Source: Candidatus Kapaibacterium sp.
GTDB lineage: Bacteria > Bacteroidota > Ignavibacteria > Kapaibacteriales > UBA2268
Direction of reading: 5' to 3'
Length of the DNA: 64,000 nt
Assembly: GCA_938031175.1 (NCBI GenBank)
Contig: CALHGZ010000007.1
Location: 66,999-130,998 of the forward strand
Shown here: piece by piece, positions 1 to 64,000 of the stretch
How the letters are laid out: each line of letters starts with the position of its first letter
Numbering within the stretch: position 1 is the stretch's first letter
Position numbers and translations under genes: made by a program
Notes under the pieces: model-generated
Seen by the model: only the letters and a program-made list of their open reading frames with translations
Databases searched by the model: none
What the model was told of the DNA's origin: nothing

Positions 1-7
1 TGAAACA
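1..7. other. Right half of a probable second parS site (cut by window edge)
   Basis: The window opens with TGAAACA directly before the mnmG stop codon. This is the right half of the widely conserved parS sequence TGTTTCACGTGAAACA. The same layout (half-site plus TTA, ten bases differing at one position) occurs at 1911-1920 behind mnmE. The left half lies outside the window, so this is an inference. Confidence 0.5.
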
Positions 8-1870
8 TTATTTCAAATATAGTGATAATATCGAAACATCAGAAGCAGAAACACCAGGAATTCTTGAAGCCTGACCTAAAGAAGTTGGTCTGATTTTGCT
101 TAATTTTTCTCTTCCTTCTTTTGAAAGAGAAGTAAGTACGGTATAGTCAAAATTTTCAGGAATAGGCTTATTTTCATTTTTAAGAAAGACTTCAATCTCC
201 TTTTGTTGACGCTGAATATAGCCCTCATATTTGATATTGATTTCGACCTGTTCTAAGACTCTTTCGTTGTTGAAAATTTTTTTTAATTCGAAATTTTTCT
301 CCGGGATTAGTTTAATTAACTCTTTGAGTTTTACTGCACTTCGTTTTGTAATAGTGAATAAATCTGTAGTTTCAATGACTTTATTTTCTCCAATTGATTC
401 TAAATACGGATTCAGAATTTGTGTTGTTAATTTAGTACTTTTTAAAATCTCTTCAGCTTTATCAATCAAAATTTTAATCTGTCCGATTTTATTGTAAATT
501 TCTTCCGGAATCAATCCGAATTCATAGCCATATTTCATTAAACGTAAATCTGCATTATCTTTTCTGAGAAGCAATCTATATTCAGCGAGTGAGGTGAATA
601 TTCTGTATGGCTCTTCCGTGCTTTTATTGACTAAATCATCAATTAAGACTCCTATATAAGCTTCAGAACGTTTAAGTTTAAATTCTTGTTCATTTCGTAT
701 TTTCAAAGCGGCATTTATACCGGCTATAATACCTTGTGCAGCAGCTTCTTCGTAGCCGGATGTACCATTAATTTGACCAGCAAAGTATAATCCTTCAATT
801 AATTTTGTTTCTAATGTATGCTTCAGTTGGTACGGATAGAAAAAATCATATTCAATTGCATAGCCTGGACGTAACATTTTTACATTTTCTAATCCGGGTA
901 TAGTTTTTAAACCCTCAAATTGGACATCTTCTGGCAAACTTGTCGAAAAACCGTTGACGTAAATGGATTGAGTATAGAGAGCTTCAGGTTCAAGCACTAT
1001 TTTGTGAGACTGCCGATCAGCGAAGCGATAGATTTTGTCCTCTATCGAAGGGCAATACCTTGGACCGACACCATGGATTAATCCTGTGAACATAGGTGAA
1101 CGGTCAAAACCAGTGCGTAAGATATCACATGTTTTGGAGTTAGTCTGAGTAGAATAGCATAAAATTCTATTACGTACCATCGGTGTTCTGAAGGAAAAGG
1201 GTTCAGGCTCATCATCGCCATAAGCAGGTTCTACTTTTGAATAGTCGATGGAATCAATGTGTATGCGTGGGGGTGTACCGGTTTTTAATCTTCCAGATTC
1301 GAAACCATATTTTTGAAGTGATTCAGTAATGTTATAAGCAGCAGGTTCACCAAATCTACCGCCGGGAGTAGCTTTGGGGCCTGTCCACATTATACCGTTG
1401 AGAAAAGTACCAGCGCAAAAAATAACAGCTTTGCAATGAAGAATTTCATTATCCTTTGTTAATATCCCCTTTACTTTATCTTTTTCAATTAAAATCTCTT
1501 TTACAGTATTGGTAATTATGGTTAAATGGTTGAGCTTTTTTAGATAGTTCAAAACATATAGAGGATATAAGTTTTTGTCAATTTGACAACGAGGCGACCA
1601 AACAGCAGGTCCTTTTGATTTATTTAGTGTTTTAAATTGTATACCGCCGAGGTCGGCAAGATAACCAATCGCTCCCCCTAAGGCATCAATTTCTTTGGCT
1701 AAATGCCCTTTTGCAGTACCACCAATTGATGGATTGCAGGAAGGTTTACCCATTGTGTATAAATTCATGGTTACGAGTGCAGTTTTGCAAGCCATTTTTG
1801 AAGCTGCATTAGCAGCTTCAATTCCAGCGTGACCACCACCTATTACAACAATATCAAAACAATTGTTCAT
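8..1870 (-). CDS. mnmG: tRNA uridine-5-carboxymethylaminomethyl(34) synthesis enzyme MnmG
   Basis: MnmG is the FAD/NADH enzyme that, with MnmE, installs the (carboxymethyl)aminomethyl group on wobble U34 of certain tRNAs in the cytoplasm. The N-terminal FAD-binding motif GGGHAG is at residues 11-16, followed by the family's CNPSIGG signature and the IPGV...SIL C-terminal domain that contacts MnmE. With the ATG at 1870 (or 1873) the protein is about 620 residues, the usual length. The open frame extends to 1918, but that extension translates the parS palindrome and is not part of the family, so I reject it. It follows mnmE on the same strand with a 45-50 bp gap. No clear Shine-Dalgarno sequence is seen. 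Confidence 0.96.
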
Positions 1871-1901
1871 CATAATTTTTAATAAAAATAAACATGAAAA
1901 A

Positions 1902-1917
1902 TGTTCCACGTGGAACA
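1902..1917. promoter_or_regulatory. parS centromere-like site (ParB binding)
   Basis: TGTTCCACGTGGAACA is a perfect 16-bp palindrome (18 bp, 1901-1918, with the flanking A and T). It fits the bacterial parS consensus TGTTNCACGTGNAACA. It lies directly after the mnmE stop codon and inside the mnmE-mnmG gap. In many bacteria mnmE-mnmG-rsmG-parA-parB are linked near oriC, so parAB is expected to the left of the window. Confidence 0.88.
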
Positions 1918-3282
1918 TTATTTACCGATACAAAATTTAGAGAAAATAAAATCTAGAATGTCATCATTCCATATTTCTCCGGTAAGTTCGCCGATTTTTT
2001 TTATTGCTTGCCGTACGTCGATTGCAATTAACTCATTTTCTGAATTATGTTTTATAGCATCAATTGCTGAATCCAGATTTTTTATTATTTCTGACAATAT
2101 TAAGTAATGCCGTTGATTAATTAGAATATCTTTTGTTCTATCTATACTGTTCAAAGCTAGTTCATCAATTTTAGATAATATGTTTTCTATACCGATTAAT
2201 TTTTTTGCGGAAATTAAATATTCGTTATCGCTTAATTCGATTTTATCGATTGATAAATTTTCGATTAAATCAATTTTATTTTGCAATAACAAAATATTTG
2301 ATTTATAATTATCTTTAATTATCTTTATTAAATTGTAAGAATGCTTTCTCCCTTTGGTTATATCGTTAATAATTAATATTACATCGGATTGTTCCAAAAC
2401 ATTTCCTGCAAGTCTAATTCCTTCAATTTCAATTATATCATTGGTATTACGAATACCGGCGGTATCAAATATATTGATAGCTAAATTATTTCTGAATATG
2501 GTTTCTTGCAGATAATCTCGCGTAGTGCCGGGAATATCACTTACAATAGCCCTTTCACGTTTTAAAATAGCATTGAATAAAGTTGATTTTCCGCTGTTTG
2601 GATAGCCTGCAATGCTGACATAATAGCCTGAACGCAGGATTTGAGCAGAATGGTAAGAATCGGTCAACTCTTTGCAATAATTTATGGTGTCTTTTATGAT
2701 TTTTATCATCTGGTCTTTGTCAATTAGTTCAATATCCTCTTCGGCAAAGTCGAGTTCGAGCTCCAAAAGGGAAGCAATTTTGATAAGGTCGTGCCTTAAT
2801 TCCATAATTCTCTTATTAAATCCACCGTATAATTGCCTTGCAGCGGTTCTGATACCAGCAACTGATGAAGAATGAATTATATCGGCTACAGCTTCAGCTT
2901 GCATAAGATTAATTTTCCCATTTAAAAATGCCCTTTTAGTAAATTCTCCAGCTTCAGCGAGCCTTGCGCCATTATCAATTAGTGATTTCAATATGCTATC
3001 AACGACTAAATAGCCTCCGTGAGATGATATTTCTGCTACATCTTCGCCAGTATAAGAATTAGGTGCTCTAAATATGGCAACTGTAACAGTATCAATCAAT
3101 TCGTCATTGTTATAGATGTATCCGTAATGAATCGTGTGGCTTTGTGATGTTCTTAAATCATTGTTGCTTTTGAAGATAGAAGATACTATATTAAAAGCAT
3201 CTTTGCCAGATACTCTAATTACGGATATACCACCAATGCCAGGTGGAGTTGCTAATGCACATATTGTATCTTCTTTTGACAT
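1918..3282 (-). CDS. mnmE: tRNA modification GTPase MnmE
   Basis: MnmE is the GTP- and folate-dependent partner of MnmG in wobble-uridine modification. The protein has the N-terminal tetrahydrofolate-binding domain, a helical domain, and an inserted G domain: P-loop GYPNSGKS at about 226-233, DTAG at 273-276 and NKID at 335-338. It ends in the diagnostic CIGK motif, whose cysteine is needed for modification. The start is the ATG at 3282; a TTG one codon upstream is less likely. The 454-residue length is normal. It is divergent from the lhgO-like gene (76 bp gap) and heads the mnmE-mnmG unit; its stop codon abuts parS. Confidence 0.97.
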
Positions 3283-3358
3283 CAACTTTCTTTATTGCTT
3301 AATTAATTAAAATCAGTTAAATTAACGTTTTTTTAAGGATAATCTTGCAAAAGCAGGT

Positions 3359-4474
3359 ATGGAACTTGTAATAATCGGTGGTGGTGTAGTTGGTTTAGCT
3401 TGTGCAATGGTGGCTTCTGAAAGTGGAATCGAAACTATTTTGATAGAAAAGCACAATAATTTTGGTATAGAAACAAGTTCGAGAAATAGCGAGGTTATTC
3501 ACTCTGGAATTTATTACCCTGAAAATACACTGAAAGCCAAGCTTTGTGTCGAAGCTAATAGAAATTTGTACGATTGGTGTGAAAAGTATAATATCCCTCA
3601 TCGAAGAACAGGAAAATTCATAATTGCAATCGATGATTCTGAATTACCTGAATTATTGAAATTATATGAACAGGCAAAAGTCAATGGAGTTGAGGGGATC
3701 GAATTGGTAGATGAGTCGATTATAAAAGGGGAAGAACCAAATATAAAGGCAATTGCAGCTCTTTGGTCTCCCAATACTGGCATTATTGATTCTCATTCAT
3801 TGATGAATTCATATTTTCAACTTGCAAAGGAAAAAGGTGCATTGTTCGCATTTAATCATCAAGTAATTGGCATTAAGAGATATAAAAGCTCGTATTTACT
3901 TGAAGTTAAGGATATTGGCGGAAATATTTTCGAAATTGAAAGTAAGTATATTATTAATTCAGCTGGTTTGAATTCAGATGAAATAGCTTCATTAGCTGGT
4001 ATTGATATTAAAGAAGCCGGTTACGTTCTTTATTATTGTAAAGGTAGTTATTTTCGATTGAAACCGTCAAAAAAAGGTATAGTTAGACATTTAATTTATC
4101 CTGTTCCACCAGCAAATATGACAAGTCTTGGAATTCACGTAACATTAGATTTGATGGGCTATGTCAAATTTGGTCCTGATGTGGAATACTTGAATAATCG
4201 TATAAAAGATTATAAAGTAGATGAACAAGCAAAAGAGAAGTTCTTTCTTTCTGTTTCGAGATATTTAAATAATATAGAGCCAGACGATTTATTACCCGAC
4301 CAAGCTGGAATCAGAGCAAAATTGCAAGGTCCAGGAATGCCATATCGCGATTTTATAATAAAAGAAGAAAGTCAACGTGGTCTGCCAGGATTCATAAATC
4401 TAATAGGAATTGACTCACCCGGTTTAACCTGCTCATTGGAAATAGCAAAACTCGCTGTGAATTATATTAATTAG
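3359..4474 (+). CDS. lhgO: FAD-dependent oxidoreductase, L-2-hydroxyglutarate dehydrogenase/oxidase family
   Basis: This is a DAO-superfamily flavoenzyme. The Rossmann motif GGGVVG is at residues 7-12, followed by the SRNSEVIHSGIYY block (41-53) typical of the LhgO/L2HGDH family, and the C-terminal GIDSPGLTCS motif near residue 350 that contacts FAD. Family members oxidise L-2-hydroxyglutarate to 2-oxoglutarate and pass electrons to the quinone pool or oxygen, which would fit the TCA-rich window. At 371 residues it is slightly shorter than E. coli LhgO. Substrate is inferred from family; a glycerol-3-phosphate dehydrogenase-like activity cannot be excluded. It is the first gene of a possible three-gene run with 4532 and 4839. 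Confidence 0.82.
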   Translation: MELVIIGGGVVGLACAMVASESGIETILIEKHNNFGIETSSRNSEVIHSGIYYPENTLKAKLCVEANRNLYDWCEKYNIPHRRTGKFIIAIDDSELPELLKLYEQAKVNGVEGIELVDESIIKGEEPNIKAIAALWSPNTGIIDSHSLMNSYFQLAKEKGALFAFNHQVIGIKRYKSSYLLEVKDIGGNIFEIESKYIINSAGLNSDEIASLAGIDIKEAGYVLYYCKGSYFRLKPSKKGIVRHLIYPVPPANMTSLGIHVTLDLMGYVKFGPDVEYLNNRIKDYKVDEQAKEKFFLSVSRYLNNIEPDDLLPDQAGIRAKLQGPGMPYRDFIIKEESQRGLPGFINLIGIDSPGLTCSLEIAKLAVNYIN

Positions 4475-4531
4475 ACTTATGGCATAAATTTTGCTTAGAA
4501 ATTCTTAATTCGTTATTCGTTTCAATTACTT

Positions 4532-4831
4532 ATGAAATTATTGAATAAACAGTTACAAAAAAAGATTTTTAAAACTATTGAAGATTATTTCGGAAGTCGA
4601 GATGCTTTTTCATTGTATTTTCTTGGTATTCCAAAAGATTCTGAATTTTCAATTGATATTGGAATTAAATGCCAAAGTCATCTTACTTTCTTTGATATTA
4701 GTAATATCGAATATTACTTAAATCAAAAAATTCATAATTATGAATTTACACTAATTCATATAGATAAATTAAACATTGTAATTCAAAAGTTTTTTTTGGC
4801 TACATCTTCAACATTGACAAATATTAAGTGA
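4532..4831 (+). CDS. Small protein resembling a degenerate nucleotidyltransferase
   Basis: This 99-residue protein has no confident family. The arrangement (hydrophobic LYFLG strand, a SIDIGIK segment at about 36-42, an amphipathic helix, then YEFTLIHIDKL) resembles the small MNT/NTase fold, in which GSR and SDIDL carry the catalytic residues. Here the glycine-serine loop and the second aspartate of DxD are absent, so if it is an NTase it is inactive. It lies 57 bp after the lhgO-like gene and 7 bp before the large glycosyltransferase gene, so it is probably cotranscribed with the latter. The family suggestion is weak. Confidence 0.6.
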   Translation: MKLLNKQLQKKIFKTIEDYFGSRDAFSLYFLGIPKDSEFSIDIGIKCQSHLTFFDISNIEYYLNQKIHNYEFTLIHIDKLNIVIQKFFLATSSTLTNIK

Positions 4832-4838
4832 GATAAAG

Positions 4839-7352
4839 ATGAACGGAGAATTTTTAATTTACAATAATAATGAAGGCAAAGGCACCAATGAATTGAAAAA
4901 AGCTACTGGTGTTTTACCTTCCCCTCTTCCTCAGCCATTGCTTCTGAATCTCGGTTGTGGTACCGATATTCGTGAAGGTTTTATTAATATTGACCTTTAT
5001 AGCGAGGATCCAAGGGTTGTATATATGGATTTACGCAAATTGGATTTACCCGATAATTGTGTCGATCTTATACTTGCTTCTGATGTATTAATGCAATTTT
5101 CACATCGTGAAATAGGCAATGTACTTAAGGAATGGAGTCGTGTGCTTAAGCCAAAAGGCGATATTATAATAAGATGCCCATCCCTTTATCTGCAAGCGAA
5201 AGCTTATTTGGAAAAAGTATGGAATGCTGATGTAGCCTCTTATATGATTTTTGGTCCTCAAAAACGCGAAAATGAGTACTACTTTTGTGCTTTCGATAAA
5301 GAATCAATAACAAGGCATCTAAATAATGCAGGATTTGAAATTGAAGAAATAGCTGAGATTGATATTCCTCAAAACCAAGGATTTGAAAATTTGAATATGA
5401 CTATTAAAGCAAAAAAAAGATTGGATATTAAAAAGACATTCAATGGAGATCTTACACTTTTTGGCAAAAATAGCGATTTTGAGACCGAGGATGAAAGTCA
5501 GCCGCCACAAATTTCTGAAATACCAGTAAGCATAGATAAAAAGCAATTTATCGAGAGTGGGGAATTTTTAAAATTTGGGGTAGCACCAGAAAATGCTAAG
5601 CTGAATTTAGTATGGGAGGGATCGCAATTTGTATATCATTCGCTTGCACTTATTAATCGTGAAATATGTTATCAATTATTGAATACTGGTTTAGTCAATC
5701 TAACAATTGTGCCCTATGAAAATGAGCAGTTTTCTCCCGAATTGGATATGAAATATATTAAGCTTTTTGCAAATGATATCAGAGTTAAACCTAAAGCTGA
5801 TGAGAAAATTGCTAGACTACCTTATTGCTGGGTTCGACATCAATGGCCACCCCAAAAAGAAGAACCAAAGGGAGCTAAGTGGATTATTATGCAACCTTGG
5901 GAATTTACTGCTCATAGAGTTGATTTTATCAATATTTTTAAAAAAGCTGATGAAATTTGGACTCCATCAATTTATTCCCGTAATACATTTATTAATTCAG
6001 GTATTGAATTCAATAAAGTCCAAGTAATTCCTAACGGAATAGATCCTGAACTTTTCAAACCATATGGTGATAAATATTCATTAAGCACAGAGAAAAAATT
6101 CAAAATGCTTTTCGTTGGCGGTACAATTTTCCGTAAAGGAATAGATTTGTTGCTACGTGCATATACAGAGATATTTACTGCAGAAGACGATATTTGCCTT
6201 GTTATTAAAGATATGGGCGGTCATACATTTTATAAAGATCGCAACATTGCCGAAGAAGTGAAGAGATTGCGTGATAAACCCAATGCACCGGAAATCATTT
6301 ATATTGATGAAGATTTAAGTGAATCTCAAATTGCAGCTCTTTATCGAACCTGTAATATATTCGTATCTCCATATCGAGGTGAAGGATTCTCATTACCCAC
6401 TCTCGAAGCAATGGCTTCAGGTTTACCTGTGCTTGTAACAAAAGGCGGTGCTACTGACGATTTTGTTGATGAAGAAGTTGGATGGCTTATTCCTGCAACA
6501 AAACTGAACTTAGGAGATGTTCTTGATGGGATGCAACTTACAGGTAATGCCGAACTACTGGAACCAGACTATGATATGCTTAAAAATACTATGAGAGAAA
6601 TATACAGCAATCCTGCCGAAGTATATAGAACCGGTCTTATTGCTTCAGCAAGAGCAAGAAAATTATGGACGTGGCGAAATTCTGCTCTTAAAGTGCTTGC
6701 TCGACTCGATGTTTTATATGATATAAATTTGGCTGCCGAAGCCGATAAAATTCTTCCTAAATTTGATGATTATGCTATAAGAGCAGGCGAAGCAGAACGT
6801 GAATTTCTAAATGCTAATTATCAAATAGCCGAAAAGTTGTTTAGAGATGTGCTAGCACAAAAGGGGATTGATGAGAAAATACGTGTTCACTGCATTGCAC
6901 GATTAATTCAATTAGCTCTTAGGAAATATGATTTAAAGAATGCTGATATGCTTCTTGAGGATCTCGCAAATTTAGAAAATCAGCCGATAAAATTTTATCT
7001 AAGCGCCAAAATATACGATGCAAAAGAAGACTATATTTCCGCTTTGGAGGAAATAACCAAATTTTTAGATCAATGGAAATCTATTCGTTATGACATTACA
7101 ATCAATTTAAGTCATGACGAAGTGCTTGTATTTACAGCTGATTTGCTTTGCAAATCGGAAGATTATGATGGTGCTTTACAATTATATAGCGAAGCACTAA
7201 GAATAAATCCCGAAAATGCGTATGCTTGTTTGGGAGCCGGTATCTGTTTCAAAAAAATCGGTGCTAAAGACGAAGCCAAAGAAATGCTTCAATGGGCTAT
7301 TACTTTAAACCCCAATTTGGAAGAAGCGAAAAACGAACTTATGTTTTTATAA
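4839..7352 (+). CDS. Fusion: SAM methyltransferase, GT4 glycosyltransferase and TPR repeats
   Basis: Three modules lie in one 837-residue chain. Residues about 33-165 are a class I methyltransferase (type 11), with the SAM motif LNLGCG at 36-41. Residues about 230-610 are a GT-B glycosyltransferase of family GT4, with NGID near 399 and the donor-binding EGFSLPTLEA motif near 515-524. The rest is TPR-like helical repeats, the last at about 775-832. There is no signal peptide or membrane segment, so it acts in the cytoplasm. Such fusions usually modify glycans or glycosylate proteins; the substrate is unknown. It is preceded at 7 bp by the small NTase-like gene. No terminator is visible behind it. 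Confidence 0.85.
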   Translation: MNGEFLIYNNNEGKGTNELKKATGVLPSPLPQPLLLNLGCGTDIREGFINIDLYSEDPRVVYMDLRKLDLPDNCVDLILASDVLMQFSHREIGNVLKEWSRVLKPKGDIIIRCPSLYLQAKAYLEKVWNADVASYMIFGPQKRENEYYFCAFDKESITRHLNNAGFEIEEIAEIDIPQNQGFENLNMTIKAKKRLDIKKTFNGDLTLFGKNSDFETEDESQPPQISEIPVSIDKKQFIESGEFLKFGVAPENAKLNLVWEGSQFVYHSLALINREICYQLLNTGLVNLTIVPYENEQFSPELDMKYIKLFANDIRVKPKADEKIARLPYCWVRHQWPPQKEEPKGAKWIIMQPWEFTAHRVDFINIFKKADEIWTPSIYSRNTFINSGIEFNKVQVIPNGIDPELFKPYGDKYSLSTEKKFKMLFVGGTIFRKGIDLLLRAYTEIFTAEDDICLVIKDMGGHTFYKDRNIAEEVKRLRDKPNAPEIIYIDEDLSESQIAALYRTCNIFVSPYRGEGFSLPTLEAMASGLPVLVTKGGATDDFVDEEVGWLIPATKLNLGDVLDGMQLTGNAELLEPDYDMLKNTMREIYSNPAEVYRTGLIASARARKLWTWRNSALKVLARLDVLYDINLAAEADKILPKFDDYAIRAGEAEREFLNANYQIAEKLFRDVLAQKGIDEKIRVHCIARLIQLALRKYDLKNADMLLEDLANLENQPIKFYLSAKIYDAKEDYISALEEITKFLDQWKSIRYDITINLSHDEVLVFTADLLCKSEDYDGALQLYSEALRINPENAYACLGAGICFKKIGAKDEAKEMLQWAITLNPNLEEAKNELMFL

Positions 7353-7654
7353 ATTATAAAATCATTTGAAGTTAAGCTGAAAGCTATATATTAAATAATT
7401 TGTTGTTTCTTGGTTACTTTCGTTGCAATAGTTCATGATTAATCACTTTTGTCCTGTTCTTAAGGCATATTAATTAATGACACTTTTGAACTAAATCTAA
7501 TTTTAATCGAATAAAAGATTTTTATCCTCTAAAATTTAAAATCTTATATGTAAAGATTTTATATATATCGTCATCATTTCTCATCGCATATTTTACATGC
7601 CACTTACGAATAGCGGTTTTCTAATGTTTTATTTCGAGCATAAATATCGACTTA
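7353..7654. other. Convergent intergenic region without recognised features
   Basis: This 302-bp AT-rich spacer separates the 3' ends of the methyltransferase-GT fusion (plus) and the IgGFc-domain T9SS protein (minus). I see no hairpin with a T-tract, no ORF of note and no repeat. Confidence 0.6.
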
Positions 7655-10054
7655 CTATATTTTCACGAACAAAAATGTAGTTATAGTTGCTTTAATACGC
7701 AGTTTAATTATATAAAGACCATTCTGTATATTTTCGATATTAATCGTTGTCAGATTTCCTTTTTTTTGCAAATTTTCATTGATTTGGATCATTCTTCCTG
7801 TAAGATCATAAATTTGGTACTCAAAATCATCAGTTACATAGCCGTTATGTTCGATGATAATATATTTCCCAGCAGGATTTGGATATATTCTAAATTTATT
7901 GTAGCTGGTAGATTCTTGAACGCTGACTTGTGGTATGCCTTTACCTTTCCAAACAGTTGGATATGATTTTTCTTGATTGCCGACTTTAGCCACTAAATTG
8001 ACTATAATTTCATAGTCTTTTGCTTCTGTCGGCGAGAAACAAGCAGATTTGAAGTACACGGATTTCCCGGCAGCTAAATTATATGGAAGTTGGGGTACTG
8101 TAGGTTCAGTTATTGAGAATGGAGCTAAAAGGTCCTCGAATCTCAACAATGTAATTTCCTGAGTGCCAATATTTTCGATTTTGATTCCACCTTGGACATC
8201 AGAACAAATTGTTTCACCTATTTTGACATCACCAGCATCCCAATCTTCAATATTTAAGCCATCGGTAGTACTACCATCGTAAAATAGGCTATCAAAGGCA
8301 ATATTTCCAGCTCTATCTAATGCGTAGAAATAGGCAACTGCAGGTTTTTCAAGGTCAATTACGTTGAATTGTACTTCTAATTGATAAATTCCTTCGCTTG
8401 GGTCGAAATCGATATATGTCATTTCAATATTCTTTGAGCGTTGGTCTAAGATGATTTTGCTAATACCTTGATCTCTTTGCTCAAATTTGGGTTGTCCGTT
8501 GCGATTCTCTGTAACTTTTACTAAATAGGGATTTTCATTATTGAGCCATTCAATTAAAGGTGGCAATTCGTCGAATTCGTCTATTTTGTTCAAACCGGTA
8601 GTCATCATCCAGCAATAGACATTTTGTTGGCTAAAGCCGTTGATATAGCCAGCTAATTTAGTGTTGGAAGTAATTTTGCGATTACCTTTACCACCAAGTA
8701 CAAATTCTCGATACCAGTAGACATTAGTACCTGGGATATTGTTTTGCTCAATATCGTCGAGTTCGTAATTTCCGATTTTTATTGATTTCAGTAGTTTGTG
8801 GTCTTTATCATTTGGGTCACCAATAGCAAATATTGCCACTTCGTTAAGATTAAATCCCGATTGAACAGCGGTTTGTAATATAGTGGAGGGTACATACTGT
8901 TCGACAGGTGGTATAACAACCATTACTGGTTTCCAATTTTTGTCATCATCCCACGGTCGCGAATAAGCATATTGCATCAGTAATACTGGTTTATCAGCTT
9001 CCCAGTATGATAAGCCACGTATTGACTCCTTTTGAACGCCAGGTTGAATATTTTCACCGTTGTAATCGAAGAAATCTCCAGCTTTTTGTAGTGTTCCACT
9101 CATTTGATTTATTAGTTTTTTTGTGTTAATATCATAATATTTTACACTCCAGTTTGTGTTGTCCTGCGAAGCAACGAGTCGAAAGTAATCACCTTTATTT
9201 TGACGTTTAAATTCAATAGTTGCAAAACGCTTTCCCCAGCTTTGTACAGCTGGAATCATTTCGATTAAGTATTGACGTCCTTCATCGGAATTAATGGGGA
9301 TCATTGCTCTTATATGGAAAGAGACAAGCCCGATAGGTTTATCAGCTGTTATAATTGTACCGGTCATATCAAAATCTTTTGTTCTACCGGTACCTCTTAC
9401 TAAAAATGCTTCACCACGATTGAGTTTAGCGGTGATTGTTTCTCCAATTTTTTTCCCTTTGGCGGTATATTTAAGATTACCTTCGCCTTTGCCCTTAAGA
9501 TCAATTGTTATGTTGGTATTGTCTTTTGATGCAATGACGACGAATCCGTTTGCTCTATTAAGATTTCCTTCGTTAACATCGGTATAAGAACAATTAATTA
9601 CTTTATTGCCCCAAGCAGAGGTAGGCAAAGCCATATAACCTTCAGCTGAAAATTCCTTCACTGATATTACCCACACAGCAATATCAACATTGGAAGAGAT
9701 TCTTATGACATTTTTTGAAACAACTTCGCTTTCTTCTATTTCATAATTGTTAAGAAAAGAGTGGTCATTAGATGAAAAAATAAAGGGATTGAATGCTGTA
9801 ATTGCAAAGTTTAACGATGTACCTGTACTTAAGTCCTCAAAATTTACTTCACCATTTTGATAGGAGAGTATGTAAATAGCAAATTCCAATGATCTCATAT
9901 TTGCAGCAGTAACTTCATTTTGAGGGAATACAACGAAAAACTCTTTACCTAAATTAGAATTATTAAGCTGATATGTTAATGGCTCGAACTGGGCATTGCA
10001 GAAATTGTATATAGCCAAAAGCAATGTAAAGCAAAAAATTATCTGCTGTTTCAT
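7655..10054 (-). CDS. T9SS-secreted protein with IgGFc-binding-type N-terminal domain
   Basis: A signal peptide (residues 1-21, ending CNA) is followed by a domain resembling the IgGFc-binding protein N-terminal family: GKEFFVVFPQNE near 36, VTDxNVxV-like strands, and repeated beta segments to about 400. A linker with further beta domains leads to a C-terminal type A T9SS sorting domain of about 75 residues (FRIYPNPAGKY ... YDLTGR ... NGLYIIKL). The protein is therefore expected on the cell surface or released after cleavage by the PorU sortase. A good Shine-Dalgarno (AAAGGAG) precedes the ATG. The IgG-binding name is historical for the family; the ligand here is unknown. Confidence 0.82.
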   Translation of the reverse strand: MKQQIIFCFTLLLAIYNFCNAQFEPLTYQLNNSNLGKEFFVVFPQNEVTAANMRSLEFAIYILSYQNGEVNFEDLSTGTSLNFAITAFNPFIFSSNDHSFLNNYEIEESEVVSKNVIRISSNVDIAVWVISVKEFSAEGYMALPTSAWGNKVINCSYTDVNEGNLNRANGFVVIASKDNTNITIDLKGKGEGNLKYTAKGKKIGETITAKLNRGEAFLVRGTGRTKDFDMTGTIITADKPIGLVSFHIRAMIPINSDEGRQYLIEMIPAVQSWGKRFATIEFKRQNKGDYFRLVASQDNTNWSVKYYDINTKKLINQMSGTLQKAGDFFDYNGENIQPGVQKESIRGLSYWEADKPVLLMQYAYSRPWDDDKNWKPVMVVIPPVEQYVPSTILQTAVQSGFNLNEVAIFAIGDPNDKDHKLLKSIKIGNYELDDIEQNNIPGTNVYWYREFVLGGKGNRKITSNTKLAGYINGFSQQNVYCWMMTTGLNKIDEFDELPPLIEWLNNENPYLVKVTENRNGQPKFEQRDQGISKIILDQRSKNIEMTYIDFDPSEGIYQLEVQFNVIDLEKPAVAYFYALDRAGNIAFDSLFYDGSTTDGLNIEDWDAGDVKIGETICSDVQGGIKIENIGTQEITLLRFEDLLAPFSITEPTVPQLPYNLAAGKSVYFKSACFSPTEAKDYEIIVNLVAKVGNQEKSYPTVWKGKGIPQVSVQESTSYNKFRIYPNPAGKYIIIEHNGYVTDDFEYQIYDLTGRMIQINENLQKKGNLTTINIENIQNGLYIIKLRIKATITTFLFVKI

Positions 10055-10384
10055 TGTATTTCTCCTTTAATACAAATAAAACATAAATTTATCTAAACAA
10101 TATATTAAATTTTTCATAATTTTAACAGTAAAATCGGACAATTATTAATACGGATGTGTGTCAAAAATTAAAAATTTAGAAAATTGTTTATAATTGATAT
10201 ACATGGGGGAAAAAACGATTTTATCAAAACAAGACTTATAATACCTGTTAGATGAAAAAAATCGATTATAGCCTAAATATGCGAGGCATTTTTTTGAGAT
10301 TTAAACAAAAATAATTAAATTTTTTTAATAGTTACTTAAAATATTTAAATTTTTATAAGATAAAAAATTTCTTATAAATTAAAA

Positions 10385-10413
10385 GAACCTCTCCCAAGAA
10401 TTGGGAGAAGTTC
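10385..10413. repeat. 12-bp stem-loop of unknown role
   Basis: GAACCTCTCCCA and TGGGAGAAGTTC form a 12-bp stem with one mismatch and a 5-nt loop. No T-tract follows on either strand, so it is not a typical intrinsic terminator. It is much more GC-rich than its surroundings and could be a small repeat relic or an RNA element. Confidence 0.4.
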
Positions 10414-10480
10414 TAAACCGGGGGCCAAACGAAAAATCGCAACAATTAAATACTATTAAAAATTGTGCCAAAAATAAAAA

Positions 10481-10500
10481 GGCGGATATAATAATCCGCC
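10481..10500 (-). terminator. Intrinsic terminator of the sialidase-like T9SS gene
   Basis: GGCGGAT and ATCCGCC form a 7-bp GC-rich stem with a 6-nt loop. Read on the minus strand it is followed by TTTTTATTTTT, 24 bp after the stop codon of the gene ending at 10524. Confidence 0.8.
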
Positions 10501-10523
10501 TTGATAGATTTAATTTGATAATT

Positions 10524-12518
10524 TTATCTTGTAATAGAAAGTATTTTTGTATAAGATTTATTTTCGATTGTAAGAACGACGTAGTAAATACCCTGATTTA
10601 AGTTGCTAGTATTAATGTTGAAAGCATTGAAACCAGTGAAAAATTCACCTGTGTACAAATTTTTGACCTTTTGTCCTAAGGCATTATATAATTCGATTGT
10701 ACCAAAGTATGGCTTATCTAAAGTGAAGGAAAATTCTGAGATTTCATTAAAAACAGGATTCGGACGCAATTCATTAATATTAAGATTGAAATCCTGTTCA
10801 TTTATAGTTGTGGTTGGATTTGTAATATCAACAAGGGTGAATAGAACATCTTGAGGCAACCAGGCATCAACGCACATTTGCTGGATCATTGGATGATAAT
10901 TATATCTTGGATGTTGAGTGTTTGTTATAGTAACTGTTTTAAGTTCAATCATAGGTACTTGCTTAATGCTTGGAACTATGGTTGGTATGTAAACCAATTT
11001 ATTGTACAAATCATCATTTGTAACATTTACAGGCTGGCTCCAGTTAGTGCCATTAATCGGGCGATAAGCCATAAATACGTCGTTTGTATATAATTCGGTA
11101 ACCTGAATATTTCCATCAGTTGTGGTATTGTAGACAAATGGTGGGTTGATTTGAATTACTTTATCAATTGATTGTATCCATTTCAGTATAATGTGTTTTC
11201 CATCAGCAGTCTTAGCAGCTTGCAAATGGTATTGCTTCGAAGATAGTAGCAATGAGTCTTTATTTTCATTACCAGTTCCCATATTTCGGATGAATAATTG
11301 CATCGGGAAAGGCTCGAAATCAGTAACTTTTTTTAGAGTCCATATACCATTTTTGAATCTGGCTTCTGCTAAATGAGCACCAGTATATCTTTGTCCATCT
11401 GTTGAAGTTAAAATTTTGACGAAATAACTTACGTCGTCAACATCATTAACAATAAAAGCATCACCAGAATACAATATATCAACTGATCCGAAATAATTTA
11501 TATTAGTAACTGAACCTTCATTAACTACAAAGTCCTCGATAAGGGAGTATGGCATAGTTTCCCAATCACTCCAATGCTGACCATAATTTGTAGATTTTGT
11601 AAACCCAACAACTCTTTGTTCGGGAGCAGAAGTGAAAAAAGTGAAGTTTGCAACATATACATTTCCATCGGCATCCACATCAATTTGTGGGGGGACTCTA
11701 TATGTACTTCCCTGTTGGTCTGGACGACGGATTACAGTTTGATTCCATTTATCAGGAGCAGATTTTGGTAAAGTGTTATCGTAACCCGCCTCATCTAAAT
11801 ATTTACCTGATATACCAAATAAATCAGCATATCCCAGTGTAGTTTGATTCAATAAATGACCTATGTGATAAACAAAACCTTCGCCATTTCCTGAAAATGA
11901 GCTTGCGATGCTCTGCCAATACATAGTACCAGGTGTAGCAATAGGAGTTTCATTTTCGGATAGATTTTCGGTATTACTTGCGTAAGTGAATAATCCACCT
12001 TTCCAAGGGTAATTACCATTGGGATCTCGTTCTGCATATATTGACATAACAAGATAAACCAATTTATTGGGGTCTTTGGTATTATTAATATTTACTAGAC
12101 CAAGAGAAGGCCATACGCTTGCTGCTAGATCTTTTTGAAAAAGAATACGTTTGTTTGACCAAGTAGTTCCCAGATTGGTGGATGTCATTGTGTAAATGTA
12201 GGTTTTAAGTGTTGTGCCGTCGGATTCTCGTAGATGCTGAACAATAGCTAATGTTCCAGATATTGGTTCATATACAATTGGTGTACAATACCCATAGACA
12301 GTAAAAGCGGCATCGACAATTCTATCAATTGTTTTACCTGCGAGCACTTCATCATTGCTGGAAATTTTTTCATTAAAATATGGAATTGCATCGGGATTTT
12401 GTAAGAGATATTTATTCATATTTTCAAAGCCCCAGAAATTCTCAGGGGTAATCAGTTGCTGTGAATATAATGAAGTCGATAAAATCAACAGGAAAAATAA
12501 ATTCGTAAGTTTGTTCAT
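10524..12518 (-). CDS. T9SS-secreted protein, sialidase/BNR-like beta-propeller
   Basis: The 664-residue protein starts with a signal peptide (about 1-19, ending SLYSQ). The central part carries repeated segments of the type STNYGQHWSDW and TSTNLGTTWSNKR, which resemble Asp-box/BNR motifs of sialidase-fold beta-propellers. A T9SS type A C-terminal domain (NELRPNPVFNE ... ELYNALGQKVKNL ... NQGIYYVVL) fills the last 80 residues. It is expected at the cell surface. Catalytic residues of true sialidases (arginine triad, Asp, Tyr/Glu) are not evident, so binding or structural roles are equally possible. A GGAGAG ribosome site precedes the ATG and an intrinsic terminator follows at 10481-10500. Confidence 0.8.
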   Translation of the reverse strand: MNKLTNLFFLLILSTSLYSQQLITPENFWGFENMNKYLLQNPDAIPYFNEKISSNDEVLAGKTIDRIVDAAFTVYGYCTPIVYEPISGTLAIVQHLRESDGTTLKTYIYTMTSTNLGTTWSNKRILFQKDLAASVWPSLGLVNINNTKDPNKLVYLVMSIYAERDPNGNYPWKGGLFTYASNTENLSENETPIATPGTMYWQSIASSFSGNGEGFVYHIGHLLNQTTLGYADLFGISGKYLDEAGYDNTLPKSAPDKWNQTVIRRPDQQGSTYRVPPQIDVDADGNVYVANFTFFTSAPEQRVVGFTKSTNYGQHWSDWETMPYSLIEDFVVNEGSVTNINYFGSVDILYSGDAFIVNDVDDVSYFVKILTSTDGQRYTGAHLAEARFKNGIWTLKKVTDFEPFPMQLFIRNMGTGNENKDSLLLSSKQYHLQAAKTADGKHIILKWIQSIDKVIQINPPFVYNTTTDGNIQVTELYTNDVFMAYRPINGTNWSQPVNVTNDDLYNKLVYIPTIVPSIKQVPMIELKTVTITNTQHPRYNYHPMIQQMCVDAWLPQDVLFTLVDITNPTTTINEQDFNLNINELRPNPVFNEISEFSFTLDKPYFGTIELYNALGQKVKNLYTGEFFTGFNAFNINTSNLNQGIYYVVLTIENKSYTKILSITR

Positions 12519-12561
12519 AAGGTCTCTCCAAAGTATTTTTAAGATATCAAATAATGAAAAA

Positions 12562-12569
12562 CAAATTTA
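12562..12569 (-). promoter_or_regulatory. Promoter -7 box (TAnnTTTG) for the sialidase-like T9SS gene
   Basis: TAAATTTG on the minus strand, 43 nt before the start codon, matches the Bacteroidota sigma-A -7 consensus. A TTG at -33 is not clear. Confidence 0.4.
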
Positions 12570-12688
12570 ATAAATTTTGTTATCAATTATTAACACAAAT
12601 TATTGTTTATTAGGGCAAATGTTACAAACAATTTATTAATTTATATTTCGTTAAAAAGCTAACTATTATCATTTAAGGAAGGGATATA

Positions 12689-13780
12689 ATGAATATAGAT
12701 GAAAACTTAATCAGAGAAAAATTAGAGAATTTGGTAGACCCTGATTTAAATAAAACATTCAAAGAATTAGGCTATATACACGAGATTCAGGTAAGAAACG
12801 GACTAATAAAAATCTATTTAAAAATAGTACAACCCATCCATTGGATAGCCGAAGAAATTAATAGATTATGTGCTAATGCCTTAAACGAAATCGCATCTGA
12901 TTTGGAAAATGAAATAATAATTAGTGAATTAGAACAGCAAGACCCTGGCAGAACTGTACTAAAGGGAGTGAAAAATATAATAGCAGTAGCTTCTGGGAAA
13001 GGTGGTGTGGGTAAATCATCGATAGCTTCGAATATTGCATCTGCATTATCATTAAATGGAGCAAAAGTTGGAATTTTGGACGGTGATGTATATGGTCCGA
13101 GTCAACCTACTATGTTCGGATTGACTGATTCAAGACTCGAAGTTCTTGAGAAAGAGGATGGAACAGTTGTGGCACTTCCAACTGAAAAATGGGGTATAAA
13201 AGTTGCATCTATGGGCTTCATTATGAATAGAGACCAGGCAGCGATAATACGTGGACCTATGCTTGCAAGCTATTTTTCTATGCTTTTCGAGCAATTGGAT
13301 TGGGGATTGCTCGATTTCCTAGTTTTTGATTTGCCGCCCGGTACGGGTGATATACAGCTTACCCTGACACAAAAAATACCATTAACAGGTGCTGTGATTG
13401 TAACAACTCCACAGGAAATAGCTCTTGCTGACGTTCGAAGAAGTATTGCTATGTTCAAAAGAGTTAATGTCAATATACTTGGAATAATCGAAAATATGAG
13501 TTATTTTTCACCTCCCGATATGCCTGATAAAAAATATTATATATTTGGTCGTGGTGGTGGCAAGCTGGTTGCCGAAGAAACTGGGGTTCCTTTGCTTGGC
13601 GAAGTTCCGTTGGATATTGTTATGAGAGAAGGAAATGATGGTGGTTTGCCAATTGTTCTCAGGGATGATGTTTCAAAACAAAAGCAGATTTTAATTCACA
13701 TAACAAAGAATATTGTTAGGGAAATAAGGAAAATTAACCAAAAGATGTTATCCGATTATACATTACAAATTCAAATCTAA
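12689..13780 (+). CDS. mrp: Mrp/ApbC-type iron-sulfur cluster carrier ATPase
   Basis: Mrp carries Fe-S clusters to apoproteins in the cytoplasm. An N-terminal MIP18/DUF59 domain (about 1-80) precedes the ParA-like ATPase with deviant Walker A SGKGGVGKS at 102-110 and the DLPPGTGD block near 220. The CxxC that binds the bridging cluster in ApbC/NBP35 is absent: the usual place after ENMSYF reads SPPDMPDKK. Many FCB-group Mrp proteins seem to share this, so transfer may not depend on it. The ATG is preceded by AAGGAAGGG. The NFU gene follows 3 bp after the stop, supporting a common operon and Fe-S role. Confidence 0.92.
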   Translation: MNIDENLIREKLENLVDPDLNKTFKELGYIHEIQVRNGLIKIYLKIVQPIHWIAEEINRLCANALNEIASDLENEIIISELEQQDPGRTVLKGVKNIIAVASGKGGVGKSSIASNIASALSLNGAKVGILDGDVYGPSQPTMFGLTDSRLEVLEKEDGTVVALPTEKWGIKVASMGFIMNRDQAAIIRGPMLASYFSMLFEQLDWGLLDFLVFDLPPGTGDIQLTLTQKIPLTGAVIVTTPQEIALADVRRSIAMFKRVNVNILGIIENMSYFSPPDMPDKKYYIFGRGGGKLVAEETGVPLLGEVPLDIVMREGNDGGLPIVLRDDVSKQKQILIHITKNIVREIRKINQKMLSDYTLQIQI

Positions 13781-13783
13781 TCA

Positions 13784-14017
13784 ATGAATATTAAAGAAAA
13801 AGTTGAAGAAATACTTGCCGATTTAAGGCCCTATCTTCAAATAGATAATGGTGATATTGAATTTGTTAGATATGATATAGAAAATAAAGTACTCGAGGTT
13901 AGATTTCTCGGGATGTGTGGGAATTGCCCGCTTTCACAAATGACATTAAGAGCGGGTATAGAACAATTCATCATAAAAAATATTCCCGAAGTAAAAAGAA
14001 TTGAAGCTGTTCAATAA
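13784..14017 (+). CDS. NifU C-terminal-domain (NFU) iron-sulfur scaffold
   Basis: This 77-residue protein is a stand-alone NFU domain. The cluster-binding CGNC motif (Cys45 and Cys48) and the DNGDIEFV and EVRFLGMCG blocks are intact. NFU proteins bridge a 4Fe-4S cluster between two monomers and pass it to targets. It starts 3 bp after mrp, so the two form a compact Fe-S delivery pair that would serve enzymes in this window such as aconitase and SdhB. Confidence 0.93.
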   Translation: MNIKEKVEEILADLRPYLQIDNGDIEFVRYDIENKVLEVRFLGMCGNCPLSQMTLRAGIEQFIIKNIPEVKRIEAVQ

Positions 14018-14287
14018 CTAAATGAATTTTTATTTTATTGAATTCAGGATTGTTAGTCATCATTGAATTATTAACCGAACTCGATGCATAAAATAGATAT
14101 CTATGTGTTTTATTCAGGGATTACAGCGATATAAGGAAACTAACACATATAAATCAGCTTTATCTTTTTTTATCAAATTTTAGATTGCTTTAATCTTGGT
14201 TAATCATCATTTAAAAAATCATTTGGTATTGAAGTATAAATTTTTAAATTTTAGTAAATTCAATATATAAAAATTGAAATGGGAGCA

Positions 14288-14509
14288 ATGAACCGTTATG
14301 AAGAATTAATCTCGCTAGTTCAGACTTTTGAAAAGGATTTCAAGAAATTCTACAACAATCATAACCGTTCTGCTGGTATTAGGTTACGAAAACACATGCA
14401 AACCCTCAGAAAATTTGCAAAAAATATAAGAGTTGAGGTACAACTACTGAATAGACAATTACAGGATCTTTCCCAACCAGATAAAGATTCAGTTAAAATC
14501 AGCCAATAG
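14288..14509 (+). CDS. Histone H1-like Hc1 family protein
   Basis: A 73-residue, basic, helical protein matches the Hc1/H1-like family of Bacteroidota: MNRYEELISLV..FEKDFKKFY, then the conserved NRSAGIRLRKHMQTLRKFAKNIRVEVQ segment. Family members are small nucleoid-associated proteins. I choose the ATG at 14288 because GGGAG lies just upstream of it and the family starts here; the ATG at 14279 would add three residues and contain that ribosome site. Its 3' end overlaps the convergent CsgG/TolB-like gene by 21 bp. Confidence 0.8.
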   Translation: MNRYEELISLVQTFEKDFKKFYNNHNRSAGIRLRKHMQTLRKFAKNIRVEVQLLNRQLQDLSQPDKDSVKISQ

Positions 14510-15499
14510 TTCATTGACGATAGTTCGCAGGATCAAGCGAAGTTTATCTAGGTCGTCTTCTAATAATACATTACTTGCAGATTTTAAAACCTCAATGTTA
14601 TCTTTACTTATATCAAGAAGAGAGAGACTAATATCAGCGCCTTTTTCAGTTCTAATAAATGAGCCAGTTATGAGATAATCAATACTAAAAGATTGTAATG
14701 CCTGAATTTCATAAAGAGTCGGTTTTTCAGAATTATCTGGGTCAGACAAATTGTGCATTAAATAAATTGAATCCCGTGTATCTGTATCGTAAATAACTAA
14801 TCGGGAAAATTTACTTGCCTGTTCGAAAATGGTTTCGATCATATCGAAAGAAATAATTTCTTTGAATTGAAATAATTCCCAGCTTTTTTGTCTGTCATCA
14901 TTTTCGAAATATATTCCACCAATGACAAGCGTTTTAGCTGGAAAAACCTTAAAGCTTCCGGGAGCATCGGCATATAAATTCGAATCTCCTTCGCTTACAG
15001 CGAAAGCTCTTTGAACAGCAATTAAAAGACTTGGATCGTAGAGTACATCTTCATCACTTCCCTTTCTGTAGTTGAGGTATGCATAACCATATCCATCGAA
15101 TCTTATGGGAATAGAGTCAATATGATAATTAGTGATATCAACACGTATAATATTTTTCAATCTGTTAACTTTGATAAATAGCAATCTGTCTGCTCGCAAT
15201 TCCTCTGCAATATTCAATGCTGTAGGTTCTATATTTTTTTCTTTTAATCGTAAAACCGCTGTATCACGCAATTCAATTGGTAGAAGAAAATACCGTTTGG
15301 TTAATCTTCCGGCTAAAGCCATAGCAGCTATGACTTTATGCTCATCTAAATCCTTTGCACCATCACCGAATTGAACGGGAGCCATTAGTACTTTAATTGG
15401 TTTGAATTGATCGCGAGGCTTTAAACTATCGGGTTGAGCATGAAGATTGCTTCCAATTATTAGAGCAATTATAGATAACAGAATACAATTTGTTTTCAT
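14489..15499 (-). CDS. Secreted protein with two CsgG/TolB-N-like lobes, unknown function
   Basis: A 336-residue protein with an N-terminal signal peptide (about 1-21, ending LHAQ). Two related segments follow (about 31-160 and 180-330). Each has a strand such as KVLMAPVQF or TLVIGGIYF, a helix, and a strand pattern like ADRLLFIKVNRL or IDYLITGSFI, which recalls the N-terminal alpha/beta domain of TolB and CsgG-type periplasmic proteins. This is structural resemblance only. It overlaps the upstream polX gene by four bases (ATGA), so translation is probably coupled, although a secreted protein and a PHP nuclease have no obvious common task. Confidence 0.72.
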   Translation of the reverse strand: MKTNCILLSIIALIIGSNLHAQPDSLKPRDQFKPIKVLMAPVQFGDGAKDLDEHKVIAAMALAGRLTKRYFLLPIELRDTAVLRLKEKNIEPTALNIAEELRADRLLFIKVNRLKNIIRVDITNYHIDSIPIRFDGYGYAYLNYRKGSDEDVLYDPSLLIAVQRAFAVSEGDSNLYADAPGSFKVFPAKTLVIGGIYFENDDRQKSWELFQFKEIISFDMIETIFEQASKFSRLVIYDTDTRDSIYLMHNLSDPDNSEKPTLYEIQALQSFSIDYLITGSFIRTEKGADISLSLLDISKDNIEVLKSASNVLLEDDLDKLRLILRTIVNELLADFN

Positions 15500-17157
15500 T
15501 TCTTTTCTCTGATAAATTTTTCGAATTCATATAGATTAAGGCAATTGATAATATCAGCAGCTTCCAGTCCGCCTTTTCTTGCAACTTTTACTCCAATAAA
15601 GACGTCTAAAAGCGTATTTACATTATGGGAATCAGGGTTAATAGAAATTTTAACACTTTTAGATTTTGCAAATTCAAGGTATTCCCAAGGCAGGTCAAGT
15701 CGGTATGGATTGGCATTTATTTCAATAATTTTATCCTCAGAGGCAGCAACATCGATTATCTCGTGCACATCAACTTCGTATGGTGGTCGGGCAAGTAGTA
15801 ATCTTCCTGTTGGATGCCCGAGCATTGTAGTGAATGGGCTTCTAAGTGCATAGGTAATCCGCCGGGTCATTTCAGAGCGGCTCATTTTGAATGATGAATG
15901 AACTGATGCTATAACAATATCGAATAATTTTAAAATTTCTTCGGGATAGTCAAGCGAACCATCGGGTAAAATATCTGATTCTATTCCTTTATATATTTTG
16001 ATACCTAAGTTCTCAGAGTTAAGTTCATCAATTTCTTTATGTTGCTCATATATCCGTTCGATTGAAAGTCCGTTAGCATAAGAAGCAGATCGACTATGGT
16101 CGCAAATTACAAAATATTCGAAACCTAGCTCTTTCGAAGCTAATGCCATTTCTTTAATAGTGTTTTTGCCATCGCTCCAATCTGAATGGCAATGTATCAT
16201 ACCTTTCAGATCTTGTTCAGTAACAAGATTTGGCAGAGCATAATTTTTTGCTTTTTCTAATATTTTTGGTGATTCACGCAATTCTGGTTCGACAAATTGG
16301 AGATTAAGTAAATCATACAATTCCTTTTCAGAAACAAGGACTAATTTTTCGCTACTATTATATAATTCACCGTTTATATATTTAAGCCCTTTTGATTCAG
16401 CTATTTTAAGAAATTCGCTTATATATTCTTCAGAACCAGTTGTTTGATGCAATTGCCAAATAAAATTATCGGGTTTTGTAATCATGATATTAATCGGTAT
16501 TAAACTTTTGAATTGACTTAAAAACTCTTGGAAACTGATATCGTAATTAGCGTTTACAATAATATTTAGTTCAGAAAGTGTTTCAGCGAATCTTCTAAAA
16601 TTTCCTGTTATCACGGCATCGTTAACATCATGAAGTTTTTTTATTTCATTAATTAAATTTTCAGCAGATCTTTTTATTGCCTCTTGCAAAAAACGTCCAC
16701 GAGAAGCTTTTATGTGTTGAATGCTATTCAAAATCATTTCGATAGTTTTTTCAGTGAAACCTTTGAGTTGACGAACTCTGCTTTCTAAACAGGCTTCCTC
16801 TAATTCATCAATATCAGTAATCCCGAGCTTTTCATACAATAATTTTGCTTTCTTCGGTCCGATGCCGGGAATTTTTGTAATTTCGACAAGTGACTCGGGA
16901 ATTTCTTCAATCAATCTTTCATAATATTTCATTTTGCCATTAAGCACGTAATCTGAAATTTTTTCTATGAGTGCTTTGCCGAAGCCTTCAATTTCGCCTA
17001 ATGTTCCATTACGGACATGTTCAAAGATGTCAATATCATTTTCTATAAGGTAAGTAGCGGCATTCAAATATGCCCGTGCTTTGAAAGGATTTTCACCTTT
17101 GATTTCAAGCAAGGTTGCTATGTTTTTTAAAATTCTTATTAATTCTGCTTTGTCCAT
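15496..17157 (-). CDS. polX: PolX family protein with intact PHP domain and degraded polymerase site
   Basis: Bacterial PolX joins a family X polymerase to a PHP 3'-5' exonuclease/phosphoesterase. The N-terminal HhH 8-kDa region (MDKAELIRIL...GENPFKARAY) and a second HhH (IPGIGPKKA near 95-105) are present. The polymerase palm motif, normally GS..RR..ET.GDID, here reads GNFRR..ETLSELN, so the two metal-binding aspartates are Glu196 and Asn198. PHP motifs are complete: HCHSDWSDG (322-330), CDHS (352-355), SVHSS, GHPTGR and NPDSHN (507-512). I infer a nuclease without polymerase activity. The start at 17157 matches the family; an ATG at 17166 and a TTG at 17169 are upstream. Normal PolX is about 570 residues, here 554. 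Confidence 0.88.
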   Translation of the reverse strand: MDKAELIRILKNIATLLEIKGENPFKARAYLNAATYLIENDIDIFEHVRNGTLGEIEGFGKALIEKISDYVLNGKMKYYERLIEEIPESLVEITKIPGIGPKKAKLLYEKLGITDIDELEEACLESRVRQLKGFTEKTIEMILNSIQHIKASRGRFLQEAIKRSAENLINEIKKLHDVNDAVITGNFRRFAETLSELNIIVNANYDISFQEFLSQFKSLIPINIMITKPDNFIWQLHQTTGSEEYISEFLKIAESKGLKYINGELYNSSEKLVLVSEKELYDLLNLQFVEPELRESPKILEKAKNYALPNLVTEQDLKGMIHCHSDWSDGKNTIKEMALASKELGFEYFVICDHSRSASYANGLSIERIYEQHKEIDELNSENLGIKIYKGIESDILPDGSLDYPEEILKLFDIVIASVHSSFKMSRSEMTRRITYALRSPFTTMLGHPTGRLLLARPPYEVDVHEIIDVAASEDKIIEINANPYRLDLPWEYLEFAKSKSVKISINPDSHNVNTLLDVFIGVKVARKGGLEAADIINCLNLYEFEKFIREKK

Positions 17158-17478
17158 TTGTAACATCAATTATTTATCTTACTATTTGCAAAATTAGTCA
17201 ATGTGATCATAAGTGGGAATAGTCATAAAATTGAATTCAAATAATTTTAATAAAATTTATTCTAATTAAACAAGATTGAATCTCAGAGTAAATATTCAAA
17301 CAATAAATTAAATTCAAACTAATGTGTATTCAGAATGCGGATTAATTTAATATTGATTTAAAATGTTGAACCCAGACAACGTTAAATTTACATATTTAAA
17401 GTATATTTTAGAAATTTAGTTGTTGTATATTATATTATCTGGATTTAAAAATTTTCTAAAATTAAGCAGGTTTATAAT
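17158..17478. other. Divergent promoter region polX / icd
   Basis: This 321-bp AT-rich spacer separates divergent polX and icd. A TAATTTTG box for polX lies at 17189-17196. No exact -7 box was found for icd, whose leader carries GCAGG upstream of the ATG. No ORF or repeat stands out. Confidence 0.55.
17189..17196 (-). promoter_or_regulatory. Promoter -7 box (TAnnTTTG) for polX
   Basis: TAATTTTG on the minus strand lies 31 nt before the polX start codon, the same spacing as for several other genes in this window. The -33 element is not clear. Confidence 0.45.
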
Positions 17479-19719
17479 ATGGTAAATCAAACAATTTATT
17501 GGACTAAAACAGACGAAGCTCCTCTTTTAGCAACATATTCATTTCTGCCAATATTAAAAGCATTTACAAAAGGTACTGGTATAAACATTGAACTCAAGGA
17601 TATTAGTCTTGCTGGCCGTATAATAGCTAATTTCCCCGATAATTTAAGAGAAGATCAGAAAATTCCAGATCATTTAGCAGAATTGGGAGAATTAGCAAAA
17701 ACATCAGAAGCTAATATAATTAAGTTGCCTAATATTAGCGCTACAATTCCTCAGCTACAAGCAGCTATCAAAGAATTAAGAGAGAAGGGCTATGATATTC
17801 CAGAATATCCCGAAGAAGCAGTTAACGAGAAAGATAAAGAATTGCAAGCACGTTTCGGTAAAGTATTGGGTTCAGCTGTTAATCCAGTATTACGTGAGGG
17901 TAATTCGGATAGAAGACCAGCTGAGTCAGTGAAGAAGTTTGCCAAAAAAAACCCTCATAAAATGATGAAACCTTGGCCACCACCATCAGAATCAAAAGCA
18001 CGTGTTGCTCATATGAACGAGAAAGATTTTTTTGGAAGTGAAAATTCTATGACAGTTCAAAATCCCTGTAAGGTAAGGATAGAATTTGTGGATAAAGATG
18101 GCAATGTAAATATTCTAAAACCAGAATTTCCTCTATTAGCTGGCGAAGTAATTGATACTGCAGTTATGAATGTAGCTGCTTTGCGAAAATTTTATGAGCA
18201 GGAAATAGAAGCTGCTAGAAAAGACGGAATTCTTTTCTCTTTGCATCTGAAAGCTACGATGATGAAAGTATCTGATCCAATTATGTTTGGGCATTGCGTA
18301 GATATCTTTTATCAAGATGCGCTTGAAAAACATGCTGAAGTATTAAATGAAATTGGTGCAAATGTTAATAATGGCATTGCTGATATTTTAGAAAAAATTA
18401 AGAAGTTGCCACCTGAAAAACAGGCTGAAATAGAATCAGATATAAACAAAATGTATGAAAAACGTCCCGACCTTGCAATGGTTGATTCACGTAATGGGAT
18501 TACTAATTTACATACTCCAAATAATATAATAATTGACGCTTCAATGCCGAATGTAATTCGTGATGGCGGGAAAATGTGGAATAAAAATGATGAACTACAG
18601 GATTGCGTTGCAGTCATACCCGATCGTTGTTATGCACCGATATATAAAGAAATACTTGAAAATGCAAAATCAAATGGACAATTCGATCCTGCAACAATGG
18701 GAAATGTCGCCAATGTTGGATTAATGGCTCAAAAAGCGGAAGAATATGGCTCGCATGACAAAACATTTCAGGCAAGTGAAAACGGAATAATTAGAGTCGT
18801 TGATGATTTAGGGAGGGTTTTACTGCAACAAACTGTTGAGAAAGGCGATATTTTTAGGATGTGCCAAACGAAGGATTTACCAATAAAAGATTGGATAAAA
18901 TTAGCAGTTAAACGGGCAAGAGTTACAGGAAATCCAGCTATCTTCTGGCTAAATGAAGAAAGAGCACACGATAGGGAAATCATTGCAAAAGTAAATAAAT
19001 ATCTACCTGAAAATGATATTGAAGGTTTGGATATACGTATAATGAAGCCACAAGAAGCAATGAGATTTACGCTCGATAGAGTTAGAAAAGGGTTCGATAC
19101 AATATCTGTTACTGGAAATGTATTGCGTGATTATTTAACAGATTTATTCCCGATCCTTGAATTAGGCACTAGTGCACGAATGCTCTCAATTGTTCCTTTA
19201 TTAAATGGTGGTGGATTGTTTGAAACAGGAGCAGGAGGTTCTGCACCAAAGCATGTACAGCAATTCCTTAAAGAGGGGCATTTAAGATGGGATTCTCTTG
19301 GGGAGTATTGTGCTTTAGTTCCATCATTTGAGTTGATCTACGAAAAAACTGGTAATATAAAGGCAAAAGTTTTGGCTGAAACTCTTGATGAAGCAGTTGG
19401 AATGTATTTGGAAAATTCAAGGTATCCATCACGAAAAGTTAACGAAATTGATAATCGAGGCAGTACATTTTATTTAGCTATGTATTGGGCTGAAGCTTTA
19501 GCAAAACAAGATAAAGATTTCGAGCTGAAAGAAAGATTTTCTAAACCTGCGGCTGAAATGAAAAAATATGAGCAAAAAATTAATGAAGAATTGCTCGCCG
19601 CTCAAGGGAACCCCGTTGATATTGGTGGATATTATTTGCCAGACGATGAAAAAGCTGAAAAAGCTATGCGTCCAAGTCTGACTTTTAATAAAATTATAAA
19701 TGAGTTACTGATGAACTAA
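17479..19719 (+). CDS. icd: Monomeric NADP-dependent isocitrate dehydrogenase
   Basis: The 746-residue length and sequence ([19 protein letters not shown] at the N-terminus, [29 protein letters not shown]) identify the monomeric type II isocitrate dehydrogenase, which decarboxylates isocitrate to 2-oxoglutarate with NADP+ in the cytoplasm. It is unrelated in fold length to the homodimeric Icd. With aconitase and SdhCAB it gives three TCA steps in this window. The gene stands alone, divergent from polX and convergent with the FN3 T9SS gene. No terminator was recognised in the 200 bp behind it. Confidence 0.97.
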
Positions 19720-19921
19720 CGAATTCGGCATGCTTTATCGAGCCTAATTTGTGTTCATTTAGAAGGATACTTAAATCAATAGAAAGATCAATAGAAAATC
19801 AACTATTTATTTTTAATATAAATTGTTTTTACATACTTTCTTTATAGGCGATAGGTTACAATTGGATAATATCTTATCTGAATGATAGTTGAACAGACAT
19901 AAGTGCTTGTGACGATATTGT

Positions 19922-22135
19922 TTAGAATTTTATAAATGGTATCACTTTGGCATTTATTTGTAACAAATAGGTACCTGGCGGTAGTTGCCTTAAATCAAGT
20001 TTAGTACTTTTTTCACTGGTCATACATTGTAAGTCGTAATTCATAAGGCATTGACCCAAAAAATTATAGATCCGCACAATAATAGCATTTTCGAAAACAA
20101 TGTTAGATTGGAATAAGACTTCAATGTAATCAGTAGCTGGATTCGGGCTTATTTTAAATTCAATAAAGTGAGAAATAAAATCTTCAACCGAGCCGATTTT
20201 GTCTGTTTTAAATTTGATAATTTCTGACCAATCACTGCTTAAATTCTTATAAGTTGCTTTTATTCTGCAATAATACCATCTCAGTTCATCGAGAGAATTT
20301 TGAAGTTTATATATAGTGTCATTTAAACCATCTGCATTGATTATAATTTGATTGAAATACGAGTCTTCAGCAATTTGTAAGTGGTAAGAAAATCTTGGAT
20401 TTTGGGAATTCCATATAAAATGACCGTCTGTTGGAAAAGATTCCATATCATTTATGGGATAAATCAATCGAGGTGCCGTTAATTCAGGCATTTGAGTTTG
20501 GAATGACCAAACATCGGACCAGGAACCTTGTCCCGATATATTTCTTGCTGAAACTTTCCAATAGTAAGTTTTATCAAAATCGAATATTGCTAAACTTTTG
20601 TATGTAGTGTCTTGCAAATTATCAATATCAATAATGGGTTTAATGAATTCGGAATTATCATCGATTTGTAAATGGTAAAATTGTGCAAATGGGGATTTTG
20701 ACCATTTAAATGTAATTGAATAAGGCATTGAATCGGCATTGTTTTCAGGATAAATTAATTTAACAGATTCTGGAATAGGAATTTCAGTCTTGAAGGTAGC
20801 ATAGTTGGACCAGTTTGTCTCTCCGCCAATGTTACGAGCCATTACCCTCCAATAATAAGTCATATTTTTCTGTAAAATCTCGCTGGGAATGTAGAAAGTA
20901 TCTTTAATAAAATTTGTATTGATGATCCTGAAATTAAATTGTTTATCTGTAGCAACTTGTATTCGATAATCTTCGGCACGTTTTGATTTACTCCATCTAA
21001 AGACCGGTTTGATTGGTATTTGTTCAGAGTTATCTTCAGGAAATATTAGTTCGGGTATTTCAGGTTTTTCGATGATAGTTGTAAACATTTGCATAAGTGG
21101 CCATGGGCTCGCATTTGAACCGTCTTTTATTGCTCGTACTCTCCAGTAATACTTGGTATTGTATTGTAGGTTTACCCTAAGACTTGTGTCTTTTGTAGTT
21201 TTGTCAACTTCGAGATAATTGAAATCTGTTCCTCTAGAGACCTGCACATAATATTCCTTAGCAGCAGGAACTTTATGCCAACGTAAAACAACATCATTAG
21301 GAACGTTTTTTTCATCATTTATAGGATAAATCATAACAGGCGATAACAATGGCATATTCTCTTGCTCATAGATACGAGCAGCATCGCATATTTCTTGTAC
21401 AAAAACTGGTGCAATAAGTGTAGTTGCTGCTGAATTGGGTCTGCTGTCATTTTGATTGAGTGCAAGATCAGGGAGCAATTTATAGTCATTACCAACAACT
21501 TTATGAAAATAGTCGAATACATATACATTTTTAGGAAAAATGCCCAGAATTGGATCCAAACCACGAGCTAAAGTATCTTTTGCCCATTTGCTGAAAAGAT
21601 GTGAGAGTTGGGCTTCAACATCATTTGTTTGTGAAGCAACAAGTGGGGCGTTTGTCCAAATAACGAAAAAATTATTTGGATTATCACGCATTATTCTGAT
21701 AATCGAACGCCAATGCCATTTATAATTGTAAACTGATTTTTTTAGGGGATTAAGAGTATCGTTTGGATTGCCCCATTCAACCATTTGCGAAGAATTGAAT
21801 GAGGTTTTGATAATTATTATTTTATAATTGTTGATATATTGATATACATCGGCTAATACATCTAATCCACGAAATATCAAGTTCCATCGGTACCATTCAT
21901 TGTTATTTGGATTTTGTGGAAATGTAAACCGGCTAAATGTATATGCAAATTCACCACTAAATCCATTTATCTGATTATAACGAGTTAATTCAATAGGAAT
22001 GCTTGTTTGACTGCCATTGGGTCCCCAGATATTGGTACCAACGTCAAGACATAGAAATGCACCCGAACGATATAGTTCCTGAGTATGAGCAGTCAAAAGC
22101 ATCAGAAACAATAATATTATTGTCACCTTTTTCAT
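19922..22135 (-). CDS. T9SS-secreted protein with four FN3-like repeats
   Basis: Signal peptide at about 1-17. Residues about 20-260 form an alpha/beta domain that weakly recalls SGNH hydrolases (FFVIWTNAPLV near 155, DSRPN near 230 where the family has the Asp-x-x-His block), but the catalytic histidine is not obvious. Four fibronectin type III-like repeats follow (about 265-650), each opening with a P.LIYP.ND or IYPEN motif and containing KYYWRVRA-type strands. The last 75 residues are a T9SS type A sorting domain (FKISPNPATDY ... YNFLGQCL ... PPGTYLLQI). It is expected at the cell surface, perhaps acting on glycans; the enzymatic claim is a guess. Confidence 0.78.
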   Translation of the reverse strand: MKKVTIILLFLMLLTAHTQELYRSGAFLCLDVGTNIWGPNGSQTSIPIELTRYNQINGFSGEFAYTFSRFTFPQNPNNNEWYRWNLIFRGLDVLADVYQYINNYKIIIIKTSFNSSQMVEWGNPNDTLNPLKKSVYNYKWHWRSIIRIMRDNPNNFFVIWTNAPLVASQTNDVEAQLSHLFSKWAKDTLARGLDPILGIFPKNVYVFDYFHKVVGNDYKLLPDLALNQNDSRPNSAATTLIAPVFVQEICDAARIYEQENMPLLSPVMIYPINDEKNVPNDVVLRWHKVPAAKEYYVQVSRGTDFNYLEVDKTTKDTSLRVNLQYNTKYYWRVRAIKDGSNASPWPLMQMFTTIIEKPEIPELIFPEDNSEQIPIKPVFRWSKSKRAEDYRIQVATDKQFNFRIINTNFIKDTFYIPSEILQKNMTYYWRVMARNIGGETNWSNYATFKTEIPIPESVKLIYPENNADSMPYSITFKWSKSPFAQFYHLQIDDNSEFIKPIIDIDNLQDTTYKSLAIFDFDKTYYWKVSARNISGQGSWSDVWSFQTQMPELTAPRLIYPINDMESFPTDGHFIWNSQNPRFSYHLQIAEDSYFNQIIINADGLNDTIYKLQNSLDELRWYYCRIKATYKNLSSDWSEIIKFKTDKIGSVEDFISHFIEFKISPNPATDYIEVLFQSNIVFENAIIVRIYNFLGQCLMNYDLQCMTSEKSTKLDLRQLPPGTYLLQINAKVIPFIKF

Positions 22136-22169
22136 TTTTTAATCCTTTTAATATTTATACACTCAAATT

Positions 22170-22177
22170 CAAATATA
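22170..22177 (-). promoter_or_regulatory. Promoter -7 box (TAnnTTTG) for the FN3 T9SS gene
   Basis: TATATTTG on the minus strand, 34 nt before the start codon. No clear TTG at -33. Confidence 0.4.
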
Positions 22178-22253
22178 TGAAAATTAGATAAAATTAAGCT
22201 ATATTTACGATAACATAATATTTTAAATTTTGTTTCAAAAATTTAAGTGAAAT

Positions 22254-23621
22254 ATGAAAATCATAACAATCAACCCCGCAACAGAAGAATCTCTCGAGGA
22301 ATTCAATGAGCATAACGATAGTGAAATCAATGAAATATTGGAATCAGTAAAAATAAGATTTAATAAATGGAAGAAAACATCATTCAAAGAGCGTTCAGAT
22401 TTATTGATAAATCTTGCTAAAATTATTCGAGAAAGAAAGTCAGATTTAGCTCACTTAATGGCATTAGAGATGGGCAAACCTTTGACACAGGGAATTTCTG
22501 AAGCTGAGAAATGCGCTTGGGTATGTGAATATTATGCTGAAAATGCAGAGAAATTTTTAGCTGATGAAACAATTCAAACAGAGTTAAAGTTGAGCCAGAT
22601 TTCATACCTTCCACTTGGAGTAGTTTTAGGAATAATGCCTTGGAATTTTCCGTTTTGGCAGGTATTTCGTTTTGCAATACCTTCTATTTCAGCTGGGAAT
22701 ACCTGCTTACTGAAACATTCGCGCAATACAAGCGGTTGTGCTGTTGAAATTGAAAATTTGTTCATCGAGGCTGGCTTCCCTAAAGATGTGTTTAGGACAT
22801 TACTTATTGGTTCTACGAGAGTAGAAAAAATTATAAAGGACGATCGTGTTTCTGCAGTGACATTAACAGGAAGTACACCTGTTGGGAAAGATGTTGCTTC
22901 GAAAGCTGGAAGCGTTATAAAAAAAACAGTGATGGAGTTAGGTGGTAGTGATCCTTATATAATTCTCGAAGATGCAGATTTGAAAAATGCAGCTGAAATA
23001 TGCGCTTTCGCAAGATTGATAAATAGCGGGCAAAGTTGTATTGCAGCCAAAAGATTTATTGTAATTAGAGAAATAAAAGAGGAATTTGAAAGATTATTTA
23101 TTGAAGCAATGAGAACTTACATTATGGGAGACCCATTGGATAAAAGGACACAAATTGGGCCTCAAGCGCGTAGAGATTTACGATTGGATTTGCATCGCCA
23201 AATTACACAATCTCTTGAAAAAGGGGCAAAATTACTTTTGGGTGGAAAGATACCGGAAGGTAAAGGTTATTTCTATCCTCCAACAGTTTTGACAGATGTT
23301 AAGCCTGGTATGCCAGCATTTGATGAGGAAACATTTGGACCTTGTGCTGCAGTGGTTCCAGCAGAAACACTTGACAATGCTATTGAGCTTGCTAATAATA
23401 CAGAATTTGGTCTCGGTGCAGCTGTTTTTACCAATGATATTGAAAAAGGTCTCTATATTGCAAGGGATATGCTCGATGCAGGAAATTGCTTTATCAATAC
23501 ATTCGTACGTTCTGACCCACGATTGCCATTTGGAGGGATTAAAGAGTCGGGATATGGCAGGGAACTGTCCTTTTTCGGGATCCGTGAATTTGTGAATATT
23601 AAGACGGTGTGCATAGGATAA
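22254..23621 (+). CDS. NAD(P)-dependent aldehyde dehydrogenase, succinate-semialdehyde type
   Basis: This 455-residue ALDH has the catalytic residues of the superfamily: Asn131 in the WNFPFW motif, Glu228 in ELGG and the nucleophile Cys262 in GQSC. The opening INPATEE and the short length match the subgroup annotated as succinate-semialdehyde dehydrogenase (GabD/Sad-like), which oxidises succinate semialdehyde to succinate. The substrate is inferred from the subgroup only. The gene is divergent from the FN3 T9SS gene and ends 2 bp from the convergent barrel-cytochrome gene, so no room for a terminator remains between them. Confidence 0.88.
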   Translation: MKIITINPATEESLEEFNEHNDSEINEILESVKIRFNKWKKTSFKERSDLLINLAKIIRERKSDLAHLMALEMGKPLTQGISEAEKCAWVCEYYAENAEKFLADETIQTELKLSQISYLPLGVVLGIMPWNFPFWQVFRFAIPSISAGNTCLLKHSRNTSGCAVEIENLFIEAGFPKDVFRTLLIGSTRVEKIIKDDRVSAVTLTGSTPVGKDVASKAGSVIKKTVMELGGSDPYIILEDADLKNAAEICAFARLINSGQSCIAAKRFIVIREIKEEFERLFIEAMRTYIMGDPLDKRTQIGPQARRDLRLDLHRQITQSLEKGAKLLLGGKIPEGKGYFYPPTVLTDVKPGMPAFDEETFGPCAAVVPAETLDNAIELANNTEFGLGAAVFTNDIEKGLYIARDMLDAGNCFINTFVRSDPRLPFGGIKESGYGRELSFFGIREFVNIKTVCIG

Positions 23622-23623
23622 AA

Positions 23624-24982
23624 TCAATAAAATAAATGAATTTGGGCTGACCATCGGGTGGACTCATATTCATTAGTTCCCAAGAAGCGATATTCGGGCT
23701 GAATTTCGATATATGGTAAAAGCATAATCTTGGCATAAAATACAAGTTGATTGGCTTTGAATGAAAAATAGATATCGGGTTCAGGGGTATATTTGGTCAA
23801 TGCTGTTTCTGCTCTTAATCCCAAATATACGCCCTTGAATGTGTTGTATTCAATAGCTCCAAGTAGATTATTTGTTCTTCTGATATTCTGGCTCTGTGAA
23901 AATGCCCATTGGGAAGAAATATATATATCCTCCAATAATCTAAAATAAATAAAAGCATTATAAAATTGAAAATTTGAATTTATGTAAGAAGATATGCCTA
24001 AATATGACGCAGGAAATATGTCATTCATTAATTCAGGATAAATAATTATTCTAAATAGATAAGACGGCATACTTCTATCAGGTATAACAGATTTTTGTTC
24101 TCCAAGCATAGTTACTTCGTATAAACTCATAGTAGCGAAGATTCCGGCATTAAATGTTAGCCAATCTAATGATTCGTAAATAATTTCTATACCAGGTTCA
24201 GCATAATAAGGTGCAATAAAGCTTTCGGTACCCTGAACAGATGCTATTCTTCTATCGAAGGAAGTCATATCACATTGACGAATACCAAAGGAAGGCTGAA
24301 ACAATCCAATTTTCAGCATTGGCTGATCTTTCGCCGATTTTAAAATTATATAGGCATTTCCGTATTGTTGTCCTCTGAAAATTTTGGGTCCGAAATTCAA
24401 ATCTGTCTCAATTGTCAACCAGTCGAATGGATTATAAGCTAGATAAAGTGATGCTTGCATAGGGAAATAGCGTCTCTGCGCAGATGCTGTTTTATGCGAA
24501 CGAACGGATTGAAAGCGGAAATCGAATCCGAAATTGAATGTATTCCAAAAGGATTGGTATGTTGTGTCCTCTCTTTTAATAAATTCTTTTTTTTCAATTA
24601 GTTTATAGATGTCTTCAAGGAAAGTATTTTCAGTAGTCAAGGTAGAGTTATCTTTATTAAATTGCGAGCCAAATAAAGTTCTGAGTCCTCCTCCTTGATA
24701 ATTTGAATGACACTTGTAACATTTATTTCCCGATAGTAGAGATTGAACAGGTGTAGAATACAATTTAAGGTTGGTTATTGAAAATGAAATGAATAAGATA
24801 ATCAGCAATCGTCTGTAGAGAATATTGATTTTGATTATAGCAAGATTGTAATTTTTATTGTTGGAATAATTATTAACAGGGAATATCCAAAAAAAGGCTG
24901 TTTTGAGAAAACAATTTCTAAAATCAATTATGCAATTTAATAGGACTTTTAGTATAATTATATGCAACATTTGTTTAATCAT
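23624..24982 (-). CDS. Outer-membrane beta-barrel with N-terminal c-type heme motif
   Basis: A single heme c site CYKCH (Cys88, Cys91, His92) is followed by the GGGLR..FG segment seen in some barrel-cytochromes, then about 300 residues of alternating amphipathic strands rich in aromatic residues, ending in IHLFY with a terminal aromatic as in outer-membrane barrels. A signal-like hydrophobic stretch (RRLLIILFISFSITNLKLYS, 57-76) lies before the heme. About 55 residues precede this, with no Met between, so the true start may be non-ATG (for example TTG at L59) or the extension may be real. The upstream monoheme cytochrome gene ends 4 bp before the ATG. A role in electron transfer at the outer membrane is inferred; Cyc2-like fused cytochrome-porins have a similar plan. 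Confidence 0.72.
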   Translation of the reverse strand: MIKQMLHIIILKVLLNCIIDFRNCFLKTAFFWIFPVNNYSNNKNYNLAIIKINILYRRLLIILFISFSITNLKLYSTPVQSLLSGNKCYKCHSNYQGGGLRTLFGSQFNKDNSTLTTENTFLEDIYKLIEKKEFIKREDTTYQSFWNTFNFGFDFRFQSVRSHKTASAQRRYFPMQASLYLAYNPFDWLTIETDLNFGPKIFRGQQYGNAYIILKSAKDQPMLKIGLFQPSFGIRQCDMTSFDRRIASVQGTESFIAPYYAEPGIEIIYESLDWLTFNAGIFATMSLYEVTMLGEQKSVIPDRSMPSYLFRIIIYPELMNDIFPASYLGISSYINSNFQFYNAFIYFRLLEDIYISSQWAFSQSQNIRRTNNLLGAIEYNTFKGVYLGLRAETALTKYTPEPDIYFSFKANQLVFYAKIMLLPYIEIQPEYRFLGTNEYESTRWSAQIHLFY

Positions 24983-24986
24983 TTTA

Positions 24987-25427
24987 TTATTTGTGAACAG
25001 GTAATTTACCTGCTTTTCTGGCTGCTTGCACGTCCGCAGGAGTTACAATTTTTTGTATATCATTGAATTCCCATAAGACATAAGTTAGGATAAGGCCAAT
25101 GTCATAGTCGGATAAAGTTTTGTCCACTTCAGTTTCCATAACACCGTTGTATGTAATACCATTTACAACAATAGTCCCACTTCTGCCAAAAAGCATTCCT
25201 CTGAGAAGTTCCTCGACCGAATTGTTAGCAATATAATCTGCATTTTTTAATGGAGGGTAAACTCGCCTGATACCTGTTCCGTTTTTGCGATGACATTTCG
25301 AACATTGATCAATATAGAGCTTTTCTGCACGGGCTACATCATATGGCCTGTTTGTTTTTGACGACAAGTCTGTTATGCATATTATGATGATTAAACTTAT
25401 AATTATCAGATATAATATTTTTATCAT
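24987..25427 (-). CDS. Periplasmic monoheme cytochrome c
   Basis: The 146-residue protein has an N-terminal hydrophobic signal or anchor (about 1-20) and one class I cytochrome c domain. The heme site CSKCH is Cys42, Cys45, His46, the PPL block follows at about 58-60, and Met97 in GVMET is the probable distal ligand. It is cotranscribed with the barrel-cytochrome gene (4-bp gap), so it probably exchanges electrons with it in the periplasm. The physiological donor or acceptor cannot be told from sequence. Confidence 0.9.
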   Translation of the reverse strand: MIKILYLIIISLIIIICITDLSSKTNRPYDVARAEKLYIDQCSKCHRKNGTGIRRVYPPLKNADYIANNSVEELLRGMLFGRSGTIVVNGITYNGVMETEVDKTLSDYDIGLILTYVLWEFNDIQKIVTPADVQAARKAGKLPVHK

Positions 25428-25498
25428 ATTTTCATAAAAACTTAACTTCAGTCATTTTTTATAACAGATTATTCGCATAATTATTTCAAAGAAAGCTC

Positions 25499-27160
25499 TC
25501 AAAGTCTTATATCTTTAAGCCTTTTAGGTCCGGCTGCAATGACTTCATCGGTAACACCAGATTTAAATAATTTGAAATTTTCAATATAACGTGCCGCTAA
25601 GGCATCGTATTTTTTCCAGTATTCTTCCTTGTTTCCCCACGCATTGGAAGGTTCCAGAACCTCCGGTGGAACATCAGGACAGGTCAGAGGAACGTGAAAA
25701 CCGAAAAGTTTATCTGTTCGATATTCAACATTATCAAGTTTACCTTCTAAAGCTGCATTTAACATATTGCGGGTATGACGAATGCTGATTCTTTTACCTA
25801 CACCAAATTTACCGCCAACCCAGCCAGTATTTACTAACCAACAATTTGTTTTGTGCTTCATCATTTTTTCTTTAAGTAGTTTAGCATAAAAGAAAGGATG
25901 ATGTACCATAAATGGAGCTCCAAAACAAGCACTGAAAGTAATTTCTGGTTCAATACCTAAGCCAATCTCAGTTCCGGCAATTTTCGAGGTATAACCACTT
26001 ATAAAGTGATACATAGCTTGATTCATATCCAGTTTAGCTATAGGTGGTAAAACACCCTGTGCGTCGCAAGTGAGGAATATAACATTTTTCGGATGTGAAC
26101 GCACCATTTTTTCGGGTAAGGCATTTGGTATAAATTCAAGAGGATATGAAGCTCTAGTATTTTCAGTGTATCGGTCATCGTCAAGGTCAATGCGTCTGAA
26201 AGTTGGGTCCCATACAACATTTTCTAATATTGTACCAAATCTTTGAGTGCAGGCATAAATTTCAGGTTCTGCTTCTGGTGAAAGTCTAATAACTTTAGCA
26301 TAGCAACCACCTTCAAAATTAAAAACGCCATCGTCGCTCCAGCCGTGTTCATCATCACCAATTAGACGTCGTTTTGGATCTGCTGATAGAGTAGTTTTAC
26401 CGGTTCCGCTCAATCCGAAAAATAAAGCAACATCGCCGGCCTGTCCGACATTTGCAGAACAGTGCATTGCCATAACGTTTTGAAGGGGCAGTAGAAAATT
26501 CATTACTGTAAATATAGATTTCTTTATCTCACCCCCATAACTGCTTCCAGCGACAATTGCAATTCTTTTTGCAAAATTAATTAAAATAGCGGTTTCAGTG
26601 CGAGTGCCGTCAATTTTTGGATCACAATTGAATGAAGGTGAGGCAATCAATGTAAATTCAGGTACATGTTTTTTTAATTCATCTCTGTTTCGGATTTTAA
26701 TAAACATATTTCTTGCGAAAAGGCTTTGCCAGGCTTTATCAGTAATAATTCGTATTGGCATTCGGTATTCAGGGTCTGCACAAACGTAACAATCCTGGAC
26801 AAAGAGTTCCTCCCCTTGTAAAAAAGCCTGCAATCTGGCTAATATACCATTGAATTTATCTTCACTCAGTGGACGATTGTATACACCCCACCAGACTTTG
26901 TCATCGGTGGAATTTTCACGTACGATATATTTATCATTTGCAGCACGAGCAGACCATTTACCTGTATTTACAATTAAAGGACCACCGTGGGTAATATGGG
27001 CTTCTCCACGAAAAACAGCTTCTTCATATAGAGCAGGAGTAGGTAAATTCCAAAAAACTCTATCTAATTTAATTAAACCGTGATTGGATAATTTGTAGTC
27101 GCTTGCAAGTTCAGCAGCATGTTTACTTGCAGGGGTTTCGAATTCTAAATATTTTGTCAT
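25499..27160 (-). CDS. pckA: Phosphoenolpyruvate carboxykinase (ATP)
   Basis: PckA interconverts oxaloacetate and PEP with ATP, the entry step of gluconeogenesis. The P-loop GLSGTGKT is at residues 249-256 and the metal-binding GDDEHGW at 268-274; the ITHGG, NTGW and HTR motifs are also present. I choose the ATG at 27160, giving 553 residues and a four-base ATGA overlap with the aspartate aminotransferase stop; a TTG two codons upstream is less likely. The overlap suggests translational coupling, linking aspartate-derived oxaloacetate to PEP. Confidence 0.97.
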   Translation of the reverse strand: MTKYLEFETPASKHAAELASDYKLSNHGLIKLDRVFWNLPTPALYEEAVFRGEAHITHGGPLIVNTGKWSARAANDKYIVRENSTDDKVWWGVYNRPLSEDKFNGILARLQAFLQGEELFVQDCYVCADPEYRMPIRIITDKAWQSLFARNMFIKIRNRDELKKHVPEFTLIASPSFNCDPKIDGTRTETAILINFAKRIAIVAGSSYGGEIKKSIFTVMNFLLPLQNVMAMHCSANVGQAGDVALFFGLSGTGKTTLSADPKRRLIGDDEHGWSDDGVFNFEGGCYAKVIRLSPEAEPEIYACTQRFGTILENVVWDPTFRRIDLDDDRYTENTRASYPLEFIPNALPEKMVRSHPKNVIFLTCDAQGVLPPIAKLDMNQAMYHFISGYTSKIAGTEIGLGIEPEITFSACFGAPFMVHHPFFYAKLLKEKMMKHKTNCWLVNTGWVGGKFGVGKRISIRHTRNMLNAALEGKLDNVEYRTDKLFGFHVPLTCPDVPPEVLEPSNAWGNKEEYWKKYDALAARYIENFKLFKSGVTDEVIAAGPKRLKDIRL

Positions 27161-28392
27161 AACCAATCCCTCACTAATTTTCTTTCACCTATATATAATT
27201 CATTTGGAGAATTGGGGTCTAAAACCCATTTTATACGTTCAATACCTTCGGTTATGTCTTTGACCGAACCGCAGGTAGATAATCTAAGATAGCAACCAGT
27301 TTTCATTCCGAATTCATTTCCTGGTACAGTAGCAACACGCACCCTTTCTAATAAATCATAAGCCATTTTAGTTGGATCGTTATTGTATCTAGCTCCGTAA
27401 GCACCAAAATCGGCAAAACAATAGAATGTACCATCTGGAATAGTAAATTTGACGCCATCAAATGCATTTAGTCTTTCGACCATTATATTTCTATTATTTT
27501 CAAGGGTTTGTCTTAGATTTTCTACAGCGGATTGCACACCATTTAAAGCACCGACAGCGGCAGCTTGAACAACAACTGATGGTCCGGAAGTTTGATGGGA
27601 CTGGATATTTGTCATTATTTCAATTAACTTTTTATTGCCGATTGCCCAGCCAATTCTGAAACCAGTCATAGCATATTGTTTTGATACTCCGTTTACAACT
27701 ATCAATTTTGAATTTTCGCTCAAATCCTTGGCATATTTATAACAGTTAATAGGTTTGCGTCCATCAAATATTAATCTATGATAAATATCATCCATGATTA
27801 AATATAAGTTGCGTTTTTCACAGAATTCGACTATTTCAGCTATAAAGTCTTCAGAATACATAGCACCAGTTGGATTATTGGGGCTATTTATGATAATAGC
27901 TTTTGTATAGGAAGTAACAACTTGTTCAATATCTTTTAATCGGGGATAAAATGAACCATCTTCAGGATAAACTGGTACAGGTATGCCTCCGCAAAGTTTG
28001 ACCATTTCTGGATAGCTAACCCAGTAAGGTGCTGGAAATATTACCTCCTCTTGAGGATTGACTATAGCTTGAAGAGCAACCATTATTGATTGCTTCGCAC
28101 CGCTTGAGGCAATGACATTTTCCGGTTCTACTTTACGCTCGTAAAATTCTTCTGTGTAACGAATGATAGCTTGTTTCAAAGCTGGAATGCCGTCAGCGGG
28201 TGTGTATCTTATTTCACCTGAATTTAGTAAACTTGCGGCGCTTAATATAGCATCCATTGGAGCTTTGCTTTTTGGTTCACCTCCACCTAAATGAATGATC
28301 GGTTCGCCCTTTGCCCGCAAGATTGCAGCTATCTCATTCAGCTTTAATGTTGCTGATTGTGCTATTGATTTACCGATAAGACTAAAACTCAT
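27157..28392 (-). CDS. aspC: Pyridoxal-phosphate aspartate aminotransferase (class I/II)
   Basis: A fold-type I aminotransferase with PLP lysine Lys238 in VSKQYAMTGFRIG, the NSPNNPTG motif at 169-176, and DDIYHRLIF. It matches the Thermus/Bacillus type aspartate aminotransferase, which interconverts aspartate and oxaloacetate with glutamate. The product oxaloacetate is the substrate of the coupled pckA gene downstream. Some members also act on prephenate or other amino acids, so specificity is provisional. The ATG has AAGGGA upstream. Confidence 0.9.
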   Translation of the reverse strand: MSFSLIGKSIAQSATLKLNEIAAILRAKGEPIIHLGGGEPKSKAPMDAILSAASLLNSGEIRYTPADGIPALKQAIIRYTEEFYERKVEPENVIASSGAKQSIMVALQAIVNPQEEVIFPAPYWVSYPEMVKLCGGIPVPVYPEDGSFYPRLKDIEQVVTSYTKAIIINSPNNPTGAMYSEDFIAEIVEFCEKRNLYLIMDDIYHRLIFDGRKPINCYKYAKDLSENSKLIVVNGVSKQYAMTGFRIGWAIGNKKLIEIMTNIQSHQTSGPSVVVQAAAVGALNGVQSAVENLRQTLENNRNIMVERLNAFDGVKFTIPDGTFYCFADFGAYGARYNNDPTKMAYDLLERVRVATVPGNEFGMKTGCYLRLSTCGSVKDITEGIERIKWVLDPNSPNELYIGERKLVRDWL

Positions 28393-28825
28393 CGCATTTC
28401 CCTTATGACTTGTTCTATATTTATTTCAATAATTTATTAAATAAAAAACAAAATTGCTCAAAATAAATCATATATGCAAAATATATTGCTTTAGAGATGT
28501 ATCTTGTGTGTTTTTTTGTTGTTATTCATTATTGTTTATTGCAAAAATGAGAAATGATTTGATTGGGGATAGCTTAAATGGTTCTTAATTAACATTTTAT
28601 ATAACATTATTCATTATAAATTCACTTTTCGGTAATTATTTATATCATTATATTGTTGAAACAGTTTTTATGGTTAATTGATTAGTAAATAAAATTTAGT
28701 CAATGTTATGTGGATAATGAGATATTTAAGAAATGCAAAATTGAAGAATTAAAGGAAATACAGCATAAAAATGTTTTAGAAATTAAGAAAAAAAATACCC
28801 GATATTAAATTATCGGGTATTTAGC
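28393..28825. other. Intergenic region between sdhB end and aspC-pckA start
   Basis: This 433-bp AT-rich spacer holds the sdhB terminator (28794-28821) and presumably the aspC-pckA promoter, for which I see no exact consensus. No ORF is supported. Confidence 0.55.
28794..28821 (-). terminator. Intrinsic terminator of sdhCAB
   Basis: AATACCCGAT and ATCGGGTATT form a perfect 10-bp stem with an 8-nt loop. On the minus strand a run of T residues follows. It lies 5 bp beyond the sdhB stop codon. Confidence 0.88.
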
Positions 28826-29572
28826 TTATTTTATCGAAAGTTTAGCTCTGTAATATTCCCTGTTCATCATAGCAATAAAATTAACAGAGATTTGCTTGGG
28901 GCAAACAGCTTCGCACTCATAGAAATTAGTGCAGGCACCGAAGCCTTCTTTATCCATTTGGCTAATCATAGCTTCGGCTCTTTGTTTTCTTTCGACTTTT
29001 CCTTGTGGCAATAGTGCAAGATGAGAGATTTTAGCAGCAACAAAAAGCATAGCGGCACCATTTGGGCAGGCAGCAACACAAGCACCGCAACCAATGCAAG
29101 AAGCAGCATCCATAGCGCGGTCTGCATCTTTTTTGGGAATGGGGATTGAATTTGCTTCTGGTGCTTGTCCTGTACTTACAGAAATGAAGCCACCTGCCTG
29201 AATAATTCTATCGAAAGCGGATCTATCAACAATAAGATCCTTCACAATTGGGAAAGCCTTAGAGCGAAAAGGCTCTATATATATAGTATCACCGTCATTG
29301 AATTTTCTCATATGCAATTGGCAGGTTGTTGTGGCTTTTTCTGGACCGTGGGGTATTCCATTTATAGTAAGTGAACAAGTGCCACAAATACCTTCTCTAC
29401 AGTCGTGGTCAAAAGCTATAGGTTCTTTGCCTTGTTCGATTAAGCTCTCGTTTAGTATATCCAACATTTCTAAAAATGACATATCAGGAGATACATCATT
29501 GAGATTGTGTTCTTCAAAAAAGCCTTTTGAATTGGCATTTTTTTGTCTCCATATCATCAATTTCAATTTCAT
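28826..29572 (-). CDS. sdhB: Succinate dehydrogenase/fumarate reductase iron-sulfur subunit
   Basis: SdhB relays electrons from FAD to quinone. The 2Fe-2S ligands are Cys58, Cys63, Cys66 (CREGICGTC) and Cys84; the 4Fe-4S/3Fe-4S motifs [12 protein letters not shown] and CEAVCPKQI follow. The 248-residue length and sequence match the Bacteroidota type, which can work as succinate dehydrogenase or fumarate reductase. Its ATG overlaps the sdhA stop by one base (TAATG). An intrinsic terminator follows. Confidence 0.97.
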
Positions 29573-31485
29573 TATTTATAACTCCTTACCGTAAGTGGCA
29601 CATTTTCAAATACTAAAGGTTCAATATGACGTATTGGTTTATTGCCATTGCCGGTGTATTCCCAAGCTGCTACGTGGCAGAAATTTTCATCATCTCTTTT
29701 TGCTTCACCATCAGGATATTGATGCTCTTCTCTGAAATGAGCACCACAGGATTCGTTACGTTCAAGGGCATCCCAAGCCATCAATTCTGCAAATTCGAGG
29801 AAATCAGCCACTCGAAGTGCTTTTTCTAATGCAATATTCATATCTTCGGCTTCACCGGTAACATTGACATTATTCCAGAATTCTTCGCGTATTTGAGGAA
29901 TAAGTTCTAATGCTTCTTTCAATCCCGCTTCATTTCTCGACATTCCAACTTTATCCCACATAAGTTTGCCTAGTTCCCTATGGAAGGAAGTTGGGGTACG
30001 TTTACCTTTGATCGAAAGTAGTTTTTTAATTTTTTGATTAGCTTCTTCTTCAGCTTTTTTAAATTCTGGATGCTCGATGTTCACCTTTTCTAATTTAGTA
30101 GTTGCAAAATAGTTGCCTATTGTATAAGGAATGATAAAATATCCATCGGCTAATCCCTGCATAAGTGCGCTTGCACCCAGGCGATTGGCACCGTGGTCGG
30201 AAAAGTTGGCTTCGCCAAGTACATGTAAGCCTGGAATTGTACTCATTAAATTATAATCAACCCATAGTCCACCCATTGTATAGTGAGCAGCTGGATATAT
30301 CATCATTGGTTCTTTGTAAGGGTCAACGCCTGTTATTCGTTCATACATTTCGAAAAGGTTTCCATACCTTTCTTTTATAACATTTATACCGAGCCGTTGA
30401 ATAGCTTCTGAAAAATCTAAATAAACTCCATAACCGGTTGCACTTACGCCACGTCCTTCGTCGCATACTTCTTTTGCAGCTCGTGATGAAATATCTCTTG
30501 GAGATAGATTACCAAAAGAGGGGTATTTTCTTTCAAGATAATAATCACGTTCCTCTTCTGGTATTTGATTCGGTGGTCGTTTATCGGCCGGATTTTTTGG
30601 TACCCAAATACGTCCGTCATTTCTTAATGATTCGGACATAAGTGTCAATTTCGATTGATGTTCTCCGCTAACGGGTATGCAGGTAGGATGGATTTGAGTA
30701 AAGCAAGGATTAGCAAAGAAAGCACCTTTTTTATAGGCTCTGTAGGTTGCTGTTACATTGCATGCTTGGGCATTAGTAGACAGGAAGAAGACATTGGAAT
30801 AGCCACCGGTTGCTAAACATACCGCATCACCCCAATGAGATTCTATTTTCCCATTTGTCAAATCACGTGTTATAATCCCACGAGCAAGCCCATCGATAAT
30901 AACTAAATCCAACATTTCTTTACGAACGTGTAGCTTTACTTTATTTTGACCAACTTGCCGAGATAATGCTGAATAAGCTCCGAGTAGCAATTGTTGTCCT
31001 GTTTGACCACGTGCATAGAAAGTACGAGAAACCTGTGCACCTCCGAAAGAGCGATTATCTAAATATCCACCATATTCACGAGCAAAAGGAACACCTTGAG
31101 CAACGCATTGGTCTATAATATTTACACTCGTTTGAGCGAGTCTATATATGTTAGCCTCACGTGAGCGAAAATCTCCACCTTTGACGGTATCATAAAATAA
31201 TCGCCAAATTGAATCCCCATCGTTTCTGTAGTTTTTTGCTGCATTGATACCACCTTGGGCAGCGATTGAGTGTGCCCTTCGGGCTGAATCATTATAAGTA
31301 AATGCCTCAACGTTGTATCCAAGTTCTGCAAAAGATGCAGCAGCTGATGCACCAGCAAGTCCGGTGCCAACGACTAATATTTTGAACTTGCGTTTATTAG
31401 CAGGACTAACGAGTTTCATTTCGAAACGATGTTTATCCCATTTTTCCTGAACAGGACCGCTTGGTACTTTTGAATCCAGTTTCAT
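29572..31485 (-). CDS. sdhA: Succinate dehydrogenase/fumarate reductase flavoprotein subunit
   Basis: This 637-residue flavoprotein carries covalently bound FAD: GTGLAG at 40-45 and His72 in the [10 protein letters not shown] motif. The substrate region has HPTCIP and the Arg of the [11 protein letters not shown] block. The long form is typical of Bacteroidota and epsilon-type enzymes. A very strong ribosome site (GGAGGT) lies in the last codons of sdhC, whose stop overlaps this ATG by four bases, so subunits are coupled and made in ratio. Confidence 0.97.
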
Positions 31486-32261
31486 ACATCACCTCCAACG
31501 ACATTGAGCATTATTAATACGGGTATTGATATATATCCTAAGGCAATTAGAAATGATAAAACAGAGCTTAACTTCGTCATACATTTTGTAAATTGTGGTC
31601 CGCTTATTCCAATTGTTTGTATCATGCTTTGAATAGCGTGATTAAGATGAAATCCGAGAATAATCATTCCAATTATATAGAAAATAGAGACTAAAGGCTT
31701 TCTAAAGCCAAGTACAACCATTCTATACACATCATGTCGTTCAAAAAGAACCTTGGAACCTTGTACTATTGAAAATTTACCTGCATCGTGAATTATTTCC
31801 CCCTGGTTATCGGCAATTACAAATTCAGCATTTCTTTCGTAATAGTCTTTATGGCCGTATATTTCTGGATCCGCGACTCCGATTGTGAAATGTAACAAGT
31901 GATAAATCACAAATGCTAAAATCATAATGCCTGTCCATATCATTGTACGGGAGGTCAGTTTTGCCTGTACATATTTACGAAATTTATAATTTACTGGTCG
32001 TGCGGATAAATTAAGAAATTTAAGATAGACGGAAGTAATAATATGCAATATAACTGAGATGATTAAAACTATACGTATAATCCAGAGTATTTCACCAAGG
32101 CTTTGCAAAAAGTGGGCATAAGTATTGTAAACATCTTTTCCTATGAAAATCTGGAGGTTTCCTATGAGATGTCCTAAGATGAATAAGACAAGGATAATTC
32201 CAGTTATAGCCATAACAAACTTGCTCAATACTGTCGATTTTAGAAAACCTAAAATTCCCAT
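31482..32261 (-). CDS. sdhC: Succinate dehydrogenase/fumarate reductase cytochrome b subunit
   Basis: A membrane anchor with about five transmembrane helices and several histidines placed for two b hemes (for example LGHLIG near 38, YHLLHFTIG near 128 and [10 protein letters not shown] near 208). It is the single-anchor, b558-type subunit of the Bacteroidota SdhCAB complex that links to quinone. I choose the ATG at 32261 because family members begin [10 protein letters not shown]; the TTG at 32273 would add four residues. It is the first gene of sdhCAB. Confidence 0.92.
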
Positions 32262-32494
32262 ATTTGGTTCCAAGAATTTGTTAACAATTTAAAATTGATT
32301 TTTATTTCAGGGGGTGGTATTTTTTTAGGATTATCTGAATTTTGATTATTTTCCAACATTTTTGATAGATTCAACTTAACCTTAACAGAGAGTCATTTTG
32401 TCTAAAGTAACTTACAAAAAAGATTATTATTAGTCAAGAACTATAACAAGAAAATTGTTTTTGGCAAAAAGTGTTGTTAGATTCGATTTAAAAT

Positions 32495-33127
32495 TTAATT
32501 CGTAAATTCTTTATCAATTATAGTTATTCTTCCGGGATATTCGATTCTGCCTATTGGAGTATTAACAGTGGGTTTGGCATCTAATTTCAAGCGAGCAGCA
32601 GAACCATTGACGCCTCCTATAGCTAAAGCTAAATTCAGAACATTTTCATAGCCTTTATTGCCAAAGAACTCAAATAAATCCAGACCCATTGTTAGGGGAA
32701 TAATTGTAGATTGTCCTGTGCCGGGAATTTCAATAGGCTTATTTATATTACCGTTGATAGTTTCCGTGTTATCAATGTATAGTTTCCAATCAAAACTGGT
32801 GAGAGTTGCAGTGGTTGCTTTAGTATTATTGGTGCCATCGTTGGGATTTTTTGCAGCTACATTTAAAATAAATTCTGCGGGGAATTTTTTGTTTTTGAAG
32901 GCATTAGCTAAATTTAATCCATCAGTGATAGAAAAATCTGATATGCTTTTTTTGTTTGATAAGGCAACAGATGCCAATTTAAAGTCCGAGACATTTTCCA
33001 ATTTGAATTGTAATCTCTGTAGATTGACCAACGTTTGAGTTATTGATTGGATTTGTTTGCATCCAAAAGAAAAGATAAACAGGATAAATGCAAGAATTAT
33101 TAGGAAGAATGATCTTATAAAGTTCAT
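32495..33127 (-). CDS. LEA14-like lipoprotein
   Basis: A 210-residue protein with an N-terminal lipoprotein signal (hydrophobic about 6-22, lipobox FSFGC with Cys23). The mature part has the beta-sandwich pattern of LEA type 2/water-stress domains, including VAAKNPND near 90 and IPLTMGLDLFEFF near 138. LEA14-like lipoproteins are common in Bacteroidota and their role is unknown, perhaps desiccation or envelope stability. It is a single gene between sdhC and the response regulator gene. Confidence 0.75.
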   Translation of the reverse strand: MNFIRSFFLIILAFILFIFSFGCKQIQSITQTLVNLQRLQFKLENVSDFKLASVALSNKKSISDFSITDGLNLANAFKNKKFPAEFILNVAAKNPNDGTNNTKATTATLTSFDWKLYIDNTETINGNINKPIEIPGTGQSTIIPLTMGLDLFEFFGNKGYENVLNLALAIGGVNGSAARLKLDAKPTVNTPIGRIEYPGRITIIDKEFTN

Positions 33128-33155
33128 TTTTTTTGGTGGATAAGTGGAACAAAAT

Positions 33156-33635
33156 TTATAAATGATTTTCTGTTAAAACTTCATCAAGACTTTTATTACT
33201 AAGTTTCCCTTCGAGAGCATCTTTGAGTAAATTTTTGAGAATCTTATTTTTTTTGCGTTCTATATTCAAATTGGATAATAGTTTAACTTTGGCAATGAGC
33301 AATTTTTCTTCTATTGGTTTGCTGAGGAAGTCATCAGCACCAGCATCGATAGATTTTAATTGATTAGAAACATCATTAAGTGCTGTCACGATGACAACAG
33401 GGATGTCACGTGTATCCACATTGGCTTTTAGTCTTCTTACGGTTTCATAACCATCTAAACGAGGCATCATAACATCTAAAACGATAGCATCGGGATGTTG
33501 CTGTTCAACAAGTTCAAGGCATTCAACCCCATCGTATGCCTCCTTTGCTTCATAGCCATTGGCTTCTAAATAACGGCGTAAAAGTTTTGTCGTTATTCGG
33601 TTATCATCTACTACTAAAATATACGGTTTGTCCAT
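33156..33635 (-). CDS. Single-domain response regulator (CheY-like)
   Basis: A REC domain (about 4-125) with the acidic pocket Asp10-Asp11, the phosphoacceptor Asp54 in VLDVMMPRLDG and the SKP lysine near 104. The last 35 residues are a helical tail with no DNA-binding domain. The ATG at 33635 is preceded by GAGGAG and starts MDKPYILVVDD; the frame extends upstream by 20 residues but that is not needed. It has no partner kinase beside it; the soluble kinase at 61250 is a candidate only. Confidence 0.9.
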   Translation of the reverse strand: MDKPYILVVDDNRITTKLLRRYLEANGYEAKEAYDGVECLELVEQQHPDAIVLDVMMPRLDGYETVRRLKANVDTRDIPVVIVTALNDVSNQLKSIDAGADDFLSKPIEEKLLIAKVKLLSNLNIERKKNKILKNLLKDALEGKLSNKSLDEVLTENHL

Positions 33636-33835
33636 ATATACTCCTCGGTATATGCTATATTGTTTTTCTTGTTTTTTAAAAATAGTTAATATCAAAAAAC
33701 GAATATATTAAATATAATGAATTTTTCATAATCGTTTCAAATTTTAATTCTTAAAATAGGTAATTTTAATAATATTATAATTGTTTAACTTTTATAATCT
33801 CAATACTTTTATTTGTTAAAAGATATTTAAAATGC

Positions 33836-33843
33836 TATTTTTG
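33836..33843 (+). promoter_or_regulatory. Promoter (TTTG-N20-TAnnTTTG) for the CNNM/CBS gene
   Basis: TATTTTTG lies 38 nt before the ATG at 33882, with TTTG at 33812-33815 and a 20-bp spacer, as expected for a Bacteroidota sigma-A promoter. Confidence 0.55.
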
Positions 33844-33881
33844 TATTGTTGTGATCCACAATAGGAGAAAACCCTTATTAA

Positions 33882-34919
33882 ATGGAATATTACCTATGTC
33901 TTGTTTTAGGTCTATTAGCCTTACTCTGTGCATTTTTATCCGGCGTAGTACAAAACGTTTCTAATGACAAGATCACCAGACTTGCTGAAAATGATTTGAA
34001 TCATAGCGATAAGCTATTTAAATTAAGGTTGATGATTGAAAAAAGAATTAACCCTTTTTTATTTATTATTTTGATTTGTTATCTTTTTATTCCCTTTGTG
34101 ATTTTTGTTTCTGATAATTTTTTCAAAGAATTTAACCCTTATCTATTTTTAATAATTTATTTATTAGTCTTCGCTCAGTTGAATTTTGTAATATTTATTC
34201 TTGGTCAAAGATTTGCAAATAAGGTGATTACATATTTGATTAAGTTTATAGTATTTTTTTATCATATAACATTTCCGATGACATATATAGCCACTGCAAT
34301 ATCGGATCTAATTTTGAAAAAGTCGGATACAGATTACTCAAGGGAGGAGATCAGTGCATTAATCGAGACTTCGCACGAAACGGGTTCCATAGAAACAGAC
34401 GAATATCGTATTTTGAAAAATATAATGAAATTTTCGACTGTGATTGTATCTGATATAATGACACCAAGAACGGTTGTATTTAATTGCGAAGCTGATGCCA
34501 AAATATCTGATATAATAGATTTGCCAGAGATAATGATGTATTCGAGATTTCCTATATGGGAGGGGGAGTCTTTCGATAATGGAGTTATTGGATATGTTTT
34601 ATCGAAAGATATATTGGCTGCAGCTTTGCGAGGGGAAAAAGATAAAACTTTGCGTGAATTCAGGCGTGATGTGTATTTTATTCCCGAAAACGCTGAACTT
34701 GATAAAGCATTGGAAATGTTTCTACAGCGCCGTCAACATCTGTTCGTTGTTGTTGATGAATATGGAGGAGTTGAAGGCTTATTGACAATGGAAGATGTAA
34801 TGGAAACAATTTTAGGAGTTGAAATTGTCGATGAAGCTGATAAAATAATTGACTTACGTCTATTTGCAAAACAGCAGAGGGATAAAAGAATTGCATTGAA
34901 GATACAAAATCAGTCTTAG
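33882..34919 (+). CDS. CNNM/CBS-domain membrane protein (CorC-like without the CorC domain)
   Basis: Four hydrophobic segments (about 1-20, 58-78, 88-110, 118-140) form a DUF21/CNNM-type membrane domain, followed by two CBS domains (about 190-310: SDIMTPRTVVF and HLFVVVDEYGGVEGLLTMEDVMETILG). Relatives are Mg2+/Co2+ efflux and hemolysin-C-like proteins. The usual C-terminal CorC_HlyC domain is missing and the chain ends after residue 345. Ion specificity cannot be told. It is a single gene followed by tRNA-Pro. Confidence 0.82.
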   Translation: MEYYLCLVLGLLALLCAFLSGVVQNVSNDKITRLAENDLNHSDKLFKLRLMIEKRINPFLFIILICYLFIPFVIFVSDNFFKEFNPYLFLIIYLLVFAQLNFVIFILGQRFANKVITYLIKFIVFFYHITFPMTYIATAISDLILKKSDTDYSREEISALIETSHETGSIETDEYRILKNIMKFSTVIVSDIMTPRTVVFNCEADAKISDIIDLPEIMMYSRFPIWEGESFDNGVIGYVLSKDILAAALRGEKDKTLREFRRDVYFIPENAELDKALEMFLQRRQHLFVVVDEYGGVEGLLTMEDVMETILGVEIVDEADKIIDLRLFAKQQRDKRIALKIQNQS

Positions 34920-35032
34920 CTATTATTAATTCTCTTTTATGGAAATTGTTAATACATTAAAAAAATATTAAATGCAAATATTTAAATTTAATTTGCAAAT
35001 TTTAGAAAAAATAGCGAATTTTGTATTCTTGA

Positions 35033-35107
35033 CGGGGCGTAGCACAGCCCGGTTAGCGCGCCTGCTTTGGGAGCAGGAGGTCGCAGGTTCAAATCCTGCC
35101 GCCCCGA
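35033..35107 (+). tRNA. tRNA-Pro (anticodon TGG)
   Basis: A full cloverleaf is visible: acceptor CGGGGCG/CGCCCCG, anticodon stem CCTGC/GCAGG with loop TTTGGGA (anticodon TGG at 35068-35070), and T stem GCAGG/CCTGC with TTCAAAT loop. The discriminator is A at 35107 and the CCA end is not encoded. TGG can read all proline codons through a modified U34. Confidence 0.97.
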
Positions 35108-35121
35108 CAAATGCATTAAAT

Positions 35122-36867
35122 TCAATATTTCAACAATTTTCTTATTTCTTCATTTGAGTGTAATTTAAGTACCTTTTTGGCTAATTTACTCGCTGATTTG
35201 TATGATAAACCTAATATATGGCTTTTTAATTCTGGTAAAATTGAGGGAGCTACACTTAGTTGATTTATTCCCATTCCGATCAATAATTCAGTAGCAGCTG
35301 GATAACCAGCTAATTCTCCACATATTGAAACTGGTTTTTTCTTTGATTTAGCAGCTTTGGCAACCATATATATTTGTTTTAATATTGCTATATGGAAAGA
35401 ATTGAAATAATTTGATACATACTCATTATTTCTATCTACAGCGAGTGTATATTGAGTTAAATCGTTAGTACCAATGCTTATAAAATCAACTAATTCGGCA
35501 AATTTATCGGCTAACAAAACAGCAGCAGGAGTTTCAATCATAATTCCCAAGGGAAGATTTGGATCGAAAGAAATATTATTAGATGATAGTTCGCTTTTGC
35601 ATCTTTCAATAATTTCGATTGATTGTTGCAATTCCTCTATGCTTGATATCATAGGTAGGATAAATTTTACATTTTTATTCTTTGATGCCTGTAATACTGC
35701 TTTTATTTGTGTTTCGAAGATTTCAGGATTTGTCAATAGAAATTTTATACCCCTCATACCTAATGCTGGATTGGTTTCATGGTGGGGGAAGCCTTCGATT
35801 CTTTTATCGCTGCCATAATCGAAGGCACGTATTACAATTGTGTAAGGATATGCTCTTTGAGCTAATTCACGATAAAATTTATATTGCGATTCTATATCAT
35901 ATAATGCTTTAGGGTTATCAATAATACTTTCAGTACGGATAAGTCCAATCCCATCAGCACCGTTAAGCAATGAATTTTCGAGTTCTTCGAGGCAGTCAAC
36001 GTTTGTTAATAATTCAATTCTTACTTTATCAGTTGTTTCGCACTTAACATTTGCTAATTCTCCAAGCCTGAGTCTATAAGCTTCTTCTTTACTTTTCTTT
36101 TGATAAAATTCGCTTAATTGTGTTTCATCAGGATCTAAAATCACAGTGCCGGAATATCCATCTAATATGATATATGAACCGTTATTTATATATTTTGTGG
36201 CATATTTTAGACCAATCACGGCAGGTATATTGAAATTACGCGCCAATATAGATAAATGAGAGGCAATTCCACCGACTTCAGTGATTATTCCTATTAATCC
36301 TGCTTCTTTAGCGTTAATTAAATCCGCTGTTGTTAATGAACGCACAACAAGAATACTGTTGGGTTTGATTGAATGCAAAATGCTTCTGTTACGAAGTATA
36401 TCAAAAAAACGTTCCTTCAAATGCTCTAATTCATAACCACGTTCTCTTAATATTTTATCTTTAGCTCTCAAAAAGTATTGAATTTTCTCTTCGAACTCTT
36501 TGTTTATGGCGCTTTCAACACTATAGCCTTCTTTTATTTTGCATATGACAGAATCTTTTAGTAAATGGTCACTAATAATCATTAGATTTGTCTCTAAAAT
36601 AGAGATTATATTTTGATAATTTGTTTTCTCTATAGCATTTTTATATTCCTCGATCAAGTATTTATGAGCTTGTTCGAATCTGTCAATTTCGCTAATTATT
36701 TTTTCCGGGTTAATAGTTTCATTGGCTTCGGTTATTGGGTCAGAATTATAAACAACAGCTTCGCCTAAAGCTAAACCGGCTGAAGAGGGAATACCTTTAA
36801 AAATTTTTGATAAATTAATCCCGATATCGGCGTCTGATTTAGTTTTAAAAAAAGGTAAATTTTCCAT
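35122..36867 (-). CDS. ptsI: PTS enzyme I (PEP-protein phosphotransferase)
   Basis: Enzyme I takes phosphate from PEP onto His and passes it to HPr. The phosphohistidine His204 lies in GGIASHLSI, and the PEP-binding C-terminal domain has the RTE motif, EDFISIGTNDLTQY-like block and the SICGELAG cysteine. The 581-residue length includes about 20 extra N-terminal residues compared with E. coli EI. It starts within the HPr stop codon (TAATG overlap). No EII components are encoded here. Confidence 0.95.
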   Translation of the reverse strand: MENLPFFKTKSDADIGINLSKIFKGIPSSAGLALGEAVVYNSDPITEANETINPEKIISEIDRFEQAHKYLIEEYKNAIEKTNYQNIISILETNLMIISDHLLKDSVICKIKEGYSVESAINKEFEEKIQYFLRAKDKILRERGYELEHLKERFFDILRNRSILHSIKPNSILVVRSLTTADLINAKEAGLIGIITEVGGIASHLSILARNFNIPAVIGLKYATKYINNGSYIILDGYSGTVILDPDETQLSEFYQKKSKEEAYRLRLGELANVKCETTDKVRIELLTNVDCLEELENSLLNGADGIGLIRTESIIDNPKALYDIESQYKFYRELAQRAYPYTIVIRAFDYGSDKRIEGFPHHETNPALGMRGIKFLLTNPEIFETQIKAVLQASKNKNVKFILPMISSIEELQQSIEIIERCKSELSSNNISFDPNLPLGIMIETPAAVLLADKFAELVDFISIGTNDLTQYTLAVDRNNEYVSNYFNSFHIAILKQIYMVAKAAKSKKKPVSICGELAGYPAATELLIGMGINQLSVAPSILPELKSHILGLSYKSASKLAKKVLKLHSNEEIRKLLKY

Positions 36868-37136
36868 TATTTAATTTCTCCAAATCCTTCTTCGAATAAT
36901 TTTTTAATTTCTTCGGCTGCTTCCTCTTCATCTATACCATCGACAATTAGGTCTAATTTGCATCCCTGCTCGGCGGCTAATGTCATAACTCCAATAATAC
37001 TTTTTGCATTAATTACAAAACCATCTCGCATAAGCGTTATTTCTGATTTAAATTTCGATGCTAATTTTACTAACATAGCGGCTGGCCGTGTATGTAACCC
37101 AGCCCTGTTAGTTACAGTTACTTGAGTTTTTATCAT
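36867..37136 (-). CDS. ptsH: PTS phosphocarrier protein HPr
   Basis: An 89-residue HPr with the active His15 in NRAGLHTRPA and the regulatory Ser46 in AKSIIGVMTLA, the site that HPr kinase phosphorylates where that enzyme exists. It is the first gene of the ptsH-ptsI unit, with ptsI overlapping its stop by one base. With no sugar-specific EII nearby, the pair may serve a remote EII or act in regulation. Confidence 0.95.
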   Translation of the reverse strand: MIKTQVTVTNRAGLHTRPAAMLVKLASKFKSEITLMRDGFVINAKSIIGVMTLAAEQGCKLDLIVDGIDEEEAAEEIKKLFEEGFGEIK

Positions 37137-37164
37137 TATTTATAATTTGCATTCAATTGGAATA

Positions 37165-37172
37165 CAAAAATA
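37165..37172 (-). promoter_or_regulatory. Promoter -7 box (TAnnTTTG) for ptsHI
   Basis: TATTTTTG on the minus strand, 28 nt before the ptsH ATG. The -33 element is not clear. Confidence 0.45.
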
Positions 37173-37258
37173 ATCATTAAATAACTAAAATGCTATGTAA
37201 ATTCTGATAATTTTTATTATTTCCGACTGCTTATTATCGATTTTTAAAGTTCAACATT

Positions 37259-37909
37259 TTAAAGCTTTAACTTTAAGCACTCTTCGATTTCTTCTTTCTT
37301 TATTGTGCCTAATCGTAAAATTTTAAGGGAATCATCTACTAAACTAATCACGGTAGAAGCAATTCCTGACTTTATCGATTTTTCATCCTTAAGAGCTAAT
37401 TCAATTTTATCTACAAAAGGCTTTAAAGCATCCTCAAAATGGAGGCTACTTTCGGTATTTGAAAGATTTGCCGAAGTGCCGGCTATTGGATTATCGTATT
37501 GGGATAATAATTGAAGAAGAAAATCATTAGCGGGTATTCTGATTGCAACTGTTTGAGATAAGCTATTGATACTTTTGGCGATGTTAGCTTTTGCCCTTAG
37601 AATTATAGTTAATGGTCCAGGCAAAAATTGATGTGCTAATCTGTAATAAGATTCAGGGATATCAATTGCAAGTGTTTCGGCTTTACTGGCTTTGTCTATA
37701 TAGGCAGAAAGTGGTTTTTGATAGTCTCTTTGCTTTAATTCGTATATTTTTCGGATCGATGAATTGTTAAATAAATCACAACCGATGCCATAAATTGTTT
37801 CTGTAGGGAATATGACTATTCCGCCAGCCGAAAGGATTTCTTGGCTTTTTACAAGAGCATATTCGTTATCTTTTGCAATGTCTATTATTTCAGTTTTCAA
37901 TTTTTTCAA
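37259..37909 (-). CDS. tsaC: Threonylcarbamoyl-AMP synthase (TsaC/Sua5/YrdC)
   Basis: This enzyme makes threonylcarbamoyl-AMP from threonine, bicarbonate and ATP, the first step of t6A37 formation on ANN-decoding tRNAs. The YrdC-fold motifs are present: GIVIFPTETIYGIGCD near 30-45, KQRDYQKPLS, LPGPLTIIL and PIAGTSANLS. The 216-residue protein is the short form without the Sua5 C-terminal domain. No ATG is available near the N-terminus; TTG at 37909 is the likely start, with another TTG at 37900. Confidence 0.92.
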   Translation of the reverse strand: MKKLKTEIIDIAKDNEYALVKSQEILSAGGIVIFPTETIYGIGCDLFNNSSIRKIYELKQRDYQKPLSAYIDKASKAETLAIDIPESYYRLAHQFLPGPLTIILRAKANIAKSINSLSQTVAIRIPANDFLLQLLSQYDNPIAGTSANLSNTESSLHFEDALKPFVDKIELALKDEKSIKSGIASTVISLVDDSLKILRLGTIKKEEIEECLKLKL

Positions 37910-37994
37910 TCTTTATTTTGCAACAAGTTTAATATAAAAAAACGAGCTTATATTTTACAATATTTTTTTTATATATACATTTATAATTTATTTT

Positions 37995-40565
37995 ATGTTA
38001 AATAAGACTAATGATCAAATGAAGCCAATTCATAAATTTGTGGTAACTGCTTCAGTACCAGAAAAAATAAGCAAAATAATCGAAATTGCATATAACTATT
38101 GGTGGTGTTGGAATTCAGATGCAAGAGAGCTATTTATTCGAATGGATAAAAAACTATGGGACGCAGTTAATCACAATCCTATCTTATTAATAAATAAATT
38201 ACCCCAGGAAAGATTAAATGAACTTGCCGAACAACAGGAATTCATTAGCTATATGAATTTCATTCATTCAAAGTTCTATATTTATCTCAATTCAAAGGGT
38301 TGGTTCGATGATTTAGATATACAAAATAAGGGAGTAATAGCATATTTCAGTCCAGAGTTTGGAATAAATGAGAGTTTTCCAACTTATTCAGGTGGTTTGG
38401 GGGTACTCTCAGGAGATCATCTTAAGTCCGCAAGTGACTTAGGGGTTCCAATCGTTGGCATAGGATTATTGTATCAAATGGGGTATTTTCGCCAGCATTT
38501 AGCTCAAAATGGATGGCAGAATGAAATTTATCATTATAATGACTTTTTTACCCTTCCGATAAGATTAGTAAAGAAAAATGATAAACCAGTAATTATTAGT
38601 GTTGACCTACCGCTTGCTAAAGCTTTTGCCCAGATATGGGAGTTGAAAATCGGTAAAGTTTCACTTTATTTGCTTGATACTAATATTGACCAAAATGTAA
38701 TTGAAGAGTATCGTGATATCACTGACCAATTATATGGAGGCACTCGTGAAACTCGTATTCAACAGGAAATTATGCTTGGTATAGGTGGTATGAAAGCATT
38801 AAAAGCTATTGGTATAGAACCGGAGGTTGTGCATATCAACGAAGGTCATGCAGCTTTCGCATTACTTGAGCGAACAAAGATGTTTATGGAAAAATTTAAG
38901 ATAGATTTTCGATCGGCAAAACAAATTACCCGCAATTCATCTATATTTACTACCCATACACCAGTGCCAGCCGGCAATGAAGTCTTCAAACATGACAGAG
39001 TTGAGCATTATTTCCATAATTATTATTCAAAAATAGGACTGTCAAAGGAAGAATTCTTCGAATTAGCACAGGAAGGTAAATACAGCCCTGACAAGGATTT
39101 CTCAATGACTATTCTCGGATTAAAACTAACAGCTTACCACAATGGTGTTAGCAAATTGCATGGACAGGTTTCACGAAAAATGTGGCAAAATATATGGCAA
39201 CAATTTCCTGTAGATGAAGTACCAATAAAATCGATTACTAATGGTATTCATACTCTAACTTGGATAGCTCGTGAATTTGCCGAACTTTATGATAGATACT
39301 TAAGTCCGAGTTGGCGAACAGATACAGATAATCCAAAGATTTGGGAAAAAGTAGATAATATCCCTCCCGAAGAAATTTACAGAGAAAAACAGAGGCGAAG
39401 AGTTAGGTTAATCCTTTTTGCACGGGAATATTTACAGGAAAAGCAGAAAGAATATTTAACTCCAGACCAGATAAAAAATATTAATGAATACCTCGATACA
39501 GAAGCACTTACCTTAGGATTTGCAAGGCGTTTTGCTACATATAAACGAGCTTTGCTAATATTTCGTGATATGAAAAGGTTGACATCAATACTTACCAATC
39601 CCGAGCGACCTGTTCAATTGATTATTGCTGGTAAAGCCCATCCTCACGATACAGCAGGTAAGGAAGTCATACAGCGCATTATTCAGAATGTTAGGGAATA
39701 TAATTTAGAGCGATATGTAGTTTTTCTCGAAGATTATGATATGGTAATTGCAAGGATGATGATTAAAGGATGTGATGTATGGCTTAATACTCCAATTCGA
39801 CCAATGGAAGCGAGCGGAACAAGCGGTATGAAAGCTGCTATAAATGGTACATTGAACCTTAGCATAAAAGATGGTTGGTGGAACGAAGCAGCCACTCCAT
39901 ATAATGGTTTCACAATTGGTGAAGGAAAAGAATATCCCAATTATGAAGAACAAGAAATTATTGAGTCACAAATTCTTTATGATATGCTCGAAAGAACTAT
40001 TGTACCGATGTTTTACGATAGAACTAAAACAAGAGTGCCATATCAATGGGTAAATATGATGAAGGAATCAATTAAAACTATTGCACCATATTATTCAACC
40101 CACAGAATGGTAAAAGAATATACAAATATGTTCTATATCCCTGCAATGGGGAACTATTTAGAATTAACACAAAATAAAGCCCACAAAGCAATTGAACTTA
40201 AACAATGGAAAGATTATGTTCGCAATGAATGGCATAATGTAAAAGTTTTAAAAGCAGAAATGAACCATAATGGCGAACCACACTTAGGCAAACCTATTAA
40301 TGTTACTGCTGTCGTTTCTCTTGGAAATCTAAAACCAAATGACGTCGAAGTGCAGGTATATTATGGCTCAGTTGATACCCACGGCGAATTGAAAGATACA
40401 TATTCAAAAACACTTGAATACATAAATTCCGATGGAAATAAGCATTACTACCAAGGTTCATATATATGCCCCGATACAGGTATGCAAGGGTTTACGATAC
40501 GCATTCTTCCAAATAATCCGCAACTAATTGATAAATCTGAATTGTATATTTGCAAATGGGCTTAA
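37995..40565 (+). CDS. glgP: Alpha-glucan (glycogen/maltodextrin) phosphorylase
   Basis: A GT35 phosphorylase that releases glucose 1-phosphate from alpha-1,4-glucans. The PLP-binding segment EASGTSGMKAAINGTLN, with its lysine near residue 612, and the TTHTPVPAGNEVF and ATYKRA blocks are present. The 856-residue length and N-terminal DUF3417 region (NYWWCWNSDARELF) put it with the Thermotoga-type family. It stands alone, divergent from tsaC, and no other glycogen genes are in the window. A maltodextrin role is possible. Confidence 0.95.
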   Translation: MLNKTNDQMKPIHKFVVTASVPEKISKIIEIAYNYWWCWNSDARELFIRMDKKLWDAVNHNPILLINKLPQERLNELAEQQEFISYMNFIHSKFYIYLNSKGWFDDLDIQNKGVIAYFSPEFGINESFPTYSGGLGVLSGDHLKSASDLGVPIVGIGLLYQMGYFRQHLAQNGWQNEIYHYNDFFTLPIRLVKKNDKPVIISVDLPLAKAFAQIWELKIGKVSLYLLDTNIDQNVIEEYRDITDQLYGGTRETRIQQEIMLGIGGMKALKAIGIEPEVVHINEGHAAFALLERTKMFMEKFKIDFRSAKQITRNSSIFTTHTPVPAGNEVFKHDRVEHYFHNYYSKIGLSKEEFFELAQEGKYSPDKDFSMTILGLKLTAYHNGVSKLHGQVSRKMWQNIWQQFPVDEVPIKSITNGIHTLTWIAREFAELYDRYLSPSWRTDTDNPKIWEKVDNIPPEEIYREKQRRRVRLILFAREYLQEKQKEYLTPDQIKNINEYLDTEALTLGFARRFATYKRALLIFRDMKRLTSILTNPERPVQLIIAGKAHPHDTAGKEVIQRIIQNVREYNLERYVVFLEDYDMVIARMMIKGCDVWLNTPIRPMEASGTSGMKAAINGTLNLSIKDGWWNEAATPYNGFTIGEGKEYPNYEEQEIIESQILYDMLERTIVPMFYDRTKTRVPYQWVNMMKESIKTIAPYYSTHRMVKEYTNMFYIPAMGNYLELTQNKAHKAIELKQWKDYVRNEWHNVKVLKAEMNHNGEPHLGKPINVTAVVSLGNLKPNDVEVQVYYGSVDTHGELKDTYSKTLEYINSDGNKHYYQGSYICPDTGMQGFTIRILPNNPQLIDKSELYICKWA

Positions 40566-40890
40566 TTAATAGTTGCTTGTTTGGCTTTGTCTAAAAATGA
40601 GTTAATCAATATTATTGTCCAAATTTTGTTTTCTTATCTACCTCTAAATTAATTCCAAACAGCAATCTTCTGTATATATTTTAATTGATTTAAATTTAAT
40701 ATGTTATGAGATTTTATATTTTTTCAACTACTATATATAATACCTTGTAATATAATAAGTAATCTTGCCAACACATAATTTACAAAATTCTGTATTTGCT
40801 TTAGCATAATAACAATTTAGCTAATTTTGAACTAATTATTGTGTATTAATAACAATAAATTTTGATATGTCTAACTTATGTTTGGAGCTA
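40566..40890. other. Intergenic region before the FecA-like receptor
   Basis: This 325-bp AT-rich stretch contains TAATTTTG at 40822-40829 with TTTG at 40795-40798 (23-bp spacer), a candidate promoter 61 nt before the receptor's ATG. No Fur-like palindrome, hairpin or ORF was recognised. Confidence 0.5.
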
Positions 40891-43065
40891 ATGATGAAAA
40901 TCAAAATAATTTACGCTTGCTTAAGCTTGCTGATTTCCCATTGCTTTTGTTTATTTGCAAAAGATAATCAGGAAACAAAAGATACATTACGTCACTATAG
41001 ATTTGCACCCGTAAATATAGTAGAAAGTAAGACAAAAGTATTAGAGGAAATTCCGGGTTCAGCAATATTAATTAATAAATCGAAAATAGAATTAAGCACA
41101 CCAAATAGCTTTTCAGATTTACTAAACCGTTATCCCGGTATTCATATAAATAATGAGGATGGTTTGGGTTTGCGATTGAATCTTGGTATAAGAGGTATAG
41201 AGACAGATAGAAGTCGTTCTTTGCTTGTTATGGAAGATGGCATTCCGGTTGCATTAGCTCCTTATGGCGAGCCGGAAATGTATTATTCACCAAATATTGA
41301 TAGAATTACTGGTATTGAAATCTTAAAAGGTAGCGGTTCTATCCTTTATGGTCCACAAACCATCGGTGGTGTTCTGAATTTATTAACTAATGAACCACCA
41401 ATCGGTTCACAATATTTTGCTGGATTGTCAGGCGGGAATGGTGGTTTTTTAAAAACACGCATAGGTTATGGTTCAGGCTCATCTAATCTGGGATTTTTAG
41501 TTGAATATCATAGAAAACAAGCTGATAATCTATATCCTGTAAGTTATAAAGTAAATGATTTGATTACTAAATTTAAAATCAGATTAGATGATCGTTCGAA
41601 TTTAAATTTCAAAGCTGCATTTTACGATGAAAAGTCTAATTCGACATATTTAGGAATTACTCAAACTATGTATGAAAAAGGTGATTACTTTGTTAATTTA
41701 GCTCCTAATGATAATTTGGATATTAGGCGTTATTCGGCAAGTCTATCGCACAATTTAATTGTGAGCAATAATATCATTTTAAATACATTAGTCTACGGAT
41801 ATACAACATCACGTAATTGGTTGCGGCAGGATTTCACAAGAATACTACCCAATAATAAACAAATTGAGCGGATTTATGGGGATACAAATGTTACAAATGG
41901 AGCTATTTATATGCTCAATTCTACAGGAGGTAGAAATAGGCAATTTGAGGTATTTGGTATAGAACCAAGAATGACATTTAATTATTCATTATTTTCTGCA
42001 AGGAATGAACTCAAAGCCGGTGTAAGATTTTTATATGAAAAAGCATTCGAGCAAATGATAATCGGTAACAAGTATAATGCTCTTTCAGGTCAGATGAGGG
42101 ACAATGAAACGCGTTCAGGAAATGCTTTTAGTGGCTATTTCCAAAACAGAATTTTTCTGAATGATAAATTTATATTAACACCAGGTTTAAGGATAGAGCA
42201 TTTTATTTACGAGCGAAAAATAGTTCGCTGGAGAAATGTCGATACATTGATTCAAAATGAAAATAATATTACAGGATTTATTCCGGGTATAGGAATAAAT
42301 TACAATTTTAATGAGAATAATACAATTTTTGCGGGCATTCATAAGGGATTTGCTCCACCCCGAATTAAAGACGCCATAACAAGTCAGGGAGAAGCTCTAT
42401 TACTTGAACCTGAAAATAGCTGGAATACAGAAATTGGCTGGCGTTCAAATTCAATTAATTGGCTTACATTTGAACTTACTTTGTATATGCTCGAATTTTC
42501 GAATCAAATAATTCCGGTTTCGCAATCGGCTGGCGGCACTGGCACTGGATTAATTAATGGTGGTAATACATCTCATACAGGTATCGAAGCATCGATTTCT
42601 TTTGATTTAGGATATATATTCCAATTACCATTTGAATTGACATTTGAAACACATTCCACTTATAGTAATTCAATATATTCTGCTGATAGATATATCACAA
42701 AGGGAGAATCAAGAATTAATATTTTGAATAATAGTCTTCCTTATGCTCCAAATTTGAAGTGGAGCGGTATAATTAATTTGAGAACGAATTGGGGATTAAC
42801 ATTTGAATTAGCTTCAATATATACTGGGAAACAATTTACAGATGAATTAAATACATTTGAACCTACACCTGATGGTCAAATTGGTATCATCGAGCCTTAC
42901 CATCTATTAAATTTGACTTCAAGATTTCAATTATTTGAAAATGTCTCGTTTTCAATATCTATCAAAAATCTTTTAGATGAAAGATATATATCGAGCCGTC
43001 GTCCACAAGGAATTAAAGTTGGCTTGCCAAGAATATTTATGGCTGGATTAGATTTAAATATTTGA
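40891..43065 (+). CDS. TonB-dependent receptor, FecA-like siderophore type
   Basis: An outer-membrane receptor of about 725 residues with a signal peptide, a plug domain (about 45-165: VEEIPGSA-type start, LLNRYPGIHI, RGI, LVMEDGIPV, EILKGSGSILYG) and a 22-strand barrel ending SIKNLLDERY...AGLDLNI with the terminal I typical of some barrels. The plug resembles FecA/Fe-dicitrate receptors, so ferric-siderophore import is likely but unproved. The start at 40891 has GGAG 4 bp upstream; the frame extends upstream to 40867. A strong terminator follows. No TonB or ABC importer is adjacent. Confidence 0.88.
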   Translation: MMKIKIIYACLSLLISHCFCLFAKDNQETKDTLRHYRFAPVNIVESKTKVLEEIPGSAILINKSKIELSTPNSFSDLLNRYPGIHINNEDGLGLRLNLGIRGIETDRSRSLLVMEDGIPVALAPYGEPEMYYSPNIDRITGIEILKGSGSILYGPQTIGGVLNLLTNEPPIGSQYFAGLSGGNGGFLKTRIGYGSGSSNLGFLVEYHRKQADNLYPVSYKVNDLITKFKIRLDDRSNLNFKAAFYDEKSNSTYLGITQTMYEKGDYFVNLAPNDNLDIRRYSASLSHNLIVSNNIILNTLVYGYTTSRNWLRQDFTRILPNNKQIERIYGDTNVTNGAIYMLNSTGGRNRQFEVFGIEPRMTFNYSLFSARNELKAGVRFLYEKAFEQMIIGNKYNALSGQMRDNETRSGNAFSGYFQNRIFLNDKFILTPGLRIEHFIYERKIVRWRNVDTLIQNENNITGFIPGIGINYNFNENNTIFAGIHKGFAPPRIKDAITSQGEALLLEPENSWNTEIGWRSNSINWLTFELTLYMLEFSNQIIPVSQSAGGTGTGLINGGNTSHTGIEASISFDLGYIFQLPFELTFETHSTYSNSIYSADRYITKGESRINILNNSLPYAPNLKWSGIINLRTNWGLTFELASIYTGKQFTDELNTFEPTPDGQIGIIEPYHLLNLTSRFQLFENVSFSISIKNLLDERYISSRRPQGIKVGLPRIFMAGLDLNI

Positions 43066-43088
43066 TAATTTAACTTCTATTAACTAAT

Positions 43089-43136
43089 ATACATAAATCA
43101 CGCTATATTAATAGCGTGGTTTATGTATTTTTTTTA
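43089..43136 (+). terminator. Intrinsic terminator of the FecA-like receptor gene
   Basis: A 17-bp stem (43089-43105 with 43112-43128, one G-T wobble) with a 6-nt loop is followed by a T-tract to about 43136. It sits 24 bp after the receptor stop codon. Confidence 0.9.
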
Positions 43137-43223
43137 TTTGGGATTTATTTTTTAAATTTTTTTAATCATAAATAAATCTTATAATTGTAAAATATTTTTC
43201 TCAAAAACTTTTAAGGTATAATT

Positions 43224-43898
43224 ATGGAATTTAAAATTGAAAATGGTCCAGTTTTCACAGTATTACGTATTCATCTAAAAAGCGGAGAGCAATTCAGGGC
43301 AGAAGCAGGAGCAATGATATCAATGACTCCAAATTTAAAACTTGAGGCAAAAACAACGGGTAAAGGTGTTTTCGGTGCTTTTAAAGCTGCCGTGGGAGGA
43401 GAATCTTTTTTTGCTTCACTTTACACAGCTGAAAATGGCGATGGAGAACTTGTTTTAGCACCAGCAGTATTAGGTGATATAATTCATTTACAATTGACAA
43501 ATCAAACTATTTTTGCTCAATCTGGCGCTTATCTTGCGGGCAGTCCCGATTTAGTAATTTCAACTCAAGGTTCATTTAAGGCAATGATTGCCGGCGAAGG
43601 ACTATTTTTGCAAAAAATAACAGGTTCAGGACATCTTTTTCTGAATTCTTACGGTGCAATCATTGAGAAAACATTAGTACCCGGCGAAAAATATATTGTT
43701 GATACCGGGCATATTGTTGCTTTTGATCAATCAATAACATATTCATTACGCAAGGCATCAAAAGGGCTTTTCTCAACAATAGCAAGTGGTGAAGGGTTAG
43801 TTTGTGAATATATCGGTCCCGGTAAAATTTATATGCAATCAAGGAATCTGCCGGCATTTGCATCACTAATAGCAAAATTAATCCCCTCTAAGAGTTAA
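43224..43898 (+). CDS. AIM24/TIGR00266 family protein
   Basis: A 224-residue beta-rich protein of the TIGR00266 (AIM24-like) family: EFKIENGPVFTVLRIHLKSGE, the AEAGAMISMTP motif at about 27-37, and the FASLYTAENGDGELVLAP block. The fold is a trefoil-like beta prism. The function in bacteria is unknown. There is no signal peptide or membrane segment. The gene ends 18 bp before the convergent batE. Confidence 0.88.
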   Translation: MEFKIENGPVFTVLRIHLKSGEQFRAEAGAMISMTPNLKLEAKTTGKGVFGAFKAAVGGESFFASLYTAENGDGELVLAPAVLGDIIHLQLTNQTIFAQSGAYLAGSPDLVISTQGSFKAMIAGEGLFLQKITGSGHLFLNSYGAIIEKTLVPGEKYIVDTGHIVAFDQSITYSLRKASKGLFSTIASGEGLVCEYIGPGKIYMQSRNLPAFASLIAKLIPSKS

Positions 43899-43915
43899 AA
43901 TGGCAAACTATTGTG

Positions 43916-44674
43916 TCAAATGATTTCAATTGAATTTTCAGGAATCCAGCCGATGTTCCCATCGGCTATTCTTATTTTTACCCAATCAGATAGGCGGTCA
44001 ATTATTTGTAACTTTGTGCCTTCATGGAGTGTAAAAAGTGTAATGCTGTTCATATCTGGTGAACTTTTAACCGTTACGCTGGGCGAGAAAATTATTGCCA
44101 TATCATCATTATTTTCAAGGTTATTAGTTTGAATTGAGAAGAAAATTGTAAAAATTGCCATCAAAAACGAAAATACAGCAATGGCAAAGAATGCTTTTCG
44201 CATTTTAGGGGATATTACAAGAAGGAATACTGCTAAGCTTATGAATATTAGCCAAGAAAAAATAATTGTAAAAATTGCCCATGTGGACGAGGAAAAATTG
44301 GCTCGGATTGTTTCAATCCATTCAATCAAGAAAAATTTAGGTATGGGTTCAATTTTATCAACAATTCGCAAGTTGGCTATTTGAAGATTAAAGTTTATTT
44401 CATCGTCTCCAGGTGCTAATTTCTTGGCTCGTTCGTAATATAGGATTGAATGTGGTATTTTACCTAGTCTGAAATATGCGTTACCAATGTTATAGTAAAT
44501 CTCGGCAGATTCATATCCTATTTTAAGTATCTTCTCATACAACTCAATTGCTTTTTCAAAGTCTGAATTTTTATAATATTCATTTGCTCTTTTAAATAAA
44601 CTTATGGCATCTTCCGAAAATAATCGGTTGAAAGAGAGAAAAAGACATAAGATGAAGATTAAAGTTCTCATCAT
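43916..44674 (-). CDS. batE: BatE: TPR and SH3-like membrane protein
   Basis: A signal/anchor segment is followed by TPR repeats (about 20-105: SLFKRANEYYKNSDFEKAI), two adjacent transmembrane helices (about 128-150 and 157-175) and a C-terminal bacterial SH3-like domain (about 190-252, ending DGNIGWIPENSIEII). This is the BatE layout of the Bacteroidota aerotolerance operon. It starts 4 bp after batD. The end is the convergent 3' end of the AIM24 gene. Confidence 0.88.
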   Translation of the reverse strand: MMRTLIFILCLFLSFNRLFSEDAISLFKRANEYYKNSDFEKAIELYEKILKIGYESAEIYYNIGNAYFRLGKIPHSILYYERAKKLAPGDDEINFNLQIANLRIVDKIEPIPKFFLIEWIETIRANFSSSTWAIFTIIFSWLIFISLAVFLLVISPKMRKAFFAIAVFSFLMAIFTIFFSIQTNNLENNDDMAIIFSPSVTVKSSPDMNSITLFTLHEGTKLQIIDRLSDWVKIRIADGNIGWIPENSIEII

Positions 44675-44678
44675 ATTT

Positions 44679-46514
44679 TTATTTCAAATGATTATTGATA
44701 TTAGTTATTACATAGCTGGCTTTATCGTATAATTCTTTCATTTCAATAGTTCCATCAACAGGAGCAAATCTAGCATATTCACATTTGTCAATGGTTTCGA
44801 ATGTTTGATTGATTAGTTCTTCTGGAATATTTCGCTCTTTTAAATTAGTCAAGGCAATTTCTTTATTTAATTCTGCAAATGGAATATTTAATTTTGAACT
44901 TAAGTAGCCCCACAAAGCACGGGAAACCTCTTCGTAAAATGAGTTTCTATCACCTTTTTTCAGATATTCACGCGCAAGCGATAGGCTCTTTTTAGCAGTT
45001 TTATTTGCTCTTTTATTCAACATTAAGGCTTTGTCACGTCTTTCTTTAATTGTTTTTCGCCTGACAACAAAAAATATTATAAACATGGCAAGAGGTATTA
45101 AACTCATAAAGTAATGCATTGTTGATGCGAAAAATTTTGTGCCTTTTGGTTTAAGATTTATATTTGTTTTAATATATAAAATATCTTTGCCTAAATATTT
45201 TATTTCTTCTTTTCTAACGCCCGATACAATTGTTGTAGCATCAGAGGTTTCGCCTTTTTCAACATTAATTGTAAATGGTCCAGCTGTTAAAGTTTTATAT
45301 TGGCGAGTGGATAAGTCGAAATAGGAAAACCTTATCGGTTCAATTTGATATGTACCGCTATGTCTTGGAATAAGTAAATATTCAAATGTTTTATTTCCAG
45401 AAAATCCATTAGCTGTTGTAGTTAAATTTTCAATGGATTTAGGATCATAAAAATCAAAATCCGATGGGAAAAGAGGATTTAACGGTTCAATTAATTTCAA
45501 ATTGCCTGTGCCTGAGAGCTGAACTTTTAACGTAACGGGTTCATTTGTTCTAGTCAGAGTTTTATCGAACCAAGCTTTCATCGAGATGTTACCGACAGCA
45601 CCATTAAATTCGCTAGGTGCATTGTCGGGAAGAGCTTTAGCACGAATTTGTGCAGTGCGCGATTTTAACTTATATTCAAAATCACGTGTTGTGCCAAGGG
45701 TAAAAGGGTTATCGAAAAAATCGTCAAAAAGACTTCTCCGGCTGGGTCTTTCGACTCGTAATCTAACAATAGCATCCAATTCAAGTGGTTCAATTGTCAG
45801 ATTTCCGGTTCTCTGGGGAATTAACAATTGTTTTTTTAAAGTTGCGACCTGATAGTTTACTCCATCAAGAACTTCATTTGTCCAATTTATCTGACCGAGG
45901 GATTCAATATCCTGTAGCCAAAAACCTGCGTTCAGTGATGTTTGTGGATTACTTAAATTTACAAGCATTAAATTAGGATGCTTATAAATTTTATATGTTG
46001 CTACTAATGGTTCGCCTAAATATACATCTGATTTGCTAACATTTAGGGTTAAGAAGAGATTTCTCTTTATGATTTCTATTGCTTGTTCGCTTTCTGTTCT
46101 TTGTTGCTGTTGTGTTGCATCCTGTTGTCCTTTGACAACATTTAATGTAATTGTATTAGAAAAGATACGCTTGCCATCTACTACAATACTTGCTGCTGGA
46201 ATAGTATAGGTGCCAGGTGCACCGGCTTGGAGTATGTAAGAAAATGAAAGGTTTTTTGACATTCTACCATTGATAATTTGTATGCTCTGGCTTTGACTCG
46301 GTCCACCAAGAAATGTGAAATCTTTGAAAGTGGGTCCTTGAAAATTTGTCCCATCTCCTTCCAGGGTGTAAGTTACCTGAAATCGTTCACCTGATGCTAC
46401 AGGATTTTTATTTACTGTTGCACGAAATTCCTGTGAATATGATGAATAAATTGTCAACAATATGAGTAGAAAGATTATGTTTCTATAGTTTGGATACAAA
46501 ATTTGAGTTTTCAT
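44679..46514 (-). CDS. batD: BatD protein
   Basis: BatD is a large membrane-anchored periplasmic protein. A signal peptide (MKTQILYPN...SSYSQ) is followed by beta-sandwich repeats (about 25-420; FRATVNKNPVASGERFQVTYTLEG) and one transmembrane segment at about 450-470, then a cytoplasmic helical tail. Members are thought to scaffold Bat proteins. The ATG at 46514 follows the batC stop by 9 bp; a TTG at 46529 overlaps batC and adds five residues, which I do not favour. Confidence 0.9.
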   Translation of the reverse strand: MKTQILYPNYRNIIFLLILLTIYSSYSQEFRATVNKNPVASGERFQVTYTLEGDGTNFQGPTFKDFTFLGGPSQSQSIQIINGRMSKNLSFSYILQAGAPGTYTIPAASIVVDGKRIFSNTITLNVVKGQQDATQQQQRTESEQAIEIIKRNLFLTLNVSKSDVYLGEPLVATYKIYKHPNLMLVNLSNPQTSLNAGFWLQDIESLGQINWTNEVLDGVNYQVATLKKQLLIPQRTGNLTIEPLELDAIVRLRVERPSRRSLFDDFFDNPFTLGTTRDFEYKLKSRTAQIRAKALPDNAPSEFNGAVGNISMKAWFDKTLTRTNEPVTLKVQLSGTGNLKLIEPLNPLFPSDFDFYDPKSIENLTTTANGFSGNKTFEYLLIPRHSGTYQIEPIRFSYFDLSTRQYKTLTAGPFTINVEKGETSDATTIVSGVRKEEIKYLGKDILYIKTNINLKPKGTKFFASTMHYFMSLIPLAMFIIFFVVRRKTIKERRDKALMLNKRANKTAKKSLSLAREYLKKGDRNSFYEEVSRALWGYLSSKLNIPFAELNKEIALTNLKERNIPEELINQTFETIDKCEYARFAPVDGTIEMKELYDKASYVITNINNHLK

Positions 46515-46522
46515 AATCTGTC

Positions 46523-47212
46523 CTACCAATTTTTTTCATTGCGTTGTTTTTGGGTATTTTGTTTTAATTTCTTTTTCTGTAAATCTTTTTCTTTCTGGTC
46601 TAAAGCTTGTAGCATACGTTCAGCATCTTCTTTTGTTATTTGATTGTCTCTTTTGTGTTGTGTTTGGTTCTGCTGTTGTTGATTTTCTTGTTGTTCTTGT
46701 TGTTGCTGGTTTTGCTGTTGCTGATTTTGTTGTTGCTGTTGATTTTGTTGTTGTTGATTTTGCTGTTGTTGCTGATTTTGCTGTTGTTGAATGAGCATAC
46801 GTCGTGCATATTCAAGATTATATTTTGTATCTAAATCGTTTGGATTGTTTCTCAAGGCATTTTTGTATGCTTCGATACTTTCAGCATATTTCTGTTGTTG
46901 AAATAGTGTATTGCCTAAATTGTGGAAAATCTTTGCCCTTGTTTCCTTGTCTGTCTCTTTATCTATTAGAGATGCATAGTAATTCATTGCGTCCGAGTAG
47001 TTGTTTTGTTTATATAGAGAATTTCCAAGGTTATATAAAGCAATTTCCGAACCGGGTTCTAATTCAAGGGATTTTCTGAATTTAATTTCAGCTTCGTTAT
47101 AATTTTTATCTTTATAATCTTTATTCCCTTGTCGAATATATGATTTAGCCGATTGAGAAAAAGATTCGGCTGAAATTGAAAACATTAAAACAATAATAAG
47201 CCAGAACTTCAT
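46523..47212 (-). CDS. batC: BatC: TPR protein with glutamine-rich tail
   Basis: A secreted or periplasmic TPR protein: signal peptide 1-20, three TPR repeats (about 22-135; ALYNLGNSLYKQNNYSDAMNYY) and a glutamine-rich tract at about 137-187, then a charged end. This matches BatC. The Q-rich tract is unusually long for the family. It overlaps batB by four bases (ATGA), so translation is coupled, and batD follows 9 bp behind. Confidence 0.9.
   Translation of the reverse strand: MKFWLIIVLMFSISAESFSQSAKSYIRQGNKDYKDKNYNEAEIKFRKSLELEPGSEIALYNLGNSLYKQNNYSDAMNYYASLIDKETDKETRAKIFHNLGNTLFQQQKYAESIEAYKNALRNNPNDLDTKYNLEYARRMLIQQQQNQQQQQNQQQQNQQQQQNQQQQNQQQQEQQENQQQQNQTQHKRDNQITKEDAERMLQALDQKEKDLQKKKLKQNTQKQRNEKNW
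46650..46796 (-). repeat. CAA/CAG-rich low-complexity repeat in batC
   Basis: About 50 codons encode runs of four or five glutamines separated by single asparagines or glutamates. CAA and CAG are mixed, so the tract is not a pure trinucleotide repeat and should be less slippage-prone. Confidence 0.85.
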
Positions 47213-48255
47213 CTTTGTTTCTCCACAAAATTCATTAATTGAGCGATATATTTATTTTTCCTATCTGACAGAAAGAATTCGAACAGAAGTAAGATCAAAG
47301 CAACAAATAGAAAGTACTGAAATTTATCATCATAATCAGTGAATAATTTTGATTCGATTTCAGTTTTTTCGAGTTTAGCCAGAGAGCTGAGTAGATCATT
47401 AACCATAGGGTCAGTATCAAGAGCTCGAATAAAATTGCCATTACCAGCCGATGCTATCTGCTGGAGCATAGTAGCATCGAGTTTTGTTATAACAGTGTTA
47501 CCTTGGCTATCTTTTAAATAAGTCATTGTTCCGTCGCCCCTTTTAATCGGTATAGGACCGCCATTGACTGAACCTATTCCTACTGTATGAATAATAATTC
47601 CCTTTGATGCAGCAAGTTGTGCCATACCGACAGCATCATCTTCGTGATTTTCACCATCAGTTATAATTATGATTGATTTGCTACGCTTTTCGTCTTCGCT
47701 TAAAGCTTTGATACCAAGTTCTATAGCTTTTCCTATTGCAGTCCCCTGATTAGCGATGATGTCAGTATCCACTGTTTGCAGCATTAATTTGGCAGCTCCG
47801 TAATCAGTTGTTAATGGAAGTTGTAAAAAGGCATCTCCTGCAAATACGACCATTGCTATTCGATCATTTGTCAACTTGTCAATGAGACGTGATATCATTA
47901 ATTTTGCACGGCTTAGTCTATCGGGCTTTATATCTTGAGCTTTCATACTGTTTGAAACATCGATTGCTATGACTATATCGATTCCTTCGCGCTTGAATTC
48001 GACAAGTCGGGAGCCGATTTGTGGCTGTGCTATACTTAAAACCAAAAATGCTATTGCAATAGATATAAATATCAACCGGATAAAAGGTTTATATCGTGAT
48101 ATATCAATGAATAATTGGTTAACTAGTGGGGCTTCTCCAAAATTTTTTAATTTTCTTTTTCGGTCAATACGCCAAAGAAAATATAAAAAAATTATTAAAG
48201 GTATTGCAAGCAAACCCCACAAATATTCGTGATTTCCGAATCGAAATAGTTCCAT
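47209..48255 (-). CDS. batB: BatB: von Willebrand A domain membrane protein
   Basis: A 348-residue protein with transmembrane helices at about 11-28 and 60-77, a VWA domain (about 90-280) with complete MIDAS motif DVSNS (Asp99, Ser101, Ser103), and a last helix near 316-332. This is BatA/BatB of the aerotolerance operon. I name it BatB because batC follows it directly. No batA, DUF58 or moxR gene is upstream: the next gene is aconitase, with a hairpin between. So the operon is reduced to batBCDE here. Confidence 0.85.
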   Translation of the reverse strand: MELFRFGNHEYLWGLLAIPLIIFLYFLWRIDRKRKLKNFGEAPLVNQLFIDISRYKPFIRLIFISIAIAFLVLSIAQPQIGSRLVEFKREGIDIVIAIDVSNSMKAQDIKPDRLSRAKLMISRLIDKLTNDRIAMVVFAGDAFLQLPLTTDYGAAKLMLQTVDTDIIANQGTAIGKAIELGIKALSEDEKRSKSIIIITDGENHEDDAVGMAQLAASKGIIIHTVGIGSVNGGPIPIKRGDGTMTYLKDSQGNTVITKLDATMLQQIASAGNGNFIRALDTDPMVNDLLSSLAKLEKTEIESKLFTDYDDKFQYFLFVALILLLFEFFLSDRKNKYIAQLMNFVEKQR

Positions 48256-48390
48256 TTTTCTGTGTTTTTCTCTTTAAATAGCAAGTATTTCAGACGAATA
48301 ATTTTTTTGGTAATTGAGTGTTAAAGTTTATATTGGCATCAGTAAGAATTTAAAAATGTAATTGAGGTGTGAACATATATATTAAGCAAA

Positions 48391-48430
48391 GGACGCAATT
48401 TAATAATTGATATAGGTTTTTATTGCGTCC
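48391..48430. terminator. Hairpin between acn and batB, possible terminator
   Basis: GGACGCAAT and ATTGCGTCC form a 9-bp stem with a 22-nt loop, 66 bp after the aconitase stop. Only a weak T-rich stretch follows on the minus strand, so it may end aconitase transcripts or be an attenuating element. Confidence 0.4.
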
Positions 48431-48495
48431 CTAACTATTGTCAATCAAATTTTAACATAATGACTGATAATTTTTTTGCCGAATTGAATCTAATA

Positions 48496-50766
48496 TTACT
48501 GTTCAGATAGTTGCTTTTTTATCAAATTCAGAGCTGAACCTGCCTTAAACCATTGAATCTGTGTTTCATTATATGAATGATTAGCTAAAATTTCATCTTT
48601 ACTACCATCGGCGTGGTGGATAATAATTTTTAAAGGAACACCGGGAGCGAATTCATCGAGGCCGATTATGTCGAAGGTATCATCTTCTTGAATTTTGTCA
48701 TAATCAGTTTTATTTGCAAAAGTAAGAGCTAGCATACCTTGTTTTTTTAAATTTGTCTCGTGTATTCTGGCAAAAGATTTGACTAAAATAGCTTTAACGC
48801 CAAGATGGCGTGGCTCCATAGCAGCATGCTCACGAGAAGAACCTTCGCCATAGTTTTCATCGCCAACAACAATTGTTGGTATGTTATGTTTTTTGTAGTA
48901 CCTTTGTGTATCAGGTACAGGAGCATATTCACCTGTGATTACATTTTTTATTTTATTTGCTTCATTATTAAAGTAGTTAATTGCTCCAGTTAGCAAATTA
49001 TTGGATATATTATCTAAGTGTCCACGGAATCTAAGCCAGGGACCAGCCATAGAGATATGGTCAGTTGTGCATTTACCTTTCACTTTGATTAGTAATCTCA
49101 TACCCTTCCAATCAGCTGGATTGTAAGGTGGAAATGGCTCGAGTAATTGAAGTCTTTGGGAGTTGGGATCGACTATTACCTCAATGTTGCTTCCATCTTC
49201 TGCTGGAGCCTGGTATCCTGGGTCAAGAACATCAAAGCCTTTTGCTGGTAGTTCTTCCCCCTCTGGTTCATCGAGTTTAACTTCAATTCCGTCTTCATTA
49301 ATAAGTGTGTCAGATAAAGGATTAAATGTCAATTTTCCGGCAAGTACCATGGCAGTAACTATTTCAGGAGAAGCAACAAAACTATGTGTATTTGGATTTC
49401 CATCATTGCGTTTGGCAAAATTTCTATTGAATGAAGTGATGATGGAATTTTTTTCCTGTTTATCAGCGCCAGGTCGTATCCATTGACCAATGCAAGGACC
49501 ACAGGCATTAGCAAGAACTACACCGCCAATTTTTGAAAAAATTTCGATATATTTATCTCTTTCAATTGTATATCTAATCATTTCAGAACCGGGGGTAATA
49601 GTAAACTCAGATTTAGCTTTTAGTTTTTTTTCAATAGCTTGTTTGGCTATCGAGGCGGCTCTCGATATATCTTCATAAGATGAATTTGTGCAAGACCCAA
49701 TTAATCCTACATCTAGTTTTTCGGGCCAGTTATTTTTAAGTACAGCATCAGGGAATTGGGATATAGGTGTTGCAAGGTCTGGTGTAAATGGTCCGTTGAT
49801 GTGAGGCTCGAGTTCGCTTAAATTGATTTCTATCAATTGGTCGAAATATTTTTCAGGTTCATTGTAAACTTCATCATCACCAGTTAAATCTTCTTTGATT
49901 TGCTCTGCTAATTCGACTATGTCTTGCCTGCCGGTAGCGATGAGATAGTTTTTCATTTTATCATCGTAACCGAAGATTGAGGTTGTAGCACCGATTTCAG
50001 CACCCATGTTGCATATAGTTCCTTTTCCTGTGCAAGAAATTGTTTTGGCACCTTCGCCGAAATACTCAAGTATACATCCAGTACCACCTTTAACTGTAAG
50101 AATGCCGGCTACTTTAAGAATGACGTCCTTTGGAGCAGTCCAGCCATTTAATTTGCCAGTAAGTTTAACCCCAATTAGCTTAGGGAAACGTAATTCCCAT
50201 GGCATACCTGCCATGACATCAACAGCATCAGCTCCACCTACACCGATGGCAATCATACCTAATCCACCTGCATTGACTGTATGAGAATCGGTTCCAATCA
50301 TCATTCCACCCGGGAAAGCATAATTTTCTAAGATTACTTGATGAATTATTCCGGCACCGGGCTTCCAAAATCCAATTCCATATTTATTCGATACTGATGA
50401 AAGAAAGTCGTATACTTCTTTATTCATATCGAGGGCTTGTTCAAGGTCTTTTTCGGCTCCAACCTTTGCTGGTATAAGGTGGTCGCAGTGTACTGTTGTT
50501 GGAACAGCAACTTTTTTTCTACCTGCTTGAATAAATTGCAAAAGCGCCATTTGTGCGGTAGCATCCTGCATCGCTACTCTGTCGGGAGCAAATTCGACAT
50601 AATCTTTACCGCGCTCGAAATCTTTAAGTGTTTTGTCATCGAATAGATGCGTATAAAGTATCTTTTCCGTTAGCGTTAATGGACGATTTAAAGCCTGGCG
50701 TACTTTCTCAAGTTTGTTTTTGTAATGAGAATAGACATTTTGAATCATGTCATAATCGAATATCAT
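48496..50766 (-). CDS. acn: Aconitate hydratase (mitochondrial-type)
   Basis: Aconitase isomerises citrate to isocitrate using a 4Fe-4S cluster. The ligands are Cys359 (GSCTNSS), Cys422 and Cys425 (ACGPC). The HxxxP and SREH substrate motifs (EGSSREHAA) are in the C-terminal swivel domain. The 756-residue length and sequence match the mitochondrial-type AcnA-like enzymes of Bacteroidota. The gene stands alone in front of the batB hairpin. With icd it supplies 2-oxoglutarate. Confidence 0.97.
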
Positions 50767-50852
50767 TGTAATTACCTTTAATTGTTTGAAAAATTAAACT
50801 ATTTCGTAATAATTATATGTATTTTCAAGATAATTTCATCTGTAATTCAAAT

Positions 50853-51326
50853 TTACTTTTTTCCTGAATACAGCCCTCTGATAAATTTTAAAAATAAGCG
50901 GGCATGAAAAGTAAATATTACAATAATTAGTCCAAAAATAGGGATTAAAAAGATAGCGAAAGAACGTCCCCATAATCTATATTGTATGTCTCCATCAAAA
51001 TATAAATTATTCCATATGATAAATATATAAAATGAGAGGATAATAATAGTTATAGCAAAGTCAAAAAGAATAAATTTTTGTTCATTAATTTCAGATTCCT
51101 TGAAATTATTCTTATTAATACGCATAGTGGCTAATCCAGCAAGAGCCAGAAATGGTATTAAGGAAGAGATAATATCATACCAGATACTAATTATACTGAA
51201 AAATTGTTTTATCTCCTCATCGACGCGGGTCATTAGTAAATAAACAAAGAAGAAAGCAACAATTAAAACGGGTAAAATTACAGAAAAAAACCAGACAATT
51301 ACCAATCTTTTCGCTTTTAAGGTCAT
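50853..51326 (-). CDS. Predicted four-helix membrane protein, unknown
   Basis: A 157-residue protein with four hydrophobic helices (about 8-30, 50-68, 86-106, 122-145) and short basic ends. I recognise no family. It starts 11 bp after the riboflavin synthase stop, so the two are probably cotranscribed. Confidence 0.7.
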   Translation of the reverse strand: MTLKAKRLVIVWFFSVILPVLIVAFFFVYLLMTRVDEEIKQFFSIISIWYDIISSLIPFLALAGLATMRINKNNFKESEINEQKFILFDFAITIIILSFYIFIIWNNLYFDGDIQYRLWGRSFAIFLIPIFGLIIVIFTFHARLFLKFIRGLYSGKK

Positions 51327-51337
51327 AATTATTGATT

Positions 51338-51979
51338 CTATAGATCGGGTTGTTCGTAATATTGTGATAAAATATCTTTTTTCTTTTGAATTTGGTATTT
51401 CGATATATTTTCAATGTATTTACCGATGATATCAAATTCAAGATTAACATCATTGCCAACATTTAGGAATTGCAATGTTGTATTATTCCATGTATGAGGA
51501 ATAATAGCAACTGAGAATTTATTTTCGTAAGCTTTAACAATTGTAAGACTAATACCATCGATACAAATGGAGCCTTTTTCGACGACGTATTTAGCATAAT
51601 CTTGGGGGTATTGTATAACTAATTCGTACGAGGGGTGAATCTGCCGTATCGATATTATTTTACCGATGCAGTCAACGTGTCCTTGTACGATGTGTCCTCC
51701 TAATCGATCTGTTGGGCGTAAAGCTCTTTCAAGATTAACTTTTTGATTTATTTTTAATTTACCAAGAGTTGATTTTGTTAATGTTTCTTTTATTGCAGTT
51801 ACCTTGAAATAACTTTTGCCGAAGTCAATTACAGTTAAACAAACGCCGTTTATGGCAATAGAATCATCTATTTTGACATCCTCGCAAATTTTTTTGCAGT
51901 TTATATCAATTTCAAAAGCAGATGCAATATGCCCCAGAGATTTTACAGTACCAATCTCTTCTATTATTCCAGTGAACAT
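51338..51979 (-). CDS. ribE: Riboflavin synthase, alpha subunit
   Basis: Riboflavin synthase dismutates two 6,7-dimethyl-8-ribityllumazine molecules. The two lumazine-binding repeats are visible (MFTGIIEEIGTV / NGVCLTV and HVDCIGKI / IDGISLTIV), with the GGHIVQGHVD motif between them. The 213-residue length is standard. Other rib genes are not adjacent. It is the first gene of a pair with the downstream membrane protein. Confidence 0.96.
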   Translation of the reverse strand: MFTGIIEEIGTVKSLGHIASAFEIDINCKKICEDVKIDDSIAINGVCLTVIDFGKSYFKVTAIKETLTKSTLGKLKINQKVNLERALRPTDRLGGHIVQGHVDCIGKIISIRQIHPSYELVIQYPQDYAKYVVEKGSICIDGISLTIVKAYENKFSVAIIPHTWNNTTLQFLNVGNDVNLEFDIIGKYIENISKYQIQKKKDILSQYYEQPDL

Positions 51980-52010
51980 AGGTTTATTAATTGATTATAA
52001 AAAATTATGA

Positions 52011-52018
52011 CAAATATA
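52011..52018 (-). promoter_or_regulatory. Promoter -7 box (TAnnTTTG) for ribE
   Basis: TATATTTG on the minus strand lies 31 nt before the ribE ATG and just beyond the terminator at 52021-52060. The -33 region falls inside that hairpin and shows no TTG. Confidence 0.4.
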
Positions 52019-52020
52019 CA

Positions 52021-52060
52021 AAAAGCAGTTCAGAAAAAATTGATTTTCTGAACTGCTTTT
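52021..52060 (-). terminator. Intrinsic terminator of the TonB-receptor gene
   Basis: A perfect 17-bp stem (52021-52037 with 52044-52060) with a 6-nt loop; the ends are A/T runs, so it can act on both strands. It lies 22 bp after the receptor stop on the minus strand. Confidence 0.88.
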
Positions 52061-52081
52061 CTGTTTGGAGGTTAACTTTGT

Positions 52082-54388
52082 TTAGTATTCAAATTCGAAT
52101 TTTATAAAAGGTGAAAATGGTTTAAACGGTCCGTAAAAATAACCTGCATCTCTATCCGGTCCAATATCGAAATCTTTTTGATACTGGTTTAGCAGATTAT
52201 AACAGCCAATTGAAAATCTAAGAAGAGGCGATTGTCTAATTTTATAGGATATTAAAGTATTTAATTCGAAAAATGGTTCGGTTCGTTTCAATTGATCTTG
52301 TTCGATATAGCCAGCATAATGAGGGATATACATATTACCAGTGTAATTAGCTGAAAGATTTATTTCAATTGCCTTGCTTAATTTGTAAGCTATTAGGAAA
52401 AATGCATAAAAAGATGGGCTTTTGAAAAATTTATTAGAGAATTGACTAGAAATACCATTTTCCTCATTACCAGCAGACCATTCGATTGGCTCATAAAATC
52501 TGCTTTTTTGATATGTAAGACTTGACTTAAAATAGATATCAGAGATAAAATCGCTTTGGACTTCAATTGTTATTCCCTTTATATCAGCACCGGTGCCGTT
52601 GCTCCTTTCAAAAATACGGCTACCATCATTGTTAGAACCTTTATCAATCAGTATAAACGAATTTGTTAATTCTGTATAAAATAAATCTATTGAAAAAGAA
52701 AGAGGGATTTTATATTGAATCAAAGTGTAATCGGCCGATAGGCTTATTGAATTTGAATATTCTGGTTTTAAATCCTCTGATAAAGTGATTAGTATCCCTT
52801 CGCCACCGACTTGTGTAATATGTAAATCTTCATCAAATGCTTGGGGAGCCCGATAACCAACCGAATAAGTAGTTCTGAGTGTAATGGACTCATCTGGTCT
52901 CCACATTAAACTAGTTCTCGGATTAAATATTATCTTTTTAATCAAGTTGTGTTTATCTACTCTGAAGCCCAACAGAAAGGAAAGATTATTGGTAATGTTC
53001 CAGTCATCTTGGAAGAAAATTCCATTGGAATTTATTAATTGCATGATATTTCTATTGTAAGCTGGAGCTTTATCTACCATATCATCTAAATTAAATTCAT
53101 AACCGGCGATAATTATATGTGTTCCTAAAAGTTCATATAAAAAAGAGTATTGAATTCCACTGGACAAAGTTAAATTGTCAGTGGAACCATAAGCATTAGG
53201 ATCTTGATTAGCACCATAGTAAGATTCTCTTCTTGTATTTTGAAGAGAAATGTAAGCCTTTGCTCTCGTAGAATTAGGATTAAACAAATCATAGACGAGT
53301 TGCCCAAGATAAGTTTGATGTTCAGCAGTTTCGCAGATATCAGCTTGATGAGGCTTCAAATCCAAATTATTACCACCCCGAATAAAATGAAAGATAGAAT
53401 GGAATTCAAAGGTTAATTTATTATTTTTGTCAATTTTCCAAAACTGCTTTATACCAAAAGTATTTAATTTTAGACGTCCAATTTCTGAAAATCCATCGCC
53501 ATTAGCGTCATATTCATCTCTTTTTTGGATATTACCGAAAATAGATAATCCCAACTCCTGATTATCGCTGATAATGGAGCCATTTAAATTTAATGTACGT
53601 TCTTGTGCAAAGCTATTTAAGAATGTGTTTGTTAAATTGATAGAAAAAGAATTGAATCCCGGGTCTTTTGTAAGAATATTAATTACACCTGCTATAGCAT
53701 TACCGCCATATAATGAAGAACCACCACCTTTGATAACTTCTATTCGATCAATTAGATTTGTGGGTATTTGATCCAGGCCATAGACGCCATTCAAAGAGGA
53801 GAAAATGGGCTTACCGTCTATGAGAATTTGTGAATATTTCCCTTCCATACCATTAATGCGAACCTGACTAAATCCACAATTTTGGCAATTTATTTCTGTT
53901 CTAATTCCGGGAAGATATTGCAATGCTTCACGTATGTTATGTGTATTACATATTTCAATTTGTCGTTTATCTATTGTAGATACTTTAACAGGTGTGTCTT
54001 CATAAATTTTTTCACTTTTTGTAGCGGTAACAACTATATTGCTTGCTTGTATGCTGGTTTCCTCCATTTCATAATTGATAATGAGTTCGTCACCATATTC
54101 ATGAATTAATTCAATTGTATCTTGAATTGTTTTCATACCGATTGCAGAAATAACAATTGTGTATTTTCCGTCAGGCACTCTTTTAATTGTGAAATACCCC
54201 TCCCGATTAGTATATGTCCCGAAAACAGTATTAGCTAACCTTACACTTGCACCGATTACTGGATTATCAGAACCATTCTTTATTAACACACGTCCTTTGA
54301 TTGTTTTGTGATGCGAATATGAATCTATAGAGTGGATGAAAAATAAAATTATAAGAATACTTAAAAACTTAATTAACCCAGCTTTCAT
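52082..54388 (-). CDS. TonB-dependent receptor with CarboxypepD-like N-terminal domain
   Basis: A 768-residue outer-membrane receptor: signal peptide, carboxypeptidase-regulatory-like beta domain (about 29-105; KGRVLIKNGSDNPVIGASV), plug (about 125-235) and barrel ending FSPFIKFEFEY. The plug holds an unusual CxxC (Cys168, Cys171) before GFSQVRINGMEG, seen in a Bacteroidota receptor subgroup; it may bind metal or form a disulfide. Cargo is unknown; cobalamin, metal or siderophore transport are options. It is a single gene with its own promoter and terminator. Confidence 0.88.
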   Translation of the reverse strand: MKAGLIKFLSILIILFFIHSIDSYSHHKTIKGRVLIKNGSDNPVIGASVRLANTVFGTYTNREGYFTIKRVPDGKYTIVISAIGMKTIQDTIELIHEYGDELIINYEMEETSIQASNIVVTATKSEKIYEDTPVKVSTIDKRQIEICNTHNIREALQYLPGIRTEINCQNCGFSQVRINGMEGKYSQILIDGKPIFSSLNGVYGLDQIPTNLIDRIEVIKGGGSSLYGGNAIAGVINILTKDPGFNSFSINLTNTFLNSFAQERTLNLNGSIISDNQELGLSIFGNIQKRDEYDANGDGFSEIGRLKLNTFGIKQFWKIDKNNKLTFEFHSIFHFIRGGNNLDLKPHQADICETAEHQTYLGQLVYDLFNPNSTRAKAYISLQNTRRESYYGANQDPNAYGSTDNLTLSSGIQYSFLYELLGTHIIIAGYEFNLDDMVDKAPAYNRNIMQLINSNGIFFQDDWNITNNLSFLLGFRVDKHNLIKKIIFNPRTSLMWRPDESITLRTTYSVGYRAPQAFDEDLHITQVGGEGILITLSEDLKPEYSNSISLSADYTLIQYKIPLSFSIDLFYTELTNSFILIDKGSNNDGSRIFERSNGTGADIKGITIEVQSDFISDIYFKSSLTYQKSRFYEPIEWSAGNEENGISSQFSNKFFKSPSFYAFFLIAYKLSKAIEINLSANYTGNMYIPHYAGYIEQDQLKRTEPFFELNTLISYKIRQSPLLRFSIGCYNLLNQYQKDFDIGPDRDAGYFYGPFKPFSPFIKFEFEY

Positions 54389-54425
54389 TAAAGTTATCCA
54401 TAATTAATTTAACAATTAGCTGATA

Positions 54426-54433
54426 CAAAATTA
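54426..54433 (-). promoter_or_regulatory. Promoter -7 box (TAnnTTTG) for the CxxC TonB receptor
   Basis: TAATTTTG on the minus strand, 37 nt before the ATG. The -33 TTG is not clear. Confidence 0.4.
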
Positions 54434-54555
54434 TTAAATTAGTTAGAATATAATTAGCTTTTTACCCCCAAACGAGTAAATTTGTATATCTATGTGTTGT
54501 TGTGTTTTTTACTTATATCTTGAAACCTATTTATTGTTTATATTTAAAAAATTAT

Positions 54556-54563
54556 TATATTTG
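54556..54563 (+). promoter_or_regulatory. Promoter (TTG-N19-TAnnTTTG) for the DUF3098-era unit
   Basis: TATATTTG lies 29 nt before the ATG at 54593, with TTG at 54534-54536 and a 19-bp spacer, the best match to the Bacteroidota consensus in the window. Confidence 0.6.
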
Positions 54564-54592
54564 CTTTATATCAACAAAAAATTATATATATT

Positions 54593-54883
54593 ATGGCAAA
54601 GCAAGTCAAAAAGTCTTCAAAAAAAATTAAAGATAAAAAGGTAAAATGGTATTTACCTTTTAATCGCCAGAACTTTATACTTTTTGCTATTGGTTTGGGT
54701 GTAATTATCATTGGATTTATTTTTATGTCTACAGGTATAACCGAAGAGCCTGCCTTACCTGAGGGAAAATGGAATAATTTTTTTGCTATAACATTAGCAC
54801 CCATCTTACTTGTAATAGGTTATTGTATTATCATTCCATTAGCAATTTTAAAATATCCACGTCAGGAGCAGAAAGAAGGATAA
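54593..54883 (+). CDS. DUF3098 small membrane protein
   Basis: A 96-residue protein with a lysine-rich N-terminus and two transmembrane helices (about 29-47 and 66-88). The pattern FNRQNFILFAIGLGVIIIGFIFM and LAPILLVIGY matches DUF3098, a family common in Bacteroidota with unknown role. The era gene starts 13 bp downstream, so they share a promoter. Confidence 0.85.
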   Translation: MAKQVKKSSKKIKDKKVKWYLPFNRQNFILFAIGLGVIIIGFIFMSTGITEEPALPEGKWNNFFAITLAPILLVIGYCIIIPLAILKYPRQEQKEG

Positions 54884-54896
54884 AATTAAATTTCTT

Positions 54897-55793
54897 ATGA
54901 AAACAAAATGTGGATTTGTTTCAATAATAGGTGAACCGAATGCCGGCAAATCTTCCTTGATGAATGTTTTGTTAGAGACGAAATTATCAATTGTAACTCC
55001 TAAACCCCAAACAACAAGAAAAAACGTCATTGGAATTTACACTAAAGAAAATGTCCAGATAATTTTTGTTGATACACCTGGAATAATTAATCCAAATTAT
55101 GAATTACATTCTTCGATGATGAAAAATGTTAATGAGTCACTATCAGGGGCAGATGTTATTACCGCAATTACTGATGTTTCAAGGATTATTAATAAGTTCG
55201 ATAAGTTTGAAAAATTAATTTTGGGGAAAATTCAAAATCTAAATCAACCTAAAATCTTATTACTAAACAAGATAGATTTATTAAACGATATTAAAGAAAC
55301 GCTTCCGATAATAGATAGAATTGAAAAATATAAAATATTTAATGAAATAATACCCGTTTCAGTTATTTATTCAAATAATATTGACAGATATCTTGATGTA
55401 CTTATAAAATATCTTCCAGAAAATCCTTTTATGTATGAGCCGGAATTATTGAGTACCGAGGATGAGAGATTTTTTGTTTCTGAAATTATTCGCGAAGTTT
55501 TATTTAATGAATTGAAAGAAGAAATCCCGTATTCGACAGAGGTATTGATAAATTCATTTAAGGAACGTGAAAACGGTAAATGGTTCATTTCAGCTGATAT
55601 AATTGTCGAAAGAGACTCACAAAAAGTAATAATTATAGGCTCGAAGGGTGCAAAATTAAAAAGAATTGGTATGATAGCCCGTGCTAATATTGAAGCTCAT
55701 TTAGGGAAGGAAATTTTTCTTAAATTATTCGTCAAAGTGCGCCCCAAATGGAGAAACAATAAAGCTTTGCTTAAATCCCTCGGATACAAATGA
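54897..55793 (+). CDS. era: GTPase Era
   Basis: Era is an essential GTPase that binds the 3' end of 16S rRNA and helps 30S maturation. G motifs are GEPNAGKS (12-19), DTPG (59-62) and NKID (124-127); the C-terminal KH domain has the IIGSKGAKLKRIG segment near 245-258. The 298-residue length is normal. It follows the DUF3098 gene by 13 bp. Confidence 0.97.
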   Translation: MKTKCGFVSIIGEPNAGKSSLMNVLLETKLSIVTPKPQTTRKNVIGIYTKENVQIIFVDTPGIINPNYELHSSMMKNVNESLSGADVITAITDVSRIINKFDKFEKLILGKIQNLNQPKILLLNKIDLLNDIKETLPIIDRIEKYKIFNEIIPVSVIYSNNIDRYLDVLIKYLPENPFMYEPELLSTEDERFFVSEIIREVLFNELKEEIPYSTEVLINSFKERENGKWFISADIIVERDSQKVIIIGSKGAKLKRIGMIARANIEAHLGKEIFLKLFVKVRPKWRNNKALLKSLGYK

Positions 55794-55897
55794 TACTTAA
55801 GGTTAATGTTATTATCACTTTTGATTATGATATTAAATTCAGTTTTTGGATTCAATCTTTTGATTGTAGGAGCTAAAAAATATTCTGAAGAATATTG

Positions 55898-57181
55898 TCA
55901 ATTAATAACCTTGTAGCCCATGGATTCAATATTTTTTTTAACTTCTTCTATGTTGAAATCGCCAGCTATTTTTGCTACTTTGTCATTAAGAGAAATTTCG
56001 ACTGACCGAACACCACTGGTTGATTTTATTGCTTTTTCGACATTCATAACGCAGTGGTTGCAAGTCATACCATCAATTTTGATTATTGTATCATTATTTT
56101 TCACTTCAAATTCCTTTTTAATTATAAATTTATCCCTGATTTTTCTATAGTAAGAGGCAACAAGTAGTATGCTAAAGATTATGGAGAAAGAAAGGAAAAG
56201 AATATTGTTCGAATCCTCAGTATGATGATGAATGTGCGATAATATCAAGTTTTGGTCAATCTGGAAATAATAGAAAATATAATCAAGAATGTATCCGAAT
56301 ATAATGGCTGAAATTATAATTGAAAAGATGTAAGCTAATGCTAATTTTTTCCCTAGTACTTTTAATATTATAGTAAAACTTGCAGCATTAGTTGCAGGAC
56401 CGACTGCCATAAAAACAAAAGCCACACCGGGTGTGAATCCTTTCATCATTAGAGAGACTGCAATAGGAATAGAAGCAGTGGCACAAACGTACATTGGGGC
56501 GCTTATTAAAATCATAAGTATCATACCCATAAATCCACTATTAATCGTGCTGTCTCGGAAAAAATCATCAGGAATAAAATATGAAATCAAACCTGCGATT
56601 ATTAATCCTATTAAAAATTGAATTGATATATCGTCCAAAAATTCAACAAAAGCATATCTTGTCATCTTATTAAATTTTTGCCTGAGATTATTTGAATTTT
56701 TAACTGAATAATGATCGATTTCGTTTTCGGTATTTGTTTTCAATTCAATTGATTTTAATTCATTATTATCATTTTTACTAATAAAAATCGTCACAATGCC
56801 ACTTATTATTCCCATAAACAAAGCAGCAATAGGTCTAAAAATTGCAAAAACCCAACCCATCATCCCGTAGGTAGCGATTATGCTATCAATACCGGTTTGT
56901 GGAGTTGATATAAGAAATGAAATAACAGAAGGTTTAGATGCTCCATTACGTGCCATGTAAACAGAAGAAGGAATTACTCCGCAAGAACACAAAGGCAATG
57001 GAATGCCAAATAACGTTGATTTTATTACAGAGGATATATCGTTTTTACCAATGTGCTTTATTATTAAATCTTTCGAAAAAAAGATATGTAAAATTCCTAC
57101 AAATATAAGCCCAATCATAAGATATGGAGCCATCTCCATAAATAAACGATAAATCTCTTCCAAAATTCCAATTATTATCAT
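55898..57181 (-). CDS. YraQ/SO_0444-type Cu/Zn efflux permease with C-terminal HMA domain
   Basis: A 427-residue inner-membrane permease with about eight helices. The N-terminal half has the family motif PLPLCSCGVIPSS (Cys65, Cys67) and STPQTG; a second permease half has MAVGPATNAAS. The last 64 residues are a heavy-metal-associated domain with GMTCNHC (Cys374, Cys377). The SO_0444 family exports copper or zinc. The HMA tail presumably collects the metal. The gene is divergent from msrA. Confidence 0.88.
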   Translation of the reverse strand: MIIIGILEEIYRLFMEMAPYLMIGLIFVGILHIFFSKDLIIKHIGKNDISSVIKSTLFGIPLPLCSCGVIPSSVYMARNGASKPSVISFLISTPQTGIDSIIATYGMMGWVFAIFRPIAALFMGIISGIVTIFISKNDNNELKSIELKTNTENEIDHYSVKNSNNLRQKFNKMTRYAFVEFLDDISIQFLIGLIIAGLISYFIPDDFFRDSTINSGFMGMILMILISAPMYVCATASIPIAVSLMMKGFTPGVAFVFMAVGPATNAASFTIILKVLGKKLALAYIFSIIISAIIFGYILDYIFYYFQIDQNLILSHIHHHTEDSNNILFLSFSIIFSILLVASYYRKIRDKFIIKKEFEVKNNDTIIKIDGMTCNHCVMNVEKAIKSTSGVRSVEISLNDKVAKIAGDFNIEEVKKNIESMGYKVIN

Positions 57182-57311
57182 ATATATTTTGCAATTGCCA
57201 CATTACTAAAGTCAATTTTTAAAGTTTAAGAAGTTAAAATGTAATTTTTATTATATATCAAATATAATTTAGACGAGAATAAATTTGTAATCTAAATAGA
57301 AGACTAATCAT

Positions 57312-57335
57312 AATATAATTAGCAATATAATTAGC
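57312..57335. repeat. Tandem 12-bp repeat in the efflux permease / msrA divergent region
   Basis: AATATAATTAGC occurs twice in direct tandem between the divergent efflux permease and msrA genes. A TAnnTTTG box lies nearby on each strand (minus 57259-57266, plus 57280-57287). It could be a repressor operator, but no regulator gene is adjacent. Confidence 0.5.
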
Positions 57336-57416
57336 ATTATCATTACTATGTTTTGCTGGAAGCTATTTCAATTTAGATAGTATAATATTTTATTGATTTT
57401 CGACGTCAACACATTT

Positions 57417-58043
57417 ATGAAATTGTTGCTAATGTATATTCTTATATTTTTTTCCTTATTTTCGTGCAATAACAAGGGGAATGTAAGTACAATGTATAAT
57501 AATTCAAATAGATTAGAAACAGCCATACTTGGAGGAGGTTGTTTTTGGTGTGTCGAAGCAATATTTCAGAGGGTTGAAGGGGTAATATCTGTTGAATCGG
57601 GTTATTGCGGAGGCAAAACAATAAATCCTACATACGAGGAGGTATGCACAGGCACAACAGGTCATGCTGAAGTTTGCAAGATAGTTTATGATAAAGATCA
57701 AATCAGTTACGAGGAAATTCTACAAATTTTTTTCGCAATACATGACCCTACAACCTTAAACAGACAGGGCAATGACATTGGTACACAATATCGTTCAGCT
57801 ATATTCTATATCGATGATAATCAGCGACAGATAGCAGAAAAAGTCAAAAATTCACTCGATGTCGAAAAAGTATTCGATAAACCAATCGTTACAGAAATAA
57901 CCCCAGTGAACAATTATTTCAAAGCTGAGGAATATCATCAAGATTATTTTAAACGCAACCCAAATCAACCTTACTGTGCAATTGTAATTCAACCCAAACT
58001 TGAAAAATTCTTAAAGAAATTCAAAAATAAATTAAAGCAATAA
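57417..58043 (+). CDS. msrA: Peptide methionine sulfoxide reductase MsrA, lipoprotein form
   Basis: MsrA reduces methionine-S-sulfoxide in proteins. The catalytic motif GGCFWC has Cys42, and TGHAE, GNDIGTQYRS and YHQDYF follow. The chain starts with a lipoprotein signal (hydrophobic 2-16, lipobox LFSC with Cys17), so this enzyme should be exported and lipid-anchored, repairing envelope proteins. I choose the ATG at 57417; the frame extends to a TTG at 57393. It is divergent from the metal efflux permease. Confidence 0.93.
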   Translation: MKLLLMYILIFFSLFSCNNKGNVSTMYNNSNRLETAILGGGCFWCVEAIFQRVEGVISVESGYCGGKTINPTYEEVCTGTTGHAEVCKIVYDKDQISYEEILQIFFAIHDPTTLNRQGNDIGTQYRSAIFYIDDNQRQIAEKVKNSLDVEKVFDKPIVTEITPVNNYFKAEEYHQDYFKRNPNQPYCAIVIQPKLEKFLKKFKNKLKQ

Positions 58044-58173
58044 TAAGTTATTTTCCTACAACTATGATTTATAATTTCCTACATTAAATTATTGAGAAAT
58101 TCTCATAAATAAAATCTGCTAATTCCCACAAAAAAATCAGCTTAATCCTATTTTTTTCTCATTTATTTCAAGA

Positions 58174-58181
58174 TAATTTTG
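58174..58181 (+). promoter_or_regulatory. Promoter -7 box (TAnnTTTG) for the 58212 lipoprotein
   Basis: TAATTTTG, 30 nt before the ATG at 58212. There is no TTG at -33, only a T-rich stretch. Confidence 0.45.
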
Positions 58182-58211
58182 CATTGTAGAAAAATATCTT
58201 GGGAGAAAATA

Positions 58212-58823
58212 ATGAAATCAATCTTATTTTTAATTGCTTTTATATGTATAATGTTGGCAACCTCTTGTACCGATGAAAATTCATTATCTCCGATCGAGAA
58301 TAAAAATCAATACAATAGTATAATCATCTATGATGATTTTGTTGAAGAATTGAATTTAGGAAGTTTGCAAAATCCAATTGAAATAAGTTTCAGAAGTCAA
58401 TTTACAGAGTTTGAGTTAAATGAATTTTTTTCCAAACTGAATTTATCCCGTAATTCGAGAAAAGGTATAAATCGGCTTGTTAATGAAAGAAATGCAAAGG
58501 CTGAATTGATAATAAAAGAGATGTTTGCTGAAATTACAATTGCTGTTAATAAAGCAAATTATGTCCGTGAATTCATAATTAAAAATTATGAAAATGAGTA
58601 TATATCGCTATCAGAAGCAATAATCGCAATTAATAGCTTGAATAATGGAATACTTGTTTCTTTAGGAGAGAGGGGTTTGAAGAACAAGTATTTCATTAAG
58701 TTATATCAGGAACAGATATTAATGGTAAAAAATATATCTTCGTATCTCAGTGAATCTGATAAAATGCTATGGGACGAATTTACAAATAAACATTATAAGG
58801 CATTTTTCGGTTTACCATTATAA
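58212..58823 (+). CDS. Small alpha-helical lipoprotein, unknown
   Basis: A 203-residue protein with a lipoprotein signal (hydrophobic to about 16, lipobox ATSC with Cys19). The mature part is mostly helical and charged (ELNEFFSKLNLSRNSRKGINRLV...). I recognise no family. The ATG at 58212 has GGGAG upstream; the frame runs upstream to 58179, which would spoil the signal. It has its own promoter and terminator. Confidence 0.75.
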   Translation: MKSILFLIAFICIMLATSCTDENSLSPIENKNQYNSIIIYDDFVEELNLGSLQNPIEISFRSQFTEFELNEFFSKLNLSRNSRKGINRLVNERNAKAELIIKEMFAEITIAVNKANYVREFIIKNYENEYISLSEAIIAINSLNNGILVSLGERGLKNKYFIKLYQEQILMVKNISSYLSESDKMLWDEFTNKHYKAFFGLPL

Positions 58824-58871
58824 AACAGGCACTTATAGACACTACCCATTTATAAGGCACTCCTCCGTATC

Positions 58872-58901
58872 GCCGTTGGTTAAACCAACGGCTTATTTTT
58901 T
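58872..58901 (+). terminator. Intrinsic terminator after the 58212 lipoprotein
   Basis: GCCGTTGG and CCAACGGC form an 8-bp stem (TTAAA loop) followed by TTATTTTTTC, 48 bp after the stop codon. Confidence 0.85.
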
Positions 58902-59017
58902 CTATTGTATGCAATATTTCTGCCGATTAATATATCTGTGCATAATGGAATAGATGAATTATTGCACTTATAAATAATTTATAACGTCATTTTCAAGAAT
59001 CAAGACGGAACAATAAG

Positions 59018-59827
59018 ATGAAAAAAGAATTTAAAATACTAATCATTTTTTTAAGCACGTTATTGGTATTAATGATTTTTTATATAGCTACTGCTTATCC
59101 ACAAAGCGAGCGATTGCGTTCAGTAAGAAACGAGGCATTTGGATTTGGCGAACGGCTCGATTACAAAGTGGGATATAAATTTATTACTGCTGGAACTGGT
59201 TACTTTCACATACTGCCGGATCCGGTTTATCGTAATGGGAGAAAATGCTACGATATAAGATTTCAAGTTCGTTCCCTTCAAAGTTTAGAATGGATTTATA
59301 AAGTTAAAGATGATTACCGAACAGTTCTGGATGTTGCAGGTATTTTCCCCTGGGAATTTGAGCAAAAAATTAGAGAAGGAAATTATAAACGTGATTTTCG
59401 TGCTGAGTTTGACCAGGTGAATAACATTGCATATGCAGAAGGGAAGTCTTACAAAGTTATACCCTATGTACACGATATTGTCTCAGCCTTTTTTTTCGTT
59501 AGGACCTTAGATCTAGGAAATATGCCTAAAGACACTGTCTTTTATGTAAATAATTTTTATAAGGACTCTGTTTATACGCTCGGCGTTAAAATATTAGGGA
59601 AACAAGTAATTAAAGTTGAAGCAGGAACTTTTCGTTGCATTGTAATCGAGCCGATGGTAGTCGAAGGTGGTTTATTCAAAAGCGAAGGGAAAATACTCAT
59701 TTGGTTGACTGATGACGAAAGGAAAATACCCGTTAAAGTGGCTACTAAAATATTAATCGGATATGTTGGTGCTGAGCTTACTTCTTACCGCGGTTTAAGA
59801 GGACCATTGACAGCTAAATTGGACTAA
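59018..59827 (+). CDS. DUF3108 domain envelope protein
   Basis: A 269-residue protein with an N-terminal signal/anchor (about 7-28) and a beta-rich domain matching DUF3108: FGERLDYKVGYKFITAGTGYF, then PYVHDIVSAFFFVRTLDL and IEPMVVEGGLFKSEGKILIWLTDDERKIPV. The function is unknown; members lie in the periplasm or outer membrane. It sits 14 bp before lolA, so a link to lipoprotein or outer-membrane traffic is possible. Confidence 0.85.
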   Translation: MKKEFKILIIFLSTLLVLMIFYIATAYPQSERLRSVRNEAFGFGERLDYKVGYKFITAGTGYFHILPDPVYRNGRKCYDIRFQVRSLQSLEWIYKVKDDYRTVLDVAGIFPWEFEQKIREGNYKRDFRAEFDQVNNIAYAEGKSYKVIPYVHDIVSAFFFVRTLDLGNMPKDTVFYVNNFYKDSVYTLGVKILGKQVIKVEAGTFRCIVIEPMVVEGGLFKSEGKILIWLTDDERKIPVKVATKILIGYVGAELTSYRGLRGPLTAKLD

Positions 59828-59841
59828 GTTTAAGGGATAAA

Positions 59842-60468
59842 ATGATTTTTACAATATTAGTTATAAAAACAATATTTCTTTTAACTATCAATTTTGCGTA
59901 TTCACAAAATGATAAAAAAACTGAATATAATAAATTAGTTGAGAAATATTCTGGTATGAAATCGCTATCGACTAAATTTATCCTGGATGGTAATTATAGA
60001 ATAACAGGTTCAATTAGAGCAAAAAAGGGTAACAAATACATTCTTGATATAGGTAACAGGGTAGTTGTCTCTAATGGTAAAACTATTTGGAATTATTCCA
60101 AACGTAGTAATAACGTAATAATTAGCAATTTTGATGAAAAAAATATGAACTTTTCCATCGAGCAATTCTTTTTTAGTTACTTGCTTGCTTATATTCCGAC
60201 AGAATTAAAAAGAGAAGCAACATCAAAAGGTGCTTATAATTATGTACTGAAGGTTGAACCGGAGGGACAAGAAAAAATGCTTTTAGGTGTTAATTACATA
60301 GAAATAAAATATGATCCTAAGAATTATGAGATAAAAGCATTAAATATTGCAGAAGGTAATCAGATCCAATATTGGCGTTTAGAAGATTTAAAAATTAATC
60401 CGATATTGAATGATGCCTTATTCGAATTTAATCCACCTGCAGATGCTGAAATTATAGATATGAGATAG
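59842..60468 (+). CDS. lolA: LolA-like outer-membrane lipoprotein carrier
   Basis: LolA carries lipoproteins across the periplasm. A signal peptide (about 1-21) precedes a half-barrel beta domain with the family pattern (LSTKFILDGNYRITGSIRAKKGNKYILD, VVSNGKTIWNY, LEDLKINPILNDALFEFNPP). Length fits LolA (about 200). The ATG has AAGGGA upstream. Identity to LolA is by family pattern, not by catalytic residue. It ends directly against the convergent trmB stop. Confidence 0.82.
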   Translation: MIFTILVIKTIFLLTINFAYSQNDKKTEYNKLVEKYSGMKSLSTKFILDGNYRITGSIRAKKGNKYILDIGNRVVVSNGKTIWNYSKRSNNVIISNFDEKNMNFSIEQFFFSYLLAYIPTELKREATSKGAYNYVLKVEPEGQEKMLLGVNYIEIKYDPKNYEIKALNIAEGNQIQYWRLEDLKINPILNDALFEFNPPADAEIIDMR

Positions 60469-61104
60469 CTATTTACAACAGATTATGCGAAAGTATTTTA
60501 TTCCTTTCTCTTCGCAGGATTTTTGTTTGTTAGTCATAGGTAAATCCCAAATTAAACTATTATTAGCTTCGCTAAAAGTAAATTTTTTGAAATTATTTAG
60601 AATTTCGATATGATAAAGATGAACATCGTATATGTCGGTAGCAATATATAATTTTCCGCTAGGCAACAGTATTCTATATATTTCATTTAGTAAATCAAAA
60701 TTGAAAACTCTTCGTTTAAAATGCTTCTTTTTGAACCAAGGGTCGGGAAAAAGAAAAAACACTTTTTCGATAGTCTCATCATCAATAAAGTACAGTCCGT
60801 TAGTAATATTATACCATAAAGCGGACAAATTTGGAAGTTCCTTTTTTTTTGTTATAATTTTTTTTACAAAAGGTTCTCTCAACTCAATACCTAAAATATT
60901 TTTTTCTGGATATAGCATAGCTAAGGATTCGAGGAACAATCCCTTACCACATCCGAGATCAATCATATCCGGAGCTTTTCCATTAATGAAATGCTCTTTC
61001 CAATTAATATTTTCTATTAGGGGAGGATAGTTTGGAGGAATACGTTTTAATTGACTTATTGGTAAATAGTAATTAGAGCCTAAATGTTGTCTTAATCTTT
61101 TCAT
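60469..61104 (-). CDS. trmB: tRNA (guanine-N7)-methyltransferase TrmB
   Basis: TrmB methylates G46 in the variable loop of tRNA with SAM. The SAM motif DLGCGKG, the EL acidic pocket after GIELREP, and the FLFPDPWFKKKHFKRR signature are present. I choose the ATG at 61104 (MKRLRQHLG); the frame extends to a TTG at 61116. About 211 residues. Stop codons of trmB and lolA abut. Confidence 0.93.
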   Translation of the reverse strand: MKRLRQHLGSNYYLPISQLKRIPPNYPPLIENINWKEHFINGKAPDMIDLGCGKGLFLESLAMLYPEKNILGIELREPFVKKIITKKKELPNLSALWYNITNGLYFIDDETIEKVFFLFPDPWFKKKHFKRRVFNFDLLNEIYRILLPSGKLYIATDIYDVHLYHIEILNNFKKFTFSEANNSLIWDLPMTNKQKSCEEKGIKYFRIICCK

Positions 61105-61186
61105 TTGCAAATGCAAAAATAATAATTTTTAAGTGAATAATTCAATAATTAATTAAAAATTAATTTTTTATTAAGAGATGATTTTA

Positions 61187-61194
61187 TATATTTG
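61187..61194 (+). promoter_or_regulatory. Weak promoter -7 box for the histidine kinase
   Basis: TATATTTG lies 55 nt before the kinase ATG, farther than for most genes here. No -33 TTG. Confidence 0.3.
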
Positions 61195-61249
61195 GATGAT
61201 TTTAAATTAAAAATTAAGAAAGATTAAGTATAACAAGGGTCCCAAACAA

Positions 61250-62122
61250 ATGAAGTCAGGAAATAATGACTCAGAATTACTAATTTTACGTAATGAAATC
61301 GAAAATTTACGCTCAGAAATTGATGGATTAGTGGAAAGAACACGAGAATTAGAATTGCGTAACCGGGAATTGCAGGAACAATTACATTCACTATCCCAGA
61401 ATAAACTTGATTTAGAAAAGTTACAAAATCAAAAAGATGAATTATTTGCACAAATCATTCACGATATTAAGAATCCTGCGGCAATAATTCATAATTTAGT
61501 CGAACTATTACGTTCATACGATAACCAAGCAATCGACCAGCAAGAAATCATTCGTGACATTGAATTAACCTCGCAACGAATTTTAAAACTCTCGCAAGAA
61601 TTTTCCAGAATTGTTGCTCTTGAGGCTAATCGCATACCGATAGAAGTAATGGAGGCACCACTCAATGAAATTGTGAGGGATGTTGTTCGATTGAATCAAT
61701 TGAATGCAGAGCGTAAATCTATAAAAATAATTACAGAATTAAATGAAGATATTCCGGATGCAGAATTCGATCCGCAAAAAATTTCCGAAGTTGTTGAAAA
61801 TCTTGTCTCGAATGCAATTAAATTTACAAAAGCCGGTGGTTTAGTTAAAGTAAAGACATACGCAAAAGATGCTTTTGTTTGTTGTGAAGTTATAGATACT
61901 GGCATTGGTTTAACAGAAGAAGATATCAAAAAAGCATTTGTCAAAGGAGCTAAGTTATCAGCCAAACCAACAGCAGGCGAGTCTTCAACCGGCTTAGGTT
62001 TATGGATTGTCAAAAAATTAATAGACGTACACAAAGGTAAAGTTTGGGTTAAAAGCATTTTGGGTAAAGGTTCAACATTTGGATTCTATCTTCCATTAAG
62101 GCAAAGTTCTACAATGAATTAG
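61250..62122 (+). CDS. Soluble sensor histidine kinase
   Basis: A 290-residue kinase with no transmembrane segment. Residues 8-65 form a coiled coil; the HisKA domain has the phosphoacceptor His71 in FAQIIHDIKNP; the HATPase domain has the N box NLVSNAIKF, DTGIGL and STGLGLWIVKKL. No response regulator is beside it; the orphan regulator at 33156 is a possible partner. The 3' end overlaps the convergent phage portal gene by 14 bp. Confidence 0.92.
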   Translation: MKSGNNDSELLILRNEIENLRSEIDGLVERTRELELRNRELQEQLHSLSQNKLDLEKLQNQKDELFAQIIHDIKNPAAIIHNLVELLRSYDNQAIDQQEIIRDIELTSQRILKLSQEFSRIVALEANRIPIEVMEAPLNEIVRDVVRLNQLNAERKSIKIITELNEDIPDAEFDPQKISEVVENLVSNAIKFTKAGGLVKVKTYAKDAFVCCEVIDTGIGLTEEDIKKAFVKGAKLSAKPTAGESSTGLGLWIVKKLIDVHKGKVWVKSILGKGSTFGFYLPLRQSSTMN

Positions 62123-63275
62123 AGTTTTTTACAAAAATATCTTTTGCTTCGAAACCATAATTTTTGATCCAATAATCAATTGTAAAAGAAATTTGACCTG
62201 TTTGGAGTAATTTTATATCTCGTTCCAAACGCTCAGTATTATCGGAATCATTTATCATAAATTTAAAAATGGGATAATTGATTTTACTTGAATAATTTAA
62301 GTTGATGAAATATCGGATTAATTCATTGAACAGCTTTTCGACGAGTCTCGAATCAGAGATTATAACCTCTTTACGAATTTTGTAATGAGTCATAGATGCA
62401 GCATAAGAGCCCATATCCAATTCTGTTGTTAGTGTCTGTGAAAGTAAAATTTTGGATATTTCAGCATTGCAATGTTTTATTAAGTCCTTAAATAATGAAG
62501 TAGAGCTTGAACGTATTGCCTCCTTGAATTCAATATTGATATCTGAAGGTGTAACAATTACTGCATCCTCAGTCATTTCAGCCAAATCTTTTGCCAGTGC
62601 CTTAGATTCTTCATAGGTACTGCCCCTTGTATATTGACCAACAAGTAAGGGCATTCCATAACGTTCCATAAAGTTAATCCAAAATCTTAAACCGGCATTT
62701 TTAAATGTAACTGGCCAATAGCATTTTGATAACAAAGCCTGCCCATATGGATTCATATATGATGATTCGTATTGCAATAAAATTATTTTATAATCAGGGG
62801 GATATTCACCCGCAATGTTACCTTTTTTGCGATATTTTATTTTCCCTTGTTTATCGAAAAAGAAATATTCCTGTGGTTTAGCCATTAACTCAGCCGGAAT
62901 TATAAACGGATTTTTACTATAGGTATAATTCCAAATTACTTCAAATGGTTGAAATCCGAAAAGTGGAGCTTCGAGAGCCTCGTTAATTAATCTATATATG
63001 TCCAAATCAGTAATAAATGACTTAACGGATTTATAAATGCCTATTGGAGAATCGTTTGGCAGAATCTGATAATCATAACCAAGCAATCCACTTTTTCTCG
63101 ATTGAATGCAACTCCATACGTGTGGGTCATTTTTTAATTCTCTGTAGGCTTCGATAGTTTTACCGGTTTTTTGGAGAATTTTATCAGGATTGGGCAAAAT
63201 TCCAATTAATTTGGAAAAATTTAACCCCATGTTCCGGTCAAAAATTTCTTGGGTTAGAATATTATAATTTCTCAT
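62109..63275 (-). CDS. Phage portal protein, Mu gp29-like (DUF935)
   Basis: The 388-residue protein matches the DUF935/Mu gp29 portal family: LLGYDYQILP, ALEAPLFGFQPFEVIW, the PQEYFFFD strand, NPYGQALLSKCYWP, FMERYGMPLLVGQYTRG and the MTEDAVIVTPSDINIEF block. Portals form the dodecameric ring through which DNA enters the capsid. It is shorter than Mu gp29 (about 510). The ATG overlaps the upstream gene stop by four bases. No terminase or capsid gene is visible on its 3' side, where the host kinase gene begins at once. Confidence 0.85.
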   Translation of the reverse strand: MRNYNILTQEIFDRNMGLNFSKLIGILPNPDKILQKTGKTIEAYRELKNDPHVWSCIQSRKSGLLGYDYQILPNDSPIGIYKSVKSFITDLDIYRLINEALEAPLFGFQPFEVIWNYTYSKNPFIIPAELMAKPQEYFFFDKQGKIKYRKKGNIAGEYPPDYKIILLQYESSYMNPYGQALLSKCYWPVTFKNAGLRFWINFMERYGMPLLVGQYTRGSTYEESKALAKDLAEMTEDAVIVTPSDINIEFKEAIRSSSTSLFKDLIKHCNAEISKILLSQTLTTELDMGSYAASMTHYKIRKEVIISDSRLVEKLFNELIRYFINLNYSSKINYPIFKFMINDSDNTERLERDIKLLQTGQISFTIDYWIKNYGFEAKDIFVKNSNSL

Positions 63276-63739
63276 TTACTACCCCCGATATTAATACTCA
63301 TACCAATAATGAATCCCAAAGTAGCCCCACTTGCAATATAAAGGGGGATTTCCCACCACTCTTTATCTTTATAAACGCTCTTATTGATAGTAATTTCACG
63401 CAAGATTAATGAATCAGGTGGGAATTTAATTGCCATACTGAATAAATTTTCAGGGAATTCATAACGAAGAAATATTGTATCAGTTTTAATAATTGTATCT
63501 ATCTCTGCAACAAATGGAAAGCTTGTATATATTGTATCATATTGGTATTTAATTAAAGGTTTGACCTTTGTGATAAAAATTGGTTCCCTAGGTTCTTTGA
63601 TGATTATAGTGTCTCGGACAATTTTTTCAGTCTTAACGGGAAAAACTGTTACTTGCCTGCTATTCTTGTAATAGATTATTATTGTAATTATAAGCAAAAT
63701 TATGACAAATAAATAAAAAGAATGATAAATATTTTTCAT
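63272..63739 (-). CDS. Small phage-associated protein with two membrane segments, spanin-like guess
   Basis: A 155-residue protein with an N-terminal helix (about 8-24), a central extended region rich in DTI and TKV repeats (about 35-100), and a second hydrophobic segment near 133-150 ending in a glycine-rich tail. It overlaps its neighbours by four bases on both sides (ATGA). The position between another small membrane gene and a portal gene recalls Mu lysis genes (spanins), but the sequence is not diagnostic. Confidence 0.65.
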   Translation of the reverse strand: MKNIYHSFYLFVIILLIITIIIYYKNSRQVTVFPVKTEKIVRDTIIIKEPREPIFITKVKPLIKYQYDTIYTSFPFVAEIDTIIKTDTIFLRYEFPENLFSMAIKFPPDSLILREITINKSVYKDKEWWEIPLYIASGATLGFIIGMSINIGGSK

Positions 63740-63993
63740 AGATGTCTTTCTTTAATGTGGTCAATGAATAAATCATAGATATCGGTTAATCTTTTTTCGA
63801 TAGATTCTAATCTTGAATGAATAGAGTTTTCTAAATTTTGCAATTTTTGTTCTATTATGGCAAGGCGATTTTCGTGATTTGAATGTCTTTTTTCATCAGA
63901 TAATTTTGAGTTTATTACGGTATCGATATTTTTCTTCAATTCGTTGCGGATAGCTATGAAAATTGAAATGAAACTTATTAAAATAGTGAGCAC
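63736..63993 (-). CDS. Small membrane-coiled-coil protein, possibly incomplete at window edge
   Basis: At least 85 residues with a hydrophobic N-terminal segment (about 1-15) and a long coiled coil (about 30-75; RLAIIEQKLQNLENSIHSRLESIEKRL). The apparent start is GTG at 63993 and the frame stays open to the window edge, so the real start may lie beyond. It overlaps the next gene by four bases. Small TM-coiled-coil proteins occur in phage lysis and structural modules. Confidence 0.6.
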   Translation of the reverse strand: MLTILISFISIFIAIRNELKKNIDTVINSKLSDEKRHSNHENRLAIIEQKLQNLENSIHSRLESIEKRLTDIYDLFIDHIKERHL

Positions 63994-64000
63994 AGGTAGA

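Follow-up and report, generated by a model that had tools for sequence, protein, structure and literature searches.

We describe here a family of proteins in which a single heme-attachment motif precedes a predicted beta-barrel, and whose genes are accompanied by partner genes that change from one redox protein to another within the family; these features were established by computation, starting from the window, a stretch of 64,000 nucleotides of a Candidatus Kapaibacterium genome. The family has the same design as Cyc2 but is distinct from it, is common in Kapabacteria and Ignavibacteria, and probably carries electrons. We infer that the barrel protein attaches heme, resides in the outer membrane and transfers electrons, and we hold with moderate confidence that this single polypeptide serves as an electron conduit through the outer membrane, with exchangeable periplasmic partners. 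Cyc2 is a fused cytochrome-porin iron oxidase (Acidithiobacillus, Mariprofundus) that is used as a marker for iron oxidation; to our knowledge, no other fused monoheme cytochrome-porin has a demonstrated function. If a second family exists, outer-membrane electron exchange may have been overlooked in the largely uncultured Kapabacteria and Ignavibacteria, and Cyc2 searches would have to distinguish between the two families. The two partner types found on one tree would offer a natural experiment in matching a conduit with one heme to its periplasmic carrier.

Two minus-strand open reading frames are called from ATG, at 23624-24982 (452 amino acids) and 24987-25427 (146 amino acids); a previous reading made from the sequence only had given the coordinates and strand of both correctly. 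It had also placed the cytochrome gene 4 bp upstream of the barrel gene, a distance that holds between the frames as called from ATG but not necessarily between the genes: with a start at TTG 24808, about 178 nt separate them. In 24 of 30 relatives retrieved with the whole protein (set A1, best-scoring loci), an ATG lies 29-37 residues ahead of the first Cys. At this position the window has TTG 24808, 29 residues before the first Cys, and its only ATGs further up are 24982 and another four codons after it. The 58-codon extension that separates the two possible starts scores 0.01 in codon usage versus 0.095 for the rest of the frame, with a GC content of 24% versus 34%; core windows of the same length range from -0.08 to 0.25, which includes the score of the extension. 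The extension (24809..24982) is probably a 5' leader rather than protein, and TTG 24808 is probably the start codon. The 55 odd residues noticed earlier before the signal-like segment fall within this extension. The codon score does not settle the choice between ATG and TTG. From TTG 24808, the putative signal peptide has no positive charges at its very start and no clear positive n-region, the in-frame stretch just upstream reads KINILYRR, and a rare start codon near that stretch is possible. Residues of the barrel protein are numbered from TTG 24808, and the features of the locus are the following:

23624..24808, minus strand: fused monoheme cytochrome-porin as probably translated from TTG 24808, 394 aa
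24809..24982, minus strand: in-frame 58-codon extension to ATG (relatives' ATG positions, codon scoring)
24707..24721, minus strand: CxxCH heme-attachment motif (CYKCH, residues 30-34), in 88/88 members
24533..24760, minus strand: heme segment, helical in the model, which separates the signal peptide from the barrel (residues 17-92)
23627..24538, minus strand: predicted 16-strand beta-barrel, residues 91-394 (AlphaFold2, Foldseek, VIA-align)
24200..24298, minus strand: loop between strands 5 and 6, residues 171-203, which holds QPSFGIRQCDMT (model)
24266..24268, minus strand: Met181, His in 79/88 and Met in 9/88 members, which may be the distal heme ligand or part of a metal site
24458..24460, minus strand: Met117, invariant in 88/88, second candidate distal ligand
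23636..23638, minus strand: His391 in the last strand, 85/88, third candidate distal ligand
24987..25427, minus strand: class I monoheme cytochrome c, 146 aa (PF00034, 28.0 bits versus a cut-off of 21.3)
25290..25304, minus strand: CxxCH (CSKCH) of the partner cytochrome (sequence)

Exactly one CxxCH is present in each of 88 non-redundant family members, some of which were retrieved with patterns containing the heme motif, and in all 30 A1 relatives, a count that excludes L039, a fragment starting after the heme region. Since the motif is present once in 88/88 members, its occurrence in the window protein is not due to chance. The 88 proteins share, without exception, the two Cys and one His of CxxCH as well as Met117 and Asp180, and Gly39, Arg43 and Gly47, after the heme, are invariant in 75/75; the CxxCH..GGGLR..FG pattern described earlier is indeed there, with CxxCH at 24707-24721 followed by QGGGLRTLFG. 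The window protein has no match above cut-off in Pfam or NCBIfam (best Haem_bd, 11.7 bits, cut-off 27). Among 75 members, Pfam at E 0.1 or better gives the general OMP_b-brl in 12 and BBP2 in 2 (best 6.8e-5), and NCBIfam gives unrelated names only, in 3 members; a sequence search of the PDB returned one weak match (E 0.024), which covers the signal peptide and the heme motif. Neither Pfam nor NCBIfam was found to have a model for the barrel family, and the open-licence literature yielded no paper on the combination of YceI, Rieske protein, beta-barrel and cytochrome, and nothing on a fused cytochrome-porin in Kapabacteria or on Kapaibacter with Cyc2. Papers that pair YceI with a Rieske protein bear unrelated titles, and none of the papers listed for extracellular electron transfer and Cyc2 features Kapabacteria; as far as these libraries and this literature show, the family is apparently unnamed. 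Cyc2-type or FeGenie iron-oxidation genes are reported in Ignavibacteriaceae/Ignavibacteriales (PMC6344600; PMC8478452), and may or may not include members of the barrel family.

The genome that contains the window (2.69 Mb, 18 contigs, 97% complete) holds three copies of the family according to a whole-genome search, whereas a scan of genome contigs with the single protein detected no relative. Among 60 relatives' genomes searched at E 1e-3, 44 have matches, the window's own among them. Within the order, 86 of the 123 genomes match (E 1e-60, with an alignment of the window's clade as query), and a draw of 296 genomes from the phylum contains 55 with matches (E 1e-6, A3 query), 54 of these 55 belonging to the same class. 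Named records contributed 79 loci, which go back to the 80 best among 99 confirmed loci; the heme motif or a C-terminal motif had served as search pattern, and near-duplicates remain (for example, L060/L062, L075/L091 and L083/L084). Most come from metagenome-assembled genomes that carry the label Kapabacteria, Ignavibacteria or Bacteroidetes. Other labels are found on a few: Myxococcales, Deltaproteobacteria, Proteobacteria, Latescibacteria, Aquificales or Bradyrhizobiaceae, and these labels may be wrong. Alignment A3 comprises 74 of 78 usable rows (L062, L091, L112 and L115 were omitted; L048 had an X), and A5 comprises 64 of the 75 A3 rows. In one record labelled Latescibacteria, more partial matches to the family lie beside the main copy (L059:11808-12578 and 13613-14116).

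An AlphaFold2 model built with 74 relatives (A3) has a pLDDT of 89.3 and a pTM of 0.86. Helices are modelled at residues 20-26, 30-33, 45-54, 62-71, 73-77 and 82-88, ahead of 16 longer strands that span residues 91 to 393 (three elements of 3-4 residues are not counted), so that the beta-barrel announced after CxxCH by the sequence-only reading is predicted with high confidence. Foldseek matches 243 solved chains (E 0.001 or better), and the 50 that were listed are porins or channels of the outer membrane; another porin, 8wv0, ranks first and OprP third. VIA-align places OprP (2o4v) and OprO (4rjw) at the top, with Z 24.2 each and rmsd of 2.6 and 3.0 over 273 and 283 residues, respectively; the next other porin scores 22.7, and 5O78 is at rank 16 (Z 21.1). 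A viral structure library gives 9 matches at E 0.001, the best being named 'Phosphate-selective porin O and P'. The likeness to OprP is best taken as a likeness to porins rather than as specific proof, because Foldseek puts 8wv0 first and because 5O78 is the fold given for Acidithiobacillus Cyc2 in another paper (PMC10654088). Sequence identity to OprP/OprO is 11%, and the porin O/P family is absent from the six Pfam families matched by any of the 75 members (E 0.1). Modelled alone, the heme segment reaches a modest pLDDT of 73.9 and a pTM of 0.47 and has no match among solved chains, which does not prove a new fold.

OprP and OprO are phosphate-selective porins that are not known to contain heme, and the predicted fold is that of solute porins. 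It is thus conceivable, but unlikely, that the barrel is an ordinary solute channel whose heme is structural, sensory or catalytic (acting, for example, on oxygen, NO or peroxide). The distal ligands discussed below are candidates, which leaves room for such a role; the strict conservation of the heme motif (88/88) and the redox-gene neighbours (64 + 6 of 79 loci) speak against it. In the conduit reading that we prefer, the N-terminal helical segment would keep one covalently bound heme c at, or inside, the periplasmic mouth of a 16-strand OprP-like pore. It counts against this reading that one heme cannot span the membrane, so that a substrate has to come into the pore. Fe(II) or some other small, soluble redox donor or acceptor would reach the heme through the pore, and the heme would exchange electrons with a periplasmic carrier.

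The resemblance to Cyc2 that had been proposed from the sequence stood for design, and failed for membership. On the one hand, both proteins have a signal peptide, one CxxCH, a 16-strand porin-like barrel, a similar length, AxPxF...[TS]xxxCxxCH in register, and often a cytochrome c gene alongside. Keffer et al. 2021 give OprO and OprP as the porins closest to Cyc2, with 16 strands, and as defining motifs AXPXFAR[Q/K][T/Y], which they call unique to Cyc2, and PXL about 4 residues after CXXCH (PMC8406198). A single CXXCH is found in 88/88 members of the barrel family, and the window protein has a predicted 16-strand OprO/OprP-like barrel and, with 394 aa from TTG 24808, the length of at least 365 aa that is typical of Cyc2. 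On the other hand, AXPXFAR[Q/K][T/Y], PXFAR[Q/K][T/Y] and PXL each occur in 0/75 members, and only a relaxed AxPx[FYLIM]...[TSY]xxxC fits 53/75; the family is without AR[Q/K] and has GGGxR and LG/FG after the heme, and its usual partner is a Rieske protein.

As a Cyc2 reference, a typed motif retrieved 11 plasmid records, of which six were taken and five aligned (A4); the sixth locus, L124, has an annotated start that falls after the heme motif. Compared as whole profiles, the family and Cyc2 align over 32 columns including the signal peptide (hhalign probability 92), while the barrel parts remain unaligned (probability 0.4%, with only five Cyc2 rows). Between the mature N-termini of the family and of the five plasmid Cyc2-type proteins, 18 columns are in register (AxPxFxxxTGxxCxxCH) with an hhalign score of 39.5, to be compared with a maximum of 37.0 in 200 column-shuffled controls and with 25.6 for the family against the partner cytochrome; these columns may reflect either convergence or a common origin of the heme segment. 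Each of the five aligned Cyc2-type genes is followed, at a distance of no more than about 0.5 kb, by a c-type cytochrome gene, and at L124 a cytochrome gene lies upstream, with another gene in between.

The window's genome also contains a separate Cyc2 (L134:6416-7612, a 398-aa open reading frame) with SIPAFARQY, CxxCH and PRL; it has S for A at the first place of the motif and a multiheme cytochrome c gene upstream (L134:5092-7612, G000:C4). A search of 60 genomes gave near full-length relatives of it (54-59% identity) in five others, while nine more have matches that are weaker or partial. That the barrel is a divergent Cyc2, an iron oxidase of the described family, is very improbable: shared design and length, the 18-column score above its shuffled maximum and the cytochrome gene near all five aligned Cyc2-type loci argue for it, but not one of 75 members has the motifs, no sequence similarity between the barrels was seen with the five Cyc2 rows, and the same genome encodes a Cyc2 with PAFARQY and PRL. 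By sequence the barrel protein is not Cyc2, and this identification was rejected; it likely works like Cyc2. The barrel had further been thought shorter than that of Cyc2, even minimal, which is incorrect: its 394 aa from TTG compare with the 398-aa frame of the Cyc2 in the same genome, with the same strand count.

A Rieske gene lies on the same strand within 2.5 kb of the barrel in 64 of 79 loci, and a window-type cytochrome gene in 6; none has both and 9 have neither. Among these nine, five have YceI and a small membrane protein, and L074, L087 and L115 meet a contig end at most 1.7 kb away. These counts derive from an HMM scan that covers L063 and L119, lost in gene calling, and the very neighbourhoods that were scanned had supplied the sequences for the HMMs of Rieske, YceI and cytochrome. 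As many as 65 of the 68 Rieske matches in the 79 loci lie within 2.5 kb and on the strand of the barrel. RRxF[LF], like a twin-arginine signal, is found in the first 110 residues of 47/55 Rieske proteins, and the cluster motif CxH..CxxH in 51/55; Pfam confirms Rieske and YceI at L041 and Rieske at L042. Of five Rieske-family matches in the window's genome, two adjoin the two barrel paralogues. In most of the family, the Rieske protein would be the periplasmic carrier in place of the cytochrome.

YceI, which is not an electron-transfer protein, adjoins the barrel in 42/79 loci, and this counts against a conduit. The small membrane protein, without Pfam match in the two copies scanned, is encoded in 56/79 loci; among the 64 Rieske loci, it is found in 51, YceI in 37 and both in 33. 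YceI proteins are known for isoprenoid binding, and these frequencies lend some weight to a role in lipid or quinone handling at the outer membrane, where YceI would deliver a quinone, the Rieske protein oxidize it and the barrel heme accept the electron. We regard this as improbable, since the 6 window-branch loci among the 79 keep the barrel without YceI or Rieske within 2.5 kb. A one-strand module of barrel, small membrane protein, YceI and Rieske is seen at L041:8281-10955 (G000:C2) and at 33 of the loci L043-L121. Small lipoprotein-like cytochromes are encoded upstream of a number of barrels in L043-L121 (the PSCyt1 match is weak, under the cut-off), and some such proteins have CX4CH for CxxCH, for example CAYYGCH in L042:4550-4951. 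At L135:6736-10138 (G000:C5), two MauG-type di-heme peroxidase-like genes, one confirmed by Pfam, are followed by two Rieske genes, one of which carries a T9SS-type sorting tail.

The monoheme cytochrome encoded upstream of the window's barrel had been recognized from the sequence, and it holds up: PF00034 matches above cut-off, and the gene is conserved beside 10/10 barrels of its clade. These ten barrels, each with the cytochrome directly upstream, are those of the window, L013, L015, L016, L043-L047 and L053, after leaving out repeats of three members (L012, L014, L017) and of the window (L009). CxxCH and the methionine of a GVM motif are kept in all ten neighbouring cytochromes, and this Met may be the distal ligand of the partner cytochrome. 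The ten cytochrome-partnered barrels form one clade (SH-aLRT 100) within a Rieske-partnered tree, which was obtained by a quick method with a midpoint root and for which the program flags unusual composition in several rows, that of the window included. That the clade is single rests on branch support and not on a label test, since with 12/82 rows labelled, 43/500 shuffles were as low. In a search of the whole order, ten matches reach E 1.4e-167 or better before a gap to 4.9e-105; the clade is therefore small and falls in the window's own family of genomes.

The ligand of the barrel heme opposite the motif could come from outside the heme segment, which after CxxCH has no conserved His/Met column (best 23/88). 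In the model, residue 181 belongs to the loop that joins strands 5 and 6, the third outer loop. In 16-strand porins this loop folds into the pore, and by porin topology residues 171-203 are predicted to be the constriction loop L3, which would place them in the pore. The exclusive use of His or Met at residue 181 is compatible with a heme ligand, and D180-[H/M]181-T182 could bind a metal or shape the pore; Met117 is a candidate distal ligand on a par with residue 181. All nine Met181 proteins belong to the window's branch and have a cytochrome partner, while L016 has a cytochrome partner yet His at 181 and is the first to diverge within the clade in the tree as drawn (support 82 for the other nine). 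As the nine share one ancestor, the change from His to Met amounts to one or few events and gives no statistical proof. We therefore put forward only tentatively that the family is a second class of fused cytochrome-porins in which the constriction loop of the barrel provides the distal ligand, with a change from His to Met after the Rieske protein was replaced by a class I cytochrome c. If so, it would be an outer-membrane conduit redox-tuned by partner exchange.

In the window's branch, the carrier would be the adjacent class I monoheme cytochrome c, and electrons would pass onward to cytochrome oxidase. One COX1 was found in the window's genome. We infer that flow is inward rather than outward, by a slight preference, because of this COX1, the Cyc2 encoded alongside it in the genome, and the partner being a class I cytochrome. 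For the paralogue at L042 outward flow is favoured because of its multiheme cluster: a multiheme MtrC/F-like protein is encoded before the barrel, and a Rieske protein, a monoheme cytochrome, a 496-aa multiheme protein and a cytochrome b561/NapC-like protein, apparently quinol-oxidizing, after it. This cluster (L042:6173-13299, G000:C2) looks like an electron route from quinol to the outer membrane. It resembles the Geobacter ExtHIJKLMNOPQS cluster, in which the porin ExtI is encoded with the Rieske protein ExtO, the cytochrome b ExtP and multiheme cytochromes; ExtI is called a porin without heme, unlike the barrel, and the two are likened by description and not by sequence (PMC5877670). Given this precedent, it is possible, if a minority reading, that the window's conduit sends electrons out of the cell, where Fe(III), humics, a poised electrode or the like would accept them, which would be compatible with the conduit itself; the evidence comes from the paralogue, however, and not from the copy with the class I partner, and the presence of Cyc2 and COX1 weighs against it.

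Crossing of the outer membrane by a porin and a cytochrome is likewise known from MtrAB, PioAB/MtoAB and OmbB-OmaB-OmcB. These systems use a separate multiheme protein, whereas the barrel has one fused heme and its adjacent partner is monoheme, so that it does not fit the MtrAB/PioAB type; MtrB has 26 strands, versus the 16 predicted here.

Around the locus, an aldehyde dehydrogenase gene (22254-23621, plus strand; PF00171) is convergent with the barrel gene, and the same-strand gene ahead of the cytochrome resembles PEP carboxykinase by eye; neither neighbour is a redox carrier. A promoter scan gave 11 sites versus 11.0 in shuffles, that is, no excess, and the 3 terminator-like sites are all on the opposite strand. 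The second gene past the barrel (19922-22135, minus strand) encodes Fn3/Ig-like repeats and a T9SS sorting tail.
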